From Nitriliruptorales bacterium (GTDB lineage Bacteria > Actinomycetota > Nitriliruptoria > Euzebyales > Egibacteraceae), in the NCBI GenBank assembly GCA_007119035.1, contig SKQL01000005.1, positions 1 through 64,000 of the forward strand: a stretch of DNA of 64,000 bases, written 5' to 3'. The position numbers and the translations under genes were made by a program. Shown here piece after piece: positions 1 through 64,000 of this stretch. Position 1 is the stretch's first letter. Each line of letters begins with the position of its first letter. The notes below the pieces were generated by a model. That model saw only the letters and a program-made list of their open reading frames with translations, did not search any database and was not told the origin of the DNA.

Positions 1-463
1 CGGCGGCCACCTTCTCCTCCAGCACCGCGCCGTTGCGCAACGCCTCGACGGTCTCGTCAGCCACCGCGCGCTCGGCCCTCGGGACCTTTCGACGCTCGAG
101 CAGCTGCGCGCCGGCCTCGAGCTCCAGAGCGAGGTCGCTCTGCCCGTCCGCGTGCTTCTTCCTCAGCCCGTCGAGCCATGTGCCGTAATGGTCGGTCCAA
201 CCCGCGACGCTGTACCGCCAGGGCCCCATCCGGTCCACATGGAAGCTGCCGTACCAGCGGTCGTTCGCGTCCAGGCGCAGCGGTGCCTCCCGCCAGCGGC
301 GATCCTCGGGCCCACGGAAGCGGATCACGGCGGCGAGGAGCTCGTGGCCCTCCCGCAGAAGGTCGGCGCCCACGATGACGTCGTCGCCGACGACGGCTTT
401 GGCGGCGTACCGACCGCACTCCACCTGGGGAGTGACATGCTGGATGGCAACGCGATTCTTCAT
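1..463 (-). CDS. glgE: GlgE-type alpha-1,4-glucan:maltose-1-phosphate maltosyltransferase, N-terminal part (runs off window edge)
   Basis: Minus-strand reading from ATG at 463 gives MKNRVAIQHVTPQVECGRYAAKAVVGDDVIVGADLLREGHELLAAVIRFRGPEDRRWREAPLRLDANDRWYGSFHVDRMGPWRYSVAGWTDHYGTWLDGL..., resembling the GlgE N-terminal domain; AG-rich RBS just upstream; open to window edge. Confidence 0.8.
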   Translation of the reverse strand, partial: MKNRVAIQHVTPQVECGRYAAKAVVGDDVIVGADLLREGHELLAAVIRFRGPEDRRWREAPLRLDANDRWYGSFHVDRMGPWRYSVAGWTDHYGTWLDGLRKKHADGQSDLALELEAGAQLLERRKVPRAERAVADETVEALRNGAVLEEKVAA

Positions 464-555
464 GCTCCCCCGAAGGTCATATCGTGACGTGGCCCGGAAG
501 GCAGGCTACGCCGCTCGGGGAGGCTTGTCAGCGAATGGTGGCGCCCCTGCGCGCG

Positions 556-1635
556 TCACTCGTCGATTCGCTCGATGACGACGGGACCGCCGGGAGCGTT
601 GATGTCGGTCTCGCCCTCGTCCTCCCGCTCGATGGCTGTGGGACCGTCGGGGGCGTCGATGTTGGTCCCTTCCTCGTCGTCGCGTTCCGTGACCTCGGGG
701 CCGCCCGGTGCGTCGACGTCGGTGTGCCCGCTCTCATCGTCCTCCTCGATGCGGTCGATGCGGACGGGCTCGTCGGGCGCTTCGGCCCTCGAGTCGGGAG
801 CGGCCCCGGCCTCTTCTTGCCCGGACGGCTGGTCGTCCTCGTGGCCGGGAGGATCCGCGGGCTCGTCATCCTCGGACGCCTGGCCCTCGGGGTATGGCTG
901 GAGGTCGGGGGGAACGGGGCCGGACGGAGCAGCCGGGGGTGCGCTGATCTCCAGGGTCGGGAACTCGGGCTCGGTCACGTCAGCGGCGGTGAGGGGTGCC
1001 GCCTCGCTGCGGTCGGCGCCGTCGTCACCACCTTCCGGCGCGAGAGTGACGCTCGCTGCGCCGATCACGACCACGGCCGCGAGCGTCCCGCTGCTCGAGC
1101 GGAGCGCGAGCACCTTGCGGCGCGTGCTCGCATGGTGCCCGATCAGGTCGTGAAGCAGGGCGGCAACTTCCTCCACGTCGAGCTCGAGCGCCTCCGCGAG
1201 TACCGACGTGTCGTCCCTTCGCAGCGTCGCGGGGTTGGTCATCGGCTTACCGCGCAGCCGCTTGATCATGCCCAGGTAGCGCTCGAGCGCCGGTGTGGGG
1301 TCGTCGGTGTCGGGGATGGCGATGCTCTCCGCGCCCACCCGCAGCTCACCGCTCTCGAGGTCGATGATCAGCGGATCGTGATCCGCAGCGACCTCCTCCA
1401 TGGGGATACCGTACAGATCGCACAAGCGTTCGACGAGGAAGGGGTCGAGCGACCGTTCTCCGCGCTCGAATGCACGCAGGTCGTTCGAGGTCAGGCCTCT
1501 GCGCCGCGCGAGCGACCGCAGTCCCTCTCCCCGGTCACGTCGATGGCGCTGCATGAGCTTGCCGAAGCGCTGGGCGTAACGACGGCTCGACAGCATCTCC
1601 CGGGTGACGGGTGCAGCACTGGGAGACGGGGTCAT
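556..1635 (-). CDS. Membrane-anchored XRE-family HTH regulator with acidic C-terminal tandem repeats
   Basis: N-terminal HTH-like segment (YAQRFGKLMQRHRRDRGEGLRSLARRRGLTSNDLRAFERGERSLDPFLVERLCDLYGIP), hydrophobic segment LAAVVVIGAASVTLA, acidic C-terminus with ~19-aa repeats. ORF opens at 1668, but ATG 1635 follows AGGAGGGG and is preferred. Confidence 0.75.
   Translation of the reverse strand: MTPSPSAAPVTREMLSSRRYAQRFGKLMQRHRRDRGEGLRSLARRRGLTSNDLRAFERGERSLDPFLVERLCDLYGIPMEEVAADHDPLIIDLESGELRVGAESIAIPDTDDPTPALERYLGMIKRLRGKPMTNPATLRRDDTSVLAEALELDVEEVAALLHDLIGHHASTRRKVLALRSSSGTLAAVVVIGAASVTLAPEGGDDGADRSEAAPLTAADVTEPEFPTLEISAPPAAPSGPVPPDLQPYPEGQASEDDEPADPPGHEDDQPSGQEEAGAAPDSRAEAPDEPVRIDRIEEDDESGHTDVDAPGGPEVTERDDEEGTNIDAPDGPTAIEREDEGETDINAPGGPVVIERIDE
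559..790 (-). repeat. Four degenerate ~19-aa tandem repeats coding for the C-terminus of the HTH protein
   Basis: EAPDEPVRIDRIEEDDESG / HTDVDAPGGPEVTERDDEEG / TNIDAPDGPTAIEREDEGE / TDINAPGGPVVIERIDE. Confidence 0.75.
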
Positions 1636-1681
1636 CTGCCCCTCCTCAGGGGAGGCAACGGGGAGCACAAAGAACTAGTCC

Positions 1682-1710
1682 ACTGTACGGAGTCTACTAC
1701 TCGCTGTAAA
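1682..1710 (-). promoter_or_regulatory. Sigma70-type promoter for the HTH gene: TTTACA-N17-TACAGT
   Basis: Minus strand -35 TTTACA (1705-1710), -10 TACAGT (1682-1687), 17-nt spacer. Confidence 0.55.
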
Positions 1711-1727
1711 TGTACTCGCTGTAAATG
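1698..1727. repeat. Perfect 15-bp tandem repeat TACTCGCTGTAAATG x2, overlapping the promoter
   Basis: TACTCGCTGTAAATG at 1698-1712 and 1713-1727. Confidence 0.9.
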
Positions 1728-1878
1728 TCGCTCGTTGCTGACGCGCGATCGGAGCTTGGCGGGATTACTACGCTGCCGACTGCGGAATCGCTGATTGCGG
1801 CAAGCTGGCGAGAGTAGGGGAGCAGCTAGCATCCCGAAGGCATCTCTCCCCTATGAGGCCTCATCGGAAGGCAACACC

Positions 1879-4431
1879 GTGATCAACGCGCTCCGGACCT
1901 TCAGGGTCCGCCCCAGCCTGCCACCCGAGCTCGCCGCATTGAGCGAGTTGAGCCAGAACCTGCGCTGGGCCTGGGACCCTCCCACGAGGGCGCTGTTCCG
2001 CTGGGCAGACCCGGATCTGTGGGAGGCGACCGGGAAGAACCCGGTGGCGTTGCTCGGTCGGCTGTCCGCCGACCGCACCCGCACGCTCGTGCAGGACGGG
2101 GCGTTTCGCACCGAGCTCGGACGGGTCCGCGCGGATCTCGAGCAGTACCTGACCGCGGATCGCTGGGCCCAGGCTCAAGGCGAGGGAGCCCCCTCGGTCG
2201 CCTACTTCTCGCCGGAGTTCGTGTTCTCCCACGTGATGCAGACGTATTCAGGTGGGCTCGGCGTGCTCGCCGGCGACCACCTGAAGGCATCGAGCGACCT
2301 CGGCATGGACATGGTCGGCGTAGGTCTGCTCTACCGGCACGGCTACTTCCGTCAATTCCTCGACAGCGACGGTTGGCAACGCGAGGAGTATCCGGATCTG
2401 AACCCGCATCGGCTGCCGCTCAGTCGCATCGAGCGGGACGGGCAGCCGGTGACCGTCCGGGTTCTCCTCGGCGAGCGTGGTCTCGACTGCCAGATCTGGC
2501 GCGCGCAGGTCGGGCGGGTGCCGCTGCTGCTGCTGGACACCGACGTGCCGACCAACGACGCGAGCGACCGCAACGTCACCGACAAGTTGTACGGGGGCGA
2601 CAACGAGCACCGCCTGCGCCAGGAGATCGTCCTCGGCATCGGCGGCGTCCGGGCGCTCCGGCTCGCGATCGACCTCGGCGAGATCGATGTCCGGCCCGCG
2701 GTCTTCCACTCGAACGAGGGCCACGCGGGCTTCCTGCAGTTCGAGCGCATCCGGGAGCACAGGACCGACGGGCTCGACTTCGAGCAGGCCATCGAGGCGG
2801 CGCGTGCGTCGGTGCTGTTCACCACGCACACCCCCGTGCCCGCGGGCATCGACAAGTTCCCGCGGGAGTTGATGGACCGCTACTTCACCGAGTTCGCGGG
2901 CCAGTGCGGTGTGAGCATGGATCGCCTCATGGCCATCGGCCAGGTCGAGCCCTACGAGAGCCCCGAGTTCAACATGGCGGTGATGGGACTGCGGCTCTCC
3001 GCGGCGGCGAACGGCGTCTCCCAGTTGCACGGCAGGGTGGCCCGGGCGATGTTCGCGAGCCTCTGGCCCGACCTCGTCCCGGAGGAGGTCCCCATCACCT
3101 CGGTGACCAACGGCGTTCACGCGCCGACATGGATCGGGCCGGAGATGACCGCGGTCTACGACCGCCATCTCGCCCCGGATTGGGCGCACAACACGGAGGC
3201 GTGGAGCCGGGTCAGCGAGATCTCCGACAACGAGCTCTGGCGTGCCAGGGGCCGTGCCAGGGAGCGGCTCGTCGGGAACGTGAGGCGCCGGGCCCGCGCA
3301 CAGCACCAGCGCAGGGGCGAGCCCTCGGGCCAGCTCGCCTGGACCGAGGAGATCTTCGATCCGGAGGCGCTCACGATCGGGTTCGCGCGACGTTTCGCGG
3401 AGTACAAGCGGGGCACCATGCTGCTGTCCCAACCCGAGCGGCTGCGGGCCCTGCTCACCGCCCCGGACCGCCCGCTGCAGCTGCTCTTCGCGGGCAAGGC
3501 CCACCCCCGTGACGAGGGCGGCAAGGATCTCATCCGTCAGCTCGTGCATTACAGCGCCGACCCCGCCCTTCGGACCCGTGTCGTATTCCTCGAGGACTAC
3601 GACATGGATATCGCGCGATTGATGTACCAGGGGGTCGACGTCTGGCTCAACAACCCCCGGCGTCCGCACGAGGCGTGCGGCACGAGCGGTCAGAAGGCAG
3701 CTCTCAATGGCGCATTGCACTGCTCCACGCTGGATGGCTGGTGGGACGAGATGTTCGACGGCTCGAACGGCTTCGCGATCGGCTCGCCCACGGAGTTCGA
3801 CGACATCTCCCAGCAGGACGCCGCCGACGCGCAGTCGCTGTTCGACCTGCTCGAGCGCGTCCTCATCCCGAGCTTCTACGACCGGGTCGAGGGGCCCATG
3901 CCCAGGCGTTGGCTTGCCATGGTTCGCCGCTCCATGGCGACACTGGGGGCTCCGGTGCTGGCCTCGCGGATGGTGCAGGAGTACTCCACTGAACTGTACG
4001 CGCCGCTGGCAGGCCGCTCCCGCAGGCTGCTGGACAACGACCATGAGGCAGCGAAGGAGCTAGCCGCATGGCGTGCACGGGTGACAGCTGCGTGGGGCAG
4101 TGTCCACGTCTCCGAGGTCGAGGCCGAGGACAGCGTGGGAGGGATCGGCGAGGAGCGCGATGTCCGGGTCATGGTCGACACGGGTGAGCTCGACGCGGAC
4201 GACCTCCGTGTGGAGCTGCTCCACGGCCCCGTCGACGCCGATGGCGCGCTGACCGGCTTCGCCGTGGAGACGCTGGCTACCGACGCTTCCCAGCCCGACG
4301 GCAGGGTGCGGTACGAAGGGACCCTACGGGCCGACATCGCAGGCGAGTACGGGTTTGCGGTCCGCGTGCTCCCATCGCACCGCGACCTGCTGTCACCGCA
4401 CGAGCTCGGCCTCGCGGCATGGGCGTCGTGA
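1879..4431 (+). CDS. glgP: Alpha-glucan family phosphorylase
   Basis: ORF 1795..4431; YSGGLGVLAGDHLKASSDLG, NEGHAGFLQFER, GFARRFAEYKRGTMLL, WLNNPRRPHEACGTSGQKAALNGALHCSTLDGWWDE are phosphorylase signatures. GTG 1879 after GGAAGG preferred; start uncertain. Confidence 0.9.
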   Translation: MINALRTFRVRPSLPPELAALSELSQNLRWAWDPPTRALFRWADPDLWEATGKNPVALLGRLSADRTRTLVQDGAFRTELGRVRADLEQYLTADRWAQAQGEGAPSVAYFSPEFVFSHVMQTYSGGLGVLAGDHLKASSDLGMDMVGVGLLYRHGYFRQFLDSDGWQREEYPDLNPHRLPLSRIERDGQPVTVRVLLGERGLDCQIWRAQVGRVPLLLLDTDVPTNDASDRNVTDKLYGGDNEHRLRQEIVLGIGGVRALRLAIDLGEIDVRPAVFHSNEGHAGFLQFERIREHRTDGLDFEQAIEAARASVLFTTHTPVPAGIDKFPRELMDRYFTEFAGQCGVSMDRLMAIGQVEPYESPEFNMAVMGLRLSAAANGVSQLHGRVARAMFASLWPDLVPEEVPITSVTNGVHAPTWIGPEMTAVYDRHLAPDWAHNTEAWSRVSEISDNELWRARGRARERLVGNVRRRARAQHQRRGEPSGQLAWTEEIFDPEALTIGFARRFAEYKRGTMLLSQPERLRALLTAPDRPLQLLFAGKAHPRDEGGKDLIRQLVHYSADPALRTRVVFLEDYDMDIARLMYQGVDVWLNNPRRPHEACGTSGQKAALNGALHCSTLDGWWDEMFDGSNGFAIGSPTEFDDISQQDAADAQSLFDLLERVLIPSFYDRVEGPMPRRWLAMVRRSMATLGAPVLASRMVQEYSTELYAPLAGRSRRLLDNDHEAAKELAAWRARVTAAWGSVHVSEVEAEDSVGGIGEERDVRVMVDTGELDADDLRVELLHGPVDADGALTGFAVETLATDASQPDGRVRYEGTLRADIAGEYGFAVRVLPSHRDLLSPHELGLAAWAS

Positions 4432-6011
4432 CCGCGGAGATCCAGGGGGCGGTCGGCTACGAGGTCTACCTCCGGTCGTTCGCCGATGCGACGGGGGACG
4501 GGGTGGGTGATCTGCACGGCCTGCGTGAGCGCCTCGGGCACCTCGCGTGGCTCGGCGTCGACATTGTCTGGATCACGCCCTGCCATCCCTCCCCGTTGGC
4601 CGACCACGGATACGACGTCGCGGACTACCTGGATGTCTCCGGGGAGTACGGAGGCATCGAAGCGCTCGACAGGGTCTTCGAGGCCGCGCACGAGCTCGGC
4701 ATGCGGGTCCTGCTCGACCTCGTGCCCAATCACACCTCCAACCGACATCCCTGGTTCGAAGCGTCGCGGGCCGACCGGGACAGCCCGTACCGGGACTACT
4801 ACATATGGCGCGACCCCGCCCCGGGCGGTGGCCCGCCGAACAACTGGGTGAGCCACTTCGGCGGCCCCGCGTGGACGTACGACGAGCACAGCGGCCAGTA
4901 CTACTGTCACCTCTTCCTCCCCGAGCAACCGGATCTCAACTGGGCGAACGAGGCGGTGTCCGCCGAGTTCGAGGCGATCATCGAGTTCTGGCTCGGCCGG
5001 GGCGCGGACGGCTTCCGCATCGACGTCGCCCATGCTCTCGCCAAGCACCCCGAGCTCCCCGATCTCCCACCTGCGGCGGTGCGGGGAGAGGCCGACCCCG
5101 ACGACCTCATGACGGTGTTCGACCGCTTGGAGCATGTCTACGACTCGAATCGCCCCGAGGTGCTCGAGATCTACCGGCGATGGCGAGAGGTCGCCGACGC
5201 CCACAACGGCCTGATCCTCGGTGAGGTGTACCTGCTCGAGAGCGACGCCCTCGCTCCCTACGTCGCCGCCCGCGACGGCTTGCATCTCACGTTCTGGTTC
5301 GCTCCGCTGCACCTTCGGGCCGATGACGCGGACGGGTTGCGCCGCGCCCTCGCCGAGGGCTGCTCGATGGCGCCCGGCTCAGTTGCGTGGATCACCTCGA
5401 GTCACGACAGCTCCCGGGCGGCGACACGGTTCGGAGGTGGACCGTTGGGACGCGCCCGCGCGCTCGCGGTCGCTGCCCTGCAGTTCGGCCTGCCGGGTGT
5501 CGCCTTCCTCTACCAGGGCGAGGAGCTCGGCCTCGAGGACGTGGAGGTCCCACCCGACCGGGCGCAGGACCCCACCGCCACGCGCGCTGGTGCGCCGCAT
5601 CGTAGTCGTGACGTCGCGCGCACCCCGATGCCGTGGGAACCGGGCGGAGGCCTGGGCTTCACGAGCAGCGAGCGGCCATGGCTGCCGCTGGGGGACCGCG
5701 ACAGCGCGGATACGGTGGCGGTCCAGCGCGACGATCCAGACGCCCTCCTGCACCGTTACCGGGAGTTGACCGGTGTGCGGCACACCCACCTCATGGATAG
5801 CGAGGTCCCCGTCGAGTGGTTGACCAACGAAGGTCCTGTGATCGCCTACCGGCGCGCCAAACTGGTCGTGGCGGCCAATATCGGGGCGGAGGCGCTCAGC
5901 TGGCAGCCGCCCGGCAGCGCGCGTCCCCTATGGCGGTCATCTCCACGGCCACCAGCGCCCGAGGGCACACTCGCGCCGGGGGAGGCGGTGTGGTTGGAGC
6001 TCCACAACTGA
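4428..6011 (+). CDS. GH13 alpha-amylase-family glycoside hydrolase (alpha-glucosidase-like)
   Basis: GYEVYLRSFADATGDGVGDLHGL, DLVPNHTS, GADGFRIDVAH, LGEVYL, SSHD; GTGA overlap with the glgP stop. Confidence 0.88.
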   Translation: MTAEIQGAVGYEVYLRSFADATGDGVGDLHGLRERLGHLAWLGVDIVWITPCHPSPLADHGYDVADYLDVSGEYGGIEALDRVFEAAHELGMRVLLDLVPNHTSNRHPWFEASRADRDSPYRDYYIWRDPAPGGGPPNNWVSHFGGPAWTYDEHSGQYYCHLFLPEQPDLNWANEAVSAEFEAIIEFWLGRGADGFRIDVAHALAKHPELPDLPPAAVRGEADPDDLMTVFDRLEHVYDSNRPEVLEIYRRWREVADAHNGLILGEVYLLESDALAPYVAARDGLHLTFWFAPLHLRADDADGLRRALAEGCSMAPGSVAWITSSHDSSRAATRFGGGPLGRARALAVAALQFGLPGVAFLYQGEELGLEDVEVPPDRAQDPTATRAGAPHRSRDVARTPMPWEPGGGLGFTSSERPWLPLGDRDSADTVAVQRDDPDALLHRYRELTGVRHTHLMDSEVPVEWLTNEGPVIAYRRAKLVVAANIGAEALSWQPPGSARPLWRSSPRPPAPEGTLAPGEAVWLELHN

Positions 6012-6095
6012 CAAGCTAGGCAGGAGGGAAGGGGCCTCGCCCCTGAACACCCGCCAGCGGACCTCGCTGCAGGATCTGAGGAAAGGTAGCCGAGC

Positions 6096-7472
6096 ATGCC
6101 AGACGGCCCGTACCAGCTGCTGCCCGACGAGCCCGTCGCCAGCCTTGCGGACTACGAGGCGATGGGAGGGGGCACGGGTCTTGCCAAGGCCCTCGAGGCC
6201 GACCCCGACGACGTCATCGCGGAGGTGCGCCGATCGGGCCTGCGCGGCCGGGGGGGCGCGGGCTTCCCCACCGGGGTCAAGTGGCGGGGAGTTGCCGACG
6301 CGGCGTCGGAGGACGGCGTGGCCTACATCGCGTGCAACGCCGCGGAGGGTGAGCCCGGCACGTGGAAGGACCGCCCCCTCATGGCCCGCAATCCCTATCA
6401 GCTCCTCGAGGGGATGCTGGTCGGCCTTCACACCATCCGAGCGCGCAGGGGCTATATCGCGACCAAGCGGCGCTTCGAGCACGAGCTCGCGCGCCTGACC
6501 GATGCGCGCGACGAGATGGTCGCCGCCGGATGGTCGCGGGCCGACGAGCTCGAGATCGTGCCCGGGCCCGACGAGTACCTCTTCGGGGAGGAGAAGGCAT
6601 TGCTCGAGGTCATCGAGGGACGCCTGCCCCTGCCGCGCCTCGTTCCGCCGTTCCAGGTCGGGCTGTGGGCGACCACGACCGAGCCGAACCCGACGGTCGT
6701 CAACAATGTCGAGACGCTCTCGCACCTCACGTGGATACTCGCCTACGGTGCCGACTCCTTCCGGCGCAACGGCACCACCGAGAGCCCGGGGACGATGCTG
6801 TTCACCGTCTCGGGGGACGTGCCGAGCGGTGGGGTATTCGAGTTGCCGATGGGCACCTCCCTCAGAACGCTCATCTGCGACGTGGCGGGCGCACGCGCGG
6901 AGGACGTCAAGGCGATCTGGTCGGGCGTCTCGAACGTGGTCATAACCCCCGACCTGCTCGATCTGCCCATGGACTTCGACTCCTTCGCAGAGGCGGGTCT
7001 CGGCCTGGGCAGCGGCGGCTTCGTGGTGTACGACCAGAGCAGGGACATGGTCCAGGTGACCTATCAGCTGTCGCGCTTCCTGGCCGTCGAGTCGTGTGGG
7101 CAGTGCAACGCGTGCAAGCTCGGCAACCTGTTCATGGCCGAGCAGTTCGACAAGCTCGTCCGGGGCGAGGGGACACGAGAGGACATACGAGCCATCAGCC
7201 GCCGCACCCTCGATGTGACCGATCAGAACCGCTGCTACCTCCCCGTCGGGGCCGCCCTCGTCGTGCGCAGCGCGCTCGAGACCTTCCCCGAGGAGTTCGA
7301 GGCCCGGATCGGGAGCCCCACGCCGGAGGAGGTCAAGGTGCCTGTTCCGAAGATCGTCGACGTCGACGAGGACAAGGGGGAGGTCCTCTTCGACACCGAG
7401 TACCACCGCAAGCAGCCGGACTGGTCCTACATCCCGCCCGGCTCGCCGGAATCCACGTCCTGGCCATCATGA
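6096..7472 (+). CDS. NuoF-like NADH dehydrogenase flavoprotein subunit (stand-alone)
   Basis: GLRGRGGAGFPTGVKW, CNAAEGEPGTWKDR, ESCGQCNACKLGN...NRCYLP 4Fe-4S ligands. Confidence 0.85.
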   Translation: MPDGPYQLLPDEPVASLADYEAMGGGTGLAKALEADPDDVIAEVRRSGLRGRGGAGFPTGVKWRGVADAASEDGVAYIACNAAEGEPGTWKDRPLMARNPYQLLEGMLVGLHTIRARRGYIATKRRFEHELARLTDARDEMVAAGWSRADELEIVPGPDEYLFGEEKALLEVIEGRLPLPRLVPPFQVGLWATTTEPNPTVVNNVETLSHLTWILAYGADSFRRNGTTESPGTMLFTVSGDVPSGGVFELPMGTSLRTLICDVAGARAEDVKAIWSGVSNVVITPDLLDLPMDFDSFAEAGLGLGSGGFVVYDQSRDMVQVTYQLSRFLAVESCGQCNACKLGNLFMAEQFDKLVRGEGTREDIRAISRRTLDVTDQNRCYLPVGAALVVRSALETFPEEFEARIGSPTPEEVKVPVPKIVDVDEDKGEVLFDTEYHRKQPDWSYIPPGSPESTSWPS

Positions 7473-7876
7473 GCGAGGAGCCCGCGGTCACCGCCGCTCT
7501 CGTCAGCCCTGCCGTGCTCGTCGCCGTGGTGCTGCTGTTCGTGCATGCAGCCGCCTCCGCGCTCCTAACCGTTGTCGTCACGACCGCCGCGGCCGGGTCG
7601 GGCCCTCCCGGCGAGGTGAGGGGCGTCGTGGTCTGGGTTCTCGCGGTCGCGATCGCCGCGGGCGCTGTTCGACCGATCCTGCGGCGTGTGCAGCGGCCGA
7701 CCGTGGTCGGCGTCTTCGCGGGCCTACTCGCCGCGGGCGGCTACGCTGCCCTCGTGGCCGGGCTGTCCGCGCCGGGGGCGCAGACCCCTGCGATGATCCT
7801 GCGGATGGTCTCGATGGTGCTGGCGGGCGCGCTCGTGGGGGTGCTCGCGCGCGGGCGGGGCGCACCCACGGCCTGA
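7469..7876 (+). CDS. Small multi-pass membrane protein, unknown function
   Basis: ATGA overlap with the preceding stop; 135 aa with several hydrophobic segments; in frame with ORF 6362..7876 but starts at 7469. Confidence 0.6.
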   Translation: MSEEPAVTAALVSPAVLVAVVLLFVHAAASALLTVVVTTAAAGSGPPGEVRGVVVWVLAVAIAAGAVRPILRRVQRPTVVGVFAGLLAAGGYAALVAGLSAPGAQTPAMILRMVSMVLAGALVGVLARGRGAPTA

Positions 7877-7881
7877 GCGGG

Positions 7882-10044
7882 TCAGTGCCCCCGCTCGGAG
7901 GCGACGCCTGAGGTCGTCGTCGTGCCCTGGCCGTTGGCCTCGCCGGTGTCAGAGCCCGCCGCCTCCTGATCGGAGCGGAGCTTCGGGTAGGCGATCCGGG
8001 GGTGGTAAACACCAACGAGCGTCTCGATGAAGCTCTCCTCGACCGCCTTGAGCTCCCGGAACGTGAGGCTTGCCTCGTCGAGTTGGCCGTCCTCGACCCG
8101 GTCGGAGAACAGGCCCTTGACGATCGCCTCGAGGTCGTCGTGGGTGAGGTTCCGGTCGTGCAGTGCCGCGGCCCTGCTCGCGCCCTCGCAGCAGTCTGCG
8201 AGCATGAGCACGGCCATCTCCTTGCTCGAGGGCTTGCGGCCCTTGTACCGGTAGTGATCCTCGTCCACCGAAACGTCGCTCGGCACCGCGTTCGCGGCCT
8301 GCCGGTAGAAGAAGGCGACGAGGGTCGTGCCGTGGTGGCTCGCGATCCCCTCCACGACCTCCGCGGGGAGCCGGGAGCTCCGTGCCATCTCGATGCCGTC
8401 GGTGACGTGGCGCTGGATGATCTCCGCGGACGCCTCCGGGGGGAGGTCGTCGTGGGGATTGGCGACACCGAACTGGTTCTCCACGAAGAAGTAGGGTCGC
8501 CTGACCTTTCCGATGTCGTGATAGAGCGCCGCGACGCTGCCGAGAAGGCTGTCCGCATTGATGGCGCGGCAGGCGCGCTCGACCATGGTCGAGACCATGA
8601 TCGAGTGGTTGTAGCTGCCGAGGGCCTTCTGCTCCAGTTCCCGCAGCAGGGGATGGTTGCGGTCCTGCAGGTCGAGCAGGCTCGTTGCGGTGAGGACGCC
8701 GAAAACCGACTCGAGGAAGGGGAGGCTTCCGTTGACGATGACCGCGGTGATGACCCCGTTGAGCAACCCCGCGGCCGCCGCGAGCAGGATCGGGCCCTCG
8801 AAGACGGCGGCGAGGGCTGCGGCGAGGACGATGTAGATCAATGTGGACCGCCATGCGGCCTTGCGGAGGTCTCCCCGGGCCGAGAGGCGCGAGACGAGCG
8901 GGATGCTCGCGAGCGACGCGAGCGCGGTGAAGACGATCAGGCCGGTCTCGTTCGGAGCGGTGAAGGCCACCAGCGCCGCCATGGGCACCGTGGCGAGGAC
9001 CCCGGTCGGAGGGTCGAACAGGATGGTCGCGAGCATCGCCACCGCGCCTGCGGGCAGCACGTACATCCATCCCGACATCGGGTTGGGCGCGAGGAGGGAG
9101 ACGGCCTCGACGCTGACCGCGAAGATCACGAACAGCACGGCGAGCAGGAGCAGCTGGCGGGGTGAGGCCCAGACCCGCTTCCGGTAGGCGCGGAGGTAGA
9201 AGGCCACCGCCGCGGTCGCGGCGAGTGCGAGGCCCACCGCCCGCGCAAGCCACTGCCCCGGCGCGGCGCCCTCCAGGCCGCGGGAGCGCAGGGCCTGCAT
9301 CTGGATCTCGTCGACCTCCTCGCCCGCGGTGACGATCGGGCTGCTTCCCCCGACGAACGAGCGCCGGATCTCGTCCACCTCTGACGCGGCCTCCTCCCTG
9401 GCCTGCTCGGTGGCGGCCTCATCGACTCTCACGGTGGGGCGAGCGGTCCCTCGGATGATCGGCGCGACGATCTCCTCCCCGACCCCCTGGGGGAACGTGC
9501 GAACCGCCAACTCGCTCGAGAGGCTGCGGTCCACGACCCCGTCGACCTCGTCCTCGGAGATCTCCTCACGTGCGATCTGCTGCGCGATCTCGACGGTGTC
9601 GTCGCGCACCTGGTTCAGCTCCTCCTCGGAGAGGGCTACGAGCAGCCGCAGCCCGTCCTGGCCGAGGAAGTCGATGCGGTCGGAGAGGGCGGAGAACTGC
9701 TCCTGCCTCGTGGGGGAGCGCCCGTCGTCGCTCGGCTCCCTTGCGGCGGCGACCCTCGCGAACACGTCGCGCACGTCCTGCACCACATCGCGCCGGGCAT
9801 CCTCGTCGTCGACCAGGACCGGCTCCACCGCGTCCGCGGCCGAGCGGCGCTCGCGCTCGGTGGCCTCGGGGTCGGTGATCTGGATGAGGTCGGGGCTGAT
9901 GACCGTCCGTGGCGAGGGCTCGCCCTCACGGATCGGCGTGTCCTCGAGGAAGGCGGAGATGCTCATCACCGCGGGGGCGACCGCGATGACGAGGACCAGC
10001 GCCGCCAGGCGCTGGAGCCATCCCGTTCCGCTGATCGGTGACAA
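7882..10044 (-). CDS. 7TM-HD family phosphohydrolase (PgpH-like)
   Basis: Extracellular N-terminal region, multiple TM segments, HD domain (RACRAINADSLLGSVAALYHDIGKVRRPYFFVENQ; SHHGTTLVAFFY). Confidence 0.88.
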   Translation of the reverse strand: MSPISGTGWLQRLAALVLVIAVAPAVMSISAFLEDTPIREGEPSPRTVISPDLIQITDPEATERERRSAADAVEPVLVDDEDARRDVVQDVRDVFARVAAAREPSDDGRSPTRQEQFSALSDRIDFLGQDGLRLLVALSEEELNQVRDDTVEIAQQIAREEISEDEVDGVVDRSLSSELAVRTFPQGVGEEIVAPIIRGTARPTVRVDEAATEQAREEAASEVDEIRRSFVGGSSPIVTAGEEVDEIQMQALRSRGLEGAAPGQWLARAVGLALAATAAVAFYLRAYRKRVWASPRQLLLLAVLFVIFAVSVEAVSLLAPNPMSGWMYVLPAGAVAMLATILFDPPTGVLATVPMAALVAFTAPNETGLIVFTALASLASIPLVSRLSARGDLRKAAWRSTLIYIVLAAALAAVFEGPILLAAAAGLLNGVITAVIVNGSLPFLESVFGVLTATSLLDLQDRNHPLLRELEQKALGSYNHSIMVSTMVERACRAINADSLLGSVAALYHDIGKVRRPYFFVENQFGVANPHDDLPPEASAEIIQRHVTDGIEMARSSRLPAEVVEGIASHHGTTLVAFFYRQAANAVPSDVSVDEDHYRYKGRKPSSKEMAVLMLADCCEGASRAAALHDRNLTHDDLEAIVKGLFSDRVEDGQLDEASLTFRELKAVEESFIETLVGVYHPRIAYPKLRSDQEAAGSDTGEANGQGTTTTSGVASERGH

Positions 10045-10189
10045 ATGGCGCTCTTCTCAAGCTTGGCGTGATGGGGAGGGGACGCGGAGGTCGGTCAAGG
10101 CTGTGGACACCTCCCGGCTTCAGGGTGGTCCAACGAACGTTACACCGAAGCGGTCCGCCGATCCGCGATCTGGGAATTCGTCTGAGCCG

Positions 10190-10579
10190 CTACATGCCCG
10201 CACCGGTCATCCACGCCCGTGCGGTCAGGCCGAACAGGACCAGCCCCGTGAGCGCGAAGACCGTGTAGGGATCATAACGTCCCTCTCTACTCCATTTGTG
10301 CGAATAGAAGAGGACGATGACCGGGAAGACGATCCCGTAGAGGATGTGGAAGATGTTGTCGAACCAGTTGGACCCCGCCGGCAGGCGCCCGAGAGCGAGG
10401 AGCACGACCCCCACGAGCAACTGGATCATCAGGAGTATCTGCGCGACGGAGACAGCTCGCCAGAAGGTCGGGGTCTCATCGAAGCGCAGGAAGCGCAGGG
10501 CGAGCGACCAGCCCCCTACGACAGCCCAGGAGCCGACGATCGCGTAGCCGACCCAGTAGTGGATTAGGGTGAAGGACAT
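10190..10579 (-). CDS. Four-TM membrane protein, unknown function
   Basis: 129 aa, four hydrophobic segments, divergent from the ABC-F gene. Confidence 0.65.
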   Translation of the reverse strand: MSFTLIHYWVGYAIVGSWAVVGGWSLALRFLRFDETPTFWRAVSVAQILLMIQLLVGVVLLALGRLPAGSNWFDNIFHILYGIVFPVIVLFYSHKWSREGRYDPYTVFALTGLVLFGLTARAWMTGAGM

Positions 10580-10587
10580 AGCGCCTC

Positions 10588-10603
10588 ATGGTAGCGCTAG
10601 GCT
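10588..10603. promoter_or_regulatory. Overlapping divergent -10 elements (TACCAT minus, TAGGCT plus)
   Basis: TACCAT on minus at 10588-10593, 8 nt from the minus ATG; TAGGCT on plus at 10598-10603, 7 nt from ATG 10611. Confidence 0.45.
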
Positions 10604-10610
10604 TCCGGGA

Positions 10611-12542
10611 ATGATCACGCTCTCCTCGGTGGGCGCGGCGCACGGGCTCCGCGTCCTTCTCAGTGACGTCTCCCTCCAGATCGTGGCCGGTCGCCGGATC
10701 GGCCTGGTGGGACCCAACGGCGCGGGCAAGACCACCCTCCTGCACATGATCGCAGGCGAGCGGGCCGCCGACGAGGGCGAGGTGAACCGTGCAAAGGGGA
10801 CACGCGTCGGTTACCTCCGCCAGGACGTCGCGGAGACACGTGGGCGAAGCGTGTTGGACGAGGTCCTCGGTGCCGCCGACGAAGTGCAGGCCCTCGAGCG
10901 ACGCCTACGCGAGCTCGAGGCCCGTATCGGAGCTGACGACGCGGACGGTGATGCCCTGCTCGAGGAGTACGGCGAGGTCCAGGAGCGCTATGAGCAGCTC
11001 GGGGGCTACGAGCTCGAGTCACGCGCCAAGAAGGTGCTGGCGGGACTCGGTTTCGCCGAGGACCAGATGCAACGGGACGTGGGGACCTTCAGCGGGGGCT
11101 GGATGATGCGCATCGCGCTCGCGCGACTGCTCCTGTCCGCTCCGGACGTCCTGCTCCTCGACGAGCCCACTAACCACCTCGATCTCGAGAGCGTCGAATG
11201 GCTCGAGACATTCCTCGCCTCCTATGAGGGCGCGGTGCTGATCGTGAGCCACGACAGGGACTTCCTCAACGCGACGTGCAACCGGATAGCCGAGCTCGAC
11301 GGGGGGTCGATCACCGAGTACGTGGGCGACTACGCCTCCTTCGTCGAGCAACGGGAGCTCCGGCTGGAGCAGCTGCGAGCGGCATCGCGCAATCAGCAGC
11401 GGAAGATCTCCCAGGAGGAGCGCTTCATCGAGCGGTTCCGCTACAAGGCGTCCAAGGCCAGCCAGGTGCAGAGCCGGATCAAGAAGCTCGAGCGGACGGA
11501 GCGCATCGAGGAGCCCGACGACCGGCGCAAGACGATGTCCTTCCGCTTCCCCGAGCCGCCGCGCTCAGGCCGGGACGTGGTACACCTCGAGGGGGTGGCC
11601 AAGCATTACGGCGACCACACCGTGTACGAGGGCCTCGATCTCGTCCTGGAGCGTGGCCAGAAGATCGTCCTCGTCGGGCCCAACGGCGCGGGCAAGTCGA
11701 CGCTGCTCAAGCTCATCGCCGGAGCCGTCGAGGCCGACGGCGGCGAGCTGCGCTACGGCCACAACGTGCGGTTGGCCTACTACACGCAGCACGCCCTGGA
11801 CCAGCTCGATCCCTCGAAGACCGCGCTCGACGAGGTCGCCGCCACCGTGGAGACGTCGAAGGTCAACCCACGCGGGGTGCTCGGCGCGTTCCTCTTCTCC
11901 GGCGAGGACGCGGAGAAGAGCGTCAGCGTGCTGTCGGGCGGTGAGAAGGCCCGGCTGGCGCTCGCGAAGTTGATGGCCGATCCGGCTAACCTGCTGTGCA
12001 TGGACGAGCCCACCAACCACCTCGACGTCGCGAGCCGGGACATCGTGGAGGACGCGCTCGTCTCCTTTCCCGGGACGGTCGTCCTGATCACCCATGATCG
12101 CCACCTGATCCGCTCGGTGGCCGACACCATCATCGAGGTGCGCGATGGCCGGGCGACCGTGCACCCGGGCGACTACGAGAGCTATCTGTACCGCGCCGCG
12201 AAGGCGGCGGGCAGCGCTCCTGCGGTAGCGGACGCCTCCCGCCCCGCCGCCGGCGGCTCGGAGAAGCGGGTGGAGGCGGAGAGCCGCAATCGCCGGCACC
12301 GGGAGACCAAGGAGCTGCGCAAGCGGCTCGAGCGGGTGACCGATGAGCTCGGTCGTGCGGAGGGGGAGATCGCGGAGCTCAATGCGACCCTCGCCGACCC
12401 GACCGTCTACGAGAACCCGGAGCGGGTCAAGGAGCTTCTGGCGCGCCACTCCCACCTCAAGGACCGCTCGTCCGAGCTGATGGGCGAATGGGAGACCCTC
12501 GAGACGGCGCTGGAGGAGGCCACGAGCAAGGCTGCCTCCTAG
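10611..12542 (+). CDS. ABC-F family ATP-binding protein
   Basis: Two ABC domains (GLVGPNGAGKTTLL, FSGGWMMRIALARLLL; VLVGPNGAGKSTLL, LSGGEKARLALAKLM) with linker and C-terminal coiled coil. Confidence 0.93.
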   Translation: MITLSSVGAAHGLRVLLSDVSLQIVAGRRIGLVGPNGAGKTTLLHMIAGERAADEGEVNRAKGTRVGYLRQDVAETRGRSVLDEVLGAADEVQALERRLRELEARIGADDADGDALLEEYGEVQERYEQLGGYELESRAKKVLAGLGFAEDQMQRDVGTFSGGWMMRIALARLLLSAPDVLLLDEPTNHLDLESVEWLETFLASYEGAVLIVSHDRDFLNATCNRIAELDGGSITEYVGDYASFVEQRELRLEQLRAASRNQQRKISQEERFIERFRYKASKASQVQSRIKKLERTERIEEPDDRRKTMSFRFPEPPRSGRDVVHLEGVAKHYGDHTVYEGLDLVLERGQKIVLVGPNGAGKSTLLKLIAGAVEADGGELRYGHNVRLAYYTQHALDQLDPSKTALDEVAATVETSKVNPRGVLGAFLFSGEDAEKSVSVLSGGEKARLALAKLMADPANLLCMDEPTNHLDVASRDIVEDALVSFPGTVVLITHDRHLIRSVADTIIEVRDGRATVHPGDYESYLYRAAKAAGSAPAVADASRPAAGGSEKRVEAESRNRRHRETKELRKRLERVTDELGRAEGEIAELNATLADPTVYENPERVKELLARHSHLKDRSSELMGEWETLETALEEATSKAAS

Positions 12543-12581
12543 CACCACCGTCTCGAGCGCCGCGGTGGCATCCTGGCCAGC

Positions 12582-14516
12582 ATGAACCCCGCTTTCGGCT
12601 CGCCGCGCTTCGGTGGCGGCAGCCCGATGCTCCCCGGCATCGGCCGCGTCGCTCACGGTCAGGAGCTGCCGGCGGGGACGAAGCTGCCCAAGGGGCTGGT
12701 CAAGCGCGTCTGGCGCGAGTTCGCGCGGCCCTACCGCGGACGCCTCATCTGGCTTCTCGTCGCGATTGCGGGGGCAAGCGCGTTGACGGTGGCCCCCGCG
12801 CGGGTCATCGGTGAGATCGTTGATGTGATCGAGGGCTCGGGCCTCCAGGAGGGGGCCGCAGGACGCCTGGACGTGCTCGTCGTCATCCTCGTGGTCATCG
12901 CCCTCGGCGCCGCGGCCTTCTCCCTCTGGCAGCGCTACCTCTCCTCCTGGATCGGGGAGCGGCTCATCTACGACCTGCGCCGACAGGTGTTCGACCACGT
13001 GCAGCGCATGCCCGTGGCCTTCTTCACCCGGACACAGACGGGCGCGCTCATCAGCCGCCTCAACAACGACGTCATCGGCGCCCAGCGCGCGTTGACGGGG
13101 ACCTTCGGGACGCTGGCCGCGAACGTGGTGCAGACCGTGGTGGCGGTCGGGTTGATGCTGCGCATCAGCCCGATGCTCACTTTGCTCGTGCTGAGCGTGC
13201 TCCCCGTGTTCGTCGTGATCGCCCGGTACGTGGGCGCGAAGCTGCAGGAGCTCACCCGGCAGTCGATGGAGCTGAACGCGGAGATGAGCACGCAGATGAC
13301 GGAGCGGCTCAACGTCGCGGGCGCACTCCTCGTCAAGCTCTTCGGCCGCCCCGGCCAGGAGGCCGAGGCATTCGCCGACGACGCGCGTGCGGTCGCAGAC
13401 ATCGGCGTGCGCACGGCGGTGGTGGGGCGGCTGTTCTTCGCGACGCTCACGTTGCTCGGCGCGCTCGGGACCGCGCTTGCGTACTGGGTCGGGGGTCGGG
13501 GGGTGCTGGGCGGTACGTTCACCGCGGGGCAGGTGGTCGAGTTCGGCATTCTCGTGACCGCCGCCTACGCGCCCCTGGCCGCGTTGTCGAACGCGCCCGT
13601 GGAGATCCTGACCGCCCTCGTGAGCTTCGACCGGGTCTTCGAGATACTCGACCTGCGTCGGCCCATCGACGACGGCGACACGGTGCTCGGTTCCGAGGAG
13701 CCGCTGCGTGGGGAGGTCGCCTTCGAGGGCGTCTCCTTCGCCTACCCATCGGCCGCCGACTCCTCACTCGCCTCCCTGGAGCGGGGCTTCTCACAAGTCC
13801 TCGACGCCGAGCGGGGCCCACCTGTCCTCACCGATGTCTCGTTCGTCGTCGGCGCGGGCGAGACGGTGGCGCTCGTAGGCCCCTCGGGCTCGGGGAAGAC
13901 GACGATCTGCAACCTCGTCCCTCGCCTGTACGACGCCGACGAGGGCCGCGTGCGCGTCGACGGGCACGACGTGCGCAACCTCACACTCCCGAGCCTTGCC
14001 GCCGCGATCGGGGTGGTTACCCAGGACGCCCACCTGTTCCACGACACCGTCTACGAGAACCTGCGCTACGCGAAGCCGGAGGCGACCGATGCGGAGATCG
14101 AGGCCGCCTGCCGGGCGGCGCAGATACATGACGTCATCGAGGGGCTGCCCCAGGGCTACGAGACGCTGGTCGGGGAGCGGGGCTACCGGATGTCGGGAGG
14201 CGAGAAGCAGCGGATCGCGCTTGCGAGGGTCTTCCTGAAGGACCCGTGCATCGTCGTCCTCGACGAGGCCACCGCGCACCTCGACAGCGAGTCCGAGGCC
14301 GCGGTCCAGCGGGCGCTCGGCAAGGCTCTCGCCGGCAGGACCTCCCTGGTGATCGCCCACCGGCTGTCCACTGTGGTGGGCGCGGACCGGATCCTCGTGA
14401 TCGACGGGGGCAGGATCGTGCAGCGCGGTCGCCACGAGGAGCTGGTCCGCGCAGAGGGCCTCTACGCGGAGTTGTACCGCACCCAGTTCGCCCAGGGCGC
14501 GCAAGCTCAAGGATGA
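12582..14516 (+). CDS. ABC exporter with fused TM and ATPase domains
   Basis: TM region, ALVGPSGSGKTTICNLVPRLYD, YRMSGGEKQRIALARVFLKDPCIVVLDEATAHLDSES. Confidence 0.93.
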   Translation: MNPAFGSPRFGGGSPMLPGIGRVAHGQELPAGTKLPKGLVKRVWREFARPYRGRLIWLLVAIAGASALTVAPARVIGEIVDVIEGSGLQEGAAGRLDVLVVILVVIALGAAAFSLWQRYLSSWIGERLIYDLRRQVFDHVQRMPVAFFTRTQTGALISRLNNDVIGAQRALTGTFGTLAANVVQTVVAVGLMLRISPMLTLLVLSVLPVFVVIARYVGAKLQELTRQSMELNAEMSTQMTERLNVAGALLVKLFGRPGQEAEAFADDARAVADIGVRTAVVGRLFFATLTLLGALGTALAYWVGGRGVLGGTFTAGQVVEFGILVTAAYAPLAALSNAPVEILTALVSFDRVFEILDLRRPIDDGDTVLGSEEPLRGEVAFEGVSFAYPSAADSSLASLERGFSQVLDAERGPPVLTDVSFVVGAGETVALVGPSGSGKTTICNLVPRLYDADEGRVRVDGHDVRNLTLPSLAAAIGVVTQDAHLFHDTVYENLRYAKPEATDAEIEAACRAAQIHDVIEGLPQGYETLVGERGYRMSGGEKQRIALARVFLKDPCIVVLDEATAHLDSESEAAVQRALGKALAGRTSLVIAHRLSTVVGADRILVIDGGRIVQRGRHEELVRAEGLYAELYRTQFAQGAQAQG

Positions 14517-14597
14517 GGCACGGGGTCCCACGTCCACGGTCCTGTGCCCGGGTGGAGGAACGTCCGATGTGTCGTTAGACTTCCTGGTGCACGAGCG

Positions 14598-14631
14598 ACG
14601 GCGCTCCGCGGATTCGCGGGCGCCGTTTTTT
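14598..14631 (+). terminator. Intrinsic terminator-like hairpin with T6 tract, 13 nt before the gltB start
   Basis: ACGGCGC-T-CCGCG-GATT-CGCGG-GCGCCGT followed by T tract. Confidence 0.75.
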
Positions 14632-14644
14632 CGTCCCAGACCAG

Positions 14645-17600
14645 ATGTCCCAGCTGGAGCCGCACATGACAGTCGACCTCTCCGACGTCCGCTACGACCG
14701 CGATGCCTGTGGGATCGGCTTCGTCGCCGAGTCCGACGGGCACCCGAGCCACCGCATCCTCGGCGCGGCACTCGAAGGGTTGTGTGGGGTGCGCCACCGT
14801 GGCGCGGTGGCGGCGGACGCGAAGACCGGAGACGGCGCGGGCCTGCTTCTGCCTCTGCCACGCCGATTCCTCGCGGCGGACCTCGACGCGCGCGGCGTGG
14901 CCGTGGACCCCGATCGCCTCGGTGTGGCGATGTGCTTCCTCGATCCCTACGAGGTGGAGCAGGCGGCGGGACGTGAGCACGTCGAGGCGGGGCTCGCCAC
15001 GCAGGGGCTGGAGTTGCTCGCGTGGCGCGAGGTGCCGGTGGATCCCGGTGCGCTCGGGGACGAGGCACGGGCCTGCATGCCCGCTATCGACCAGGCCCTC
15101 TACACGTGGAGCGCGGACCTCGACGGCGATGCGGTGGAGCGCCGGTCCTACCTCGCGCGTCGCCACGCGGAGAATGGCTGCCGGGAGTCCTCCACGCGCG
15201 CCTACTTCCCCTCGTGGAGCGGGCGGACCGTCACGTACAAGGCGATGAGCGCGGCCGACCAGCTCGCGGCGTTCTACCCCGACCTCGTGGACAGCACATT
15301 CGAGGCGTGGTTCGGGATCTTCCACCAGCGCTACTCGACCAACACCCTGCCGACTTGGGAGCGTGCGCAGCCGTTCCGTCACCTCTGCCACAACGGCGAG
15401 ATCAACACGATCGCGGGCAACGAGAACCTCATGCGCGCGCGCACGGGCCGCCTCGGCGCGGACTGGCCGGAGCTCGGGCCCGCGGGTGAGAAGCTGTTGG
15501 AGCCGCTGATCGACGCAGGGGACTCCGACTCCGCCAAGCTCGACTCCGTGCTCGAGCTGCTGCTGCGGGGAGGTCGCAGCCTCGATCACGCCATGGCGAT
15601 GCTCGTCCCGCAGGTGTGGGAGGGCAGGCGTGACCTGCATCCCGCCGTGCGCGACTTCTACCGGTATCACGCGGCCCTCGTGGAGCCATGGGACGGCCCG
15701 GCGGGCCTCGTGTACACCGACGGCGAGCGCATCGCGGCGAGCCTCGATCGCAACGGGTTGCGTCCCATGCGCTACGCGGTGTGCTCGGACGGGCTTGTGG
15801 TGGCCTCCAGCGAGGTCGGCGCCGTACGCACCGCGGGGCACGGGCAGGTGCGTCGCGAGCGTCTCGGGCCGGGGCAGATGCTCGTCATCGACCCGGCTGG
15901 GGGAGGGCTCGTGGAGGACGCCGCGGCCAAGCGGCGCCTGGGCCGGCGGCGCCCCTACGGTGAGTGGTTGCAGACGCATCAGCGAGGCATCGACCGCGGG
16001 ATGCCTGTCGACGAGGGGCCCGCAAGCGACCTGCTCGCACGCCAGGTGGTCGCGGCCTTCACCAAGGAGGAGCAGACCTCCGTGCTCCGGCCGCTCGCAA
16101 GCGATGGCAAGGAGCCCGTCTCCTCCATGGGCGACGACACGCCCCTCGCGCTGCTGTCCCCGCTCCGGCGCCCTGTCTACACCCACCTGAAGCAACGTTT
16201 CGCGCAGGTCACCAACCCCCCGATCGACCACCTCCGCGAGTGGCAGGTGATGAGCCTGCGAACTCAGCTCGGGCCACGGCACCCGATCCTCTCCGAGGAG
16301 CCCGAGGCCGCGCGGCTCGTGGAGCTCGATGGCTTCCTCCTCTACCCGCAGGGCCTGCAGAACCTGATGATCGATCCCCCGATCGACTTGGACGCGGCGG
16401 GGCTCGATGCGACGTTCGCGGTGGCTGACGGGCCTGACGGGCTGCCCACCCGGCTCGCCAGGTTGGGCGACGAGGCCGTCGACGCGGTCCGCGGGGGAAC
16501 GGGGCTGCTCGTCATCAGCGATCGCAGCGTCGACTCGGAGCGCGCCCCCATACCCGCGCTGCTTGCGGTCGGGGCCGTGCACCATCGTCTCGTCGCCGCG
16601 GGACTGCGCACCCAGGCGAGCATCGTCGCGGAGACCGACGACGCGCGTGAGACCCACACGTTCGCCACGCTGCTCGGCTATGGGGCCGACGCCATCTGCC
16701 CGCGGCTCGCCCTCGAGACGATCGCGGAGCTCGCGGACAACGGGCGCCTCGGTCGAGACAGCGGCTCCGCGGGGGAGGCCCAGGAGGCGTTCTTCCACGC
16801 GGTCGCGGACGGCGTGCTGAAGATCATGTCGAAGATGGGGATCTCCACGCTCTACTCCTACCGCTCCGCCCAGATCTTCGAGGCGATCGGGCTCGGCGGC
16901 GACGTGATCGACACCTGCTTGTCTGGCACGCCATCGGAGCTCGGTGGCATTGGGCTGATCGAGCTCGGCGAGGATGTGCTCGCCCGCCACGGGCTCGCGT
17001 TCGGCGAGGAGCCGGCGCTCGCGAGCCCGGGCTTCTACAAGTTCCGCAAGAACGGCGAGTACCACGTCAACAACCCCGAGACGATCGGTGCCCTGCACCG
17101 CACGGTCGGCCTCGAGGGTGACCTCGATCCTCTCACGGGAGAGCAGGGCGCCGAGCTCACCGCCGCTCACCTGCTTGCCCGCGCCACCACCGAGGGGCGC
17201 GCCGACCTCTACGCGGAGTTCTCGCGCCTCGTCGACGAGCGACCGGCCACCGCACCGCGTGACCTGATCGAGACGGTCACCGATCGCACGCCCAAGGACC
17301 TCGACGAGGTCGAGCCCGCCACCGCGATCTGTCAGCGCTTCTTCACCGGTGCCATGTCACTCGGCGCGCTGAGTCCCGAGTCCCACGAGGACCTCGCGAT
17401 CGCCATGAACCTCATCGGCGGCATGTCCAACACCGGCGAGGGCGGCGAGGACCCGAAGCGGTTCGCTACGCGGGGCACCGGCCGGGATCGCAATTCCAGG
17501 GCCAAGCAGGTGGCCTCGGGCCGGTTCGGCGTCACCCCGCAGTACCTCGCCTACGCGGACGAGCTCCAGATCAAGATGGCGCAGGGGTCGAAGCCGGGGG

Positions 17601-19234
17601 AGGGAGGCCACCTGCCGGGGCACAAGGTCTCCGATCTGATCGCGAAGCTGCGCCACACCCAACCCGGGGTGGCATTGATCAGCCCGCCGCCGCATCACGA
17701 CATCTACTCCATCGAGGACCTCGCCCAACTCATCTACGACCTCAAGCAGGTCAATCCGTACACGAGCGTCAACGTCAAGCTCGTCGCCTCGGACGGTGTG
17801 GGCGTTGTCGCGGCAGGCGTGGTCAAAGGGCTGGCCGACGCGGTCCAGATCGCGGGCGCGGACGGGGGCACGGGCGCGTCACCGCTGTCCTCGATCAAGC
17901 ACGCGGGCCTGCCGTGGGAGATGGGCCTCGCGGACACGCAGCAGACGCTCGTGGCCAACGGGCTGCGTGGTCGCGTCCGCCTTCAGGCCGACGGCGGCAT
18001 GCGAACGGGTCGGGACGTCCTCATGGCCGCGCTCCTCGGCGCCGACGAGTACGGGTTCGGGACGATCGCGCTCATCGCACAGGGCTGCATCATGGCGCGC
18101 GCATGTCACCGCGATACGTGCCCCGTGGGCATCACGACCCAGCGGCCGGACCTTCGTGCGAAGTACGCGGGCACCCCTGAGATGGTCGCCGCGTACCTGC
18201 TGTTCGTGGCCGAGGAGGTGCGCCAGAGGCTCGCTGCGTTGGGGCTGTGCTCGCTCGACGAGGCCATCGGCCGTGTCGAGTTGTTGCGCCCCAAGGACCT
18301 CGACCCCGACGCGCGCCCGGCCAAGCTCGACGTGCGGCCGTTGCTCGAGCCACCGCAACCGTACTCGGACGGGCCTCCCGTCCTGCGCTATGTGGAGTCG
18401 CTGCCCATCCAGGCTCCCCGGTCGCCGCTCGGTGACCAGGTCTTCGACGAGGCCTTCCCCTCGTTGTTCGATGGGACCATGCTCAACCTCAAGTACGACA
18501 TCCGTAACGTGGACAGGACCGTAGGTGCACGTCTCGGCGGCGCGGTCGGTCTCGAGTTCGGTGACGCGGACGGGAATCCACCGCGGCCCATCGGCAGCGC
18601 GAGCGTGCGCTTCGCGGGGGAGGCGGGCCAGAGCTTCGGGGCATTCCTGTCGCCGGGGGTCGAGTTCATACTCACCGGCGAGGCCAACGACTACGTCGGC
18701 AAGGGGATGGGCGGCGGACGCATCGTCGTGCGTCCGCCCGACGACGACGCGGGCAATCCCGTGCTGGTGGGCAACACCGTGCTCTACGGCGCGACCGCGG
18801 GTGCGTTGTTCGTCGCAGGCAGAGCGGGGGAGCGGTTCGCGGTGCGCAACTCGGGGGCCGACGCCGTCTGCGAAGGCACGGGTGACCATGCGTGCGAGTA
18901 CATGACAGGCGGCACGGTCGTGATCCTCGGTCCGACCGGCTTCAATCTCGGCGCGGGGATGACGGGTGGTGAGTGCTTCGTGCTGGACCGCGGCTCCGAG
19001 ATCCTCGGGCGGCTCAACGGCCAACTCGTCGACGGACGCCGCGCGGAGGGGGGCGAGCTCCTCCGTGTGCGGACGATCGTGGAGCGCCATGTCGAGCTGA
19101 CGGGGTCGACCTTCGGCCAGTCGATCCTCGACGAGTGGGAGCAGCGTTCGGGCCACTTCTGGCGGGTCGCCCCGCGGGGGGAGATGGGCCGTGTCGAGAC
19201 CTCCAGCGAAGGGACGGTCGGCGCTCCCGCCTGA
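14645..19234 (+). CDS. gltB: Glutamate synthase large subunit
   Basis: 1529 aa; N-terminal CGIGFVAE GATase, [46 protein letters not shown], C-terminal GXGXG domain ([14 protein letters not shown]). ATG 14666 (MTVDL) is an alternative start. Confidence 0.96.
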   Translation: [1529 protein letters not shown]

Positions 19235-19260
19235 GGCCGGGAAGATAGCCGCGCGCCGCG

Positions 19261-19533
19261 GTGTTGGACGAAGCGGCCCCGATCTCAGGAGTACTTGTGC
19301 CAGCCGTGACCATCTACTGGCGTCCGATGTGCGGGTACTGCATGACGCTCAAGCAGGAGCTCGAGTCCCATGGCGTCGATTTCTCGAGCGTGAACATCTG
19401 GTCCGACCGCGGGCAGGCGGAGGTCGTCAAGGAGGCCAACGGCGGCGACGAGTTGGTCCCGACGGTGCGGGTGGGCGACGCCTTCCTCGGCAATCCCTCC
19501 GTGGAAGAGGTCCTGAGCGCACTCGCCCGGTGA
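19261..19533 (+). CDS. Glutaredoxin/mycoredoxin-like protein
   Basis: VTIYWRPMCGYCMTLKQELESHGVDFSSVNIW...LVPTVRVGDAFLGNPS; CxxC motif. True start may be GTG 19297. Confidence 0.88.
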   Translation: MLDEAAPISGVLVPAVTIYWRPMCGYCMTLKQELESHGVDFSSVNIWSDRGQAEVVKEANGGDELVPTVRVGDAFLGNPSVEEVLSALAR

Positions 19534-19545
19534 CCTCCCCCGCTC

Positions 19546-20286
19546 TCAGCCCCGGTGCACCATCGTGGCCGTGGCCTGCTCCGCAGCGAGCACCACGACC
19601 TCGGTGACCTGCACATTCGGTGGCCGATCCGCGACCCACGTCACCGTCTCGGCGATATCCTCCGCGGTCAACGGGTCGATGCCCTCATAGACCTTGTTCA
19701 CCTTGTCCGTGTCGCCTTCGAACCGGACCACGGAGAACTCGGTCTCGACCAGGCCCGGGTCGACGGTCGACACCTTCACCCCGGTGCCGAGCAGGTCCAT
19801 GCGCAGCCCTCTCGTGATGCGGTCGACGGCCGCCTTCGACGCGCAGTACACCGCTCCGCCCGGATAGGTGTCACGACCCGCGATCGAGCCGATGTTGACG
19901 ACGTGGCCCGAGCCGCGCGCCACCATCCCCGGAACGACGGTACGGGTGACGTTGAGCAGGCCCGTGACGTTCGTGTCGATCATGCGGTCCCAGTGATCGA
20001 AGTCGCCTTCCTGCAGGGGGCCCTTGCCGGCCGCGAGGCCCGCGTTGTTCACGAGGACGTCCACCTGATCGAACGGGGCCAGCTGCTCCGTCACGGCCTC
20101 GCGATCCCGGACGTCGAGCTCGAGAACGGTCACCTCGGCATCGAGTTCGCCCGCAAGCTGCTCCAGGCGCTCACCGCGTCGGGCGCACAGGACGAGATTC
20201 GCCCCGCGCGCGGCGAACGAGTGGGCACACGCCTGGCCTATGCCGCTCGAAGCTCCCGTGACGAGCACTGTCGCGTCGACGAGCAT
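19546..20286 (-). CDS. SDR family oxidoreductase
   Basis: VLVTGASSGIGQACAHSFAARGA, NNAG, YCASKAA; ATG 20286 preferred over the longer ORF opening at 20544. Confidence 0.9.
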   Translation of the reverse strand: MLVDATVLVTGASSGIGQACAHSFAARGANLVLCARRGERLEQLAGELDAEVTVLELDVRDREAVTEQLAPFDQVDVLVNNAGLAAGKGPLQEGDFDHWDRMIDTNVTGLLNVTRTVVPGMVARGSGHVVNIGSIAGRDTYPGGAVYCASKAAVDRITRGLRMDLLGTGVKVSTVDPGLVETEFSVVRFEGDTDKVNKVYEGIDPLTAEDIAETVTWVADRPPNVQVTEVVVLAAEQATATMVHRG

Positions 20287-20359
20287 CCATTCACCTTTCC
20301 TCAGTAGGCCCGCAGTCTTACATGCCCGCGGAGCAGACGCGGCATTAGCCTGGTCGATC

Positions 20360-20719
20360 ATGGAAGTGCTTCTCCTCGGCCATCCCAAGAGCAAGACGTC
20401 GCGCAAGGCGCAGCGCTTCTTCTCGGACCGTCGCGTTCCCGTGCACGATCGGGATCTGCGCAAGCGGGCGGCCTCACCACGGGAGCTCAATCGGTGGATC
20501 CAGCGCTTCGGTGTGGACGGTGTGCTCGACACGAGCGCCACCACGTACGACGAGCAGGGACTGCGGTACCTGAGTGCGGACCCCGACGAGTGGGTGGACC
20601 GATTCGCCGCCGACCCCTTGCTCCTGCGCTTGCCCCTCGTTCGCTACGGTGAGATGCTCGCGGTCGGTGACGACCCCGATCGCTGGCAGGAGATCGCGGA
20701 CGCGTCCCAGGAGGAGTAG
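20360..20719 (+). CDS. ArsC/Spx-fold protein lacking the canonical catalytic cysteine
   Basis: MEVLLLGHPKSKTSRKAQRFF...PLLLRLPLVRYGEMLAVGDDPDRWQEI; ArsC-like pattern with Ser at the usual Cys position. Confidence 0.7.
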   Translation: MEVLLLGHPKSKTSRKAQRFFSDRRVPVHDRDLRKRAASPRELNRWIQRFGVDGVLDTSATTYDEQGLRYLSADPDEWVDRFAADPLLLRLPLVRYGEMLAVGDDPDRWQEIADASQEE

Positions 20720-20733
20720 CAGGGAGCCCGACA

Positions 20734-21708
20734 GTGCCGGAGGTGATCTCGGTGGAGTTGCACCACATCGGTCTCGTCCCGAGCGATCCCGAGCACTTGG
20801 GGCGGGTCCTGCTAGAGATCGTGGGCGCCAGTGAGCTCCCGCGATCCGACGGGCACCGTGACTTCGCCCTCGGCAGGACCGTGCTCAGGCTGCATGATGC
20901 TGCCCTCGAGGAGGTCCCCGAGGATGGGCGGCCCCTGCGCTACCTGGCGTTGAGGGCCCCTGACCTGGGGGAGGTCACGGCAAGGGTCGAAGCGGCCGGC
21001 CTCGACGCCGCAAAGGGCCGTGGGCGGGATGGGCGGGGGGAGATCCTCCTCCGGCCGGAGCAATGGGGCGGAATCCCCCTGGTGGTGACCGACTCGGCGT
21101 TGCCGGGCGGTGATCCGGGCACCGCGGGGGAGAGGCCGACGAGCGGCAGGAAGGTCGACCACGTGGGGGTCGCCTGCGAGGACCTTCAACTCGTCCGGGA
21201 CCGTTTCTGCGGCACCTTGGGGCTCCTCAAGGAGAGCGAGGAGACCGATACGGAGATGCTCGTGCCGGTGGAGCAGTTCACGAGCGACAAGTACGGGTCC
21301 TGGATGGCCACGCAGAGACGCAAAGCCTCGACTTCGGCGATCCGGGCGTTGTTCGTGACGCTCTCCGACCTGGAGCTCGAGTTCCTCGAGGACGCCGATC
21401 CCGACGGTGGGCCGACTGCCGGGGCAGCCGCCGCGTCGGAGGGCACCGAGGCCCCCCGAGGGGGCTCCCAAGGGGCGGACAGCCGGGTGATCAGTCGGCA
21501 CATCGAGCGCTTCGGCCCCGGATTGGCACATCTCGCGGTCGCCGTCCCTGACGTGGACACGGCCTTGCGGCAGGCGCATGAGGCGGGGGCGGAGCTCGTC
21601 GACAGCCAGGGACGCGGCGGTGCGCGCAGGAGCCAGATCGGCTTCTTGCACCCCAGGTCGACCGGGAAGCTCCTCATCCACTTCGTCGAGCACCCCGAGA
21701 GATGGTGA
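20734..21708 (+). CDS. VOC-superfamily protein, probably two VOC modules
   Basis: ELHHIGLVPSDPEHLGRVLLEIVG and KVDHVGVACEDLQLVRDRFCGTLGLL...HIERFGPGLAHLAVAVPDVDTAL. Confidence 0.7.
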   Translation: MPEVISVELHHIGLVPSDPEHLGRVLLEIVGASELPRSDGHRDFALGRTVLRLHDAALEEVPEDGRPLRYLALRAPDLGEVTARVEAAGLDAAKGRGRDGRGEILLRPEQWGGIPLVVTDSALPGGDPGTAGERPTSGRKVDHVGVACEDLQLVRDRFCGTLGLLKESEETDTEMLVPVEQFTSDKYGSWMATQRRKASTSAIRALFVTLSDLELEFLEDADPDGGPTAGAAAASEGTEAPRGGSQGADSRVISRHIERFGPGLAHLAVAVPDVDTALRQAHEAGAELVDSQGRGGARRSQIGFLHPRSTGKLLIHFVEHPERW

Positions 21709-21823
21709 GCGGTCGAGTCCCGCCTGCTGGTTGGCGGCCTCGCTCGCGGGGCGTCATCATGAGCCGGACGCGCGCCCGGAGCGGTGCGTGCAGCATCCGC
21801 CCTCGGCCCGTCTCGGAGATGAA

Positions 21824-22843
21824 ATGGTCGACATCGAAACGCTCGTGCCGGCAGGGCCCCTCGAAGGGTTCCTCGATCGAGCCCTGCCCGACACCCGCGG
21901 GGCTCCCGTGCGGATCCGCAAGATCGGCGCGGGCAGGTCGAACCTCACCTTCGAGGTTCGCCGGGGCGACCGCCGGATGGTGCTGCGCCGACCCCCGATG
22001 GGCGACCTGCCGCAGACCGCGCATGACATGATGCGGGAGCACCGGGTCCTTGACGCGCTCGCGGAGTCGTCGGTGCGGGCGCCACGGCCCCTCGTCGCAT
22101 GCGCGGACGAGTCGATCATCGGGGTGCCGTTCTACCTTATGGAGCAGGTGGATGGTGAGGTGATCCGGGAGAGGATCCCTTCGAGCTTTGACACCGCCGC
22201 GCGCACGCGGATCGGCCACGAGATGGTGGATGCGCTCGCGGAGCTCCACCTGTGCGACTACCACGCGGTGGGTCTGGGCGACTTCGGCAAGCCCGAGGGC
22301 TACACCGCGCGGCAGGTCAAGCGGTGGGCGGGGCAGTGGGAGGTCATGGCCACCCGCGAGATCGACGACATCGAGGAGGTGCGGGAGTGGCTGCACGCGA
22401 ACGTCCCGACCGACTCCCCGCATTCGATCGTCCACGGCGACTACCGCCTCGACAACGTGGTCTTCGCAGGCCCCCCCGACGTGCGCCTCGTGTCGATCCT
22501 CGACTGGGAGATGTCGACGCTGGGTGACCCCCTCGCCGACCTCGGCTACCTGCTCCTGTTCTGGCCGGAGGCGGGGGAGAGGCAGATCGCGGGGCTCGAG
22601 CAGCCCACGAGCGAGCCCGGATTCTCCACGCGGAGCGAACTGCTCGACCGCTACGAGCGAGCCACGGGCTTCGACGTGGGCAACGTGAGCTTCTATCGCA
22701 CGCTCGCGATGTGGAAGCTCGCCATCCTGACGGAGGGGCTCTACAAGCGTTACCTCGCCGGAAAGGCGGACAGCGACTGGTTCGCGATCCTCGAGACGGC
22801 CGTGCCCGAGATGGCCGCGACAGCTCGGTCCTGGTGTGGGTAA
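21824..22843 (+). CDS. Phosphotransferase (APH) family protein
   Basis: IGAGRSNLTFEV, SIVHGDYRLDNVVF, SILDWEMSTLGDPLADLGYLL. Confidence 0.85.
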   Translation: MVDIETLVPAGPLEGFLDRALPDTRGAPVRIRKIGAGRSNLTFEVRRGDRRMVLRRPPMGDLPQTAHDMMREHRVLDALAESSVRAPRPLVACADESIIGVPFYLMEQVDGEVIRERIPSSFDTAARTRIGHEMVDALAELHLCDYHAVGLGDFGKPEGYTARQVKRWAGQWEVMATREIDDIEEVREWLHANVPTDSPHSIVHGDYRLDNVVFAGPPDVRLVSILDWEMSTLGDPLADLGYLLLFWPEAGERQIAGLEQPTSEPGFSTRSELLDRYERATGFDVGNVSFYRTLAMWKLAILTEGLYKRYLAGKADSDWFAILETAVPEMAATARSWCG

Positions 22844-23486
22844 GGCCCTGCTCGTCGACTTCGGTGGTGTGCTCACCACGCCGGTGGCTCCCGCTTTCAG
22901 GACGTTCTGCGTCGAGCACGAGATACCACCGGGAGTGCTCAAGGCGTTGTTCGTCGAGGCCTATGCCGATCCGTCGGGCACGGGCAGCACCTTGATCGCC
23001 GAGGTCGAGACGGGTCGCATCTCGACCGCCTCCTTCAACGCGCGCCTGGCTGCCGCGCTGCAAGAGCACACGGGCCGAACGATCCCCGAAAACGGGCTGA
23101 TCCAGGGCATCGTGTCGCGTTTGGACCTCGACGACGCGATGCTACGAGCGGTGTCGTCGTGCCGTGCACAGGGGGTGCGGGTGGCACTGGTCTCGAACAG
23201 CCTCGGCGACGACCGCGCCTCCACCGGGTACCCCGATGGTCTCGAGTCGCTGTTCGATGCCGTGGTGATCTCCGGGGAGGTCGGGGTCCGCAAGCCACAC
23301 CCCGCGATCTTCGAGCTCGCCGCCGGGCGCCTCGACGTGGATCCGCACGCGTGTGTGCTCGTCGACGACGTCGAGTCCCACGTGAGGGCCGCCGAGCGAC
23401 TCGGCATCACTGGCGTCGTCCATAAGGAGCGCGCGGAGACGATCGCTGCCCTCGAGAGCCTGCTCGAGGTGCGAATCGAGGTGTGA
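22836..23486 (+). CDS. HAD-IA family hydrolase
   Basis: LLVDFGGVLTTPV, VALVSNSLG, GVRKPHPAIFELA, CVLVDDVESHVRAAERLGI. Confidence 0.87.
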   Translation: MGKALLVDFGGVLTTPVAPAFRTFCVEHEIPPGVLKALFVEAYADPSGTGSTLIAEVETGRISTASFNARLAAALQEHTGRTIPENGLIQGIVSRLDLDDAMLRAVSSCRAQGVRVALVSNSLGDDRASTGYPDGLESLFDAVVISGEVGVRKPHPAIFELAAGRLDVDPHACVLVDDVESHVRAAERLGITGVVHKERAETIAALESLLEVRIEV

Positions 23487-23650
23487 AGCCGCCCAAACGG
23501 GGCTGGCTGCTTGCGATTGGCGCGCGAAACGTGCAACGTACCGGGAGTAGTTGCGGTGGTGGCAGGCTGTTGGGGGTCCGATGCAGGTCGCGCAACGCAA
23601 TCTGAGCTCGCCACCGTCGCCACGTCAGATCACCCGAATGAGGAGTCGCT

Positions 23651-23926
23651 GTGAATAAGTCCCAGCTCATTGACGCTGCCGCCGACAAGTCAGACGTCAG
23701 CAAGTCGGATGTCGCTGCCACGCTCGACGCCCTGATCGACAGCATCACCGAGTCCGTGGCTCGCGGGGAGAAGGTGTCCCTCACCGGTTTCGGGACCTTC
23801 GAGCGCCGGGAGCGTGCCGCCCGCACCGGCCGTAACCCCCAGACGGGCGCGGAGATCAAGGTCGCGGCATCGAAGGCCCCCGCCTTCAAGGCGGGCAAGG
23901 CCTTCAAGGACGCAGTGGACAAGTAG
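23651..23926 (+). CDS. HU-family DNA-binding protein
   Basis: [89 protein letters not shown]. Confidence 0.96.
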
Positions 23927-23941
23927 GCGCACCGCACGCAC

Positions 23942-23976
23942 GAGCGCCCGGCCACCGACGCGGTGGCCGGGCGCTC
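23942..23976. terminator. 15-bp perfect stem-loop downstream of HU gene
   Basis: GAGCGCCCGGCCACC-GACGC-GGTGGCCGGGCGCTC; no T tract. Confidence 0.75.
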
Positions 23977-24026
23977 ATGCCTGCCCTCTGCGAGCCGCGC
24001 ACGCCCACGAGTCGCGTGTCGCCCGC

Positions 24027-24824
24027 CTACGCGAGATGCAGGTGACGCATCAGGTCGTCGGGCTCGTGCACGAGGCCCGTCACGAACGGGCCGAAGTCGG
24101 CGTAGCGCGCGCTCGCCTCGTCGAAGCGCATCTCGTAGACGACGTCACGAATGGCCTTCGGATCGTTCGCGAAGAGGGTGACGGCCCACTCCCAGTCGTC
24201 GAGGCCTACCGAGCCGGTGACGAGCTGGGTGACCTGCCCTCGGTACTGACGCCCCACTTCGGCGTGGCCCGCCATGATCCGCTTGCGCTCCTCGAAGCCG
24301 AGCAGGTACCAGTTGCCATCGGCTTCGCGTCGCTTGGACATCGGGTAGAAGCTCACGACCTGGCGTCGCGGAAGCTGCGGGTGCAGCCGGTGCCCCACGT
24401 ATGTGGCGATGCGCTGGGAGAACGTGGACACCGCCTCTTCGAGGGCGGCGGAGCCCTCGGAGTGGCCCTCCTCCTCGATGAGGCGGCGTCGTTCGTCCTC
24501 CTCGGTCGGGACGTACTCGCTGCTCTCGGTGAGCGAGAGGTAGCTGGCCGCGGGCAGTAACGCCTGGCCGAGGGGGGACCCCGCCAACTCGATGGAGAGG
24601 CCGTCGAGGGCGGCCAGGTCGGGTCCTACCGCCATCAGCCCGAAATCGGCTTTCTGCCCGAGGACGGTGAAGGCGAGGACCTGGTAGTCCTCGCGGTCGT
24701 CGAAAGCGCTGATGCGGGCAGCGAAGTCCTTCGCAGCCCCTTCCGCCCCTTCGAGCAGCTCTCTGCGGACATGGAAGAACAGGTGCAGGACGCCCCAGCC
24801 CTCGCTGGCGGTTACGGACGGCAC
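24027..24824 (-). CDS. hemQ: Chlorite-dismutase-like coproheme decarboxylase (HemQ)
   Basis: GWGVLHLFFHVRR, QKADFGLMAVGPD, YLSLTESSEY, VVSFYPMSKRREADGNWYLLGFEERKRIMAGHAEVGR, GLDDWEWAVTLFANDP; GTG 24824 preceded by GGAGG. Confidence 0.9.
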   Translation of the reverse strand: MPSVTASEGWGVLHLFFHVRRELLEGAEGAAKDFAARISAFDDREDYQVLAFTVLGQKADFGLMAVGPDLAALDGLSIELAGSPLGQALLPAASYLSLTESSEYVPTEEDERRRLIEEEGHSEGSAALEEAVSTFSQRIATYVGHRLHPQLPRRQVVSFYPMSKRREADGNWYLLGFEERKRIMAGHAEVGRQYRGQVTQLVTGSVGLDDWEWAVTLFANDPKAIRDVVYEMRFDEASARYADFGPFVTGLVHEPDDLMRHLHLA

Positions 24825-24979
24825 GTTGGGGTCTCCTCCGGCTCGGCGGTAATGGCTGTTCCCCAGGGTACGTGGCGTCGAGGCCGCGGAGCGAGGACAC
24901 GGTAGCGCCAAGCCCTCATGACGCTAGGGCACCGTGGGTAAACTTTCGCGAAGGCACACTCGTGCAGCGAGGAGGAGCC

Positions 24980-26776
24980 ATGGCGATCACCGAGACATCC
25001 GGACCGACCCCGGTCGAGGTTCCCGCGGAGCGCAACCTCACGAGCATCGTCTGGGAGCGGGCGGATGCGGGGGACCACCGCCAGGCTGTGCGCTACCTCG
25101 CCGACGGCGGGTGGCACGGGTACACGTGGGTCGAGCTCGGGGCCCGGATCGAAGCGGTGGCCGCGGGGCTCATGAGCCTCGGGATCGAGAAGGGCGACCG
25201 GGTCGTGCTGCTGAGCCCCACCCGGGTGGAGTGGACCATCGCGGACTTCGCCGTACTGGCGGCCGGCGGGGTGGTCGTCCCCCTGTACGAGACCTCCTCG
25301 GTGGATCAGTGCGCGTGGGTGCTGTCCAACTCGGGGGCCAAGGCCGCGTTCGCCGCGACGCCTGATCTCGCGAAGACCCTGGACGCGGCACGTGAGCAGG
25401 CTCCGAGCCTCGGCGAGGTGTTCGTCTTCGACGACAACGGCCTCGACACTGTCGCCGACGGTGCGACCGACGCCGATCGCGCGCAGGTCCGTGAGCGGGC
25501 CGCGTCGGTGGGCGGCCAGGATCTCTTCTCGTTGATCTACACCTCAGGGACCACAGGGAACCCCAAGGGCTGCAAGCTCACGCACCACAACATGCTGTGG
25601 ACGGTCGCGCAGTCCATCACGGTGCTGCAGCGCATCCTGCGTGAGGAGGACTCCACCCTCCTCTTCCTGCCTCTCGCCCACGTGTTCGCCCGCGAGATCC
25701 AGTTCATGGTGCTCGAGGAGAACGTCACCCTCGGCTACTCGCGTGGGATCGACCACCTCTCCGAGGACCTCAATTCCTTCCGTCCCACCTTCCTGCTCAG
25801 CGTGCCCCGGGTGTTTGAGAAGCTCTTCAACGGCGCCCAACGAAAGGCGACCGGGGCCAAGGCGAAGATCTTCGATCTCGCGGTCAGCGCGGGGCGTCAG
25901 TGGTCGGAGGCGGTTGATGCGGGGAAGAGCCCGTCTCTGCTCACGAGCCTCAAGCACGGCATCTCCGACAAGCTCGTGTACTCGAAGCTCCGGGCGGCGA
26001 TGGGGGGGCGGGTCGCCACCTGCGTCTCCGGCGGCGCACCGCTCGCTCCACATCTCGCCCATTTCTTCCATGCCGCGGGCATCACGATCCTCGAGGGCTA
26101 CGGTCTCACGGAGACCACTGCGCCCGCTACCGTCAACGCGCCGGACGCCCTTCGGATCGGGACGGTCGGCAAGCCGCTGCCCGGCGTCGAGATCCGCACC
26201 ACCGAGGACGGCGAGATCCTCATCCGCGGTGGCAACGTCTTCGAGGGGTACTACGAGAACGAGGAGGCCACGAAGGAGGTGCTGACCGACGACGGTTGGC
26301 TCTACTGCGGCGACCTCGGGGAGATCGACTCCGACGGGTTCCTCACCATCACCGGGCGCAAGAAGGAGATCATCGTCACTGCGGGAGGCAAGAACGTCGC
26401 TCCCGCGACCTTAGAGGAGCGCCTGAAGTCCAATCGCCTCATTTCGCAGGCGATGGTGGTCGGTGACAACCGTCCGTTCATCGGGGCCCTCATCACGCTC
26501 GACGCCGACGAGCTTCCCGCCTTCGCGTCGGAGCAAGGCCTGGACGGCTCGACTTCCGACGAGCTCTCGGAGCACGCCGAGGTCCGCGCCGAGGTGGATC
26601 GTGCGGTGGCGCACGCCAACGAGGCCGTCTCGCAGCCGGAGTCGATTCGCAGCTACCGGATCCTGCCGCGTGATCTCGCAGAGGACTACGAGGAGCTGAC
26701 GCCCACCCTCAAGCTGAGGCGCCGCAACGTCGCGGAGAACTTCGCCGACGAGATCGATCGCCTCTACACGAGGTGA
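24980..26776 (+). CDS. Long-chain acyl-CoA synthetase (AMP-binding)
   Basis: LIYTSGTTGNPKGCKLTHHN, GYGLTETTAPATVN, DGWLYCGDLGEID, TGRKKEIIVTAGGKNVAP; ATG 24980 after GAGGAGGAG. Confidence 0.92.
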   Translation: MAITETSGPTPVEVPAERNLTSIVWERADAGDHRQAVRYLADGGWHGYTWVELGARIEAVAAGLMSLGIEKGDRVVLLSPTRVEWTIADFAVLAAGGVVVPLYETSSVDQCAWVLSNSGAKAAFAATPDLAKTLDAAREQAPSLGEVFVFDDNGLDTVADGATDADRAQVRERAASVGGQDLFSLIYTSGTTGNPKGCKLTHHNMLWTVAQSITVLQRILREEDSTLLFLPLAHVFAREIQFMVLEENVTLGYSRGIDHLSEDLNSFRPTFLLSVPRVFEKLFNGAQRKATGAKAKIFDLAVSAGRQWSEAVDAGKSPSLLTSLKHGISDKLVYSKLRAAMGGRVATCVSGGAPLAPHLAHFFHAAGITILEGYGLTETTAPATVNAPDALRIGTVGKPLPGVEIRTTEDGEILIRGGNVFEGYYENEEATKEVLTDDGWLYCGDLGEIDSDGFLTITGRKKEIIVTAGGKNVAPATLEERLKSNRLISQAMVVGDNRPFIGALITLDADELPAFASEQGLDGSTSDELSEHAEVRAEVDRAVAHANEAVSQPESIRSYRILPRDLAEDYEELTPTLKLRRRNVAENFADEIDRLYTR

Positions 26777-26835
26777 TGCTTGGCCGCTGGGGCTCTCCCG
26801 CGCCGGCCACGAGGCGTGACCGATAGCATTGGGGC

Positions 26836-27669
26836 GTGACCGAGCGCATCCCCACCCGCGTCTGCTACCGGCACCCGGACCGGGAGACCCGGCTCGGATG
26901 CTCGTCCTGTGGGCGCCCCATATGCGTGGAGTGCTCGCACCGGGCGTCGGTCGGCCAACTCTGCCCCGACTGCGTGGCCGAGCGTGGCACCCAGCGCGTG
27001 GTCGGTCGAGAGCAGATAGGCGGGAACGCACCGGGCCGCACCCCGGTCTCGATGACGATACTCGGGCTGTGTGTCGCCGTCTTCGTCGTCGGCTTCCTCT
27101 CGACGGAGCTGCGCAACCTGCTGTTCACGTACGGTGCGCAGTTCAATCGGGGCGTCGCGGCGGGAGAGCTCTACCGCCTTCTCAGCGCCGCCTTCCTCCA
27201 CGCCGACATCGCGCACATCATGTTCAACATGTTGGCCCTCTACATCTTCGGGCCGCAGTTGGAGCGCCAGGCGGGGGGACCCGCGTTCGCGGCGCTCTAC
27301 CTCGGTAGCGCGCTCGCGGGAGGCGCCGCGTTCTACCTGTTCGACCCGACGGGGGCGGGGGTGGCGGTGGGCGCATCAGGCGCCATCTTCGGCCTCTTCG
27401 GCGCCTGGCTGGCTGCGGCGTACCGCAGTCGGCACACCGCGTGGGGCCAGTCCGGCTTTCGGCAGTTGCTGCTGTTACTGGGCATCAACATGGCCTTGCC
27501 CCTGTTCATCCCCCAGATCGCCTGGCAGGCCCACCTCGGTGGGCTGGTCGCGGGAGTCTTGATCGTGAGCTTGTGGACACTGCCCGGGGTGCGCCCCCGT
27601 CGCCTGGCGAGGGCAGCGGTCGCGACCGGTGTCGGGCTCGTATCGCTCGCACTCGTCCTCGTCCTTTGA
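26836..27669 (+). CDS. Rhomboid family intramembrane serine protease with N-terminal B-box-like zinc finger
   Basis: CYRHPDRETRLGCSSCGRPICVECSHRASVGQLCPDCV then HADIAHIMFNMLALYIFGPQLE, GASGAIFGLFGAWLAA. Confidence 0.9.
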   Translation: MTERIPTRVCYRHPDRETRLGCSSCGRPICVECSHRASVGQLCPDCVAERGTQRVVGREQIGGNAPGRTPVSMTILGLCVAVFVVGFLSTELRNLLFTYGAQFNRGVAAGELYRLLSAAFLHADIAHIMFNMLALYIFGPQLERQAGGPAFAALYLGSALAGGAAFYLFDPTGAGVAVGASGAIFGLFGAWLAAAYRSRHTAWGQSGFRQLLLLLGINMALPLFIPQIAWQAHLGGLVAGVLIVSLWTLPGVRPRRLARAAVATGVGLVSLALVLVL

Positions 27670-27718
27670 GAATCCGCCCTCAGGCGAGGCCTCCGATCCT
27701 CCGAGACTGTATGGGGCG

Positions 27719-28264
27719 ATGAGCATGCGGGAGGCGGGCGGGATGCGGCTGGAATCGGTGGACGAGGTCTTCGTCCGTGCCTGCCGCGAGGATGTGCACG
27801 CGTACGTGCGAGACCCCGCAGGCTACGGGGCGTGGTGGCCGGGAGCCAGAAGTCGCCCCGCTCGCGACGGCGCGGCACTCGAGCTTCGTCCTCCAGGGCT
27901 CTCCCGGGTGCAGCGGCTACGGGTGACCCTCATCGAGGAACGGCCGGGCCTGGGGCTGCGCCTGGGCCTGCGAGGGGACTTCGCGGGCGACGCGGAGTGG
28001 TACTACCTCGACGAGCGCGACGGGACCCTCGTCCACTACCTCGTGCGCGGGCAGATGGGAGGCAGAGGCGCCCACCGCCGCCTCGCGCGGCATCGCTGGG
28101 TCGTACGCGAAGGCTTGCACGCGCTGAAGGACCTACTCGAGTCCGGCCGGTCGCCCGGACAGGAGCCCGGCTCGTCGCTCCGAGGCCTCCGGGAGAAGAC
28201 GGTGGAGCGGCAACGGGCCGCTCCCACGCGAGCCCGGGGTCGTCCCGGGAAGGTGGACAGCTGA
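27719..28264 (+). CDS. SRPBCC-like protein, uncharacterised
   Basis: ORF 27629..28264; EVFVRACREDVHAYVRDPAGYGAWWPGARS...GDAEWYYLDERDGTLVHYLVRG; internal ATG 27719 likely. Confidence 0.55.
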   Translation: MSMREAGGMRLESVDEVFVRACREDVHAYVRDPAGYGAWWPGARSRPARDGAALELRPPGLSRVQRLRVTLIEERPGLGLRLGLRGDFAGDAEWYYLDERDGTLVHYLVRGQMGGRGAHRRLARHRWVVREGLHALKDLLESGRSPGQEPGSSLRGLREKTVERQRAAPTRARGRPGKVDS

Positions 28265-28926
28265 TGCGCTGCGATGCCTGCGGGGCCACCAACCCTGCTG
28301 ACGCTCGATGGTGCAACCAGTGCCTCGCGTCCCTGGTCGAGGGCACGGAGCGCTCCGCGGGGGATGCCCCGACCGAGCCCTCCGGCGTGAACGACCGGGG
28401 CATCGAACAGCCCGCCGTGGGGGTGGTCGCCGAGCGGTTCCGCCGCAGGGACGGTCGGGTCGAGTGGGCCTGCCCCTCCTGCGGGGAGTACAGCGGGATC
28501 GACGACACGGTGTGCGTGGTTTGCGCCACCCCGCTCGTCGCCCTGTTCGACGAGCCCGAGCAGGCGGAGCAGGAGGTGCCGGCGAGCACCGCGCTGTGGT
28601 TGACCGCCCTGCTTCCCGGGGCCGGTCACATCGCTCGTGGGCAGTACGGCAGTGGGATCGCCCGCGCGTTGCTCTTCGCGCTCTGGGCGGGCGGGGGAGT
28701 GGTGATGATCGGCGGGCCCGGCCCCGCGAGGACGTTCGTGGCCGCGCCGCTGCTACTAGGTGCGCTCGTGTTGTGGCTCACGGGCCTGGTCGACGTCGTG
28801 GGCCTGGCGGGGGGCAACCGGCAGCTCATGGACGGGCGGGCGCTGCTGTGGCTCGTGGTGGCCGTGACCGGCTTCACCCTGTTGGGAGCCTTCGGTGCAG
28901 CGGGCACGATGGGCGCGCTGACGTAG
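28264..28926 (+). CDS. Double zinc-ribbon membrane protein
   Basis: MRCDACGATNPADARWCNQC..., CPSCGEYSGIDDTVCVVC, then hydrophobic C-terminal segments. Confidence 0.65.
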   Translation: MRCDACGATNPADARWCNQCLASLVEGTERSAGDAPTEPSGVNDRGIEQPAVGVVAERFRRRDGRVEWACPSCGEYSGIDDTVCVVCATPLVALFDEPEQAEQEVPASTALWLTALLPGAGHIARGQYGSGIARALLFALWAGGGVVMIGGPGPARTFVAAPLLLGALVLWLTGLVDVVGLAGGNRQLMDGRALLWLVVAVTGFTLLGAFGAAGTMGALT

Positions 28927-28957
28927 TATTGCCGCCCCGCCGGAGAGGAGCCACCGC

Positions 28958-29395
28958 TTGAGTGCGAGCGTTCGTGACGAGATCATCATCGACGCCGAGC
29001 CGGAGGCGGTGATGGCGGTGATCACCGACGTCGGTGCATATCCGGAGTGGCAGGAGGAGATCAAGGAGTCGGAGGTCCTCGAGACCGACGAGGACGGACG
29101 CACCCGGAGGGCACAGCTGACCGTCGACGCGAGGATCATGAGGACGACGTACACGCTCGTGTACTCGTACACCCCCCGGTCGGTGTCGTGGGAGCTCGAG
29201 GAGGGCGATCAGCTGAACGAGCTGACCGGCTCCTACACACTCGACGACCTCGGCGCCGGCTCGACACGTGTGGCCTACGATCTCGTCGTCGAGCCGAAGA
29301 TGCGCGTGCCGGGCCTCGTGCGGAGACAGGCTGCCAGGCGCATCGCGGACGAGGCACTGAACGGCCTCAAGCGGCGCGTCGAGACGGGCGCGTAA
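28958..29395 (+). CDS. SRPBCC family (polyketide cyclase-like) protein
   Basis: DEIIIDAEPEAVMAVITDVGAYPEWQEEIKESEVLE. Confidence 0.83.
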   Translation: MSASVRDEIIIDAEPEAVMAVITDVGAYPEWQEEIKESEVLETDEDGRTRRAQLTVDARIMRTTYTLVYSYTPRSVSWELEEGDQLNELTGSYTLDDLGAGSTRVAYDLVVEPKMRVPGLVRRQAARRIADEALNGLKRRVETGA

Positions 29396-29400
29396 CCCGC

Positions 29401-30627
29401 GTGCGCGTCCTCGTCGTCACCGGCAAAGGTGGAGTGGGCAAGACCTCGGTCGCCGCGGCGACCGCTGTCCGTGCCGCGGGCCTGGGGCATCGCACGCTCG
29501 CAATGTCCACCGACCCGGCCCACTCACTCGGCGACGCGTTCGGTGTGGAGCTCGGCGACGCGCCCACAACGGTCGCGGAGAGCCTCGAAGCGGAGCAGCT
29601 GGACCCGCACACCCGACTCGAGCAGCATTGGGCGGGTATACGTGGATACCTCGTCTCCCTCCTCCGGTGGAGCGGGCTCGAGGAGGTCCAGGCCGAGGAG
29701 CTGAGCCTCCTGCCGGGGCTCGAGGAGCTGTTCGCGCTGATCGACGTCCTGCGCCATGCCGAGGCCGGCCACCACGACGTGCTCGTCGTCGACTGCGCGC
29801 CCACGGCGGAGACGTTGCGCCTCCTGAGCCTGCCCGAGGCCCTCGGCTGGTACCTGGAACGGGCATTCGACATGGAGCGTACGTTCACCCGGGTGGTCCG
29901 TCCCATGCTCGGGCGCGTGACCTCGATGCCCCTTCCCGGCAACGCGCTGATCAGCTCGGTCGATGACCTGTACCGAGCGTTGCTGGGCGTCCGTGACCTC
30001 CTGCTCGATGGTGAGCGGACGACCGTGCGCCTCGTGACCAATCCCGAGCGGGTGGTGGCTGCGGAGTCCCGTCGCACGTACAAGGCCCTGCATCTGTTCG
30101 GCTACCACGTCGACGCGCTCGTGGTGAACAGGCTCCTTCCCGCAGCCATCGTCGACCCGTTCTTCGTCGGGGCCAAGGAGCGCCAGCAGGAGCATCTCGA
30201 GGCTCTCCGTGCCGACTTCGATCTTCCTGTACTGACAGGGGCGCTTGCCGCGGACGAGCCGGTCGGCACGTCCGCGCTCGCATGCCTCGCCGAGGAGATC
30301 TACGCGGGCAGCGACCCCACCGACGTCATGCGACGCTCGGAGCCCGTCCGCATCGCCCGTGAAGCAGACGAGATGGTCCTGTCCATGGCGCTGCCCTTCG
30401 CGGATGGCGGCGAGGTCGATGTCTTCCAGCGCACCGACGAGTTGTACGTGCGCGTGGGCCCCTACACCCGCAGCATCGTGCTGCCCGCGGTGCTGCGGCG
30501 CGGGTCCGTGCGCGGAGCCAGGCTCGCGGCGGGGGAGTTGCGGGTGCGCTTCCACGTGCCACCCACCGAGGGGCAGGCGCGGGAACGGCCGGAGGATCGT
30601 TCTCCTCTCGTCAGGCAAGGCACCTAG
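29401..30627 (+). CDS. ArsA family ATPase
   Basis: From GTG 29401: VRVLVVTGKGGVGKTSVAAATAVRAA, STDPAHSLGDAFG, VVDCAPTAETLRLLSLPEAL. Confidence 0.87.
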   Translation: MRVLVVTGKGGVGKTSVAAATAVRAAGLGHRTLAMSTDPAHSLGDAFGVELGDAPTTVAESLEAEQLDPHTRLEQHWAGIRGYLVSLLRWSGLEEVQAEELSLLPGLEELFALIDVLRHAEAGHHDVLVVDCAPTAETLRLLSLPEALGWYLERAFDMERTFTRVVRPMLGRVTSMPLPGNALISSVDDLYRALLGVRDLLLDGERTTVRLVTNPERVVAAESRRTYKALHLFGYHVDALVVNRLLPAAIVDPFFVGAKERQQEHLEALRADFDLPVLTGALAADEPVGTSALACLAEEIYAGSDPTDVMRRSEPVRIAREADEMVLSMALPFADGGEVDVFQRTDELYVRVGPYTRSIVLPAVLRRGSVRGARLAAGELRVRFHVPPTEGQARERPEDRSPLVRQGT

Positions 30628-30636
30628 ACTGCGCCT

Positions 30637-30870
30637 ATGGCCAGCTCACAGATGCCCCCTCATGAGCACGCAGCGGCCCAGGATTGCGCCCAGTGCCCCT
30701 GGTGCGTGCTCATGGGGGTGCTCGGGGAGGGCCGGCCGGAGATTCGGGAGCACCTGCGGGAAGCCGGCCGCGAACTCGCATTGGCTCTCCGCGCGGTGCT
30801 CGACGAGGCCGGTCCCGAGGAGTCGAGCGGCCGGGCAGATCAACTGAGACGAATAGACCTCGACGAGTAG
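30637..30870 (+). CDS. Small cysteine-containing protein, unknown function
   Basis: 77 aa; HAAAQDCAQCPWCVLMGVLGEGRPEIREHLREAGRELALALRAVLDE; TAGACT 6 nt upstream of the ATG. Confidence 0.6.
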   Translation: MASSQMPPHEHAAAQDCAQCPWCVLMGVLGEGRPEIREHLREAGRELALALRAVLDEAGPEESSGRADQLRRIDLDE

Positions 30871-30888
30871 CGGGGGGAAGGAGCACCA

Positions 30889-32007
30889 GTGCAGGTGAAC
30901 GCCGGTGACATACGTGCGTTGGTTTCCAAGGACGGAGGGGGGGTGCCGTTCACCAGCGTCTATCTGAATACGGACGGCGCACGCTTCCCTCGGGCGGCAG
31001 ACTACGAGGCCCGACTGGATGGGCTGCTGCGCGAGGTGCGCAGGACCGCGGACACGCTCCCTGAGGAGCAGGCGGCGGGGGTGCACGCCGATGCGGAGGC
31101 GGTCAGCCGGTGGGTTCGCCAGGAGTTCGAGCGGGGCGATGTCCGGGGGGTCGGCGTGTTCGCGGGCGGTGGCGAGATCATCGATACCGTCCAGACCGCC
31201 CTCCCCGTGCGCAACGTCGCGCGTGTGGCCGGCACCCCCTACGTGGTGCCGCTCGAGGCACTGCTCGGCCGCCACCACCACATCGCGTTCGCCATCGTCA
31301 GTCGTGACCGGGCTCGCGTGTTCCGATACCACCTCGGACGCCTCGAGGAGCACGAGCGTGTCGAATCGGACGTCCACGGCCAGCACGAGCAGGGAGGCTG
31401 GTCGCAGGCACGCTATCAACGCAACATCGAGCACGAGGTCCTCCACCACATGAAGGACGTCGCGGAGGTCCTGCGCCAACTCCACGACACGGAGCCGATC
31501 GACGCGCTCGTCCTGTCGGGCCCCGGTCCCGACGTGGCAGAGCTCGAACGGCTCCTGCACCCCTACCTCCGTGAGGTGCGGTACGGCAAGGCGCTCTCCG
31601 TGCCCCTGCACGCGGGGCCCGACGATGTGAAGAAAGCTCTCGCCGAGGTCGAGCAGTCACTGGTCAGCAGCCGCCGGCAGCAGCTCCTCGAGCGACTGAG
31701 GGCCTCCCAGGGGCAAGGAGAGCGCGCGGCACGCGGCGTGCGCCATGTTCTCGAGGCCATCAACGCCAAGGCGGTGGAGACCCTCTTCGTCGTGGAGGGC
31801 GCGGGCGAGCCCGGCTACAAGAGCGCCAACGGGGCGCTCGCGCTCACGGAGGAGGAAACGGCGGCCTACGGCACTCCCGTCACACCGGTGCCCGACGTGG
31901 TCGACGAGGTCATCGAGGAGGCGGTGAGGTCCGGGGCGCACATCGAGCTCTTCCGCGATGGTGAGCGCCTCGACGGCAATATGGTCGCCGCCCTGCTGCG
32001 CTTCTGA
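30889..32007 (+). CDS. baeRF/Vms1-like (archaeo-eukaryotic release-factor-like) protein
   Basis: FTSVYLNTDGARFPRAADYEARLDGLLREVRR, AIVSRDRARVFRYHLGRLEE, EGAGEPGYKSANG; overall layout of bacterial eRF1-like proteins. Confidence 0.7.
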   Translation: MQVNAGDIRALVSKDGGGVPFTSVYLNTDGARFPRAADYEARLDGLLREVRRTADTLPEEQAAGVHADAEAVSRWVRQEFERGDVRGVGVFAGGGEIIDTVQTALPVRNVARVAGTPYVVPLEALLGRHHHIAFAIVSRDRARVFRYHLGRLEEHERVESDVHGQHEQGGWSQARYQRNIEHEVLHHMKDVAEVLRQLHDTEPIDALVLSGPGPDVAELERLLHPYLREVRYGKALSVPLHAGPDDVKKALAEVEQSLVSSRRQQLLERLRASQGQGERAARGVRHVLEAINAKAVETLFVVEGAGEPGYKSANGALALTEEETAAYGTPVTPVPDVVDEVIEEAVRSGAHIELFRDGERLDGNMVAALLRF

Positions 32008-32009
32008 CG

Positions 32010-32957
32010 ATGGCCATCCCGGGCGAACAGGCCGCGGTGGCGGTCGACGTCGGGGGCACCAAGATCGCGGCGGGCATCGTCACGGCCGAGGGGGAGGTGC
32101 GCTCGCGCGCGCGGCTCGATACCCCGAACGGCTCTGGTGACGAGCTGACGAAGGCGGTCCTGACCGCGGTGGGGGGGCTCGGTGCCGCGGCCGAGGGCCT
32201 GCCCGTGGGCGTCGCCGCGGCCGGCCTGGTGGACCGCAGTGGCGCGGTGCGCTACTCCCCGAACCTCGCGTGGGTGGACTGCCCTCTCCAGGAGACCCTG
32301 GCGGGCCGGTTGGACCGGCAGGTCGTGGTGGAGAACGACGCGAACGCGGCCGCGTGGGCGGAGTACCGCTTTGGCGCCGCGAGCAGCGCGAGGGTCGGTG
32401 CGGTGATGATCACGGTGGGCACGGGCATCGGTGGGGGGCTGGTCGTCGACGACCGGCTCGCGAGGGGCGCCAACGGGCTCGGTGCGGAGTTCGGTCACAT
32501 GATCGTCGCCGAGGGCGGCCGCAGGTGCCCATGCGGCAACCATGGCTGCTGGGAGGCGATGGCGAGCGGGACCGCGATCGGTCGCGTCGCCCGGGAGTGG
32601 CGGGCAAAGGGCCTCGTGCCGACCGATTCGCCCCTGGCCCGCGCAGGTGGGATGACGGGGGCCGTCGTGGGCTCGGCGGCGCGCGAGGGGGACGAGACCG
32701 CGACCGCGGTCCTCGCGGAGTGCGGTCAGTGGCTCGGTGTGGGGCTCGCGTCCCTTGTGAACGCTTTGGATCCCGAGACGATCGTTATCGGAGGCGGGGC
32801 GGCCTCGCTGGGCGATCTGCTGATCGGGCCCGCGACCGCGTCGTGCCACGAGCGAGTGATGGGCCGTGCGCATCGCCGGCTGCCCCTCATCCGGGAGGCG
32901 GTGCTCGGCGAGGACTCGGGGCTCATCGGCGCGGCACTGCTCGCACTCGAGGCTTGA
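32010..32957 (+). CDS. ROK family kinase (glucokinase-like)
   Basis: AVDVGGTKIAAGIV, VENDANAAAWAEYRFG, TVGTGIGGGLVVD, CPCGNHGCWEAMASG. Confidence 0.92.
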   Translation: MAIPGEQAAVAVDVGGTKIAAGIVTAEGEVRSRARLDTPNGSGDELTKAVLTAVGGLGAAAEGLPVGVAAAGLVDRSGAVRYSPNLAWVDCPLQETLAGRLDRQVVVENDANAAAWAEYRFGAASSARVGAVMITVGTGIGGGLVVDDRLARGANGLGAEFGHMIVAEGGRRCPCGNHGCWEAMASGTAIGRVAREWRAKGLVPTDSPLARAGGMTGAVVGSAAREGDETATAVLAECGQWLGVGLASLVNALDPETIVIGGGAASLGDLLIGPATASCHERVMGRAHRRLPLIREAVLGEDSGLIGAALLALEA

Positions 32958-32996
32958 AGGGACGTAGACTCGCTAGCCGCTGCCCCCACAACCGAG

Positions 32997-33752
32997 GTGA
33001 GCTTGCCCCAGAAACGAGCACCGCTGCTGTACCGCGTTCTCCATGCGGTCCTTCCCGCGCTGCTCAACGCCCTCTACCGCCCGAGCGTCACCGGGCTGGA
33101 GAACGTGCCGGCTGAGGGCCCCGCGATCCTCGCGTCGAACCATCTGTCGACACTCGACGTCGTCTTCATGCCCGCCCGAATCCCCCGACCCGTCTACTAT
33201 CTCGCGAAGAGCGAGTACTTCAGCGGCCCCGCGAAGCACCTGTTCAAGAACCTCGGAGTGATTCCCATCGCCCGACACGGGGGGGAGGCCGGGGAGGAGA
33301 GCCTTCGACGTGGCGAGGAGGTGCTCGCCTCGGGCAGCCTTCTCGGCATCTACCCCGAGGGCACGAGGTCACCCGATGGTCGTCTCCACCGGGGCAAGAC
33401 CGGCCCCGTGCGCCTTGCCCTCCGCACCGGCGCCCCCATCGTCCCGGTCGCGATCAGGGGCACGTTCGGGATCATGCCCCCCGGCTCGAAGCTGCCTCGG
33501 ATACGGCAGGTCGAGGTCGCATACGGCAAGCCCATGGACTTCTCCCACTACGCGCGACGCTCGGAGGACCACTTCGCCCTCCGCAGCGCGACCGACGAGC
33601 TCATGTACGAGCTCATGATGATGTCGGGCCAGGAGTACGTCGACGAGTACGCGGCAGCGGTGAAGGCCGGCGACTCCCCGAGCGCTGCCCCGCTGGGCGA
33701 CCTCGACGGGTTGATCGAGGAGGACCCGTTCGACATCCCCAAGGTCAGTTGA
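32997..33752 (+). CDS. 1-acyl-sn-glycerol-3-phosphate acyltransferase family (PlsC-like)
   Basis: ILASNHLSTLDVVFMP (HX4D), YPEGTRSPDGRLHRGKTG, VPVAIRG. Confidence 0.9.
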   Translation: MSLPQKRAPLLYRVLHAVLPALLNALYRPSVTGLENVPAEGPAILASNHLSTLDVVFMPARIPRPVYYLAKSEYFSGPAKHLFKNLGVIPIARHGGEAGEESLRRGEEVLASGSLLGIYPEGTRSPDGRLHRGKTGPVRLALRTGAPIVPVAIRGTFGIMPPGSKLPRIRQVEVAYGKPMDFSHYARRSEDHFALRSATDELMYELMMMSGQEYVDEYAAAVKAGDSPSAAPLGDLDGLIEEDPFDIPKVS

Positions 33753-33780
33753 ATGGGCCGCACCTACCGAGGAGGCACTT

Positions 33781-34890
33781 GTGAGCGTTAGCCCCACAGG
33801 GCTGATCGACCTGCGGAGCGACACCGTCACCAAGCCCACGGCACGCATGCGCAGCGCCATGGCCGACGCGGTCGTCGGTGACGACGTCTACGGCGAGGAC
33901 CCCACCGTCACACGACTGGAGGAGGCCGCCGCGGAGCGCTTCGGTGCGCAGGCGGCCCTACTGTGCCCGAGCGGCACAATGTGCAACCAGCTGTGGTTGC
34001 GTGTGCTCGCCCCGCCGGGGACCGAGGTCGTTATCGAGTCCGACGCGCACATCGTCAACTACGAAGCGGGCGCGGGGGCCATGCTCGGCGGGGTGCAGTT
34101 CCGCACGCTTGCCGGGCAGCGGGGCCTGCTCGACCCCGACGATGTCGTGGAGGCCCTGCGCCCCGATGTCTTCCCGCTCACGCCCACATCGCTCGTGTGC
34201 GTCGAGAACACACACAATCGCCGGGGAGGCTCGGTGTACCCCGTCGAGCGGCTTCGCGCGCTGCGGAAGGTGACAGCGGACGCGGGTGTGGCTCTCTACA
34301 TGGACGGTGCCCGGGTGCTCAACGCGGCAGCGGCCCATGGCGTGTCCCCCGACACGTACGGGGGCCTGGTCGACGGGCTCATGTTCTGCGTCTCGAAGGC
34401 CTTGTCCGCCCCCGTGGGGAGCCTGATGGTCGGAACCGCCGACGGGATCGCGGAGGCACGTGAATGGCGACGCCGATACGGGGGTGCGATGCGCCAGGCC
34501 GGGATCCTCGCTGCGGCGGGACTCGTCGCCCTCGACGAGATGGTGGAGCGGTTGCATGAGGACCACGCCCACGCGCAACTCCTCGCCTCCGCCGTCGCCG
34601 ACGTTCACCCTGCGGGGATCGGTCCCGTCGAGACCAACATCGTGACGATCGAGGACGTCGACGCGCCCGCCCTCGTCGCGGGGCTCGCTACCCACGGGGT
34701 GCTGGCCGGCGCGATGTCCCCACGGACCGCGCGGTTGGTCACCCACCCGGACGTGAGCGGCAAGGATTGCGAGCGAGCCGCCGAAGCGGTTCGCTCGCAC
34801 CTTGGCCGACACCCTGCGGTGACGGCTGGCGGGACGCACGTTGACGCGTTCGCGGACCGGATGGGGCCCTCCTCCGATCGAGCCGGGTAA
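33781..34890 (+). CDS. Low-specificity threonine aldolase family PLP enzyme
   Basis: DLRSDTVTKPTARMRSAMADAVVGDDVYGEDPTVTRLEE, ENTHNRRGGSVYP, MFCVSKALSAPVGS. Confidence 0.92.
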   Translation: MSVSPTGLIDLRSDTVTKPTARMRSAMADAVVGDDVYGEDPTVTRLEEAAAERFGAQAALLCPSGTMCNQLWLRVLAPPGTEVVIESDAHIVNYEAGAGAMLGGVQFRTLAGQRGLLDPDDVVEALRPDVFPLTPTSLVCVENTHNRRGGSVYPVERLRALRKVTADAGVALYMDGARVLNAAAAHGVSPDTYGGLVDGLMFCVSKALSAPVGSLMVGTADGIAEAREWRRRYGGAMRQAGILAAAGLVALDEMVERLHEDHAHAQLLASAVADVHPAGIGPVETNIVTIEDVDAPALVAGLATHGVLAGAMSPRTARLVTHPDVSGKDCERAAEAVRSHLGRHPAVTAGGTHVDAFADRMGPSSDRAG

Positions 34891-35671
34891 GATCACCAGT
34901 CGAGACGCGAATGGAAGGGACAGCGACATCCGTGCGGAGACGTCTTCCCCCGCTCCCGAGCCACGGCTGGTGGCCTGCCCGGAGTGTGGTGCGCCCAACG
35001 CCTCCAGCCGGGAGCGCTGCGCGCGTTGCAGAACCGACCTGCACGAGGGGCCCGATGCGGGGCCGGAGCCGGATCCCGACACGTCGGCGAGGTCCCCCGT
35101 CGAGGGCGACGGCCCCTCCCTCGTGCTCGTCGTCGCGACGGTGGTCGCCGTTGTGGCGGGACTCGGCGTGATGGCCGCGATCCTCACCGCTCAAGGCATC
35201 GGGCCGTTGGCCGCAGAGGTGCCCGACGTGGTGGGCGATGCTGAGACCGCAACCGTCGTGGAGGCGCAGGCCTCATCGGAGCGCGAGCCGAGCGAGGACC
35301 GCGACTACGCCGCGACCAATGTCCTCGACGCTGACCCCAGCGCCGCCTGGGTCGCGGGAGAAGGCGGGCGCGCCTGGATCCAACTCGAGCTCAGTGAGGT
35401 CGAGGAGGTGGTGGGACTCGTGATCTGGAACGGCTACCAGGACGATGACCGGTTCGCCCGCCATGATCGCGTCTCGTCATTGACCATAGAGACGGACGAT
35501 CGCAGGTTCAAGGTCGACCTCCTCGATACCCGTGGTCCCATGGCCGTCGATCTCCCCGAGGCGGTGCCGGCCAGTCGTGTACGCCTGGTGGCGGACGAGG
35601 TCTATTCCGGCGACGAGGTCGAAGGGCCGGCGCTCAGCGGGGTCGAGGTACGCACAGAGCCGGGGACGTAG
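34841..35671 (+). CDS. Zinc-ribbon / TM / discoidin-like (glycan-binding-type) domain protein
   Basis: CPECGAPNASSRERCARC, TM segment, ATNVLDADPSAAWVAGEGGRAWIQLELSEVEEVVGLVIWNGYQ...VRLVADEVYSGDEVEGPALSGVEV; start codon uncertain (could be GTG 34970). Confidence 0.65.
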   Translation: MTRSRTGWGPPPIEPGKITSRDANGRDSDIRAETSSPAPEPRLVACPECGAPNASSRERCARCRTDLHEGPDAGPEPDPDTSARSPVEGDGPSLVLVVATVVAVVAGLGVMAAILTAQGIGPLAAEVPDVVGDAETATVVEAQASSEREPSEDRDYAATNVLDADPSAAWVAGEGGRAWIQLELSEVEEVVGLVIWNGYQDDDRFARHDRVSSLTIETDDRRFKVDLLDTRGPMAVDLPEAVPASRVRLVADEVYSGDEVEGPALSGVEVRTEPGT

Positions 35672-35683
35672 GCGGACCCGTCC

Positions 35684-37687
35684 TCATTCCTCACCGAAGG
35701 TGAACAGCGTCACCGGCTCTCCCCTCGCGATGGGAGAGCCGGCCTCGGGCAATTGCTCCTCCACCAAGCCGACCGAGCCACGGACGAACGGGCCGAGGCG
35801 GGGGCGTGACTCCACGACGACCTCGACGTCGAGCCCCCTGTCCTGGACGGTCGCTCGCGCATCCTCGACCGACTCGCCCCGGACATCGGGGACCTCGATC
35901 GTGCGGGGTCCGAGAGAGGCGGTGAGGTTGACCGCGCTGCCCTTGTCAACGCTCGCCCCGCCCTCCAGGGACTGGCTGATGATCTCCCCGGCCTGGGGGA
36001 CCTCATCGCTGTAGGTCCGCGTCACCTCACCCAGTGCGAGGCCCGCGGCCGCGAGTGCCTCCTCCGCCTCGTCGACCTGCCGGCCTGTGAGGGTGGGGAC
36101 CTCGACCTGCTCGATGCCGAGCGAGACGACGAGTGCGACCTCGTCCCCCTGCAGCACGCTCTCGCCCGGGGACGGCTCCTGGCTCATGACCGTCCCCTCC
36201 GCGACCTCGTCGTGGTACGCGGTGTCGAGGGTGGCCTCGAGACGGTCGGCCCCGAGCCGCTCGACGGCCTCCGCCTCGGTCTCGCCGACGACGTCGGGCA
36301 CGGCCACGGGCTGGGGGCCACGGGAGAGCACCACGGAGATGTCCTCCCCGCGGCGCAGCTCAGTGTCGGGCGCAGGGTCCTGGGACAGCACGTGGCCCTC
36401 CGGGGCATCGAAATCGTAGATCTCCTCGCTCACGGTGAGACCGAGGCCCGCATCCGCGGTCTCGTCGAAGGCCGCGGCCTCGGATAGCCCGACCAGCTCC
36501 GGGACGGGTGTGATCGGCGCGATCATGTAGTGCCACCACGCGTAGGCTCCTCCGGCCGCACCCGCGAGCAGGAGCAGGGTGAGCAGTGAGGCGATCACCG
36601 CCCGGCGCACTCCCCCCGAGCGCCTCGACTCGACATCGGCGGGTCCGGCCCCCGAGTCGGTGGTGGGGACCTCCGGCTGGCCCCTGCCCCGAGGGGTGCG
36701 CGAGGAGCCGGGCGTGCGAGGACCTCTGTCAGGGGGTCCGACCGCCCGCCGAGCGGCAACCTCGCTGGCGACGACAACCGACATGGTCTCTTGGCTCTCC
36801 GCGGGGATGATCAACGTCTGGCCGTCATCGGGGCCTTTGACCACCACGGCGGCGGGGCCCCCAGGCACCGCCTCGCGCAGCTCGTCGGCGAACGCGTCGA
36901 GGTCTGGGTAGCGGTCCTGTGGCTCATGCCGGGTCGCGCGTGCCACAACCTCGTCGACCGCCGCACCGCAGGATGCCCCCTCCTGGCTCGGAGGGGGGAC
37001 GCGGTCGCGCGTATGGCGCAGGGCCACAGCCATGGGGCTGTCGCCGGCGAATGGCCGGCGGCCCGTCAGCAGCTCGTACAGCACCACGCCGAGGGCGTAC
37101 TGGTCGCTGGCCTGGCTCGCCTCCTGGCCGTCGACGAGCTCGGGTGCCATGTAGTGGACGCTGCCGATCAATGCCCCCGTCTGGGTGTGGCTCGTGCCGG
37201 CCACCACACGGGCGACACCGAAGTCCGCGACCTTCGGCGTCCCGTCCGCGGCGACGAGGACGTTCTCCGGCTTCACGTCGCGGTGGACCACTCCCGCGCG
37301 GTGGGCACGCCCGAGGGCGCGGGCGACCGGCTCGAGGACGGCCAGGGCTTCGGGCGGAGGGAGCTGCCCCCGCTCATCGAGCACCTCGCGGAGCGATAGC
37401 CCGTCGATCAGCTCCATCACGATGTAGGGCAGGTCCGCCACACCCTGGTCGTACACGCCGACTATGTGGGGATGCGACAGGGACGCCGCGTGCCGGGCCT
37501 CCGTCCGGAAGCGCGCCTGCAGCTCCTCGTCCCCCGCGAGGTGGGAGTGGAGCACCTTCACCGCGACCGCGCGCTCGAGCGTGAGGTCGTATCCTCGGTA
37601 TATCGTCGCCATCCCACCGGAGCCGATGCGCTCCGCCACACGGTAGCGCTCACCGAGGATGGTCCCGGCGCTCACCGGCCCCTGCAT
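35684..37687 (-). CDS. Serine/threonine protein kinase with four PASTA domains (PknB-like)
   Basis: GERYRVAERIGSGGMATIYRGYD, VVHRDVKPENVLVAADG, DFGVARV; one TM; four PASTA-like repeats. ORF opens at 37777, ATG 37687 preferred. Confidence 0.92.
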   Translation of the reverse strand: MQGPVSAGTILGERYRVAERIGSGGMATIYRGYDLTLERAVAVKVLHSHLAGDEELQARFRTEARHAASLSHPHIVGVYDQGVADLPYIVMELIDGLSLREVLDERGQLPPPEALAVLEPVARALGRAHRAGVVHRDVKPENVLVAADGTPKVADFGVARVVAGTSHTQTGALIGSVHYMAPELVDGQEASQASDQYALGVVLYELLTGRRPFAGDSPMAVALRHTRDRVPPPSQEGASCGAAVDEVVARATRHEPQDRYPDLDAFADELREAVPGGPAAVVVKGPDDGQTLIIPAESQETMSVVVASEVAARRAVGPPDRGPRTPGSSRTPRGRGQPEVPTTDSGAGPADVESRRSGGVRRAVIASLLTLLLLAGAAGGAYAWWHYMIAPITPVPELVGLSEAAAFDETADAGLGLTVSEEIYDFDAPEGHVLSQDPAPDTELRRGEDISVVLSRGPQPVAVPDVVGETEAEAVERLGADRLEATLDTAYHDEVAEGTVMSQEPSPGESVLQGDEVALVVSLGIEQVEVPTLTGRQVDEAEEALAAAGLALGEVTRTYSDEVPQAGEIISQSLEGGASVDKGSAVNLTASLGPRTIEVPDVRGESVEDARATVQDRGLDVEVVVESRPRLGPFVRGSVGLVEEQLPEAGSPIARGEPVTLFTFGEE

Positions 37688-37848
37688 CGCGGAGCTGGCG
37701 CCCTTCTCGCGCGTGACGGCAACGGGACCGGGTGGCCCGGCCACCGGTCCGCGATCGGCGTCCTCTCCACGTTGCATCGATGCGAAGTTTACGGTCCTCG
37801 TGGCGGCAAGGGGATCAGGCGGCGCACGCAGGTCGTACCCTGGAGTAC

Positions 37849-38187
37849 ATGGACGATCCTGACTTCATGGAGGCGTTGGCGACGCTCGGCTTCGTCTTCG
37901 TCCAGCAAGACCGCCGTGGCACTCTCCAGTTCGCGCGCCAACCCAATCGGTTCCTCACGCAGTGGGTGCACGACTTCGGCGACGAGCTGCTCTTCACGTG
38001 GGAGTTCGACCTCGGCGAGTACTGCGACTCGATCGGTTGGCAGATCGGCGCCGCGGAGACGAGCTTTCAGATCCTGTACCCGCAGTACGACGTCGCGCTC
38101 GCCCGCGATCTCGACGCGGTCGCGTCCGAGGTACAGAGGCTCGAGTCCCACCTGAGTCGCCTCGACCTCGCGGATCCCTCGCTGTGA
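37849..38187 (+). CDS. Conserved-looking small protein, unknown function
   Basis: MDDPDFMEALATLGFVFVQQDRRGTLQFARQPNRFLTQWVHDFGDELLFTWEFDLGEYCDSIGWQIG; TACCCT 7 nt upstream of ATG. Confidence 0.6.
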   Translation: MDDPDFMEALATLGFVFVQQDRRGTLQFARQPNRFLTQWVHDFGDELLFTWEFDLGEYCDSIGWQIGAAETSFQILYPQYDVALARDLDAVASEVQRLESHLSRLDLADPSL

Positions 38188-38278
38188 TCCGGGCATCGGG
38201 TGACGCCTGCTGGGTATCCTCTGCATGACAGCATCGGGGCGTAGGACCGACGCACCGGACGCGTCAGAAGAGGGGACG

Positions 38279-41116
<2,838 letters not shown>

Positions 41117-42019
41117 GGTGAGCGGCCCGTCGATCCGGTCGACGATGTTCCCGTCGCGCCCGATGGCGTAGAGCCAGGGCTCGCTGGGCAATCCCCAGTC
41201 AAGGACGGGAGGCGCGACCGTCTCCGCGGCGTCGGTGTAGATCTCGACATGGACCCACGCGAGGTCACCCCAGTCCTCCGCCGCCCTGACCTGGTCGGCG
41301 ATCTCCACGGCGGGGCCGCAGACGCTCGTCTGGCAGTAGGCCGGCGTGGCGAACAGGAGCACCACCGGGCGTCCCTCGTCGAGACTCGTGTCGAGGCTCA
41401 CCTCGTGCATCTCGCAGACCGGATTCGAGGTGCAGAGCGCGTCGTAGCCCTGGTCGTCGGCGGTGGTGGGGGTCGTCGCGGGCACTGCGGGGTCACCGGG
41501 GGCGGGGAACTCGCTATCCGCGGCATCCACGACACTCACCGCTCCCTGCCCCTTGCGCCCGTCCGCGACCGCGACGATCGACCAGAAGCCGGCGTCGGGC
41601 AGGTCGATGTGCGTACGGTAGGTCCCGAGCCGCTCCTCGCCCTCCCTCGAGAACTCCGTATCGAAGGGGCCACCCACGATCTCGTCGTCGGGATCGGCGA
41701 CGTACACCTCGACCGAGTCGCTCTGCACGGGACGGTTCTCCTCGTCGACGAGCATGAACGCGTACCGGCGCTGCTCCCCGGTCAGCAGCTCGAAGGACGG
41801 TTGCAGGAGGCTCAGCTCGGGCGGGCCGTCGGGCACACCCGAGCTCGAGCCGCCCAGGGAGCCGCAGGCCGACAGCACGAGGCCTGCGCCGGCGGTGGCG
41901 CCGACGGCAGCGAGGAAACGACGACGGTCCATTTCGGGGGATGGCTCCTGTGAGGTGGGATGCTGTTCCCTCCAACGTAGCGGCGCACCGCCTGTGTTCC
42001 GGTGGCAGACTTGAGCGCG

Positions 42020-42919
42020 ATGCCCCATATTCGCCTGACCGCTTGTCTCGCGGTCGTCGCGCTCCTGGCCACCGCGTGCGTGGGCGAGCCCCGGGACGGG
42101 CGCGAGCCGGTGGTGGTCGGCGTCGGATCCACGGCCGAGCAGCACGTGCTCGCGTCCCTGACCGTGGCCGCGCTCGCCTCGGAGGAGATCCCGACAGAGG
42201 TCCGGGAGGAGCTCGGGACCACGGTGGGCTTGCGTCGGGAGGCGACCAACGGCCGCATCGACCTGTTCTGGGACTACACAGGCGCCGCATGGGCACTCGG
42301 GCTCGGGGAGCAGGCGCCCCCGGCCGATCCCGAGGAGTCGTGGAAACGGGTGCGCCAGGCCGACAGGCGAAACGGGCTGCTGTGGCTGGAGGCGTCTGCG
42401 GCTGACGCGACGTTCGCGCTGTTCGTGCGCTCCGACGCCATCCCGGGCGATGGCAACGCCACGATGAGCTGGCTCGCGGGGGAGTTGTCCGGCGCGGAGC
42501 GGTCCCTCTGCGCGGACCCTGACTTCCTGCTTCGCCCCGGGGGGCTGGACGCGCTGGCCGGCGAGTACGCGATCGACCTCGCGAGGGTGCCACGCCGTCC
42601 GACCGGCGAAGCGGAGGCGATCGCAGCGGTGGAGGAGGAGCGGTGCTTCGCGGGCCTTGCGACCGCGACCAGCGGTGCGGCTCGTCTCTCTGACTTGGCG
42701 CCCGTCGCCGATGACCTCGGTGTGCTGCCGGCCTTCGTCGCGGCCCCCGTCGTTCGCGCCGAGTCCCCTGCGGACGTCACGGAGGTTGCGGAGGCCCTCG
42801 AGCCGGTCGCCCGCGGGCTCGATACGCAGACATTGGCTCGGATCAACGCCCAGTACGAAGGGGGAGGCGATCTCGAGGAGCTGGCGGAGCAGTTCCTCGA
42901 AGAGGTGGCTGCGGACTGA
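42020..42919 (+). CDS. Lipoprotein, osmoprotectant (OpuAC-like) substrate-binding protein without an adjacent transporter
   Basis: LLATACVGE lipobox; VVVGVGSTAEQHVLASLTVAAL...TNGRIDLFWDYTGAAW; CAGACT 8 nt upstream of ATG 42020. Confidence 0.72.
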   Translation: MPHIRLTACLAVVALLATACVGEPRDGREPVVVGVGSTAEQHVLASLTVAALASEEIPTEVREELGTTVGLRREATNGRIDLFWDYTGAAWALGLGEQAPPADPEESWKRVRQADRRNGLLWLEASAADATFALFVRSDAIPGDGNATMSWLAGELSGAERSLCADPDFLLRPGGLDALAGEYAIDLARVPRRPTGEAEAIAAVEEERCFAGLATATSGAARLSDLAPVADDLGVLPAFVAAPVVRAESPADVTEVAEALEPVARGLDTQTLARINAQYEGGGDLEELAEQFLEEVAAD

Positions 42920-42947
42920 CCATCCCGGCCATGGCGGGCCGGCGAGG

Positions 42948-42976
42948 TTGACAGTGCTGCACGAGGGGAATACCTT
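42948..42976 (+). promoter_or_regulatory. Promoter TTGACA-N17-TACCTT
   Basis: -35 TTGACA 42948-42953; -10 TACCTT 42971-42976. Confidence 0.6.
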
Positions 42977-42988
42977 CGGCCAGGGAGT

Positions 42989-43002
42989 CGAACACATGTT
43001 CT
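42989..43002. promoter_or_regulatory. LexA/SOS-box-like operator CGAACACATGTTCT
   Basis: CGAAC-N4-GTTC core of the actinobacterial SOS box, just downstream of the promoter at 42948-42976. Confidence 0.65.
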
Positions 43003-43133
43003 CCTCCCTCGGCCTCTCTCTTCGGGACCGAGCTGGGACCGAGCGGCGTCAACGGTGCGAGGGGAAGGCGCATCCGAGACGCCCTCGGTCCTCTCCTTCC
43101 CGTCCCCATGGCCCCCGATCATGGAACGCGACG

Positions 43134-43400
43134 GTGACAAGACGATATCGAGATCCCGTGGAGATGTTGGAGTTGCGCCCCGACAGACGCGCGGGCGGTG
43201 CGCCCGCGCGGTTCCGTTGGAGGGGGAGCGTCCATCTCGTCACCGACGTCCTCGGATACTGGCGCGAGGACGCCGCATACTGGACGGGAGGTGGCATCGA
43301 CATCCCGCAGCGTGATCTTTGGCGGGTGGAGACCGCGGATCGCGTCTGCGAGTTGGTGCACGAGCACGGGGCATGGCGCCTTGCCCGGATCTGGGACTAG
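43134..43400 (+). CDS. DUF6504-like small protein
   Basis: From GTG 43134: VTRRYRDPVEMLELRPDRRAGGAPARFRWRGSVHLVTDVLGYWREDAAYWTGGGIDIPQRDLWRVETADRVCELVHEHGAWRLARIWD; family assignment from memory. Confidence 0.65.
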   Translation: MTRRYRDPVEMLELRPDRRAGGAPARFRWRGSVHLVTDVLGYWREDAAYWTGGGIDIPQRDLWRVETADRVCELVHEHGAWRLARIWD

Positions 43401-43436
43401 GGATGTGGCCCGAGGGGTCATGGAAGGGGTCGAGCC

Positions 43437-44060
43437 GTGATCGACGAGGAAGGCCGAGTGCCCGTAGCGCGGCCTGCTCCCGTTGCACGTCCGATCCTCG
43501 AGGAGCTTGCCGCGCGCTGGAGCCCACGCGCGATCGCCCCCGACCGCCCCGTTCCGCACAGCGCCGTGCTGACCGTGCTCGAGGCTGCCCGTTGGGCGCC
43601 TTCCTCGGGCAATGCCCAGCCCTGGCGGTACGTCCTCTACGACGAGGAGGTCTCACAGGAGCGGGATCTCGCACGTGCGACGCTGAAGGGCGGCAACGCC
43701 TGGGCACGGGTGGCGCCGGTGCTGTTGCTGTCCACGGTCGCCAAGAACTGGCCGGGCAGTGACGAGCCGAACCCGATGGCGCTCCACGATGTCGGCGCCG
43801 CGTCGATGGCGTTGTCTCTGCAGGCCTTCGCCGAGGGCCTCGTCGTGCACCAACTGGCGGGGTTCGACCGGGAGGCGATGCGGCGGGTCGCGCAGCTGCC
43901 CGCGGGGATCGATCCGGTGACCCTGGTCGCGCTGGGCTATCCGGGGGAGATCGGCGATCTGCCGGACAAGCTGCAACAGCGGGAGCGCGGTGAGCGCGCG
44001 AGACGCCCCATAGGCGAGCTCGCGTGGCGCGGCACCATCGACGGGCCTCCCGTCACTTGA
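43437..44060 (+). CDS. Nitroreductase family protein
   Basis: RWSPRAIAPDRPVPHSAVLTVLEAARWAPSSGNAQPWRYVLY, DVGAASMALSLQAFAEGLVVHQLAGFD. Confidence 0.9.
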   Translation: MIDEEGRVPVARPAPVARPILEELAARWSPRAIAPDRPVPHSAVLTVLEAARWAPSSGNAQPWRYVLYDEEVSQERDLARATLKGGNAWARVAPVLLLSTVAKNWPGSDEPNPMALHDVGAASMALSLQAFAEGLVVHQLAGFDREAMRRVAQLPAGIDPVTLVALGYPGEIGDLPDKLQQRERGERARRPIGELAWRGTIDGPPVT

Positions 44061-44205
44061 GTTCGGGGCCCCGTTTGGTGGGCAGCATCTCGTACACGGG
44101 GCGCGCGCAGATTAGGGTATGGGGGACGAGCACGGGGCCGATCGCACCGTCGCTCCGACGAGAGGTCGCCCGAACAACGGATGGCGGCCGATGGCAGGGA
44201 GTGAG

Positions 44206-46977
44206 ATGGCAGACAGTCATGGCACCGACGAGCAGATCCTCCTCGATGGGATCCCCACCCAACTGCCCGACATCGATCCCGCGGAGACCGCGGAATGGGT
44301 AGCTTCGCTGCAGTCCGTCGTGCAGCACCACGGCCGTGACCGGGCGCGCTACCTGCTGTTGCGCCTCCTGAAGGAGCAGGGCGCGCTCGGCGTCGGTGTG
44401 CCCTCGCTCACCTCCACGGACTACATCAACACCATCCCCCCCGAGGAGGAGCCGGAGTTCCCCGGGGACGAGCACATCGAGCGCCGGATCCGCGCGTTCA
44501 TCCGCTGGAACGCCGCGGTCATGGTGACCCGTGCGAATCGCCCGGAGATCGGCGTCGGCGGCCACATCGCCACGTACGCCTCCGCGGCCAGCCTCTACGA
44601 GGTCGGCTTCAACCACTTCTTCAAGGGCAAGCGCGGCAACGGGGACGGCGACCAGATCTTCTTCCAGGGCCATGCCTCACCGGGAATGTACGCGCGTGCC
44701 TATCTCGAAGGCCGGTTGACCGAGGAGCAACTGGATCTCTTCCGGCAGGAGCAGAGCCCAGGCGGACTGTCGAGCTACCCCCATCCCCGTCTCATGCCGA
44801 GGTTCTGGGAGTTCCCGACCGTGTCGATGGGACTCGGCGCGATCAGCTCGATCTACCAGGCACGGATGAACAAGTACCTGCACAACCGCGGCTTCCAGGA
44901 CACCTCGGGCTCGCGGGTCTGGGCGTTCCTCGGGGACGGCGAGATGGACGAGCCCGAGGCGATCGGCGCGCTGCCTGTCGCCGCCCGGGAGGGCCTCGAC
45001 AACCTCACGTGGATCGTCAACTGCAACCTGCAGCGCCTCGACGGCCCTGTCCGCGGCAACGGCAAGATCGTCCAGGAGCTCGAGTCCGTCTTCCGTGGCG
45101 CGGGTTGGAACGTCATCAAGGTCCTGTGGGGTCGCAAGTGGGACGAGCTTCTCGCGCTCGACCACCACGGCGAGCTGGTAGAGAAGATGAACACCACGCC
45201 CGACGGGCAGTTCCAGACCTATACCGTCTCGAGTGGTGACTACATCCGGGAGAAGTTCTTCGACTCCCCCGACTTGCGGCGCATCCTCGCCGACTCCTCG
45301 CTGACCGAGGAGGACCTGCCCGTCCTCGACCGGGGCGGGCACGACTACCGCAAGGTGTACTCCGCGTTCGAGCTCGCCACGAAGCACACGGGCCGGCCGA
45401 CGGTGATCCTCGCGCAGACGATCAAGGGCTGGACGCTCGGACCGGATTTCGAGGCTCGAAACGCCACGCACCAGATGAAGAAACTCACGGAGAAGGCGCT
45501 CAAGAAGTTCCGCGACCGCCTCCACCTCGATGTCTCCGACGACCAGCTCGCCGCGGACCTGCCGCCCTATCATCACCCGGGGGAGGACTCCGAGGAGATC
45601 CGGTACATGAAGGAGCGCCGCGCGGAGCTGGGCGGCCCCATCCCGGAGCGCAGCGTACAGGTCCAAGGCCTCGACCTGCCGGAGCACGACGCCTACGAGG
45701 CGTTGAAGGGCGGGTCCGGCTCCTCGGAGGTCGCGACCACGATGGCCTTCGTGCGCCTCCTGCGGGACCTCTTCAAGCACCCCACGCTCGGGGAGCGCAT
45801 CGTTCCCATCATCCCTGACGAGGCACGCACGTTCGGGATGGACTCTTTTTTCCCGCAGCTGAAGATCTACTCCGTGCACGGCCAGAACTACGAGCCGGTC
45901 GACAGGGAGATGTTGCTCTCCTACCGGGAAGCGACCGACGGCCAGATTCTGCACGAGGGGATCACCGAGGCGGGTAGCGTCGCGTCCTTCACCGCTGCGG
46001 GCACGAGCTACTCGACGTTCGGTGAGGGGCTGCTGCCCGTCTACGTGTTCTACTCGATGTTCGGCTTCCAGCGCACCGCGGACTCCATCTGGCAGGCAGC
46101 CGATCAGCGTGCGCGTGGCTTCCTCATCGGCGCCACCGCGGGCCGTACCACCCTGAACGGCGAGGGGCTCCAGCACGAGGACGGGCACTCCATCCTCATG
46201 GCGGCCACGAACCCCGGTGTCGAGACCTACGATCCGTCCTTCGCCTACGAGATCGCCGTCCTCGTGGAGGACGGCGTCAACCGCATGCTCGGCGGATGGG
46301 CGGCCGAGGACGGCACAGGGCGGTGGGACGACGACCCGCTGGGGCGCCCCGAGGGCCGTGACGTCATGTACTACCTGACCGTCTACAACGAGGCGCTCGC
46401 GCAACCCCCCATGCCGGATGGTCTCGACGAGTCGTTGGTGGTGAGAGGCATCTACCGCTTCGCCGAAGCGCGGGAGGGCACCGCGCAACGAGCCCAGGTG
46501 CTCGCGTCGGGCTCCGCCATGAAGATGGCTCAGGAGGCTTGCGGAATGCTCGCCGACGACTGGGACGTCGGCGCGGATCTGTGGAGTGTGCCGGGCTGGG
46601 TGGGCCTGCACCGCGACGGTATCGCGTGTGACCGCTACAACCGCCTGCATCCGGGGGCGGAACAGCGCGTGCCCTTCGTGACCCGCTCCCTGTCCGAGTC
46701 CTCAGGGCCCTTCGTGGCGGTGACCGACTACCAGCAGGCGGTGCCGCGGCTGATCGCCCCATGGGTGCCCGGCCGCTTGAGCACGCTCGGCACGGACGGC
46801 TTCGGCCGCTCCGACACGCGCACGAACCTCCGTCGCCACTTCCAGATCGACGCGGCGCACATCGTCGTGGCGGTGCTCGCCGACCTCGCCGAGTCGGGGG
46901 AGATCAAGCCGGAGGTCGTACGGGAGGCCATCGAGCGCTACGGCATCGACTCGGAGGCAGACACGATCGTTCCGTGA
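44206..46977 (+). CDS. aceE: Pyruvate dehydrogenase E1 component, homodimeric type
   Basis: [105 protein letters not shown] opens at 44119; ATG 44206 after AGGGAG preferred. Confidence 0.94.
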
Positions 46978-47024
46978 GTCCCTCGTCCCGCCCGGGTCGC
47001 CGACCTCGTGTTGCGCGGGCGGGA

Positions 47025-49049
47025 CTACACGAGCTCACGGAAGATCGCGCGATCCCAGGTCTTCGCGAACACGCGTCGTCCCGACTCGTAGGCGTCCAGG
47101 GTCGCGTGGAGGAAGAAGGACTCCTCGTTGCACGTGAGAACGGTCCGTGCGACGACCTCAGCCGACCAGGAGCCGCGTGACAGGCTTCGCGTCGAGACCG
47201 TCTCGCCCTCCACCGAGGTGAAGTCGTCGGCGGTCGAGCGGTACCACTCGGTGGTCTTGCGCCGCACGACCATGCCGTGGTCGTCGATCCGGTAGGTGCC
47301 CTGGTCGTCGATCACCTCGAGGGTGGAGCGGTCGGCGGCGAGGTCGCGGCTCACCACCCAGTTCTGCTGTGGTGACTCGAGCACGGTGGTCTCGAGCGCG
47401 GGCGCTCCCTCGGCCGGCTCGAACGGGTTCTCCCGGACGATCTCGTCGGGAGCGTCCCGGAGAGGCAGGACGACGGTGCTCTCCTCGGGGTAGACGGTCA
47501 TCTGCACCGGCTCCGGCGGAGGCCAGGCGAGGGGCCAGTACGACGTCGACAGGGCGAGCCGCAGACGGTGGCCCTCGGGCACGATCTGAGCGACCCCGTT
47601 GAGCCGAACGCTGACCCGCATCGGCTCACCCACAGGTACCTCGGAGGGGTGCTCATGGCCCTCGCGATGGCACAGGTTCAGCATCCCGTAAGTGATCCGC
47701 GTCGCCTTGCCGTCGGGAGCGACGTCGATCAACCGGGCCGCAACCATCGCCACGGGGCGGTTCACGGAGACGCTCAGCTCGGCAGAGGGCGACCCGAGCA
47801 GCTCCACGGGGGCGTCCAGCGGCTCCGAGTCGAAGACGAGCGCTCCACCGTCCTCCTCACGCTGGTCGTGGGGCAGGTCGGGCGCGGCCGCGTAGCTGCA
47901 CCACTTGCCCGCGAACAAGCCGAGCGAGAGGGGTGACTGCACGCCGCGGGCCTCGACCGGGCCGGGCGTCTCGTCATGGTGGAGGATCCGCCCGCGGGTC
48001 AGCGCGTAGCGCTTCGAGGTCACCTGCGGTGTGGGCCAGCGGTCGACGGCCACCCAGCGCCCGGGTCGGCGGTCGTAGGAGGGGCTCGGCGTGACGCTGT
48101 CCTGCATCCATAGATGCAGCACCGGCTCGTCCTCGATCCCGTTCTCCTCACCCTTCAGCCAACGATCCCACCACCGCACCGCCTCCTGGAGGAAGCCGAT
48201 GGCCGGCCCGGGGGTCCCCATGTGGGGATAGGTGTGGCTCCACGGGCCGATGATCCCCTTGCGTGGCACGTCGAGGTTGCCGAGCAACCGGAATACCGCG
48301 TTCGAGTAGCCGTCGGCCCAGCCGCTGACCGCGAGCACGGGGCAGTTGATCGCCGCGTAGTCCTCGCACACCGAGCCTTGCCGCCAGTAGGCGTCCCGGT
48401 GCTGGTGACGCAGCCAGGTCTCGAGCCACAGGCCGCTGCCCTCGAGCCGCTGGTGCCACATCGCCCGCCAGCGGTCCCCCACGAGCTCGGGATCCGGTGG
48501 CATCGAGTTGTACGCGAACATCACCGACCCCCATGAGAGGTTGTCGCCGAGCAGGCACCCACCCATGTAGTGGACGTCGTCCGCGTACCGGTCGTCGGTC
48601 GAGGACGCGGTGATGACGGCCTGGAGCTGTGGTGGCCGTCGCGCAGCGAGCTGGAGGCCGTTGAAGCCGCCCCAGCTGATTCCCATCATCCCGACGTTGC
48701 CGTCGCACCAGTCCTGCTCCGCGAGCCAGGAGAGCACGTCCTCACCGTCGTCGAGCTCCTGGGGGAGGTACTCGTCGGTCAGGACCCCCTCGCTGTCGCC
48801 CGAGCCCCGTAAGTCCACTCGCACGCTCGCGTAGCCGTGCCCCGCGAAGTACGGGTGCATCTGCGTGTCGCGCTTCCGCGTGCCGTCACGCTTGCGGTAG
48901 GGGATGTACTCGAGGATCGCCGGCACGGGATCATCCTCGGCGTCCTGCGGCATCCATACGCGGGCGGCGAGGCGGGTCCCATCGCGCATGGGGATCCACG
49001 TGTGCTCGATCTCTGCGACTTTGTGCGGGAAGGTCTCGACTATTCGCAA
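47025..49049 (-). CDS. CocE/NonD family hydrolase (X-Pro dipeptidyl-peptidase-like)
   Basis: WIPMRDGTRLAARVWMP, YRKRDGT, VRVDLRGSGDSEG, VGMMGISWGGFNGLQLAA, C-terminal beta-rich domain. Confidence 0.9.
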   Translation of the reverse strand: MRIVETFPHKVAEIEHTWIPMRDGTRLAARVWMPQDAEDDPVPAILEYIPYRKRDGTRKRDTQMHPYFAGHGYASVRVDLRGSGDSEGVLTDEYLPQELDDGEDVLSWLAEQDWCDGNVGMMGISWGGFNGLQLAARRPPQLQAVITASSTDDRYADDVHYMGGCLLGDNLSWGSVMFAYNSMPPDPELVGDRWRAMWHQRLEGSGLWLETWLRHQHRDAYWRQGSVCEDYAAINCPVLAVSGWADGYSNAVFRLLGNLDVPRKGIIGPWSHTYPHMGTPGPAIGFLQEAVRWWDRWLKGEENGIEDEPVLHLWMQDSVTPSPSYDRRPGRWVAVDRWPTPQVTSKRYALTRGRILHHDETPGPVEARGVQSPLSLGLFAGKWCSYAAAPDLPHDQREEDGGALVFDSEPLDAPVELLGSPSAELSVSVNRPVAMVAARLIDVAPDGKATRITYGMLNLCHREGHEHPSEVPVGEPMRVSVRLNGVAQIVPEGHRLRLALSTSYWPLAWPPPEPVQMTVYPEESTVVLPLRDAPDEIVRENPFEPAEGAPALETTVLESPQQNWVVSRDLAADRSTLEVIDDQGTYRIDDHGMVVRRKTTEWYRSTADDFTSVEGETVSTRSLSRGSWSAEVVARTVLTCNEESFFLHATLDAYESGRRVFAKTWDRAIFRELV

Positions 49050-49061
49050 GCGGAGCGCTCC

Positions 49062-50396
49062 TTAGACGTCAGGGTCCGACAGACCGAATGGCAATGACTC
49101 CCGTGCCCATCGCCAGCGGGCCAGCAGCTCCTGGTGGCTCGAGGCGCCGAGATAGATCTCGGCGAGCTCATAGCTGTACGCGTCCTGGTCCTCGAGCTCA
49201 CTCAGCTGGGCTCCCTCCTCGACGAGCACGTGCACGGTGGTTCCGGGAAGCTCCGCCTCGAGCCGCACGACGTCCTCGTCGCTCGGCACCGCAGTGACCC
49301 GGGCGTCGCGGTACGCACGGAGGAAGAACTTCGCAGCCACACCGAAAGTGCCCTTGCGCGGGGCGCCGGGGCTGCCCGGCTCCGCCTGGGGCCCGAACGC
49401 GCCCGTCGGCGCACGGCCGAGCGCCACGTCGACCATTACCTCATGGTGGCTCACCCCGTCCACCAGCTCGAACAACGGCGCGTGGGACTGGCTGATCCGG
49501 GGATTGATCTCGAGGATGCGGATCTGGTCGCGCGGCGCGTCGTAGAACAGCTCCATGTTGAACGGGCTGTCCTCGAGCCACATGTGCCGCATCACCCTCG
49601 TGGAGATGTCGACGATCCGGCGCTGGATCTCCCCCGGGAGGGAGGAGGGGTACTGGTAGCGGGCGAACGAGGAGCGGTTGGGGACGCGGACGCTGTCGAT
49701 GATCCCGTACACCACCGCGTCGCCGTCCCGCACGTACCCCTCCACCGTGCACAGGCGCCCCGAGATGATCTCCTCGGCGAGCATGAGCCGAGCCCCCGCG
49801 TCGGCTATCTCGTGGGGGAGGTCCGCGCGCTTCATCACCGTCTCGAGTGGTTCCGCGAGCCGCGGGAGGTCCTCGCGGATGGTGGGCAGGGCCGCATGGA
49901 AGTCCTGGGGATGGTTGATCCGGAAGCCGAGCTGCGACCGGTAGGCGTTCAGTGGCTTGATCCACATCGGGTAGTCCACGTCGATCTCGCGCAGCGGGTC
50001 GTCAACGTAGGGATCGAATCCGGAGAAGCCGGGTATGGCCTCCGGGGCGGCCTCACGCTGAAGCTCGCGGCTCCAGAGTTTGTGGTTGCAGGAGAGCACC
50101 CCCTCGAGGGAGGGCACCCGCAACCCCCGTCTGCTCCCCAACAGGGGTACGAACTCGGTGGCGGGGAAGTCGATGCAGGTGCAGATCGCGTCGATGGGCT
50201 CCCCGCGGCTCGTGAACTCGGTGAGCTGGCGCTCGCCCTCTGCGAGGAGGTCGTCGATGAGGAATTCCTCGACCCCCCGGAGCTCGGAGAAATCGAGCAA
50301 CGTGTGGAAGCGGCGATCGTCGTCCGCCGAGAGCCGTTCGAGCAGTTGTCGGTTGGCCTCGTCCAAGCCCACCACGAAGACATTTTGCGGCATCAA
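49062..50396 (-). CDS. ATP-grasp domain enzyme of unknown substrate
   Basis: CNHKLWSRELQREAAPEAIPGF, YPMWIKPLNAYRSQLGF, MLAEEIISGRLCTVEGYVRDGD, NMELFYDAPRDQIRILEINPRISQSH. Confidence 0.82.
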   Translation of the reverse strand: MMPQNVFVVGLDEANRQLLERLSADDDRRFHTLLDFSELRGVEEFLIDDLLAEGERQLTEFTSRGEPIDAICTCIDFPATEFVPLLGSRRGLRVPSLEGVLSCNHKLWSRELQREAAPEAIPGFSGFDPYVDDPLREIDVDYPMWIKPLNAYRSQLGFRINHPQDFHAALPTIREDLPRLAEPLETVMKRADLPHEIADAGARLMLAEEIISGRLCTVEGYVRDGDAVVYGIIDSVRVPNRSSFARYQYPSSLPGEIQRRIVDISTRVMRHMWLEDSPFNMELFYDAPRDQIRILEINPRISQSHAPLFELVDGVSHHEVMVDVALGRAPTGAFGPQAEPGSPGAPRKGTFGVAAKFFLRAYRDARVTAVPSDEDVVRLEAELPGTTVHVLVEEGAQLSELEDQDAYSYELAEIYLGASSHQELLARWRWARESLPFGLSDPDV

Positions 50397-50444
50397 GGCG
50401 GCAGACTAGCACTGTGCTGGGGGCAGCGCCCTCGGCAAGGTGGG

Positions 50445-50468
50445 TATAGTGTTCCGAACACAAGTTCG
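50445..50468 (+). promoter_or_regulatory. -10 element TATAGT followed by LexA/SOS box CGAACACAAGTTCG
   Basis: TATAGT 50445-50450; CGAAC-ACAA-GTTCG 50455-50468, perfectly palindromic arms at the expected transcription start. Confidence 0.78.
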
Positions 50469-50493
50469 ATCTGGCCTGTGCCTCGAGGATCTT

Positions 50494-53400
50494 GTGGAGC
50501 CGTTCGTCCACCTTGCTGTTCGCACCGCCTACTCCATGCGGGACGGGGTCATCCGTCCCGCCGCGCTCGCTCCGGCCGTCGCGGATCGGGGGATGGGAGT
50601 CGTGGGCGTCGCTGACAGAGGGGGCCTCTACGGGGCGGTCCGCGTGGCTGATGCGTGCGCGAGAGCCGGTGTCCGGCCGATCTTCGGTGCGGACCTCGCG
50701 TTACGAGAGGACCCGTGGCGGCCGGGCTGGCGTGACGGTCGCCGGAGGGACGCCTTCAAGGGGCCCGGCAGCGGCGGCGCCTGGCTCGAGACCGACCGAG
50801 CGCGGGTGATCCTGCTCGCCCGGAGCCCCGAGGGGTATGCGGGGCTCTGCCGGACGGTGAGTGCCCACCATCTCGAGGCGCCCCGCGGATCACCGCAGGT
50901 GACCTGGGAGCAACTGGAGCGAGGCGGAGGCGGGGAGGGGTGCTTCGCTCTCCTCGGGGATGACTCACCGCTGGGCCGACTGCTGGCGGAGGGGCGCTCC
51001 GATGAGGCGATCGCGGAGACCCGTCGCTGGATGGAGTTGCTCGGTCCTGAGCGGGTGCTCATCGGCATAACGCATCATTTCGCCCGTGGAGACGACAGGC
51101 GAGCCCGGGCGGGCTTCGCCCTCGCCGACCGCCTCGGGCTGCGTGCGGTCGCCCATCAGGCCCCTCGTTACCTCGATCCGGCGGACGCGAGCGTGGCGGA
51201 CGTGGTGGCGGCGATCCGCGAGCAGGTGCCCGTCTCCGCACAGCACGCCCGTCGCTGCCGCCGCCGCAATACCGAGGGCTACCTCAAGTCACCCGAGCAG
51301 ATGGCCGCGGTGTTCGCCGAGCGCCCCGACGCTCTCGCGAACACCGCATGGGTCGCGGAGCGCTGCGTGGTGGACCTCGGCCTGGGGCAGCTGCGGGCGC
51401 CAGACTTCGTGGGTGCGGTCGATGCGCTCGCCGAGCTGCGTGGGCGCTGCTTCGCGGGCCTGCACGATCGGTATGCGCAGCCCGGTGAGGCCCACCGGGA
51501 GCGTCTCGACGCGGAGCTCGCGATGATCGAGCGCCTGGGCCTTGCCTCCTACTTCCTCACGGTGGCCGAGATCGTGGAGCGGATCCGCGCCAAGCAGATC
51601 ATGGTCGCGTGCCGCGGCTCGGCCGCAGGGAGCATCGTTTGCTTCGCCCTTCGGATATCCGATGTCGACCCGATTCGCCACGACCTCTGCTTCGAGCGGT
51701 TCATGAACCCGTTTCGTGACGACCTGCCCGATATCGACCTCGATGTCGAGTCCGCACGGCGAGAGGACATCTACTCCGATCTGCTCGCCCGCTACGGCGA
51801 GGAGCGGGTGGTGTGCGTGGCGATGCTCGAGCGGTTCCAGGCCCGGATGGCCATCCGGGAGGTCGGCAAGGCGCTCGGGATGCCGGCTGCGGAGATCGAT
51901 CAGATCGCGAAGAGCTTCCCGCACATCCGTGCTCGCGACGTGCGAACGGCCGTCGACTCCCTTCCCGAGATGGCGGGTCGCAATCTCGATGCCGCGCACC
52001 TGCGGCTCCTGTTCGACCTCGTCGAGCGACTCGACGGATTGCCCCGTCATGTCGCGCTGCACCCCTCCGGTGTGCTGCTCGGACCGGACGGCGAACGGCG
52101 CCTCCCCTCCGGGGCGGGGTCGCGTCTACGAGAGGTGGTCCCCGTGGAGCGAAGCGCCCACGGGTTCGCGATGGCGCAGTTCGACAAGGACGATGTCGAG
52201 GCGCTGGGGCTGTGCAAGCTCGACGTGCTCGGGGTGCGGATGCTGTCTGCCATGTCGCATGCCCGAGACGAGGCGAGCCGGGTCCGGGGCGCGGAGATCG
52301 ACTTCGAGCAGATAGATGACGACGACCCCGATACCTATGCGTTGATCCGGTCCACGCGCACGGTGGGGATGTTCCAGATCGAATCGCCTGGGCAGCGGGA
52401 GCTGCTCGGGCGCTTCCAGCCCGACCACGCTGAGGATCTCGTCATTGACATCTCCCTGTTCCGCCCCGGCCCGGTGAAGGGCGACATGGTCGAGCCCTTC
52501 CTCCTGCGTCGTCTGGGGAAGGCGGATCCGGTGATACCGCATCCCCTCCTCGAGCACGCCCTGGGCGAGACCTTCGGAGTGCTCGTCTACCACGAGCAGG
52601 TGATGCGCTCGGTGGCCGCCCTGACCGGCTGCACCCTGTCGACGGCGGACCTCGTGCGTCGCCGGCTGGGTGATGCGGAGAGCCTCCCGCGCATCAGGAG
52701 TTGGATACTCGCGGGAGCGAGGCAACGGGGTGTCCCCGCAGGCATCGCCGAGTCGTTGATGGCCGCGCTCGAGCAGTTCGCCTCATTCGGGTTCTGCAAG
52801 GCCCACGCTGCGGCGTTCGCAGTGCCGACATACCGGTCAGCGTGGCTCAAGGCGCACTTCTGCCCCGAGCTCGTCGCCGGGTTGCTCACCCATGACCCTG
52901 GCATGTACCCCCGGCGACTGATCCTCTCCGACGCGCGGCAGTTCGGGATCCTGGTGCTGCCCCTCGACGTCAACCGGTCCGACGGGGTCTACCGGGTCGA
53001 GCAGGTCGCCGATGCCCCCGTGCCGGAGGTGGCGAGCGGGTATGACTATGGGGATGCGGGTGACGGGCGGCGCTACGGCATCCGGCTCGGGCTCCAGGAC
53101 GTCGCGGGGATCGACGAGGCGATGATCGACTCACTGCTGGCCGGCCGCCCTTTCACGGATCTCCAGGATCTTCGGGAGCGCAGCCGCCTGTCACGGCCGG
53201 TGGCCGAGGCGCTCGCTCACGTCGGAGCGCTGGACGGCATCGGGGGCGGAGCAGGGCGGCGGGACCTCCTGCTGGAGGTGTCCGAGCGCTGGTCCGCGCC
53301 CGGGCGAGCCGTGGCGCAAAACGACCAGCTTCACCTTATCGCCCCCGAACCACCCGCGGGCCTGGGTGATTACCGCCCCTCGGAGCAGGTTCGTGCTGAG

Positions 53401-53949
53401 CTGCAGGTGCTGGGGCTCGATGCGAGCTATCCGGTGATCAGCTTCTACGAGCTCCTGCTCGACGTGCTCGGCGCCACCCGGGCGGCGGACCTCACCCGCA
53501 TCGAGGACGGGAGACGCGTGCGGATAGCGGGGGTGAAGGTCGCCACCCAGACTCCACCGGTGCAGTCGGGGCAGCGTGTGATCTTCCTGTCCCTGGACGA
53601 CGCGACCGGCGTGGGGGACGCGGCCTTCTTCGAGTCGGTCCACGACCGCTGCGCGGCGACGGTGTTCGGATCGTGGCTCCTGTTGGCCGAGGGGACCCTG
53701 CGACGCAGCGGTGCGCGCGGCGTGTCGCTCAACGCCGATCGGGCGTGGGATCTCACCCACCTGATGCGCGCATGGCGTGAGGGCGGGCGGGCTGGCCTCG
53801 ACACGGCGCTGTCCGCGATCGACGACGGTGGCCACGCCGGCCGTGGGGGCGGGAGCGTCCCGACGACCCGTCCACGGGTCCCGCGGACGAGCCCGTACGG
53901 CGACCTGCCCCGCCACCTCTGGCACCGCTCACCAGGATCCTCCGGATGA
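50494..53949 (+). CDS. dnaE2: Error-prone DNA polymerase III alpha subunit
   Basis: PHP N-terminus (VHLAVRTAYSMRDGVIRP, GVADRGGLYGAVRVADACARAGVRPIFGADL), RGSAAGSIVCFALRISDVDPIRHDLCFERFMNP, DLPDIDLDVESARRE. GTG 50494 (after GAGGA) preferred because the ORF-track start lies upstream of the inferred promoter. Confidence 0.93.
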   Translation: MEPFVHLAVRTAYSMRDGVIRPAALAPAVADRGMGVVGVADRGGLYGAVRVADACARAGVRPIFGADLALREDPWRPGWRDGRRRDAFKGPGSGGAWLETDRARVILLARSPEGYAGLCRTVSAHHLEAPRGSPQVTWEQLERGGGGEGCFALLGDDSPLGRLLAEGRSDEAIAETRRWMELLGPERVLIGITHHFARGDDRRARAGFALADRLGLRAVAHQAPRYLDPADASVADVVAAIREQVPVSAQHARRCRRRNTEGYLKSPEQMAAVFAERPDALANTAWVAERCVVDLGLGQLRAPDFVGAVDALAELRGRCFAGLHDRYAQPGEAHRERLDAELAMIERLGLASYFLTVAEIVERIRAKQIMVACRGSAAGSIVCFALRISDVDPIRHDLCFERFMNPFRDDLPDIDLDVESARREDIYSDLLARYGEERVVCVAMLERFQARMAIREVGKALGMPAAEIDQIAKSFPHIRARDVRTAVDSLPEMAGRNLDAAHLRLLFDLVERLDGLPRHVALHPSGVLLGPDGERRLPSGAGSRLREVVPVERSAHGFAMAQFDKDDVEALGLCKLDVLGVRMLSAMSHARDEASRVRGAEIDFEQIDDDDPDTYALIRSTRTVGMFQIESPGQRELLGRFQPDHAEDLVIDISLFRPGPVKGDMVEPFLLRRLGKADPVIPHPLLEHALGETFGVLVYHEQVMRSVAALTGCTLSTADLVRRRLGDAESLPRIRSWILAGARQRGVPAGIAESLMAALEQFASFGFCKAHAAAFAVPTYRSAWLKAHFCPELVAGLLTHDPGMYPRRLILSDARQFGILVLPLDVNRSDGVYRVEQVADAPVPEVASGYDYGDAGDGRRYGIRLGLQDVAGIDEAMIDSLLAGRPFTDLQDLRERSRLSRPVAEALAHVGALDGIGGGAGRRDLLLEVSERWSAPGRAVAQNDQLHLIAPEPPAGLGDYRPSEQVRAELQVLGLDASYPVISFYELLLDVLGATRAADLTRIEDGRRVRIAGVKVATQTPPVQSGQRVIFLSLDDATGVGDAAFFESVHDRCAATVFGSWLLLAEGTLRRSGARGVSLNADRAWDLTHLMRAWREGGRAGLDTALSAIDDGGHAGRGGGSVPTTRPRVPRTSPYGDLPRHLWHRSPGSSG

Positions 53950-55127
53950 CGCGCCCGACCGAGCCGATCCTGCACATCGACATGGACGCGTTCTTCGCCG
54001 CGGTGGAGGCCCGGCGGGACCCGAGCCTCGCGGGCAAGCCATTGCTGATCGGTGGTGCGGGCGGCAGGGGGGTGGTGGCCAGCGCGTCCTACGAGGCCAG
54101 GGCGTTCGGGATCACCTCGGCGATGCCGATGGCGAGTGCCATCCGGCGCTGCCCGCATGCGCTCGTGCGATCGCCTGACTTCGCCGCGTACCAGGAGGCG
54201 TCGTCGACGCTCATGGAGATACTCCGCTCGGTTACGCCCCTCGTCGAGCCGCTCTCCCTGGACGAGGCGTTCTGCGATGTGGGCGGCAGCGTCCGCCTGT
54301 TCGGGGAGCCCCCGACCATCGCACGGTCGCTGCGCCAGCGTGTCACCGAGGAGCTCGGGCTCCCCTCGAGTGTCGGCGTGGCCAAGAACAAGTTCCTCGC
54401 CAAGCTCTGCAGCGCCAAGGCGAAGCCCGAGGGCCTCCTGCATCTCAGGGAGGGGGAGGTCGATGCGTTCCTCGCTCCGCTCGACGTCCGTGACCTCTGG
54501 GGGGTCGGTGCGCAGACCGCGCACCGCCTCGAGCGCTTCGGCATCAGGCGCGTCGGAGACGTGGCCGCGACCGAGGAGGCGACCCTGGTGCGGCTCGTGG
54601 GCAAAGCTGCGGGAGCGCAGCTGTCCCGCCTGTCCCACGGATGGGATCCTCGGCCGGTGGTGCCGACCGAGGCCGCCAAGGGGATGAGTGCGGAGGAGAC
54701 CTTCGACACGGACGTCGATGACCCCGAGGTGCTCCGAAACGAGTTGTTGCGCCTAGCCGAGCGGGTGGGGCGCCGACTTCGCCGAGAAGGCGTAGCAGCC
54801 CGGACGGTCACGCTCAAGTTACGTTACGCCACGTTCCAGACGATCACCCGCTCACGGACGTTGACGCTTCCCACCGAGCAGGCGACCGAGTTGCACCAGG
54901 AAGCCGTGGCGCTCCTCGACGCGCTCCGCCTCGAGCGCGTGAGGGTCCGCCTCATCGGCCTCGCGACCAGCAACCTCGTGGCCTCTCGGGGCTCCGGGCA
55001 GTTGGGCCTGCTCACAAGCGACCGGTGGCGTCGCCTGGAACGAGCCACCGACGATGCCCGTGCGCGTTTCGGTGACGACGCGGTGACCCGCGGTGCCCTC
55101 CTCGATCCCGAGGAGGGGGAGAGCTGA
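53946..55127 (+). CDS. dinB: DNA polymerase IV (Y family)
   Basis: ILHIDMDAFFAAVEARRDPSLAGKPLLIGG, VVASASYEARAFGITSAMP, EPLSLDEAFCDV, VGVAKNKFLAKLCSAKAKPEG; ATGA overlap with dnaE2. Confidence 0.95.
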   Translation: MTRPTEPILHIDMDAFFAAVEARRDPSLAGKPLLIGGAGGRGVVASASYEARAFGITSAMPMASAIRRCPHALVRSPDFAAYQEASSTLMEILRSVTPLVEPLSLDEAFCDVGGSVRLFGEPPTIARSLRQRVTEELGLPSSVGVAKNKFLAKLCSAKAKPEGLLHLREGEVDAFLAPLDVRDLWGVGAQTAHRLERFGIRRVGDVAATEEATLVRLVGKAAGAQLSRLSHGWDPRPVVPTEAAKGMSAEETFDTDVDDPEVLRNELLRLAERVGRRLRREGVAARTVTLKLRYATFQTITRSRTLTLPTEQATELHQEAVALLDALRLERVRVRLIGLATSNLVASRGSGQLGLLTSDRWRRLERATDDARARFGDDAVTRGALLDPEEGES

Positions 55128-55301
55128 CACGCTGACACGCAGGTGTGTCCTGGCTCACCACCCCCGTTCGGGCAGGTCGGATCGGGGGGAAATCGCCGAT
55201 ATCGCGGCACTTAAGCGGCAGGGAAGGTGCGCGACGCGTTGTAATGACGCACAATCAGGGGAAGATCATTACTGGACGCTTTGACAACCGCGGAGCCACG
55301 G

Positions 55302-55658
55302 ATGCCACTCTCCGACCGTGAGCAACAGATCCTCAGCGACATCGAGGCGCGGCTGCGCGCCGATGATCCGAAGTTCGCGAAGACCGTCGGCACGACGACG
55401 GTCTCGGCGCATGTGCGTCGAAAGGTCAAGCTCGCGGTGGCGGGCTTGGCCGTCGGCATGATCCTCCTGCTGCTGATCATCCAGAGCTTCTGGTTCGGGG
55501 TCGCGGGGTTCGCCCTGATGCTCGGTAGCGCTGTCTACGGCGGGCATCAACTGAAGCGACTCGGCGCCGACCAGACGAACCGGCTGGGTGGGCAGCTCCG
55601 GGGAGGCTTCGATCGCTACATGCGGGACAAACGCGATCGCGGCAAAGAGGGTGGCTAG
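55302..55658 (+). CDS. DUF3040 domain protein
   Basis: MPLSDREQQILSDIEARLRADDPKFAKTV..., two TM segments; typical actinobacterial DUF3040 layout. Confidence 0.85.
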   Translation: MPLSDREQQILSDIEARLRADDPKFAKTVGTTTVSAHVRRKVKLAVAGLAVGMILLLLIIQSFWFGVAGFALMLGSAVYGGHQLKRLGADQTNRLGGQLRGGFDRYMRDKRDRGKEGG

Positions 55659-58006
55659 CGGGCGACGCGCCTTGCCCGGACCAACTGCCCCAGGGAGCCG
55701 CGGAGGAGCAGCCACGGCTTCGTGAGCGCCACAGGACGGGGCAGCGCATCCTCCAGGCCGCTCGTCGCTGACTCGGCGCGTGCGGCCCCCTTCTCGGTGG
55801 GCGGCCCGCCGTAACGGGCCCGAGCGGACTCCACCGCAAGCATCTCAGCCTCATCCTCCCGCGAGAGCCGTGCTCCCACGCGGCGCAGATACTCCGCCTC
55901 GGTGTCGCACGCCCCGGGATGAAGCCCGTAGCCCCGTCCGAGGCGCTCCACCCGGTCGCGGGCCCGAAGGACACGCGCCCTCGTGTCCAGCCTCGTCGCT
56001 CGCCGACGGACCACGAGCAACGCCGCACCACCCAGCAGGGCGGCCGAGGCGAGCCCTCCCACCGAGAGCAGGTTGCGTCCGCTCCCGCCGGTGTCGGGAC
56101 CCCCCACGTCGCCCCCCTGTGCCTGCATGTCCTCGGTATCGTCCAGCCCTTCGAGATCCGGCCGGCTGCCCTCTTGCTCGAAGTCCTCCTGCTCCTCGAG
56201 CCACTCCTCGATTCCGCTGCCTTCCTCGGCCGCGGACCGGTGGCCGCCTCGTGTGTCGGAGGGGGCGAGGTCGGTCGCGGTCGGGACGATGACGTTGTCG
56301 TCCGAGCGTGGGGTGGGCTCGAAGGCCAGCCACCCGTGACCGGGGAACAGCACCTCGACCCACGCGTGCGCGTTCGCGCCGGTGATCTCCCACACACCCG
56401 CAGCCGCATCGACGACATGACCAGGGGTGAACCCGACCGCGACCCGCGCAGGGATGTCGAGGCTGCGCAGCATCACCGCCATCGTCCCCGCGTACTGCTC
56501 GCAATAGCCGACGCGGTTGTCGAGGAACGCCTGCATCGCGTCTCCGTCGTGGCCCTGCTCGGGGTCGAGGGAGTACTCCCAGGTGCGCAGTTCCTCCTGT
56601 ATGGCCAAGGCCTGGGCGAAGGGCGTCCGCGCATCCGCGGCCTCAACGATCTCGACCGCGAGCGAGGCGACGTCGTCGGGGACGTTGCCAGGCAGGTCGG
56701 TGAGGCTCGAGTCCGGCGCGAAGCCCTCCTGGGCCTCGAGGCGCTCAGGGTCGGGTGCCGGGACCGCGGCCGTCACCGTGTACTCGTCCCCGCTCGAGAG
56801 GCTCGCACCGTCATCGACGGTCACGGTGGCGTTGCGGCCGTCGAACTGCAGATCCCGGGTGGCCGACTCGATCGTCCGGGGATGGTAGGGGCTCGGAACG
56901 AGCGTTCCGGAGAGGTCCGCCACCTCCACGGCCATGGTCAGCTCCTCGGTGGCCGACATCTCGACCTCCGCGGGCAGCTCGCCGTCCTCAACCGACGCGC
57001 TGCGGATGCCTTCGGACGTCCATTGCTCCTCGGCGTCGTACACGTCCAACGACGTCGTGCGCAGGTACGCGGGGTGGGGAGTGGTGACCCGCAGCAGCGG
57101 CCCCCGGTCCTGCGAGGTGAGATTGGGGCGCAGATCGACGATGGGGTTGGTGGTGACCGTCGAGCCCCCGCGGCCACGGACATCATAGACGGCGGGGTCC
57201 TCGGCACCGGGTAGCGCCTCGCCCAGGGCGACCCCCGCCAGGATCGCTACGGCCACCGCCGTGGGGGCGAGCAAGAGGGCGGGCGCGGACCCGCGCGCGA
57301 GACGCCTCTGCGATCCGTGCTCGGGCCACCGTCGCAGCTCTCCGCGGCTTGCTACCAGCAGCAGGAGACCCGCCGCGGCGAGGAACGCCACCACAGCGCC
57401 CGTGGCGCGCTCGTCCGAGGAGACCATCGGCAGGGGGAAGACGAAGAGGACGAGCGCGCAGACGATCGCGGGAGGAGCAGAGCTCCTGTGCAGCGCCGCA
57501 TGCGCGGTGGCGACGCTCACCAACCACACCCCGACGACGGCTACGAGCAGCAGCGGTGGATGGGGGTCCACGGGGGCGGTGAGCGTGGTGAACAGCTCGA
57601 CGCTCTGATGGGCGAGCACCCGCAGGGCACCGAGCGTCTCAGGAGTGGGCAGGACTCCGTAGATTGCGGTGGGGGAGGCGAACACCGAGGTGACGAGGAG
57701 GACCGCGGCCCCTGCATTCGCGACCAGGGCCACCAAACTCGACAGGCCGAGTTGCCGTGCGGCCCACGACAAGCCCACCGACACGAGAACGGTGGCGGCG
57801 ACGAAGCGCACCCATTCGTCTGTGGTGAAGATCAGCGTCAGGGGAATGGAGGCGGCCGCGAGCAGACTCAGGACGACGAGCAATGAGGCGAGCCCGATCC
57901 CTCCCGCCCGGGCGGGGTGTCCCTCATGCTGGCCGGGCGGCTGCCCGCCCACGACGCTGCGCCCTTCCCGGCCCGTGCCCTCGCGTGACGAGACGGCCGT
58001 GCTCAT
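55655..58006 (-). CDS. TgpA-like transglutaminase-domain membrane protein
   Basis: N-terminal multi-TM region; FAQALAIQEELRTWEYSL...NRVGYCEQYAGTMAVMLRSLDIPARVAVGFTPG...ITGANAHAWVEVLFPGHGWLAFEPTP (C/H/D triad). Confidence 0.92.
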   Translation of the reverse strand: MSTAVSSREGTGREGRSVVGGQPPGQHEGHPARAGGIGLASLLVVLSLLAAASIPLTLIFTTDEWVRFVAATVLVSVGLSWAARQLGLSSLVALVANAGAAVLLVTSVFASPTAIYGVLPTPETLGALRVLAHQSVELFTTLTAPVDPHPPLLLVAVVGVWLVSVATAHAALHRSSAPPAIVCALVLFVFPLPMVSSDERATGAVVAFLAAAGLLLLVASRGELRRWPEHGSQRRLARGSAPALLLAPTAVAVAILAGVALGEALPGAEDPAVYDVRGRGGSTVTTNPIVDLRPNLTSQDRGPLLRVTTPHPAYLRTTSLDVYDAEEQWTSEGIRSASVEDGELPAEVEMSATEELTMAVEVADLSGTLVPSPYHPRTIESATRDLQFDGRNATVTVDDGASLSSGDEYTVTAAVPAPDPERLEAQEGFAPDSSLTDLPGNVPDDVASLAVEIVEAADARTPFAQALAIQEELRTWEYSLDPEQGHDGDAMQAFLDNRVGYCEQYAGTMAVMLRSLDIPARVAVGFTPGHVVDAAAGVWEITGANAHAWVEVLFPGHGWLAFEPTPRSDDNVIVPTATDLAPSDTRGGHRSAAEEGSGIEEWLEEQEDFEQEGSRPDLEGLDDTEDMQAQGGDVGGPDTGGSGRNLLSVGGLASAALLGGAALLVVRRRATRLDTRARVLRARDRVERLGRGYGLHPGACDTEAEYLRRVGARLSREDEAEMLAVESARARYGGPPTEKGAARAESATSGLEDALPRPVALTKPWLLLRGSLGQLVRARRVAR

Positions 58007-59202
58007 GCGGAGACGGCCCCCCTCGGGGGGCGCGTGGCTCGGGCCCAGGCGTCGCTGACGCCCGGGGAGAGATTGGCGGCCCGCCAGCCTGAGGCCTCGA
58101 GCAGCGGGGTGAGCGTGTCGGAGCGCTCATCCCCGCACACGAGCGCCACCTTGGGGTCGAGCCTCACGCGGGTGAGCAGCGTCTGGACCTCCTCGTCCTC
58201 CGCAGGTCGGGGAGGCGCCGGCGCGAGGACCATGACCACGAGGCCCTCCGTCGTCCGAAGCCTCTCCACGCTGGCGCGGAGATCCCCGTCGTCTTCGAGG
58301 GTGACCTCCGCGAGGCGATCGAGGTGGCGCTGGGCGGGCATCGAGGCCGTCGGCCGGCGATCGGATGTCGTAACGAGCCGTGTCTCGTACCCCGCGGCCT
58401 CCATGTGGACGAGAACGCTCGCGGCCGCGGAGACCGCGGTCTCGAACGTGGACTGCTCGCCCGCCCCCGTGTGGCGATGGCCCCGGGCGTCGAGGAGTAC
58501 GGTCGCCTGTGTGGTGGACCGCTCCTCGTTCTGGCGCACCATCAGCTGCTGGCGCCGGGCCGTCGATGGCCAGTGCACGTGACGGAGGTCGTCGCCGACA
58601 CGGTACTCGCGCACGGTGTGGAACTCAGTCCCTGCATCGAGCCGCCGACGACGACCACCCGCGCCCATCTTCGTGCCGGGCGGGGCTGTCCCCACGAGGT
58701 CGTCCACGCGCGGGTACACGAGCAACTCGTTGCGGCGCTCGTAGCCTCGGGTGCGTCGTGCGAGCCCGAAGGGGTCCCTGGTCGTCACCTCGAGGGGGCC
58801 GATGCCCGACCGCCCCCGAACGGCCGCGGTGACCCGGTAGGTCACCGTCGCGGTGGACCCCGGCCGTATACCGCCGACGAGGAAGCGGGGACGGGCGGGC
58901 GGGGCGGGGCGCAACGCCGGTGGGCACTTGTCCTCGAGCAGCAGCATGCCCGTGCGCAACCGCCCGTCGTTGCGGAGGTCGAGGGAGACCTCGATGGTCT
59001 GCCCGGCGGTCACGCGGGCGCCTGGGATCCGCCGACGGTGCGACACCCTGCCCTCGCCCAACGACACCATGGCCACCGAGCACAGCGGGAGGACCGCCGC
59101 GGCCACCGCGACGACGTAGAGCTCTGACACACCGAGGAGGCGGCCCACGGCCCAGCACAGGACCGCCCCCGCCCCCATGGCCAGACCGCGGCGGGTTGGC
59201 AT
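58003..59202 (-). CDS. DUF58 domain protein
   Basis: Two N-terminal TM segments; VREYRVGDDLRHVHWPSTARRQQLMVRQNEER; lies between transglutaminase and MoxR genes with overlapping ends. Confidence 0.92.
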   Translation of the reverse strand: MPTRRGLAMGAGAVLCWAVGRLLGVSELYVVAVAAAVLPLCSVAMVSLGEGRVSHRRRIPGARVTAGQTIEVSLDLRNDGRLRTGMLLLEDKCPPALRPAPPARPRFLVGGIRPGSTATVTYRVTAAVRGRSGIGPLEVTTRDPFGLARRTRGYERRNELLVYPRVDDLVGTAPPGTKMGAGGRRRRLDAGTEFHTVREYRVGDDLRHVHWPSTARRQQLMVRQNEERSTTQATVLLDARGHRHTGAGEQSTFETAVSAAASVLVHMEAAGYETRLVTTSDRRPTASMPAQRHLDRLAEVTLEDDGDLRASVERLRTTEGLVVMVLAPAPPRPAEDEEVQTLLTRVRLDPKVALVCGDERSDTLTPLLEASGWRAANLSPGVSDAWARATRPPRGAVSA

Positions 59203-60176
59203 CAGCGCCGGCCGCGGGGCACCGGCACGGTGCTGACGACGGCTGCGACGATGTCGCTCGCCGAGCGCCCCTCGAGATACGCCTGCGGGGCGAGCATGAG
59301 GCGATGAGCGAGCACCGGCTCCGCGAGGGCCTTCACGTCGTCGGGGATGACATAGTCCCGGCGGCCCGCGCCCGCGAGCGCGCGGGCTCCCCGTAGGAGC
59401 GCGAGCGAGGCTCGTGGGGAGGCGCCGAGCTCGACGGACGGGTCCTCGCGTGTGGCCCGTACGAGCGAGACGATGTATCGCCGCACCTCAGGCGCCGCGT
59501 AGATGCCCGTGACGGTCCGGATGAGCTCAGCCACACGCTGCGCGTCCGTGACGGGGCTCAGCTTCTCGAGGCGCGCGCCGTCGCCATGGTGCTCGAGCAC
59601 GTCGAGCTCCGACTCCGCTGACGGGTAGCCGATGGACAGGCGCACCATGAAGCGGTCCCGTTGAGCCTCCGGCAGAGGATAGGTGCCGTCGAGCTCCACA
59701 GGATTCTGGGTGGCGATGACCATGAAGGGGGTCGCGAGCCCGTGCGTGGTACCGTCCACCGTCACCGTGCGCTCCTCCATGGCCTCGAGGAGGGCGGACT
59801 GCGTCTTCGGTCCCGCTCGATTGATCTCGTCGCCGAGGAGGATGTTGGCGAAGACCGCGCCGGGCTTGAACTCGAAGTCGCCCCGGTCCTGGTTGTAGAT
59901 CGTCACCCCCGTGATGTCGGAGGGCAGCAGGTCCGGGGTGAACTGCACGCGGCGGACGCTGCAGGAGACGGAGCGGGCGATCGCTTTGGCCAGGAGGGTC
60001 TTGCCCACCCCCGGCACGTCCTCGAGCAGCAGGTGCCCCTCGCTCAGCAGGGTGACGAGGCCGAGCCGCACCACATCGGGCTTGCCTTCGATGGCCTGGG
60101 CGACATTGCGCTCCACGTCGGCGAACGTGCTCGCGAGCTCGTCGATGGACGCGTCTGCGGAGCGCTCTGTGGTCAC
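59202..60176 (-). CDS. MoxR family AAA ATPase
   Basis: LLSEGHLLLEDVPGVGKTLLAKAIARS, FTPDLLPSDITGV, EINRAGPKTQSALLEAMEERTVTVDG. Confidence 0.95.
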   Translation of the reverse strand: MTTERSADASIDELASTFADVERNVAQAIEGKPDVVRLGLVTLLSEGHLLLEDVPGVGKTLLAKAIARSVSCSVRRVQFTPDLLPSDITGVTIYNQDRGDFEFKPGAVFANILLGDEINRAGPKTQSALLEAMEERTVTVDGTTHGLATPFMVIATQNPVELDGTYPLPEAQRDRFMVRLSIGYPSAESELDVLEHHGDGARLEKLSPVTDAQRVAELIRTVTGIYAAPEVRRYIVSLVRATREDPSVELGASPRASLALLRGARALAGAGRRDYVIPDDVKALAEPVLAHRLMLAPQAYLEGRSASDIVAAVVSTVPVPRGRR

Positions 60177-60438
60177 GTGGGGGCCCCCTCAGGGTGGCAA
60201 CGAAAGCGCCGTCGCCTCACACGACGCAGTCAGCGATCCGAGTCTAACGTCGCGGGGGCGACGTGCCGCCTGGCGGAGGGCCCTGGAGTTGGCCCCGGCC
60301 TCTCGACGGCTACGGCCGGCAAGCGCAGGTGAACAGCCGCTCGGTGCTAGCATGGCGCCGCTCCAGTACGGTGTTCTTGGTGGCCCGTGGTGACGTTCCT
60401 CCCACCACGAGCGACATCGAGGGAGCAGGGAGAGCGGC

Positions 60439-61044
60439 GTGGATGGACTGCATTCCACCAGCGAGGGCCACCTCCCGCGACGGGTTGGCGCGGGAGTCGC
60501 GGGAACGCGTCCGCCAAGGCAACGCTCCGCCCCCGCGGGCAAGGCCCTGCTGCTCAACGCCACGATGGAGCCCTTGAGCGTCGTGCCGTCCCGTCGGGCT
60601 CTCGTGCTCGTGCTCACCGACAAGGCCGACTTGGTCCATACCAACGGCCACCGCTATCGCTCCGAGAGCCTCGACCTATCCGCCCCCTCGGTTCTGCGCC
60701 TGCGGCGATACGTCAAGGTCCCGTACCGCCACCAGGCGGCCCTCAGCCGACGCGGGGTGTTCATCCGGGACGACGGCAGCTGCCAGTACTGCGGCAAGGC
60801 TGCGGAGAACGTGGACCACGTCATGCCTCGCAGTCGTGGTGGTGCGCACGAGTGGGAGAACGTGGTGGCCTCCTGCCGCCGCTGCAACAGCCGCAAGAAG
60901 GATCACACCCCCGAGGAGGCTGGTATGCGCCTTCTTCGCCCTCCGTACGTCCCCCGTGCGGCGTTCTGCCTCGTCGTCGCTGTGGGCGGGCTCCAACCCG
61001 ACTGGGAGGCCTACCTCGGGGATTTCCTCGATCGCACGGCCTGA
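60439..61044 (+). CDS. HNH endonuclease
   Basis: LLLNATMEPLSVVPSRRALVLVL...CQYCGKAAENVDHVMPRSRGGAHEWENVVASCRRCNSRKKDHTPEEAGMRL; true start may lie further in. Confidence 0.87.
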   Translation: MDGLHSTSEGHLPRRVGAGVAGTRPPRQRSAPAGKALLLNATMEPLSVVPSRRALVLVLTDKADLVHTNGHRYRSESLDLSAPSVLRLRRYVKVPYRHQAALSRRGVFIRDDGSCQYCGKAAENVDHVMPRSRGGAHEWENVVASCRRCNSRKKDHTPEEAGMRLLRPPYVPRAAFCLVVAVGGLQPDWEAYLGDFLDRTA

Positions 61045-61271
61045 CCCCCACTTCCCTCCACCTGCGTTCCCGCAGGCGCCCGTAGCTACTGCCGAGGCCC
61101 CCTTCCGGGCTCCCGACAGCCCACGAACGCACTGATCTGGGGCTCTCCCTCCCCAGCCTGGGCTTCTTCGCCATCCCTGGGCACCACTGTCCTCCACCCT
61201 GCACCACCGGCCATGAGCTGGGATTTCTTCGCGATTTCACTCAAGTACATGCCCGAATGGCCGATTTTCAT

Positions 61272-61323
61272 TTGACAAGTGGAGTGAAGTGGAGAAGTGT
61301 GGGGCATATTGGAGCGAGTGGGG
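61272..61323 (+). promoter_or_regulatory. MraZ-box-like phased repeats downstream of a TTGACA element
   Basis: TTGACA 61272-61277; GTGGAG 61279, GTGGAG 61289, GTGGGG 61299, TTGGAG 61309 (10-bp period), GTGGGG 61318. Confidence 0.7.
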
Positions 61324-61387
61324 TTCCACAGGAAGGGCTACGGGGGGCATCCGCTGTCCGGGCCCGTCAGGGCGAAAGTGGGAACGG

Positions 61388-61819
61388 ATGTTTCTCGGGG
61401 AGTACCAGCACACGCTGGACTCCAAGGGGCGTCTCATCCTCCCGTCGGCCTTCCGGGAACAGCTCGCGGAGGGATTGGTGATGACGGTGGGCGTCGACAA
61501 CTGCTTGACGATCCACTCCCGCGAGGAGTGGGCATCGGTGGTGGCCGGTCTGCGCAACCTGCGCAGCACCGATCGCCGCGAGCGCGCGTTCGCCCGGGTG
61601 ATGACGTCGTCGGCGCACCCTCAGGAACCCGACAAGCAGGGGCGGATCAGCATCCCGTTCCGTCTGCGCAGCTATGCGGCGCTGGACCGCGAGGTCACCG
61701 TGGTGGGCGCGGATGCCCGGGTAGAGCTGTGGGACACGAGCCGCTGGGACGCCTACCGCGACCAGGCGATGGCGGAGTTCGCGGAGACCGATGCCCCGTT
61801 CGACCTGGGCGGGTTCTGA
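61388..61819 (+). CDS. mraZ: MraZ transcriptional regulator
   Basis: MFLGEYQHTLDSKGRLILPSAFREQL...QEPDKQGRISIPFRLRSYAALDREVTVVGADARVELWD. Confidence 0.95.
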   Translation: MFLGEYQHTLDSKGRLILPSAFREQLAEGLVMTVGVDNCLTIHSREEWASVVAGLRNLRSTDRRERAFARVMTSSAHPQEPDKQGRISIPFRLRSYAALDREVTVVGADARVELWDTSRWDAYRDQAMAEFAETDAPFDLGGF

Positions 61820-62799
61820 TGGAGGCTGCGCTCATGTCCCCCAACCTCGGAAGGCCACACGAGCCCGTGCTCGTCGACCGCGTCACCGAGCTGCTCGCCG
61901 CCGCCGGCCCGGGGCTCCTCGTCGACGCGACGGTCGGAGCAGGGGGTCACGCGGCCGCACTCCTCGAAGCGAGTGGGCCCGAGGTGAGGCTCCTCGGCTT
62001 CGACCGGGATCCCCAGGCCCTGGAGTTGGCGAGGGAGCGCCTCGCTCCCTTCGGCTCCCGTGCCCGGCTCGTTCACTCCGGCTACGAGCGCCTCTCGGAG
62101 ATCCTCACAGACATCGACGACGGCCCGGTGCTCGGGGTGCTCTACGACCTCGGGCTCTCGTCGATGCAGCTCGACCGGGCCGGTCGCGGATTCGCGTTCG
62201 CGACGAGCGCCCCGCTCGACATGCGGATGGATCAGACCTCGTCGGGCCCCACCGCCGCAGACCTCGTCAACACCCTCGATGTCGCGGACCTTGTGCGCCT
62301 GCTCCGGGAGGGCGGGGAGGACCGCCATCCTCACCGCATCGCGAGGGCCATCGTGGCCGCACGTCCGATCTCCCGCACGACAGAGCTCGCCGATCTCGTA
62401 GCCGAGGCCGTTCCCGCACGGGACCGGCACGGCAGAACGCACCCGGCGACCCGCTCGTTCCAAGCGCTGCGCATCGCCGTAAATGGCGAGCTCGAGCGCT
62501 TCCGCGCCTCTCTTCCCCAGGCGCTGGAGCTGCTGCAGCCCGGCAACGGGCGGGTCGCCGTGCTCGCGTACCACTCTCTCGAGGACCGCATCGCGAAGCG
62601 ACTGCTGGCCGAAGCCGCGAGGGGATGCATCTGCCCACCCGACCTGCCTGTGTGCGGCTGCGGTCGTGTTCCCCAGGTCCGGCTGTTGACCCGTGGCGCG
62701 GTCCAGGCCACTCCTACCGAGGCGGAGCGCAATCCCCGCGCTCGCAGTGTCCGGCTGCGGGCCGCCGAGCGAACGACCGCCCCCTACCCGGAGAACTGA
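61819..62799 (+). CDS. rsmH: 16S rRNA (cytosine(1402)-N(4))-methyltransferase
   Basis: From ATG 61819: RPHEPVLVDRVTELLAAAGPGLLVDATVGAGGHAAALLE, GVLYDLGLSSMQLDRAGRGFAF, DMRMDQ, FQALRIAVNGELE, AYHSLEDRIAKR. Confidence 0.96.
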   Translation: MEAALMSPNLGRPHEPVLVDRVTELLAAAGPGLLVDATVGAGGHAAALLEASGPEVRLLGFDRDPQALELARERLAPFGSRARLVHSGYERLSEILTDIDDGPVLGVLYDLGLSSMQLDRAGRGFAFATSAPLDMRMDQTSSGPTAADLVNTLDVADLVRLLREGGEDRHPHRIARAIVAARPISRTTELADLVAEAVPARDRHGRTHPATRSFQALRIAVNGELERFRASLPQALELLQPGNGRVAVLAYHSLEDRIAKRLLAEAARGCICPPDLPVCGCGRVPQVRLLTRGAVQATPTEAERNPRARSVRLRAAERTTAPYPEN

Positions 62800-62837
62800 C
62801 TCGCCCGTCCGACCCACGACACGCAAGAGGAGCATCG

Positions 62838-63272
62838 ATGGCCGCCGTTTCCTCCCCCACGGCAGCGTCCCACCTTCCGATCCCCCGCCCGGAGCCGGAC
62901 CGGTCGAGACGTCCGGATCTACGAGTGGTGGGTCGTCCCCGTCACTCCACGCGATACATCGCGGTGCTCGGCTTGCTCGGAGCGGCAGCGGTGTTCGGCA
63001 TCGTGTCGCTGCACGCTCTCGCGGCCGAGGCCGCGTTCGAGGCTCAAGCGCTCGAGTCCGAGATCGCGGAGCTCTCGTTGCGGCACGGGGAGCTGACCGC
63101 TGATGTCGCCGCCCTCGAGTCCCCCGAGCGCATCCGGGCCGTGGCCACCTCGGACCTGGGGATGGTCGCCGCGGAGGAGCCGGCGCACGTGGCTCTCGAA
63201 GGTCAGGGCGAGGAGGCACCGACCGAGACGCGCCTCGTCGACCCGGTCGAGCAGCTGCTCGCGGGAGGCTAG
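62838..63272 (+). CDS. FtsL-like bitopic division protein
   Basis: Short basic N-terminus, one TM, coiled-coil-like EAQALESEIAELSLRHGELTADVAALESPERIRAVATSDLGM; position between rsmH and PBP gene. Confidence 0.75.
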   Translation: MAAVSSPTAASHLPIPRPEPDRSRRPDLRVVGRPRHSTRYIAVLGLLGAAAVFGIVSLHALAAEAAFEAQALESEIAELSLRHGELTADVAALESPERIRAVATSDLGMVAAEEPAHVALEGQGEEAPTETRLVDPVEQLLAGG

Positions 63273-63287
63273 GGACCGTGCAAGGCA

Positions 63288-64000
63288 TGGCTCGCGCGGC
63301 CGAGCGCGCGCGGCCGGGCCGCCGACTCGCGCTCTTCCTCGCGATCTACCTCGGGCTGACCGCCCTCATCGCGTGGCGCCTTGTCACCGTCCAGGTGGTC
63401 TCCGCGGACGAGTACCGCGAGCTGGCGCAGCGCCAGACGCAACGGGAGATCGAGCTGCCGCCCAGGCGCGGGACGATCCTCGAGCGCGGTGGGGACCCCC
63501 TCGCCATATCGGTGCCGGCCGCGGCGGTGTACGCCAACCCACGGGCACTCGAGTCCGCGGAGCTGGACCCGAGCTTCGTCGCCTCGGACCTCTCCGAGGT
63601 CCTCGGGGTCCCAATGGGCTCCCTCATGGAGGACCTCACCCGCGACAGCGGGTTCGCGTACCTCGGCCGCCAACTCCCGCGCGAGCTGGGCGAGCAGGTG
63701 AAGGAGATGCGCCTCGCGGGCATCGGTGTGCTCGAGGAGCCTCGCCGCACCTACCCGTCCGCGACGTTGGCCTCCCAGGTGGTGGGGTTCGCGGGCATCG
63801 ACGGGGAGGGGCTGTCCGGCACCGAGGCGGCGTTCGAGGAAGATCTCTCCGGAAGCCCGGGCATGCTGCGGCAGGAGCGTGCGCCCGGGGGCGTCACGAT
63901 CAGCTCCGCACCGCAGGAGGTCGAGGCCGCGGAGCCGGGCAAGGACGTGATGCTCACCATCGACGGGCGCATGCAACACAACGCGGAGCGTCTCCTCGCG
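63288..64000 (+). CDS. Penicillin-binding protein 2 / FtsI-like (partial, runs off window edge)
   Basis: LIAWRLVTVQVVSADEYRELAQRQTQREIELPPRRGTILERGGDPLAIS, YPSATLASQVVGFAGIDGEGLSGTEAAFEEDLSGSPG; GTG 63288 or ATG 63297. Confidence 0.9.

Follow-up and report, generated by a model that had tools for sequence, protein, structure and literature searches.

In the ImuA'-ImuB-DnaE2 mutasome of Mycobacterium and Caulobacter, which is under LexA control, the ImuB-C domain belongs to a fusion protein with a dead Y-family polymerase that acts together with ImuA. The same domain exists as a standalone protein, which was reported as SOS-linked in 2013 (PMC3765255), connected in 2019 with DnaE2 and Y-family polymerases (PMC6511836) and assigned in 2026 to predicted complexes with DnaE2B, an active PolY and RecA (PMC12926913). 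Published complex models place the ImuB-C barrel on the PHP domain of DnaE2. In the case of the ImuY-DnaE2 system, the accessible part of its description presents a standalone ImuB-C of 80 aa with DnaE2 under LexA/RecA control, all in one operon and with a Y-family partner that is predicted to be inactive; UV mutagenesis needs both ImuY and DnaE2, and that part of the description does not mention a leader.

The locus analyzed here lies in a window of 64,000 nucleotides (the whole stretch of DNA under study) from a Nitriliruptorales bacterium. It resembles the DnaE2B-PolY-[ImuB-C]-RecA modules (PMC12926913, e.g. Tessaracoccus lapidicaptus) in its small separate ImuB-C and its actinobacterial host, in a DnaE2 that is not of the ImuB-linked type, in that no ImuB was found, and in a Y-family polymerase whose motifs are intact and which also has a RecA-NT-like motif. 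In contrast to those modules, the ImuB-C gene of the window is 7 kb away from dnaE2-dinB and has its own putative SOS promoter and a conserved leader RNA. The ImuB-C domain, DnaE2 and candidate LexA control are also common to the ImuA'-ImuB-DnaE2 mutasome, whereas a fused ImuB and that type of DnaE2 are both missing from the window. What appears to be new at the locus is the leader hairpin between the SOS box and the gene (Table 1).

Altogether, the DUF6504 gene of the window very probably is repressed by LexA and codes, behind a hairpin leader, for the standalone ImuB-C of a split mutasome. The family, box, promoter, regulon, linkage, leader and the failure to find an ImuB are read from the sequence, while we infer that the gene is induced, that the complex forms and where the protein docks. 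After DNA damage, RecA would inactivate LexA, and the ImuB-C gene and dnaE2-dinB would be released together through their boxes at 42989 and 50455. The 88-residue all-beta protein would act as the adaptor, a role filled elsewhere by the ImuB tail, and would dock on the PHP region of DnaE2 to link it to DinB, which could in turn bind RecA through its C-terminal RecA-NT-like motif, as literature models suggest for both contacts. In the order to which the window belongs, the mRNA would begin with the conserved hairpin leader as a control element for the ImuB-C gene. A bolder and rather doubtful extension is that the leader could be a dedicated regulatory RNA of this mutasome subunit, for example one bound by ImuB-C itself, whose feedback would cap SOS mutagenesis after transcription in a lineage that keeps the gene away from dnaE2. 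In any case, the data indicate that the detached ImuB tail would be an SOS gene across a class of poorly known Actinobacteria, which supports the view of ImuB-C as a real mutasome subunit, and they offer a structured leader, dedicated to a single subunit, as a candidate RNA layer in SOS mutagenesis. Both the SOS role and the RNA layer are testable thanks to the cultured relatives in the class (Egibacter, Euzebya and Nitriliruptor).

Table 1. Features of the ImuB-C locus and of its dnaE2-dinB partners in the window.
Feature	Position	Strand	Basis
Sigma-70-type promoter, TTGACA-N17-TACCTT	42948..42976	+	Sequence; position and form kept 5' of the box in relatives
LexA operator (SOS box), CGAACACATGTTCT	42989..43002	+	Putative; same box at lexA, recA and dnaE2 of the own genome
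Leader RNA hairpin (model R1), covarying 17-bp stem, loop GGGGAAGG at 43061-43068	43039..43088	+	Covariation; no Rfam match
CCTTCCC, complementary to the apical loop of the hairpin	43095..43101	+	CCTTCC conserved in relatives
Standalone ImuB-C protein (DUF6504, PF20114), 88 aa, GTG start	43134..43400	+	Pfam match, ImuB-tail homology, fold model
SOS box of dnaE2, CGAACACAAGTTCG	50455..50468	+	Exact CGAAC-N4-GTTC
dnaE2, DUF6504-linked type (DnaE2B-like)	50494..53949	+	Start set 3' of the box at GTG 50494
dinB/PolY; motifs DMDAFFA and SLDEAF; C-terminal RecA-NT-like motif (about 55023-55109)	53946..55127	+	Motifs; tail by eye

The DUF6504 protein and its candidate polymerase partners

A first-pass annotation of the window, made from its letters, had described the gene at GTG 43134 as DUF6504-like and suggested an HMM search. 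The core that it quoted is present, and the 88-aa ORF matches PF20114 (Pfam) across nearly the whole profile (positions 1-101 of 103) with E 1.1e-10, scoring 42.1 bits where the cut-off is 24.2. On the other hand, the protein cannot be called uncharacterised, as was then proposed, since its family is ImuB-C, known from the 2013, 2019 and 2026 reports cited above. The name DUF6504 was not found in the ImuB-C literature searched, so the identity of the two was tested here through tail match, profile comparison and fold. The C-terminus of a Rhizobium ImuB aligns with PF20114 over most of its length (E 0.013, under the curated cut-off), and hhalign relates DUF6504 to alphaproteobacterial ImuB tails (P 1.3e-5, probability 81%) and weakly to actinobacterial ones (P 0.06). 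The AlphaFold2 model of the protein is all-beta, with nine strands and no helix (pLDDT 92.1), and has no structural neighbour in the PDB with E below 0.001, in agreement with the published ImuB-C, an all-beta fold without PDB neighbours (PMC12926913). As judged from sequence and model, DUF6504 and the ImuB-C of the literature are one and the same domain, and the protein is of a kind already known. No relatives of the protein were found in viral contigs, and a DUF6504-like protein that is 35% identical was seen outside Actinobacteria, in an Anaerolineales MAG (L161).

The dnaE2 and dinB genes follow downstream of the DUF6504 gene. The longest ORF of dnaE2 runs through its SOS box (window 50440-50494); translation probably starts at GTG 50494 or further downstream. 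The DinB tail LERATDDARARFGDDAVTRG resembles, by eye only, the N-terminus of the RecA of the same genome, LDMAIGQIEKQYGKGAIMRM. The class sample comprised 66 genomes of Nitriliruptoria, with relatives from Egibacteraceae, Euzebyaceae and Nitriliruptoraceae among them, and 52 of these carry a DUF6504 gene, one each. The link with DnaE2 and Y-family loci, which the first-pass annotation had proposed, is supported by gene order: in every one of the 29 genomes that have the two genes on a single contig, the linked-type dnaE2 is preceded by DUF6504 on the same strand. The distance is 6.5 to 21 kb in 12 genomes of the window's own order, against about 500 bp or less in 11 genomes of other families and up to 5.7 kb in 6 more. 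Of the 52 genomes that carry DUF6504, 45 also have this DnaE2, which bears out the expected co-occurrence, while 7 genomes have DUF6504 only, 6 have DnaE2 only and 8 have neither (p 0.0017); the one-sided genomes, being those with DnaE2 and no detected DUF6504 and the reverse, are mostly fragmented MAGs. An ImuB-type Y protein was detected in none of the 52 genomes with DUF6504 and in 5 of the 14 without it (p 0.0002), figures to be read, like the previous ones, as counts over related genomes that are not independent, with 4 of the 5 ImuB genomes belonging to one genus.

The locus has no fused ImuB-C/ImuB, its protein being a standalone one, and no second Y-family protein besides DinB was found in the genome as assembled (69% complete). 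In a tree without a labelled DnaE2B reference, the DnaE2 of the window groups with those of the class and with a DUF6504-linked DnaE2 of Nonomuraea (100/100), apart from the ImuB-linked DnaE2; in Nonomuraea, DUF6504, a near-perfect box and dnaE2 adjoin. A dnaE2-like match with one in-frame TGA was also seen in a relative (G010:C37:2661-3602).

A different role was put forward in 2013, when neighbourhoods that also hold Ku, ligase and radical-SAM enzymes suggested a DNA-binding ImuB-C (PMC3765255). The standalone protein could thus bind damaged DNA itself and recruit repair polymerases, with no bridge between DnaE2 and DinB, and its conserved basic and aromatic residues would suit such a function. 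However, the gene keeps with one DnaE2 type in the class and the published models put the barrel on the PHP domain, and a direct DNA-binding role seems unlikely next to that of an adaptor between DnaE2 and DinB.

Probable LexA control of the gene

The promoter and the box described in the first-pass annotation were both found in place, with TTGACA at 42948-42953, a 17-nt spacer, TACCTT at 42971-42976 and the box starting after 12 nt; the SOS box probably overlaps the transcription start. Exact CGAAC-N4-GTTC occurs at just two sites of the 64-kb window, the one at 42989 and another at 50455, upstream of dnaE2, where the first-pass annotation had also claimed an SOS box. Counted by strand, these give three matches, compared with a mean of 0.35 in shuffled sequence, where three or more were reached in 2 of 100 shuffles. 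Against the longer form CGAAC-N4-GTTCG, the box at 42989 has one mismatch (GTTCT), and matches with one mismatch show no clear excess in the window (20, with 14.9 expected by chance). Both facts would be compatible with a chance match in front of a constitutive gene, a reading made very improbable by the class, where the box is kept within 200 bp in 50 of 51 genes and directly behind promoter elements.

This footprint was obtained from 51 DUF6504 upstream regions, by taking the best match to CGAAC-N4-GTTCG at 200 bp or less from the start. The box is perfect in 44 of them and has one mismatch in 6, and the remaining region has a perfect box about 390 bp upstream; shuffled upstream regions give 0.1% perfect and 1.3% one-mismatch boxes, and windows elsewhere in these loci 0.8% perfect ones. 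The core palindrome is almost fixed across these regions and its flanks are variable, the pattern expected of an operator. A -10-like element stands directly 5' of the box in 40 of the 51 regions (1.1 in shuffles), and TTGAC-N16-20-TANNNT is found in 25 (0.02 in shuffles). The class box agrees with the ChIP-defined LexA motif of Streptomyces, tCGAAC-N4-GNNCGa (PMC9380542). In the window's own genome, the box is found 116 bp before lexA, 139 bp before recA and also before dnaE2, the lexA gene (C124:5497) thus having an SOS box of its own. LexA control of the DUF6504 gene is supported by these sequence data, and the dispersed SOS mutasome regulon suggested at first pass gains support from the footprint, the boxes of the genome and the conserved gene order.

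Some other genes of this genome are worth recording, all of them named by eye. A small LysM-like protein, encoded divergently from lexA (G000:C124, about 5352; L064), resembles division inhibitors of the YneA type. Perfect SOS boxes precede a DUF222/HNH (13E12-like) gene (G000:C81:6818; L062) and that of a radical SAM protein (G000:C126:4660; L063), which are further candidate SOS genes.

A conserved hairpin in the leader

The hairpin at 43039-43088 was absent from the first-pass annotation. It lies between the box and the DUF6504 gene in the window's own family and in a sister family, with GGGAAG as the invariant core of its loop. In the alignment of leaders, 12 stem pairs have changed on both sides, and in all five pairing measures the stem scores above the full set of 500 shuffles as well as every slid register. 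The R1 model, for which 15 sequences were used, finds the leader in 21 of the 66 class genomes, always as one copy per genome, just upstream of DUF6504 and within one order, genomes outside the model included. No leader was found in the remaining families of the class, whose DUF6504 sits nearer dnaE2, nor a credible one among 247 genomes elsewhere in the phylum, where one extra match (E 0.006) is at chance level for a search of that scale. With Rfam 15, all matches of the window leader fall far under the gathering scores, and six relative loci gave no match.

A near-perfect inverted repeat behind a promoter could also act at the DNA level, for instance as a repeat or as another operator for a protein, and the loop and CCTTCCC do form an inverted repeat of each other. 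Yet the element is single-copy in each genome, its stem changes are compensated around a fixed loop, and on the transcript strand G-U pairs outnumber A-C ones in the stem by 32 to 9, an excess that favours an RNA element. A DNA palindrome is accordingly improbable. Transcription attenuation or termination, with read-through set by translation or by a bound factor, would in turn fit a very stable hairpin (about -40 to -53 kcal/mol in four leaders) placed between promoter and gene. Nevertheless, no U tract follows the hairpin, those leaders of the set that were read by eye showed no conserved upstream reading frame, and such an attenuator seems rather unlikely. The whole UTR of the window has an unremarkable folding energy (z -1.1); its 77-nt leader core reaches z -2.7, and the relatives -3.1 to -4.7.

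Most likely, as far as sequence comparison goes, the hairpin is a cis-acting leader RNA for post-transcriptional control of the DUF6504 gene alone, and the combination of a conserved loop with a variable stem suggests that a protein or an RNA binds there. The CCTTCC motif 3' of the hairpin is present in 13 of 20 leader genomes and 10 of 15 genera, compared with a mean of 0.8 genomes and a maximum of 4 in shuffles. A pseudoknot between loop and CCTTCCC within one intact molecule was judged unlikely, because the 17-bp stem stands between them and the linker from stem to CCTTCCC has only a few nucleotides; the two may pair between molecules or in an alternative fold. Predictions for some relatives include an outer helix that closes over CCTTCCC. 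In two genomes of the leader-bearing families (L005 in G014 and L017 in G024), DUF6504 and its SOS box are kept and the hairpin is missing. In another relative (L022 in G003), the roughly 300 bp between leader and DUF6504 gene are taken up by CCTCCCCAGGGTTTGTCTGCCGGGCC-like units repeated nearly in tandem.
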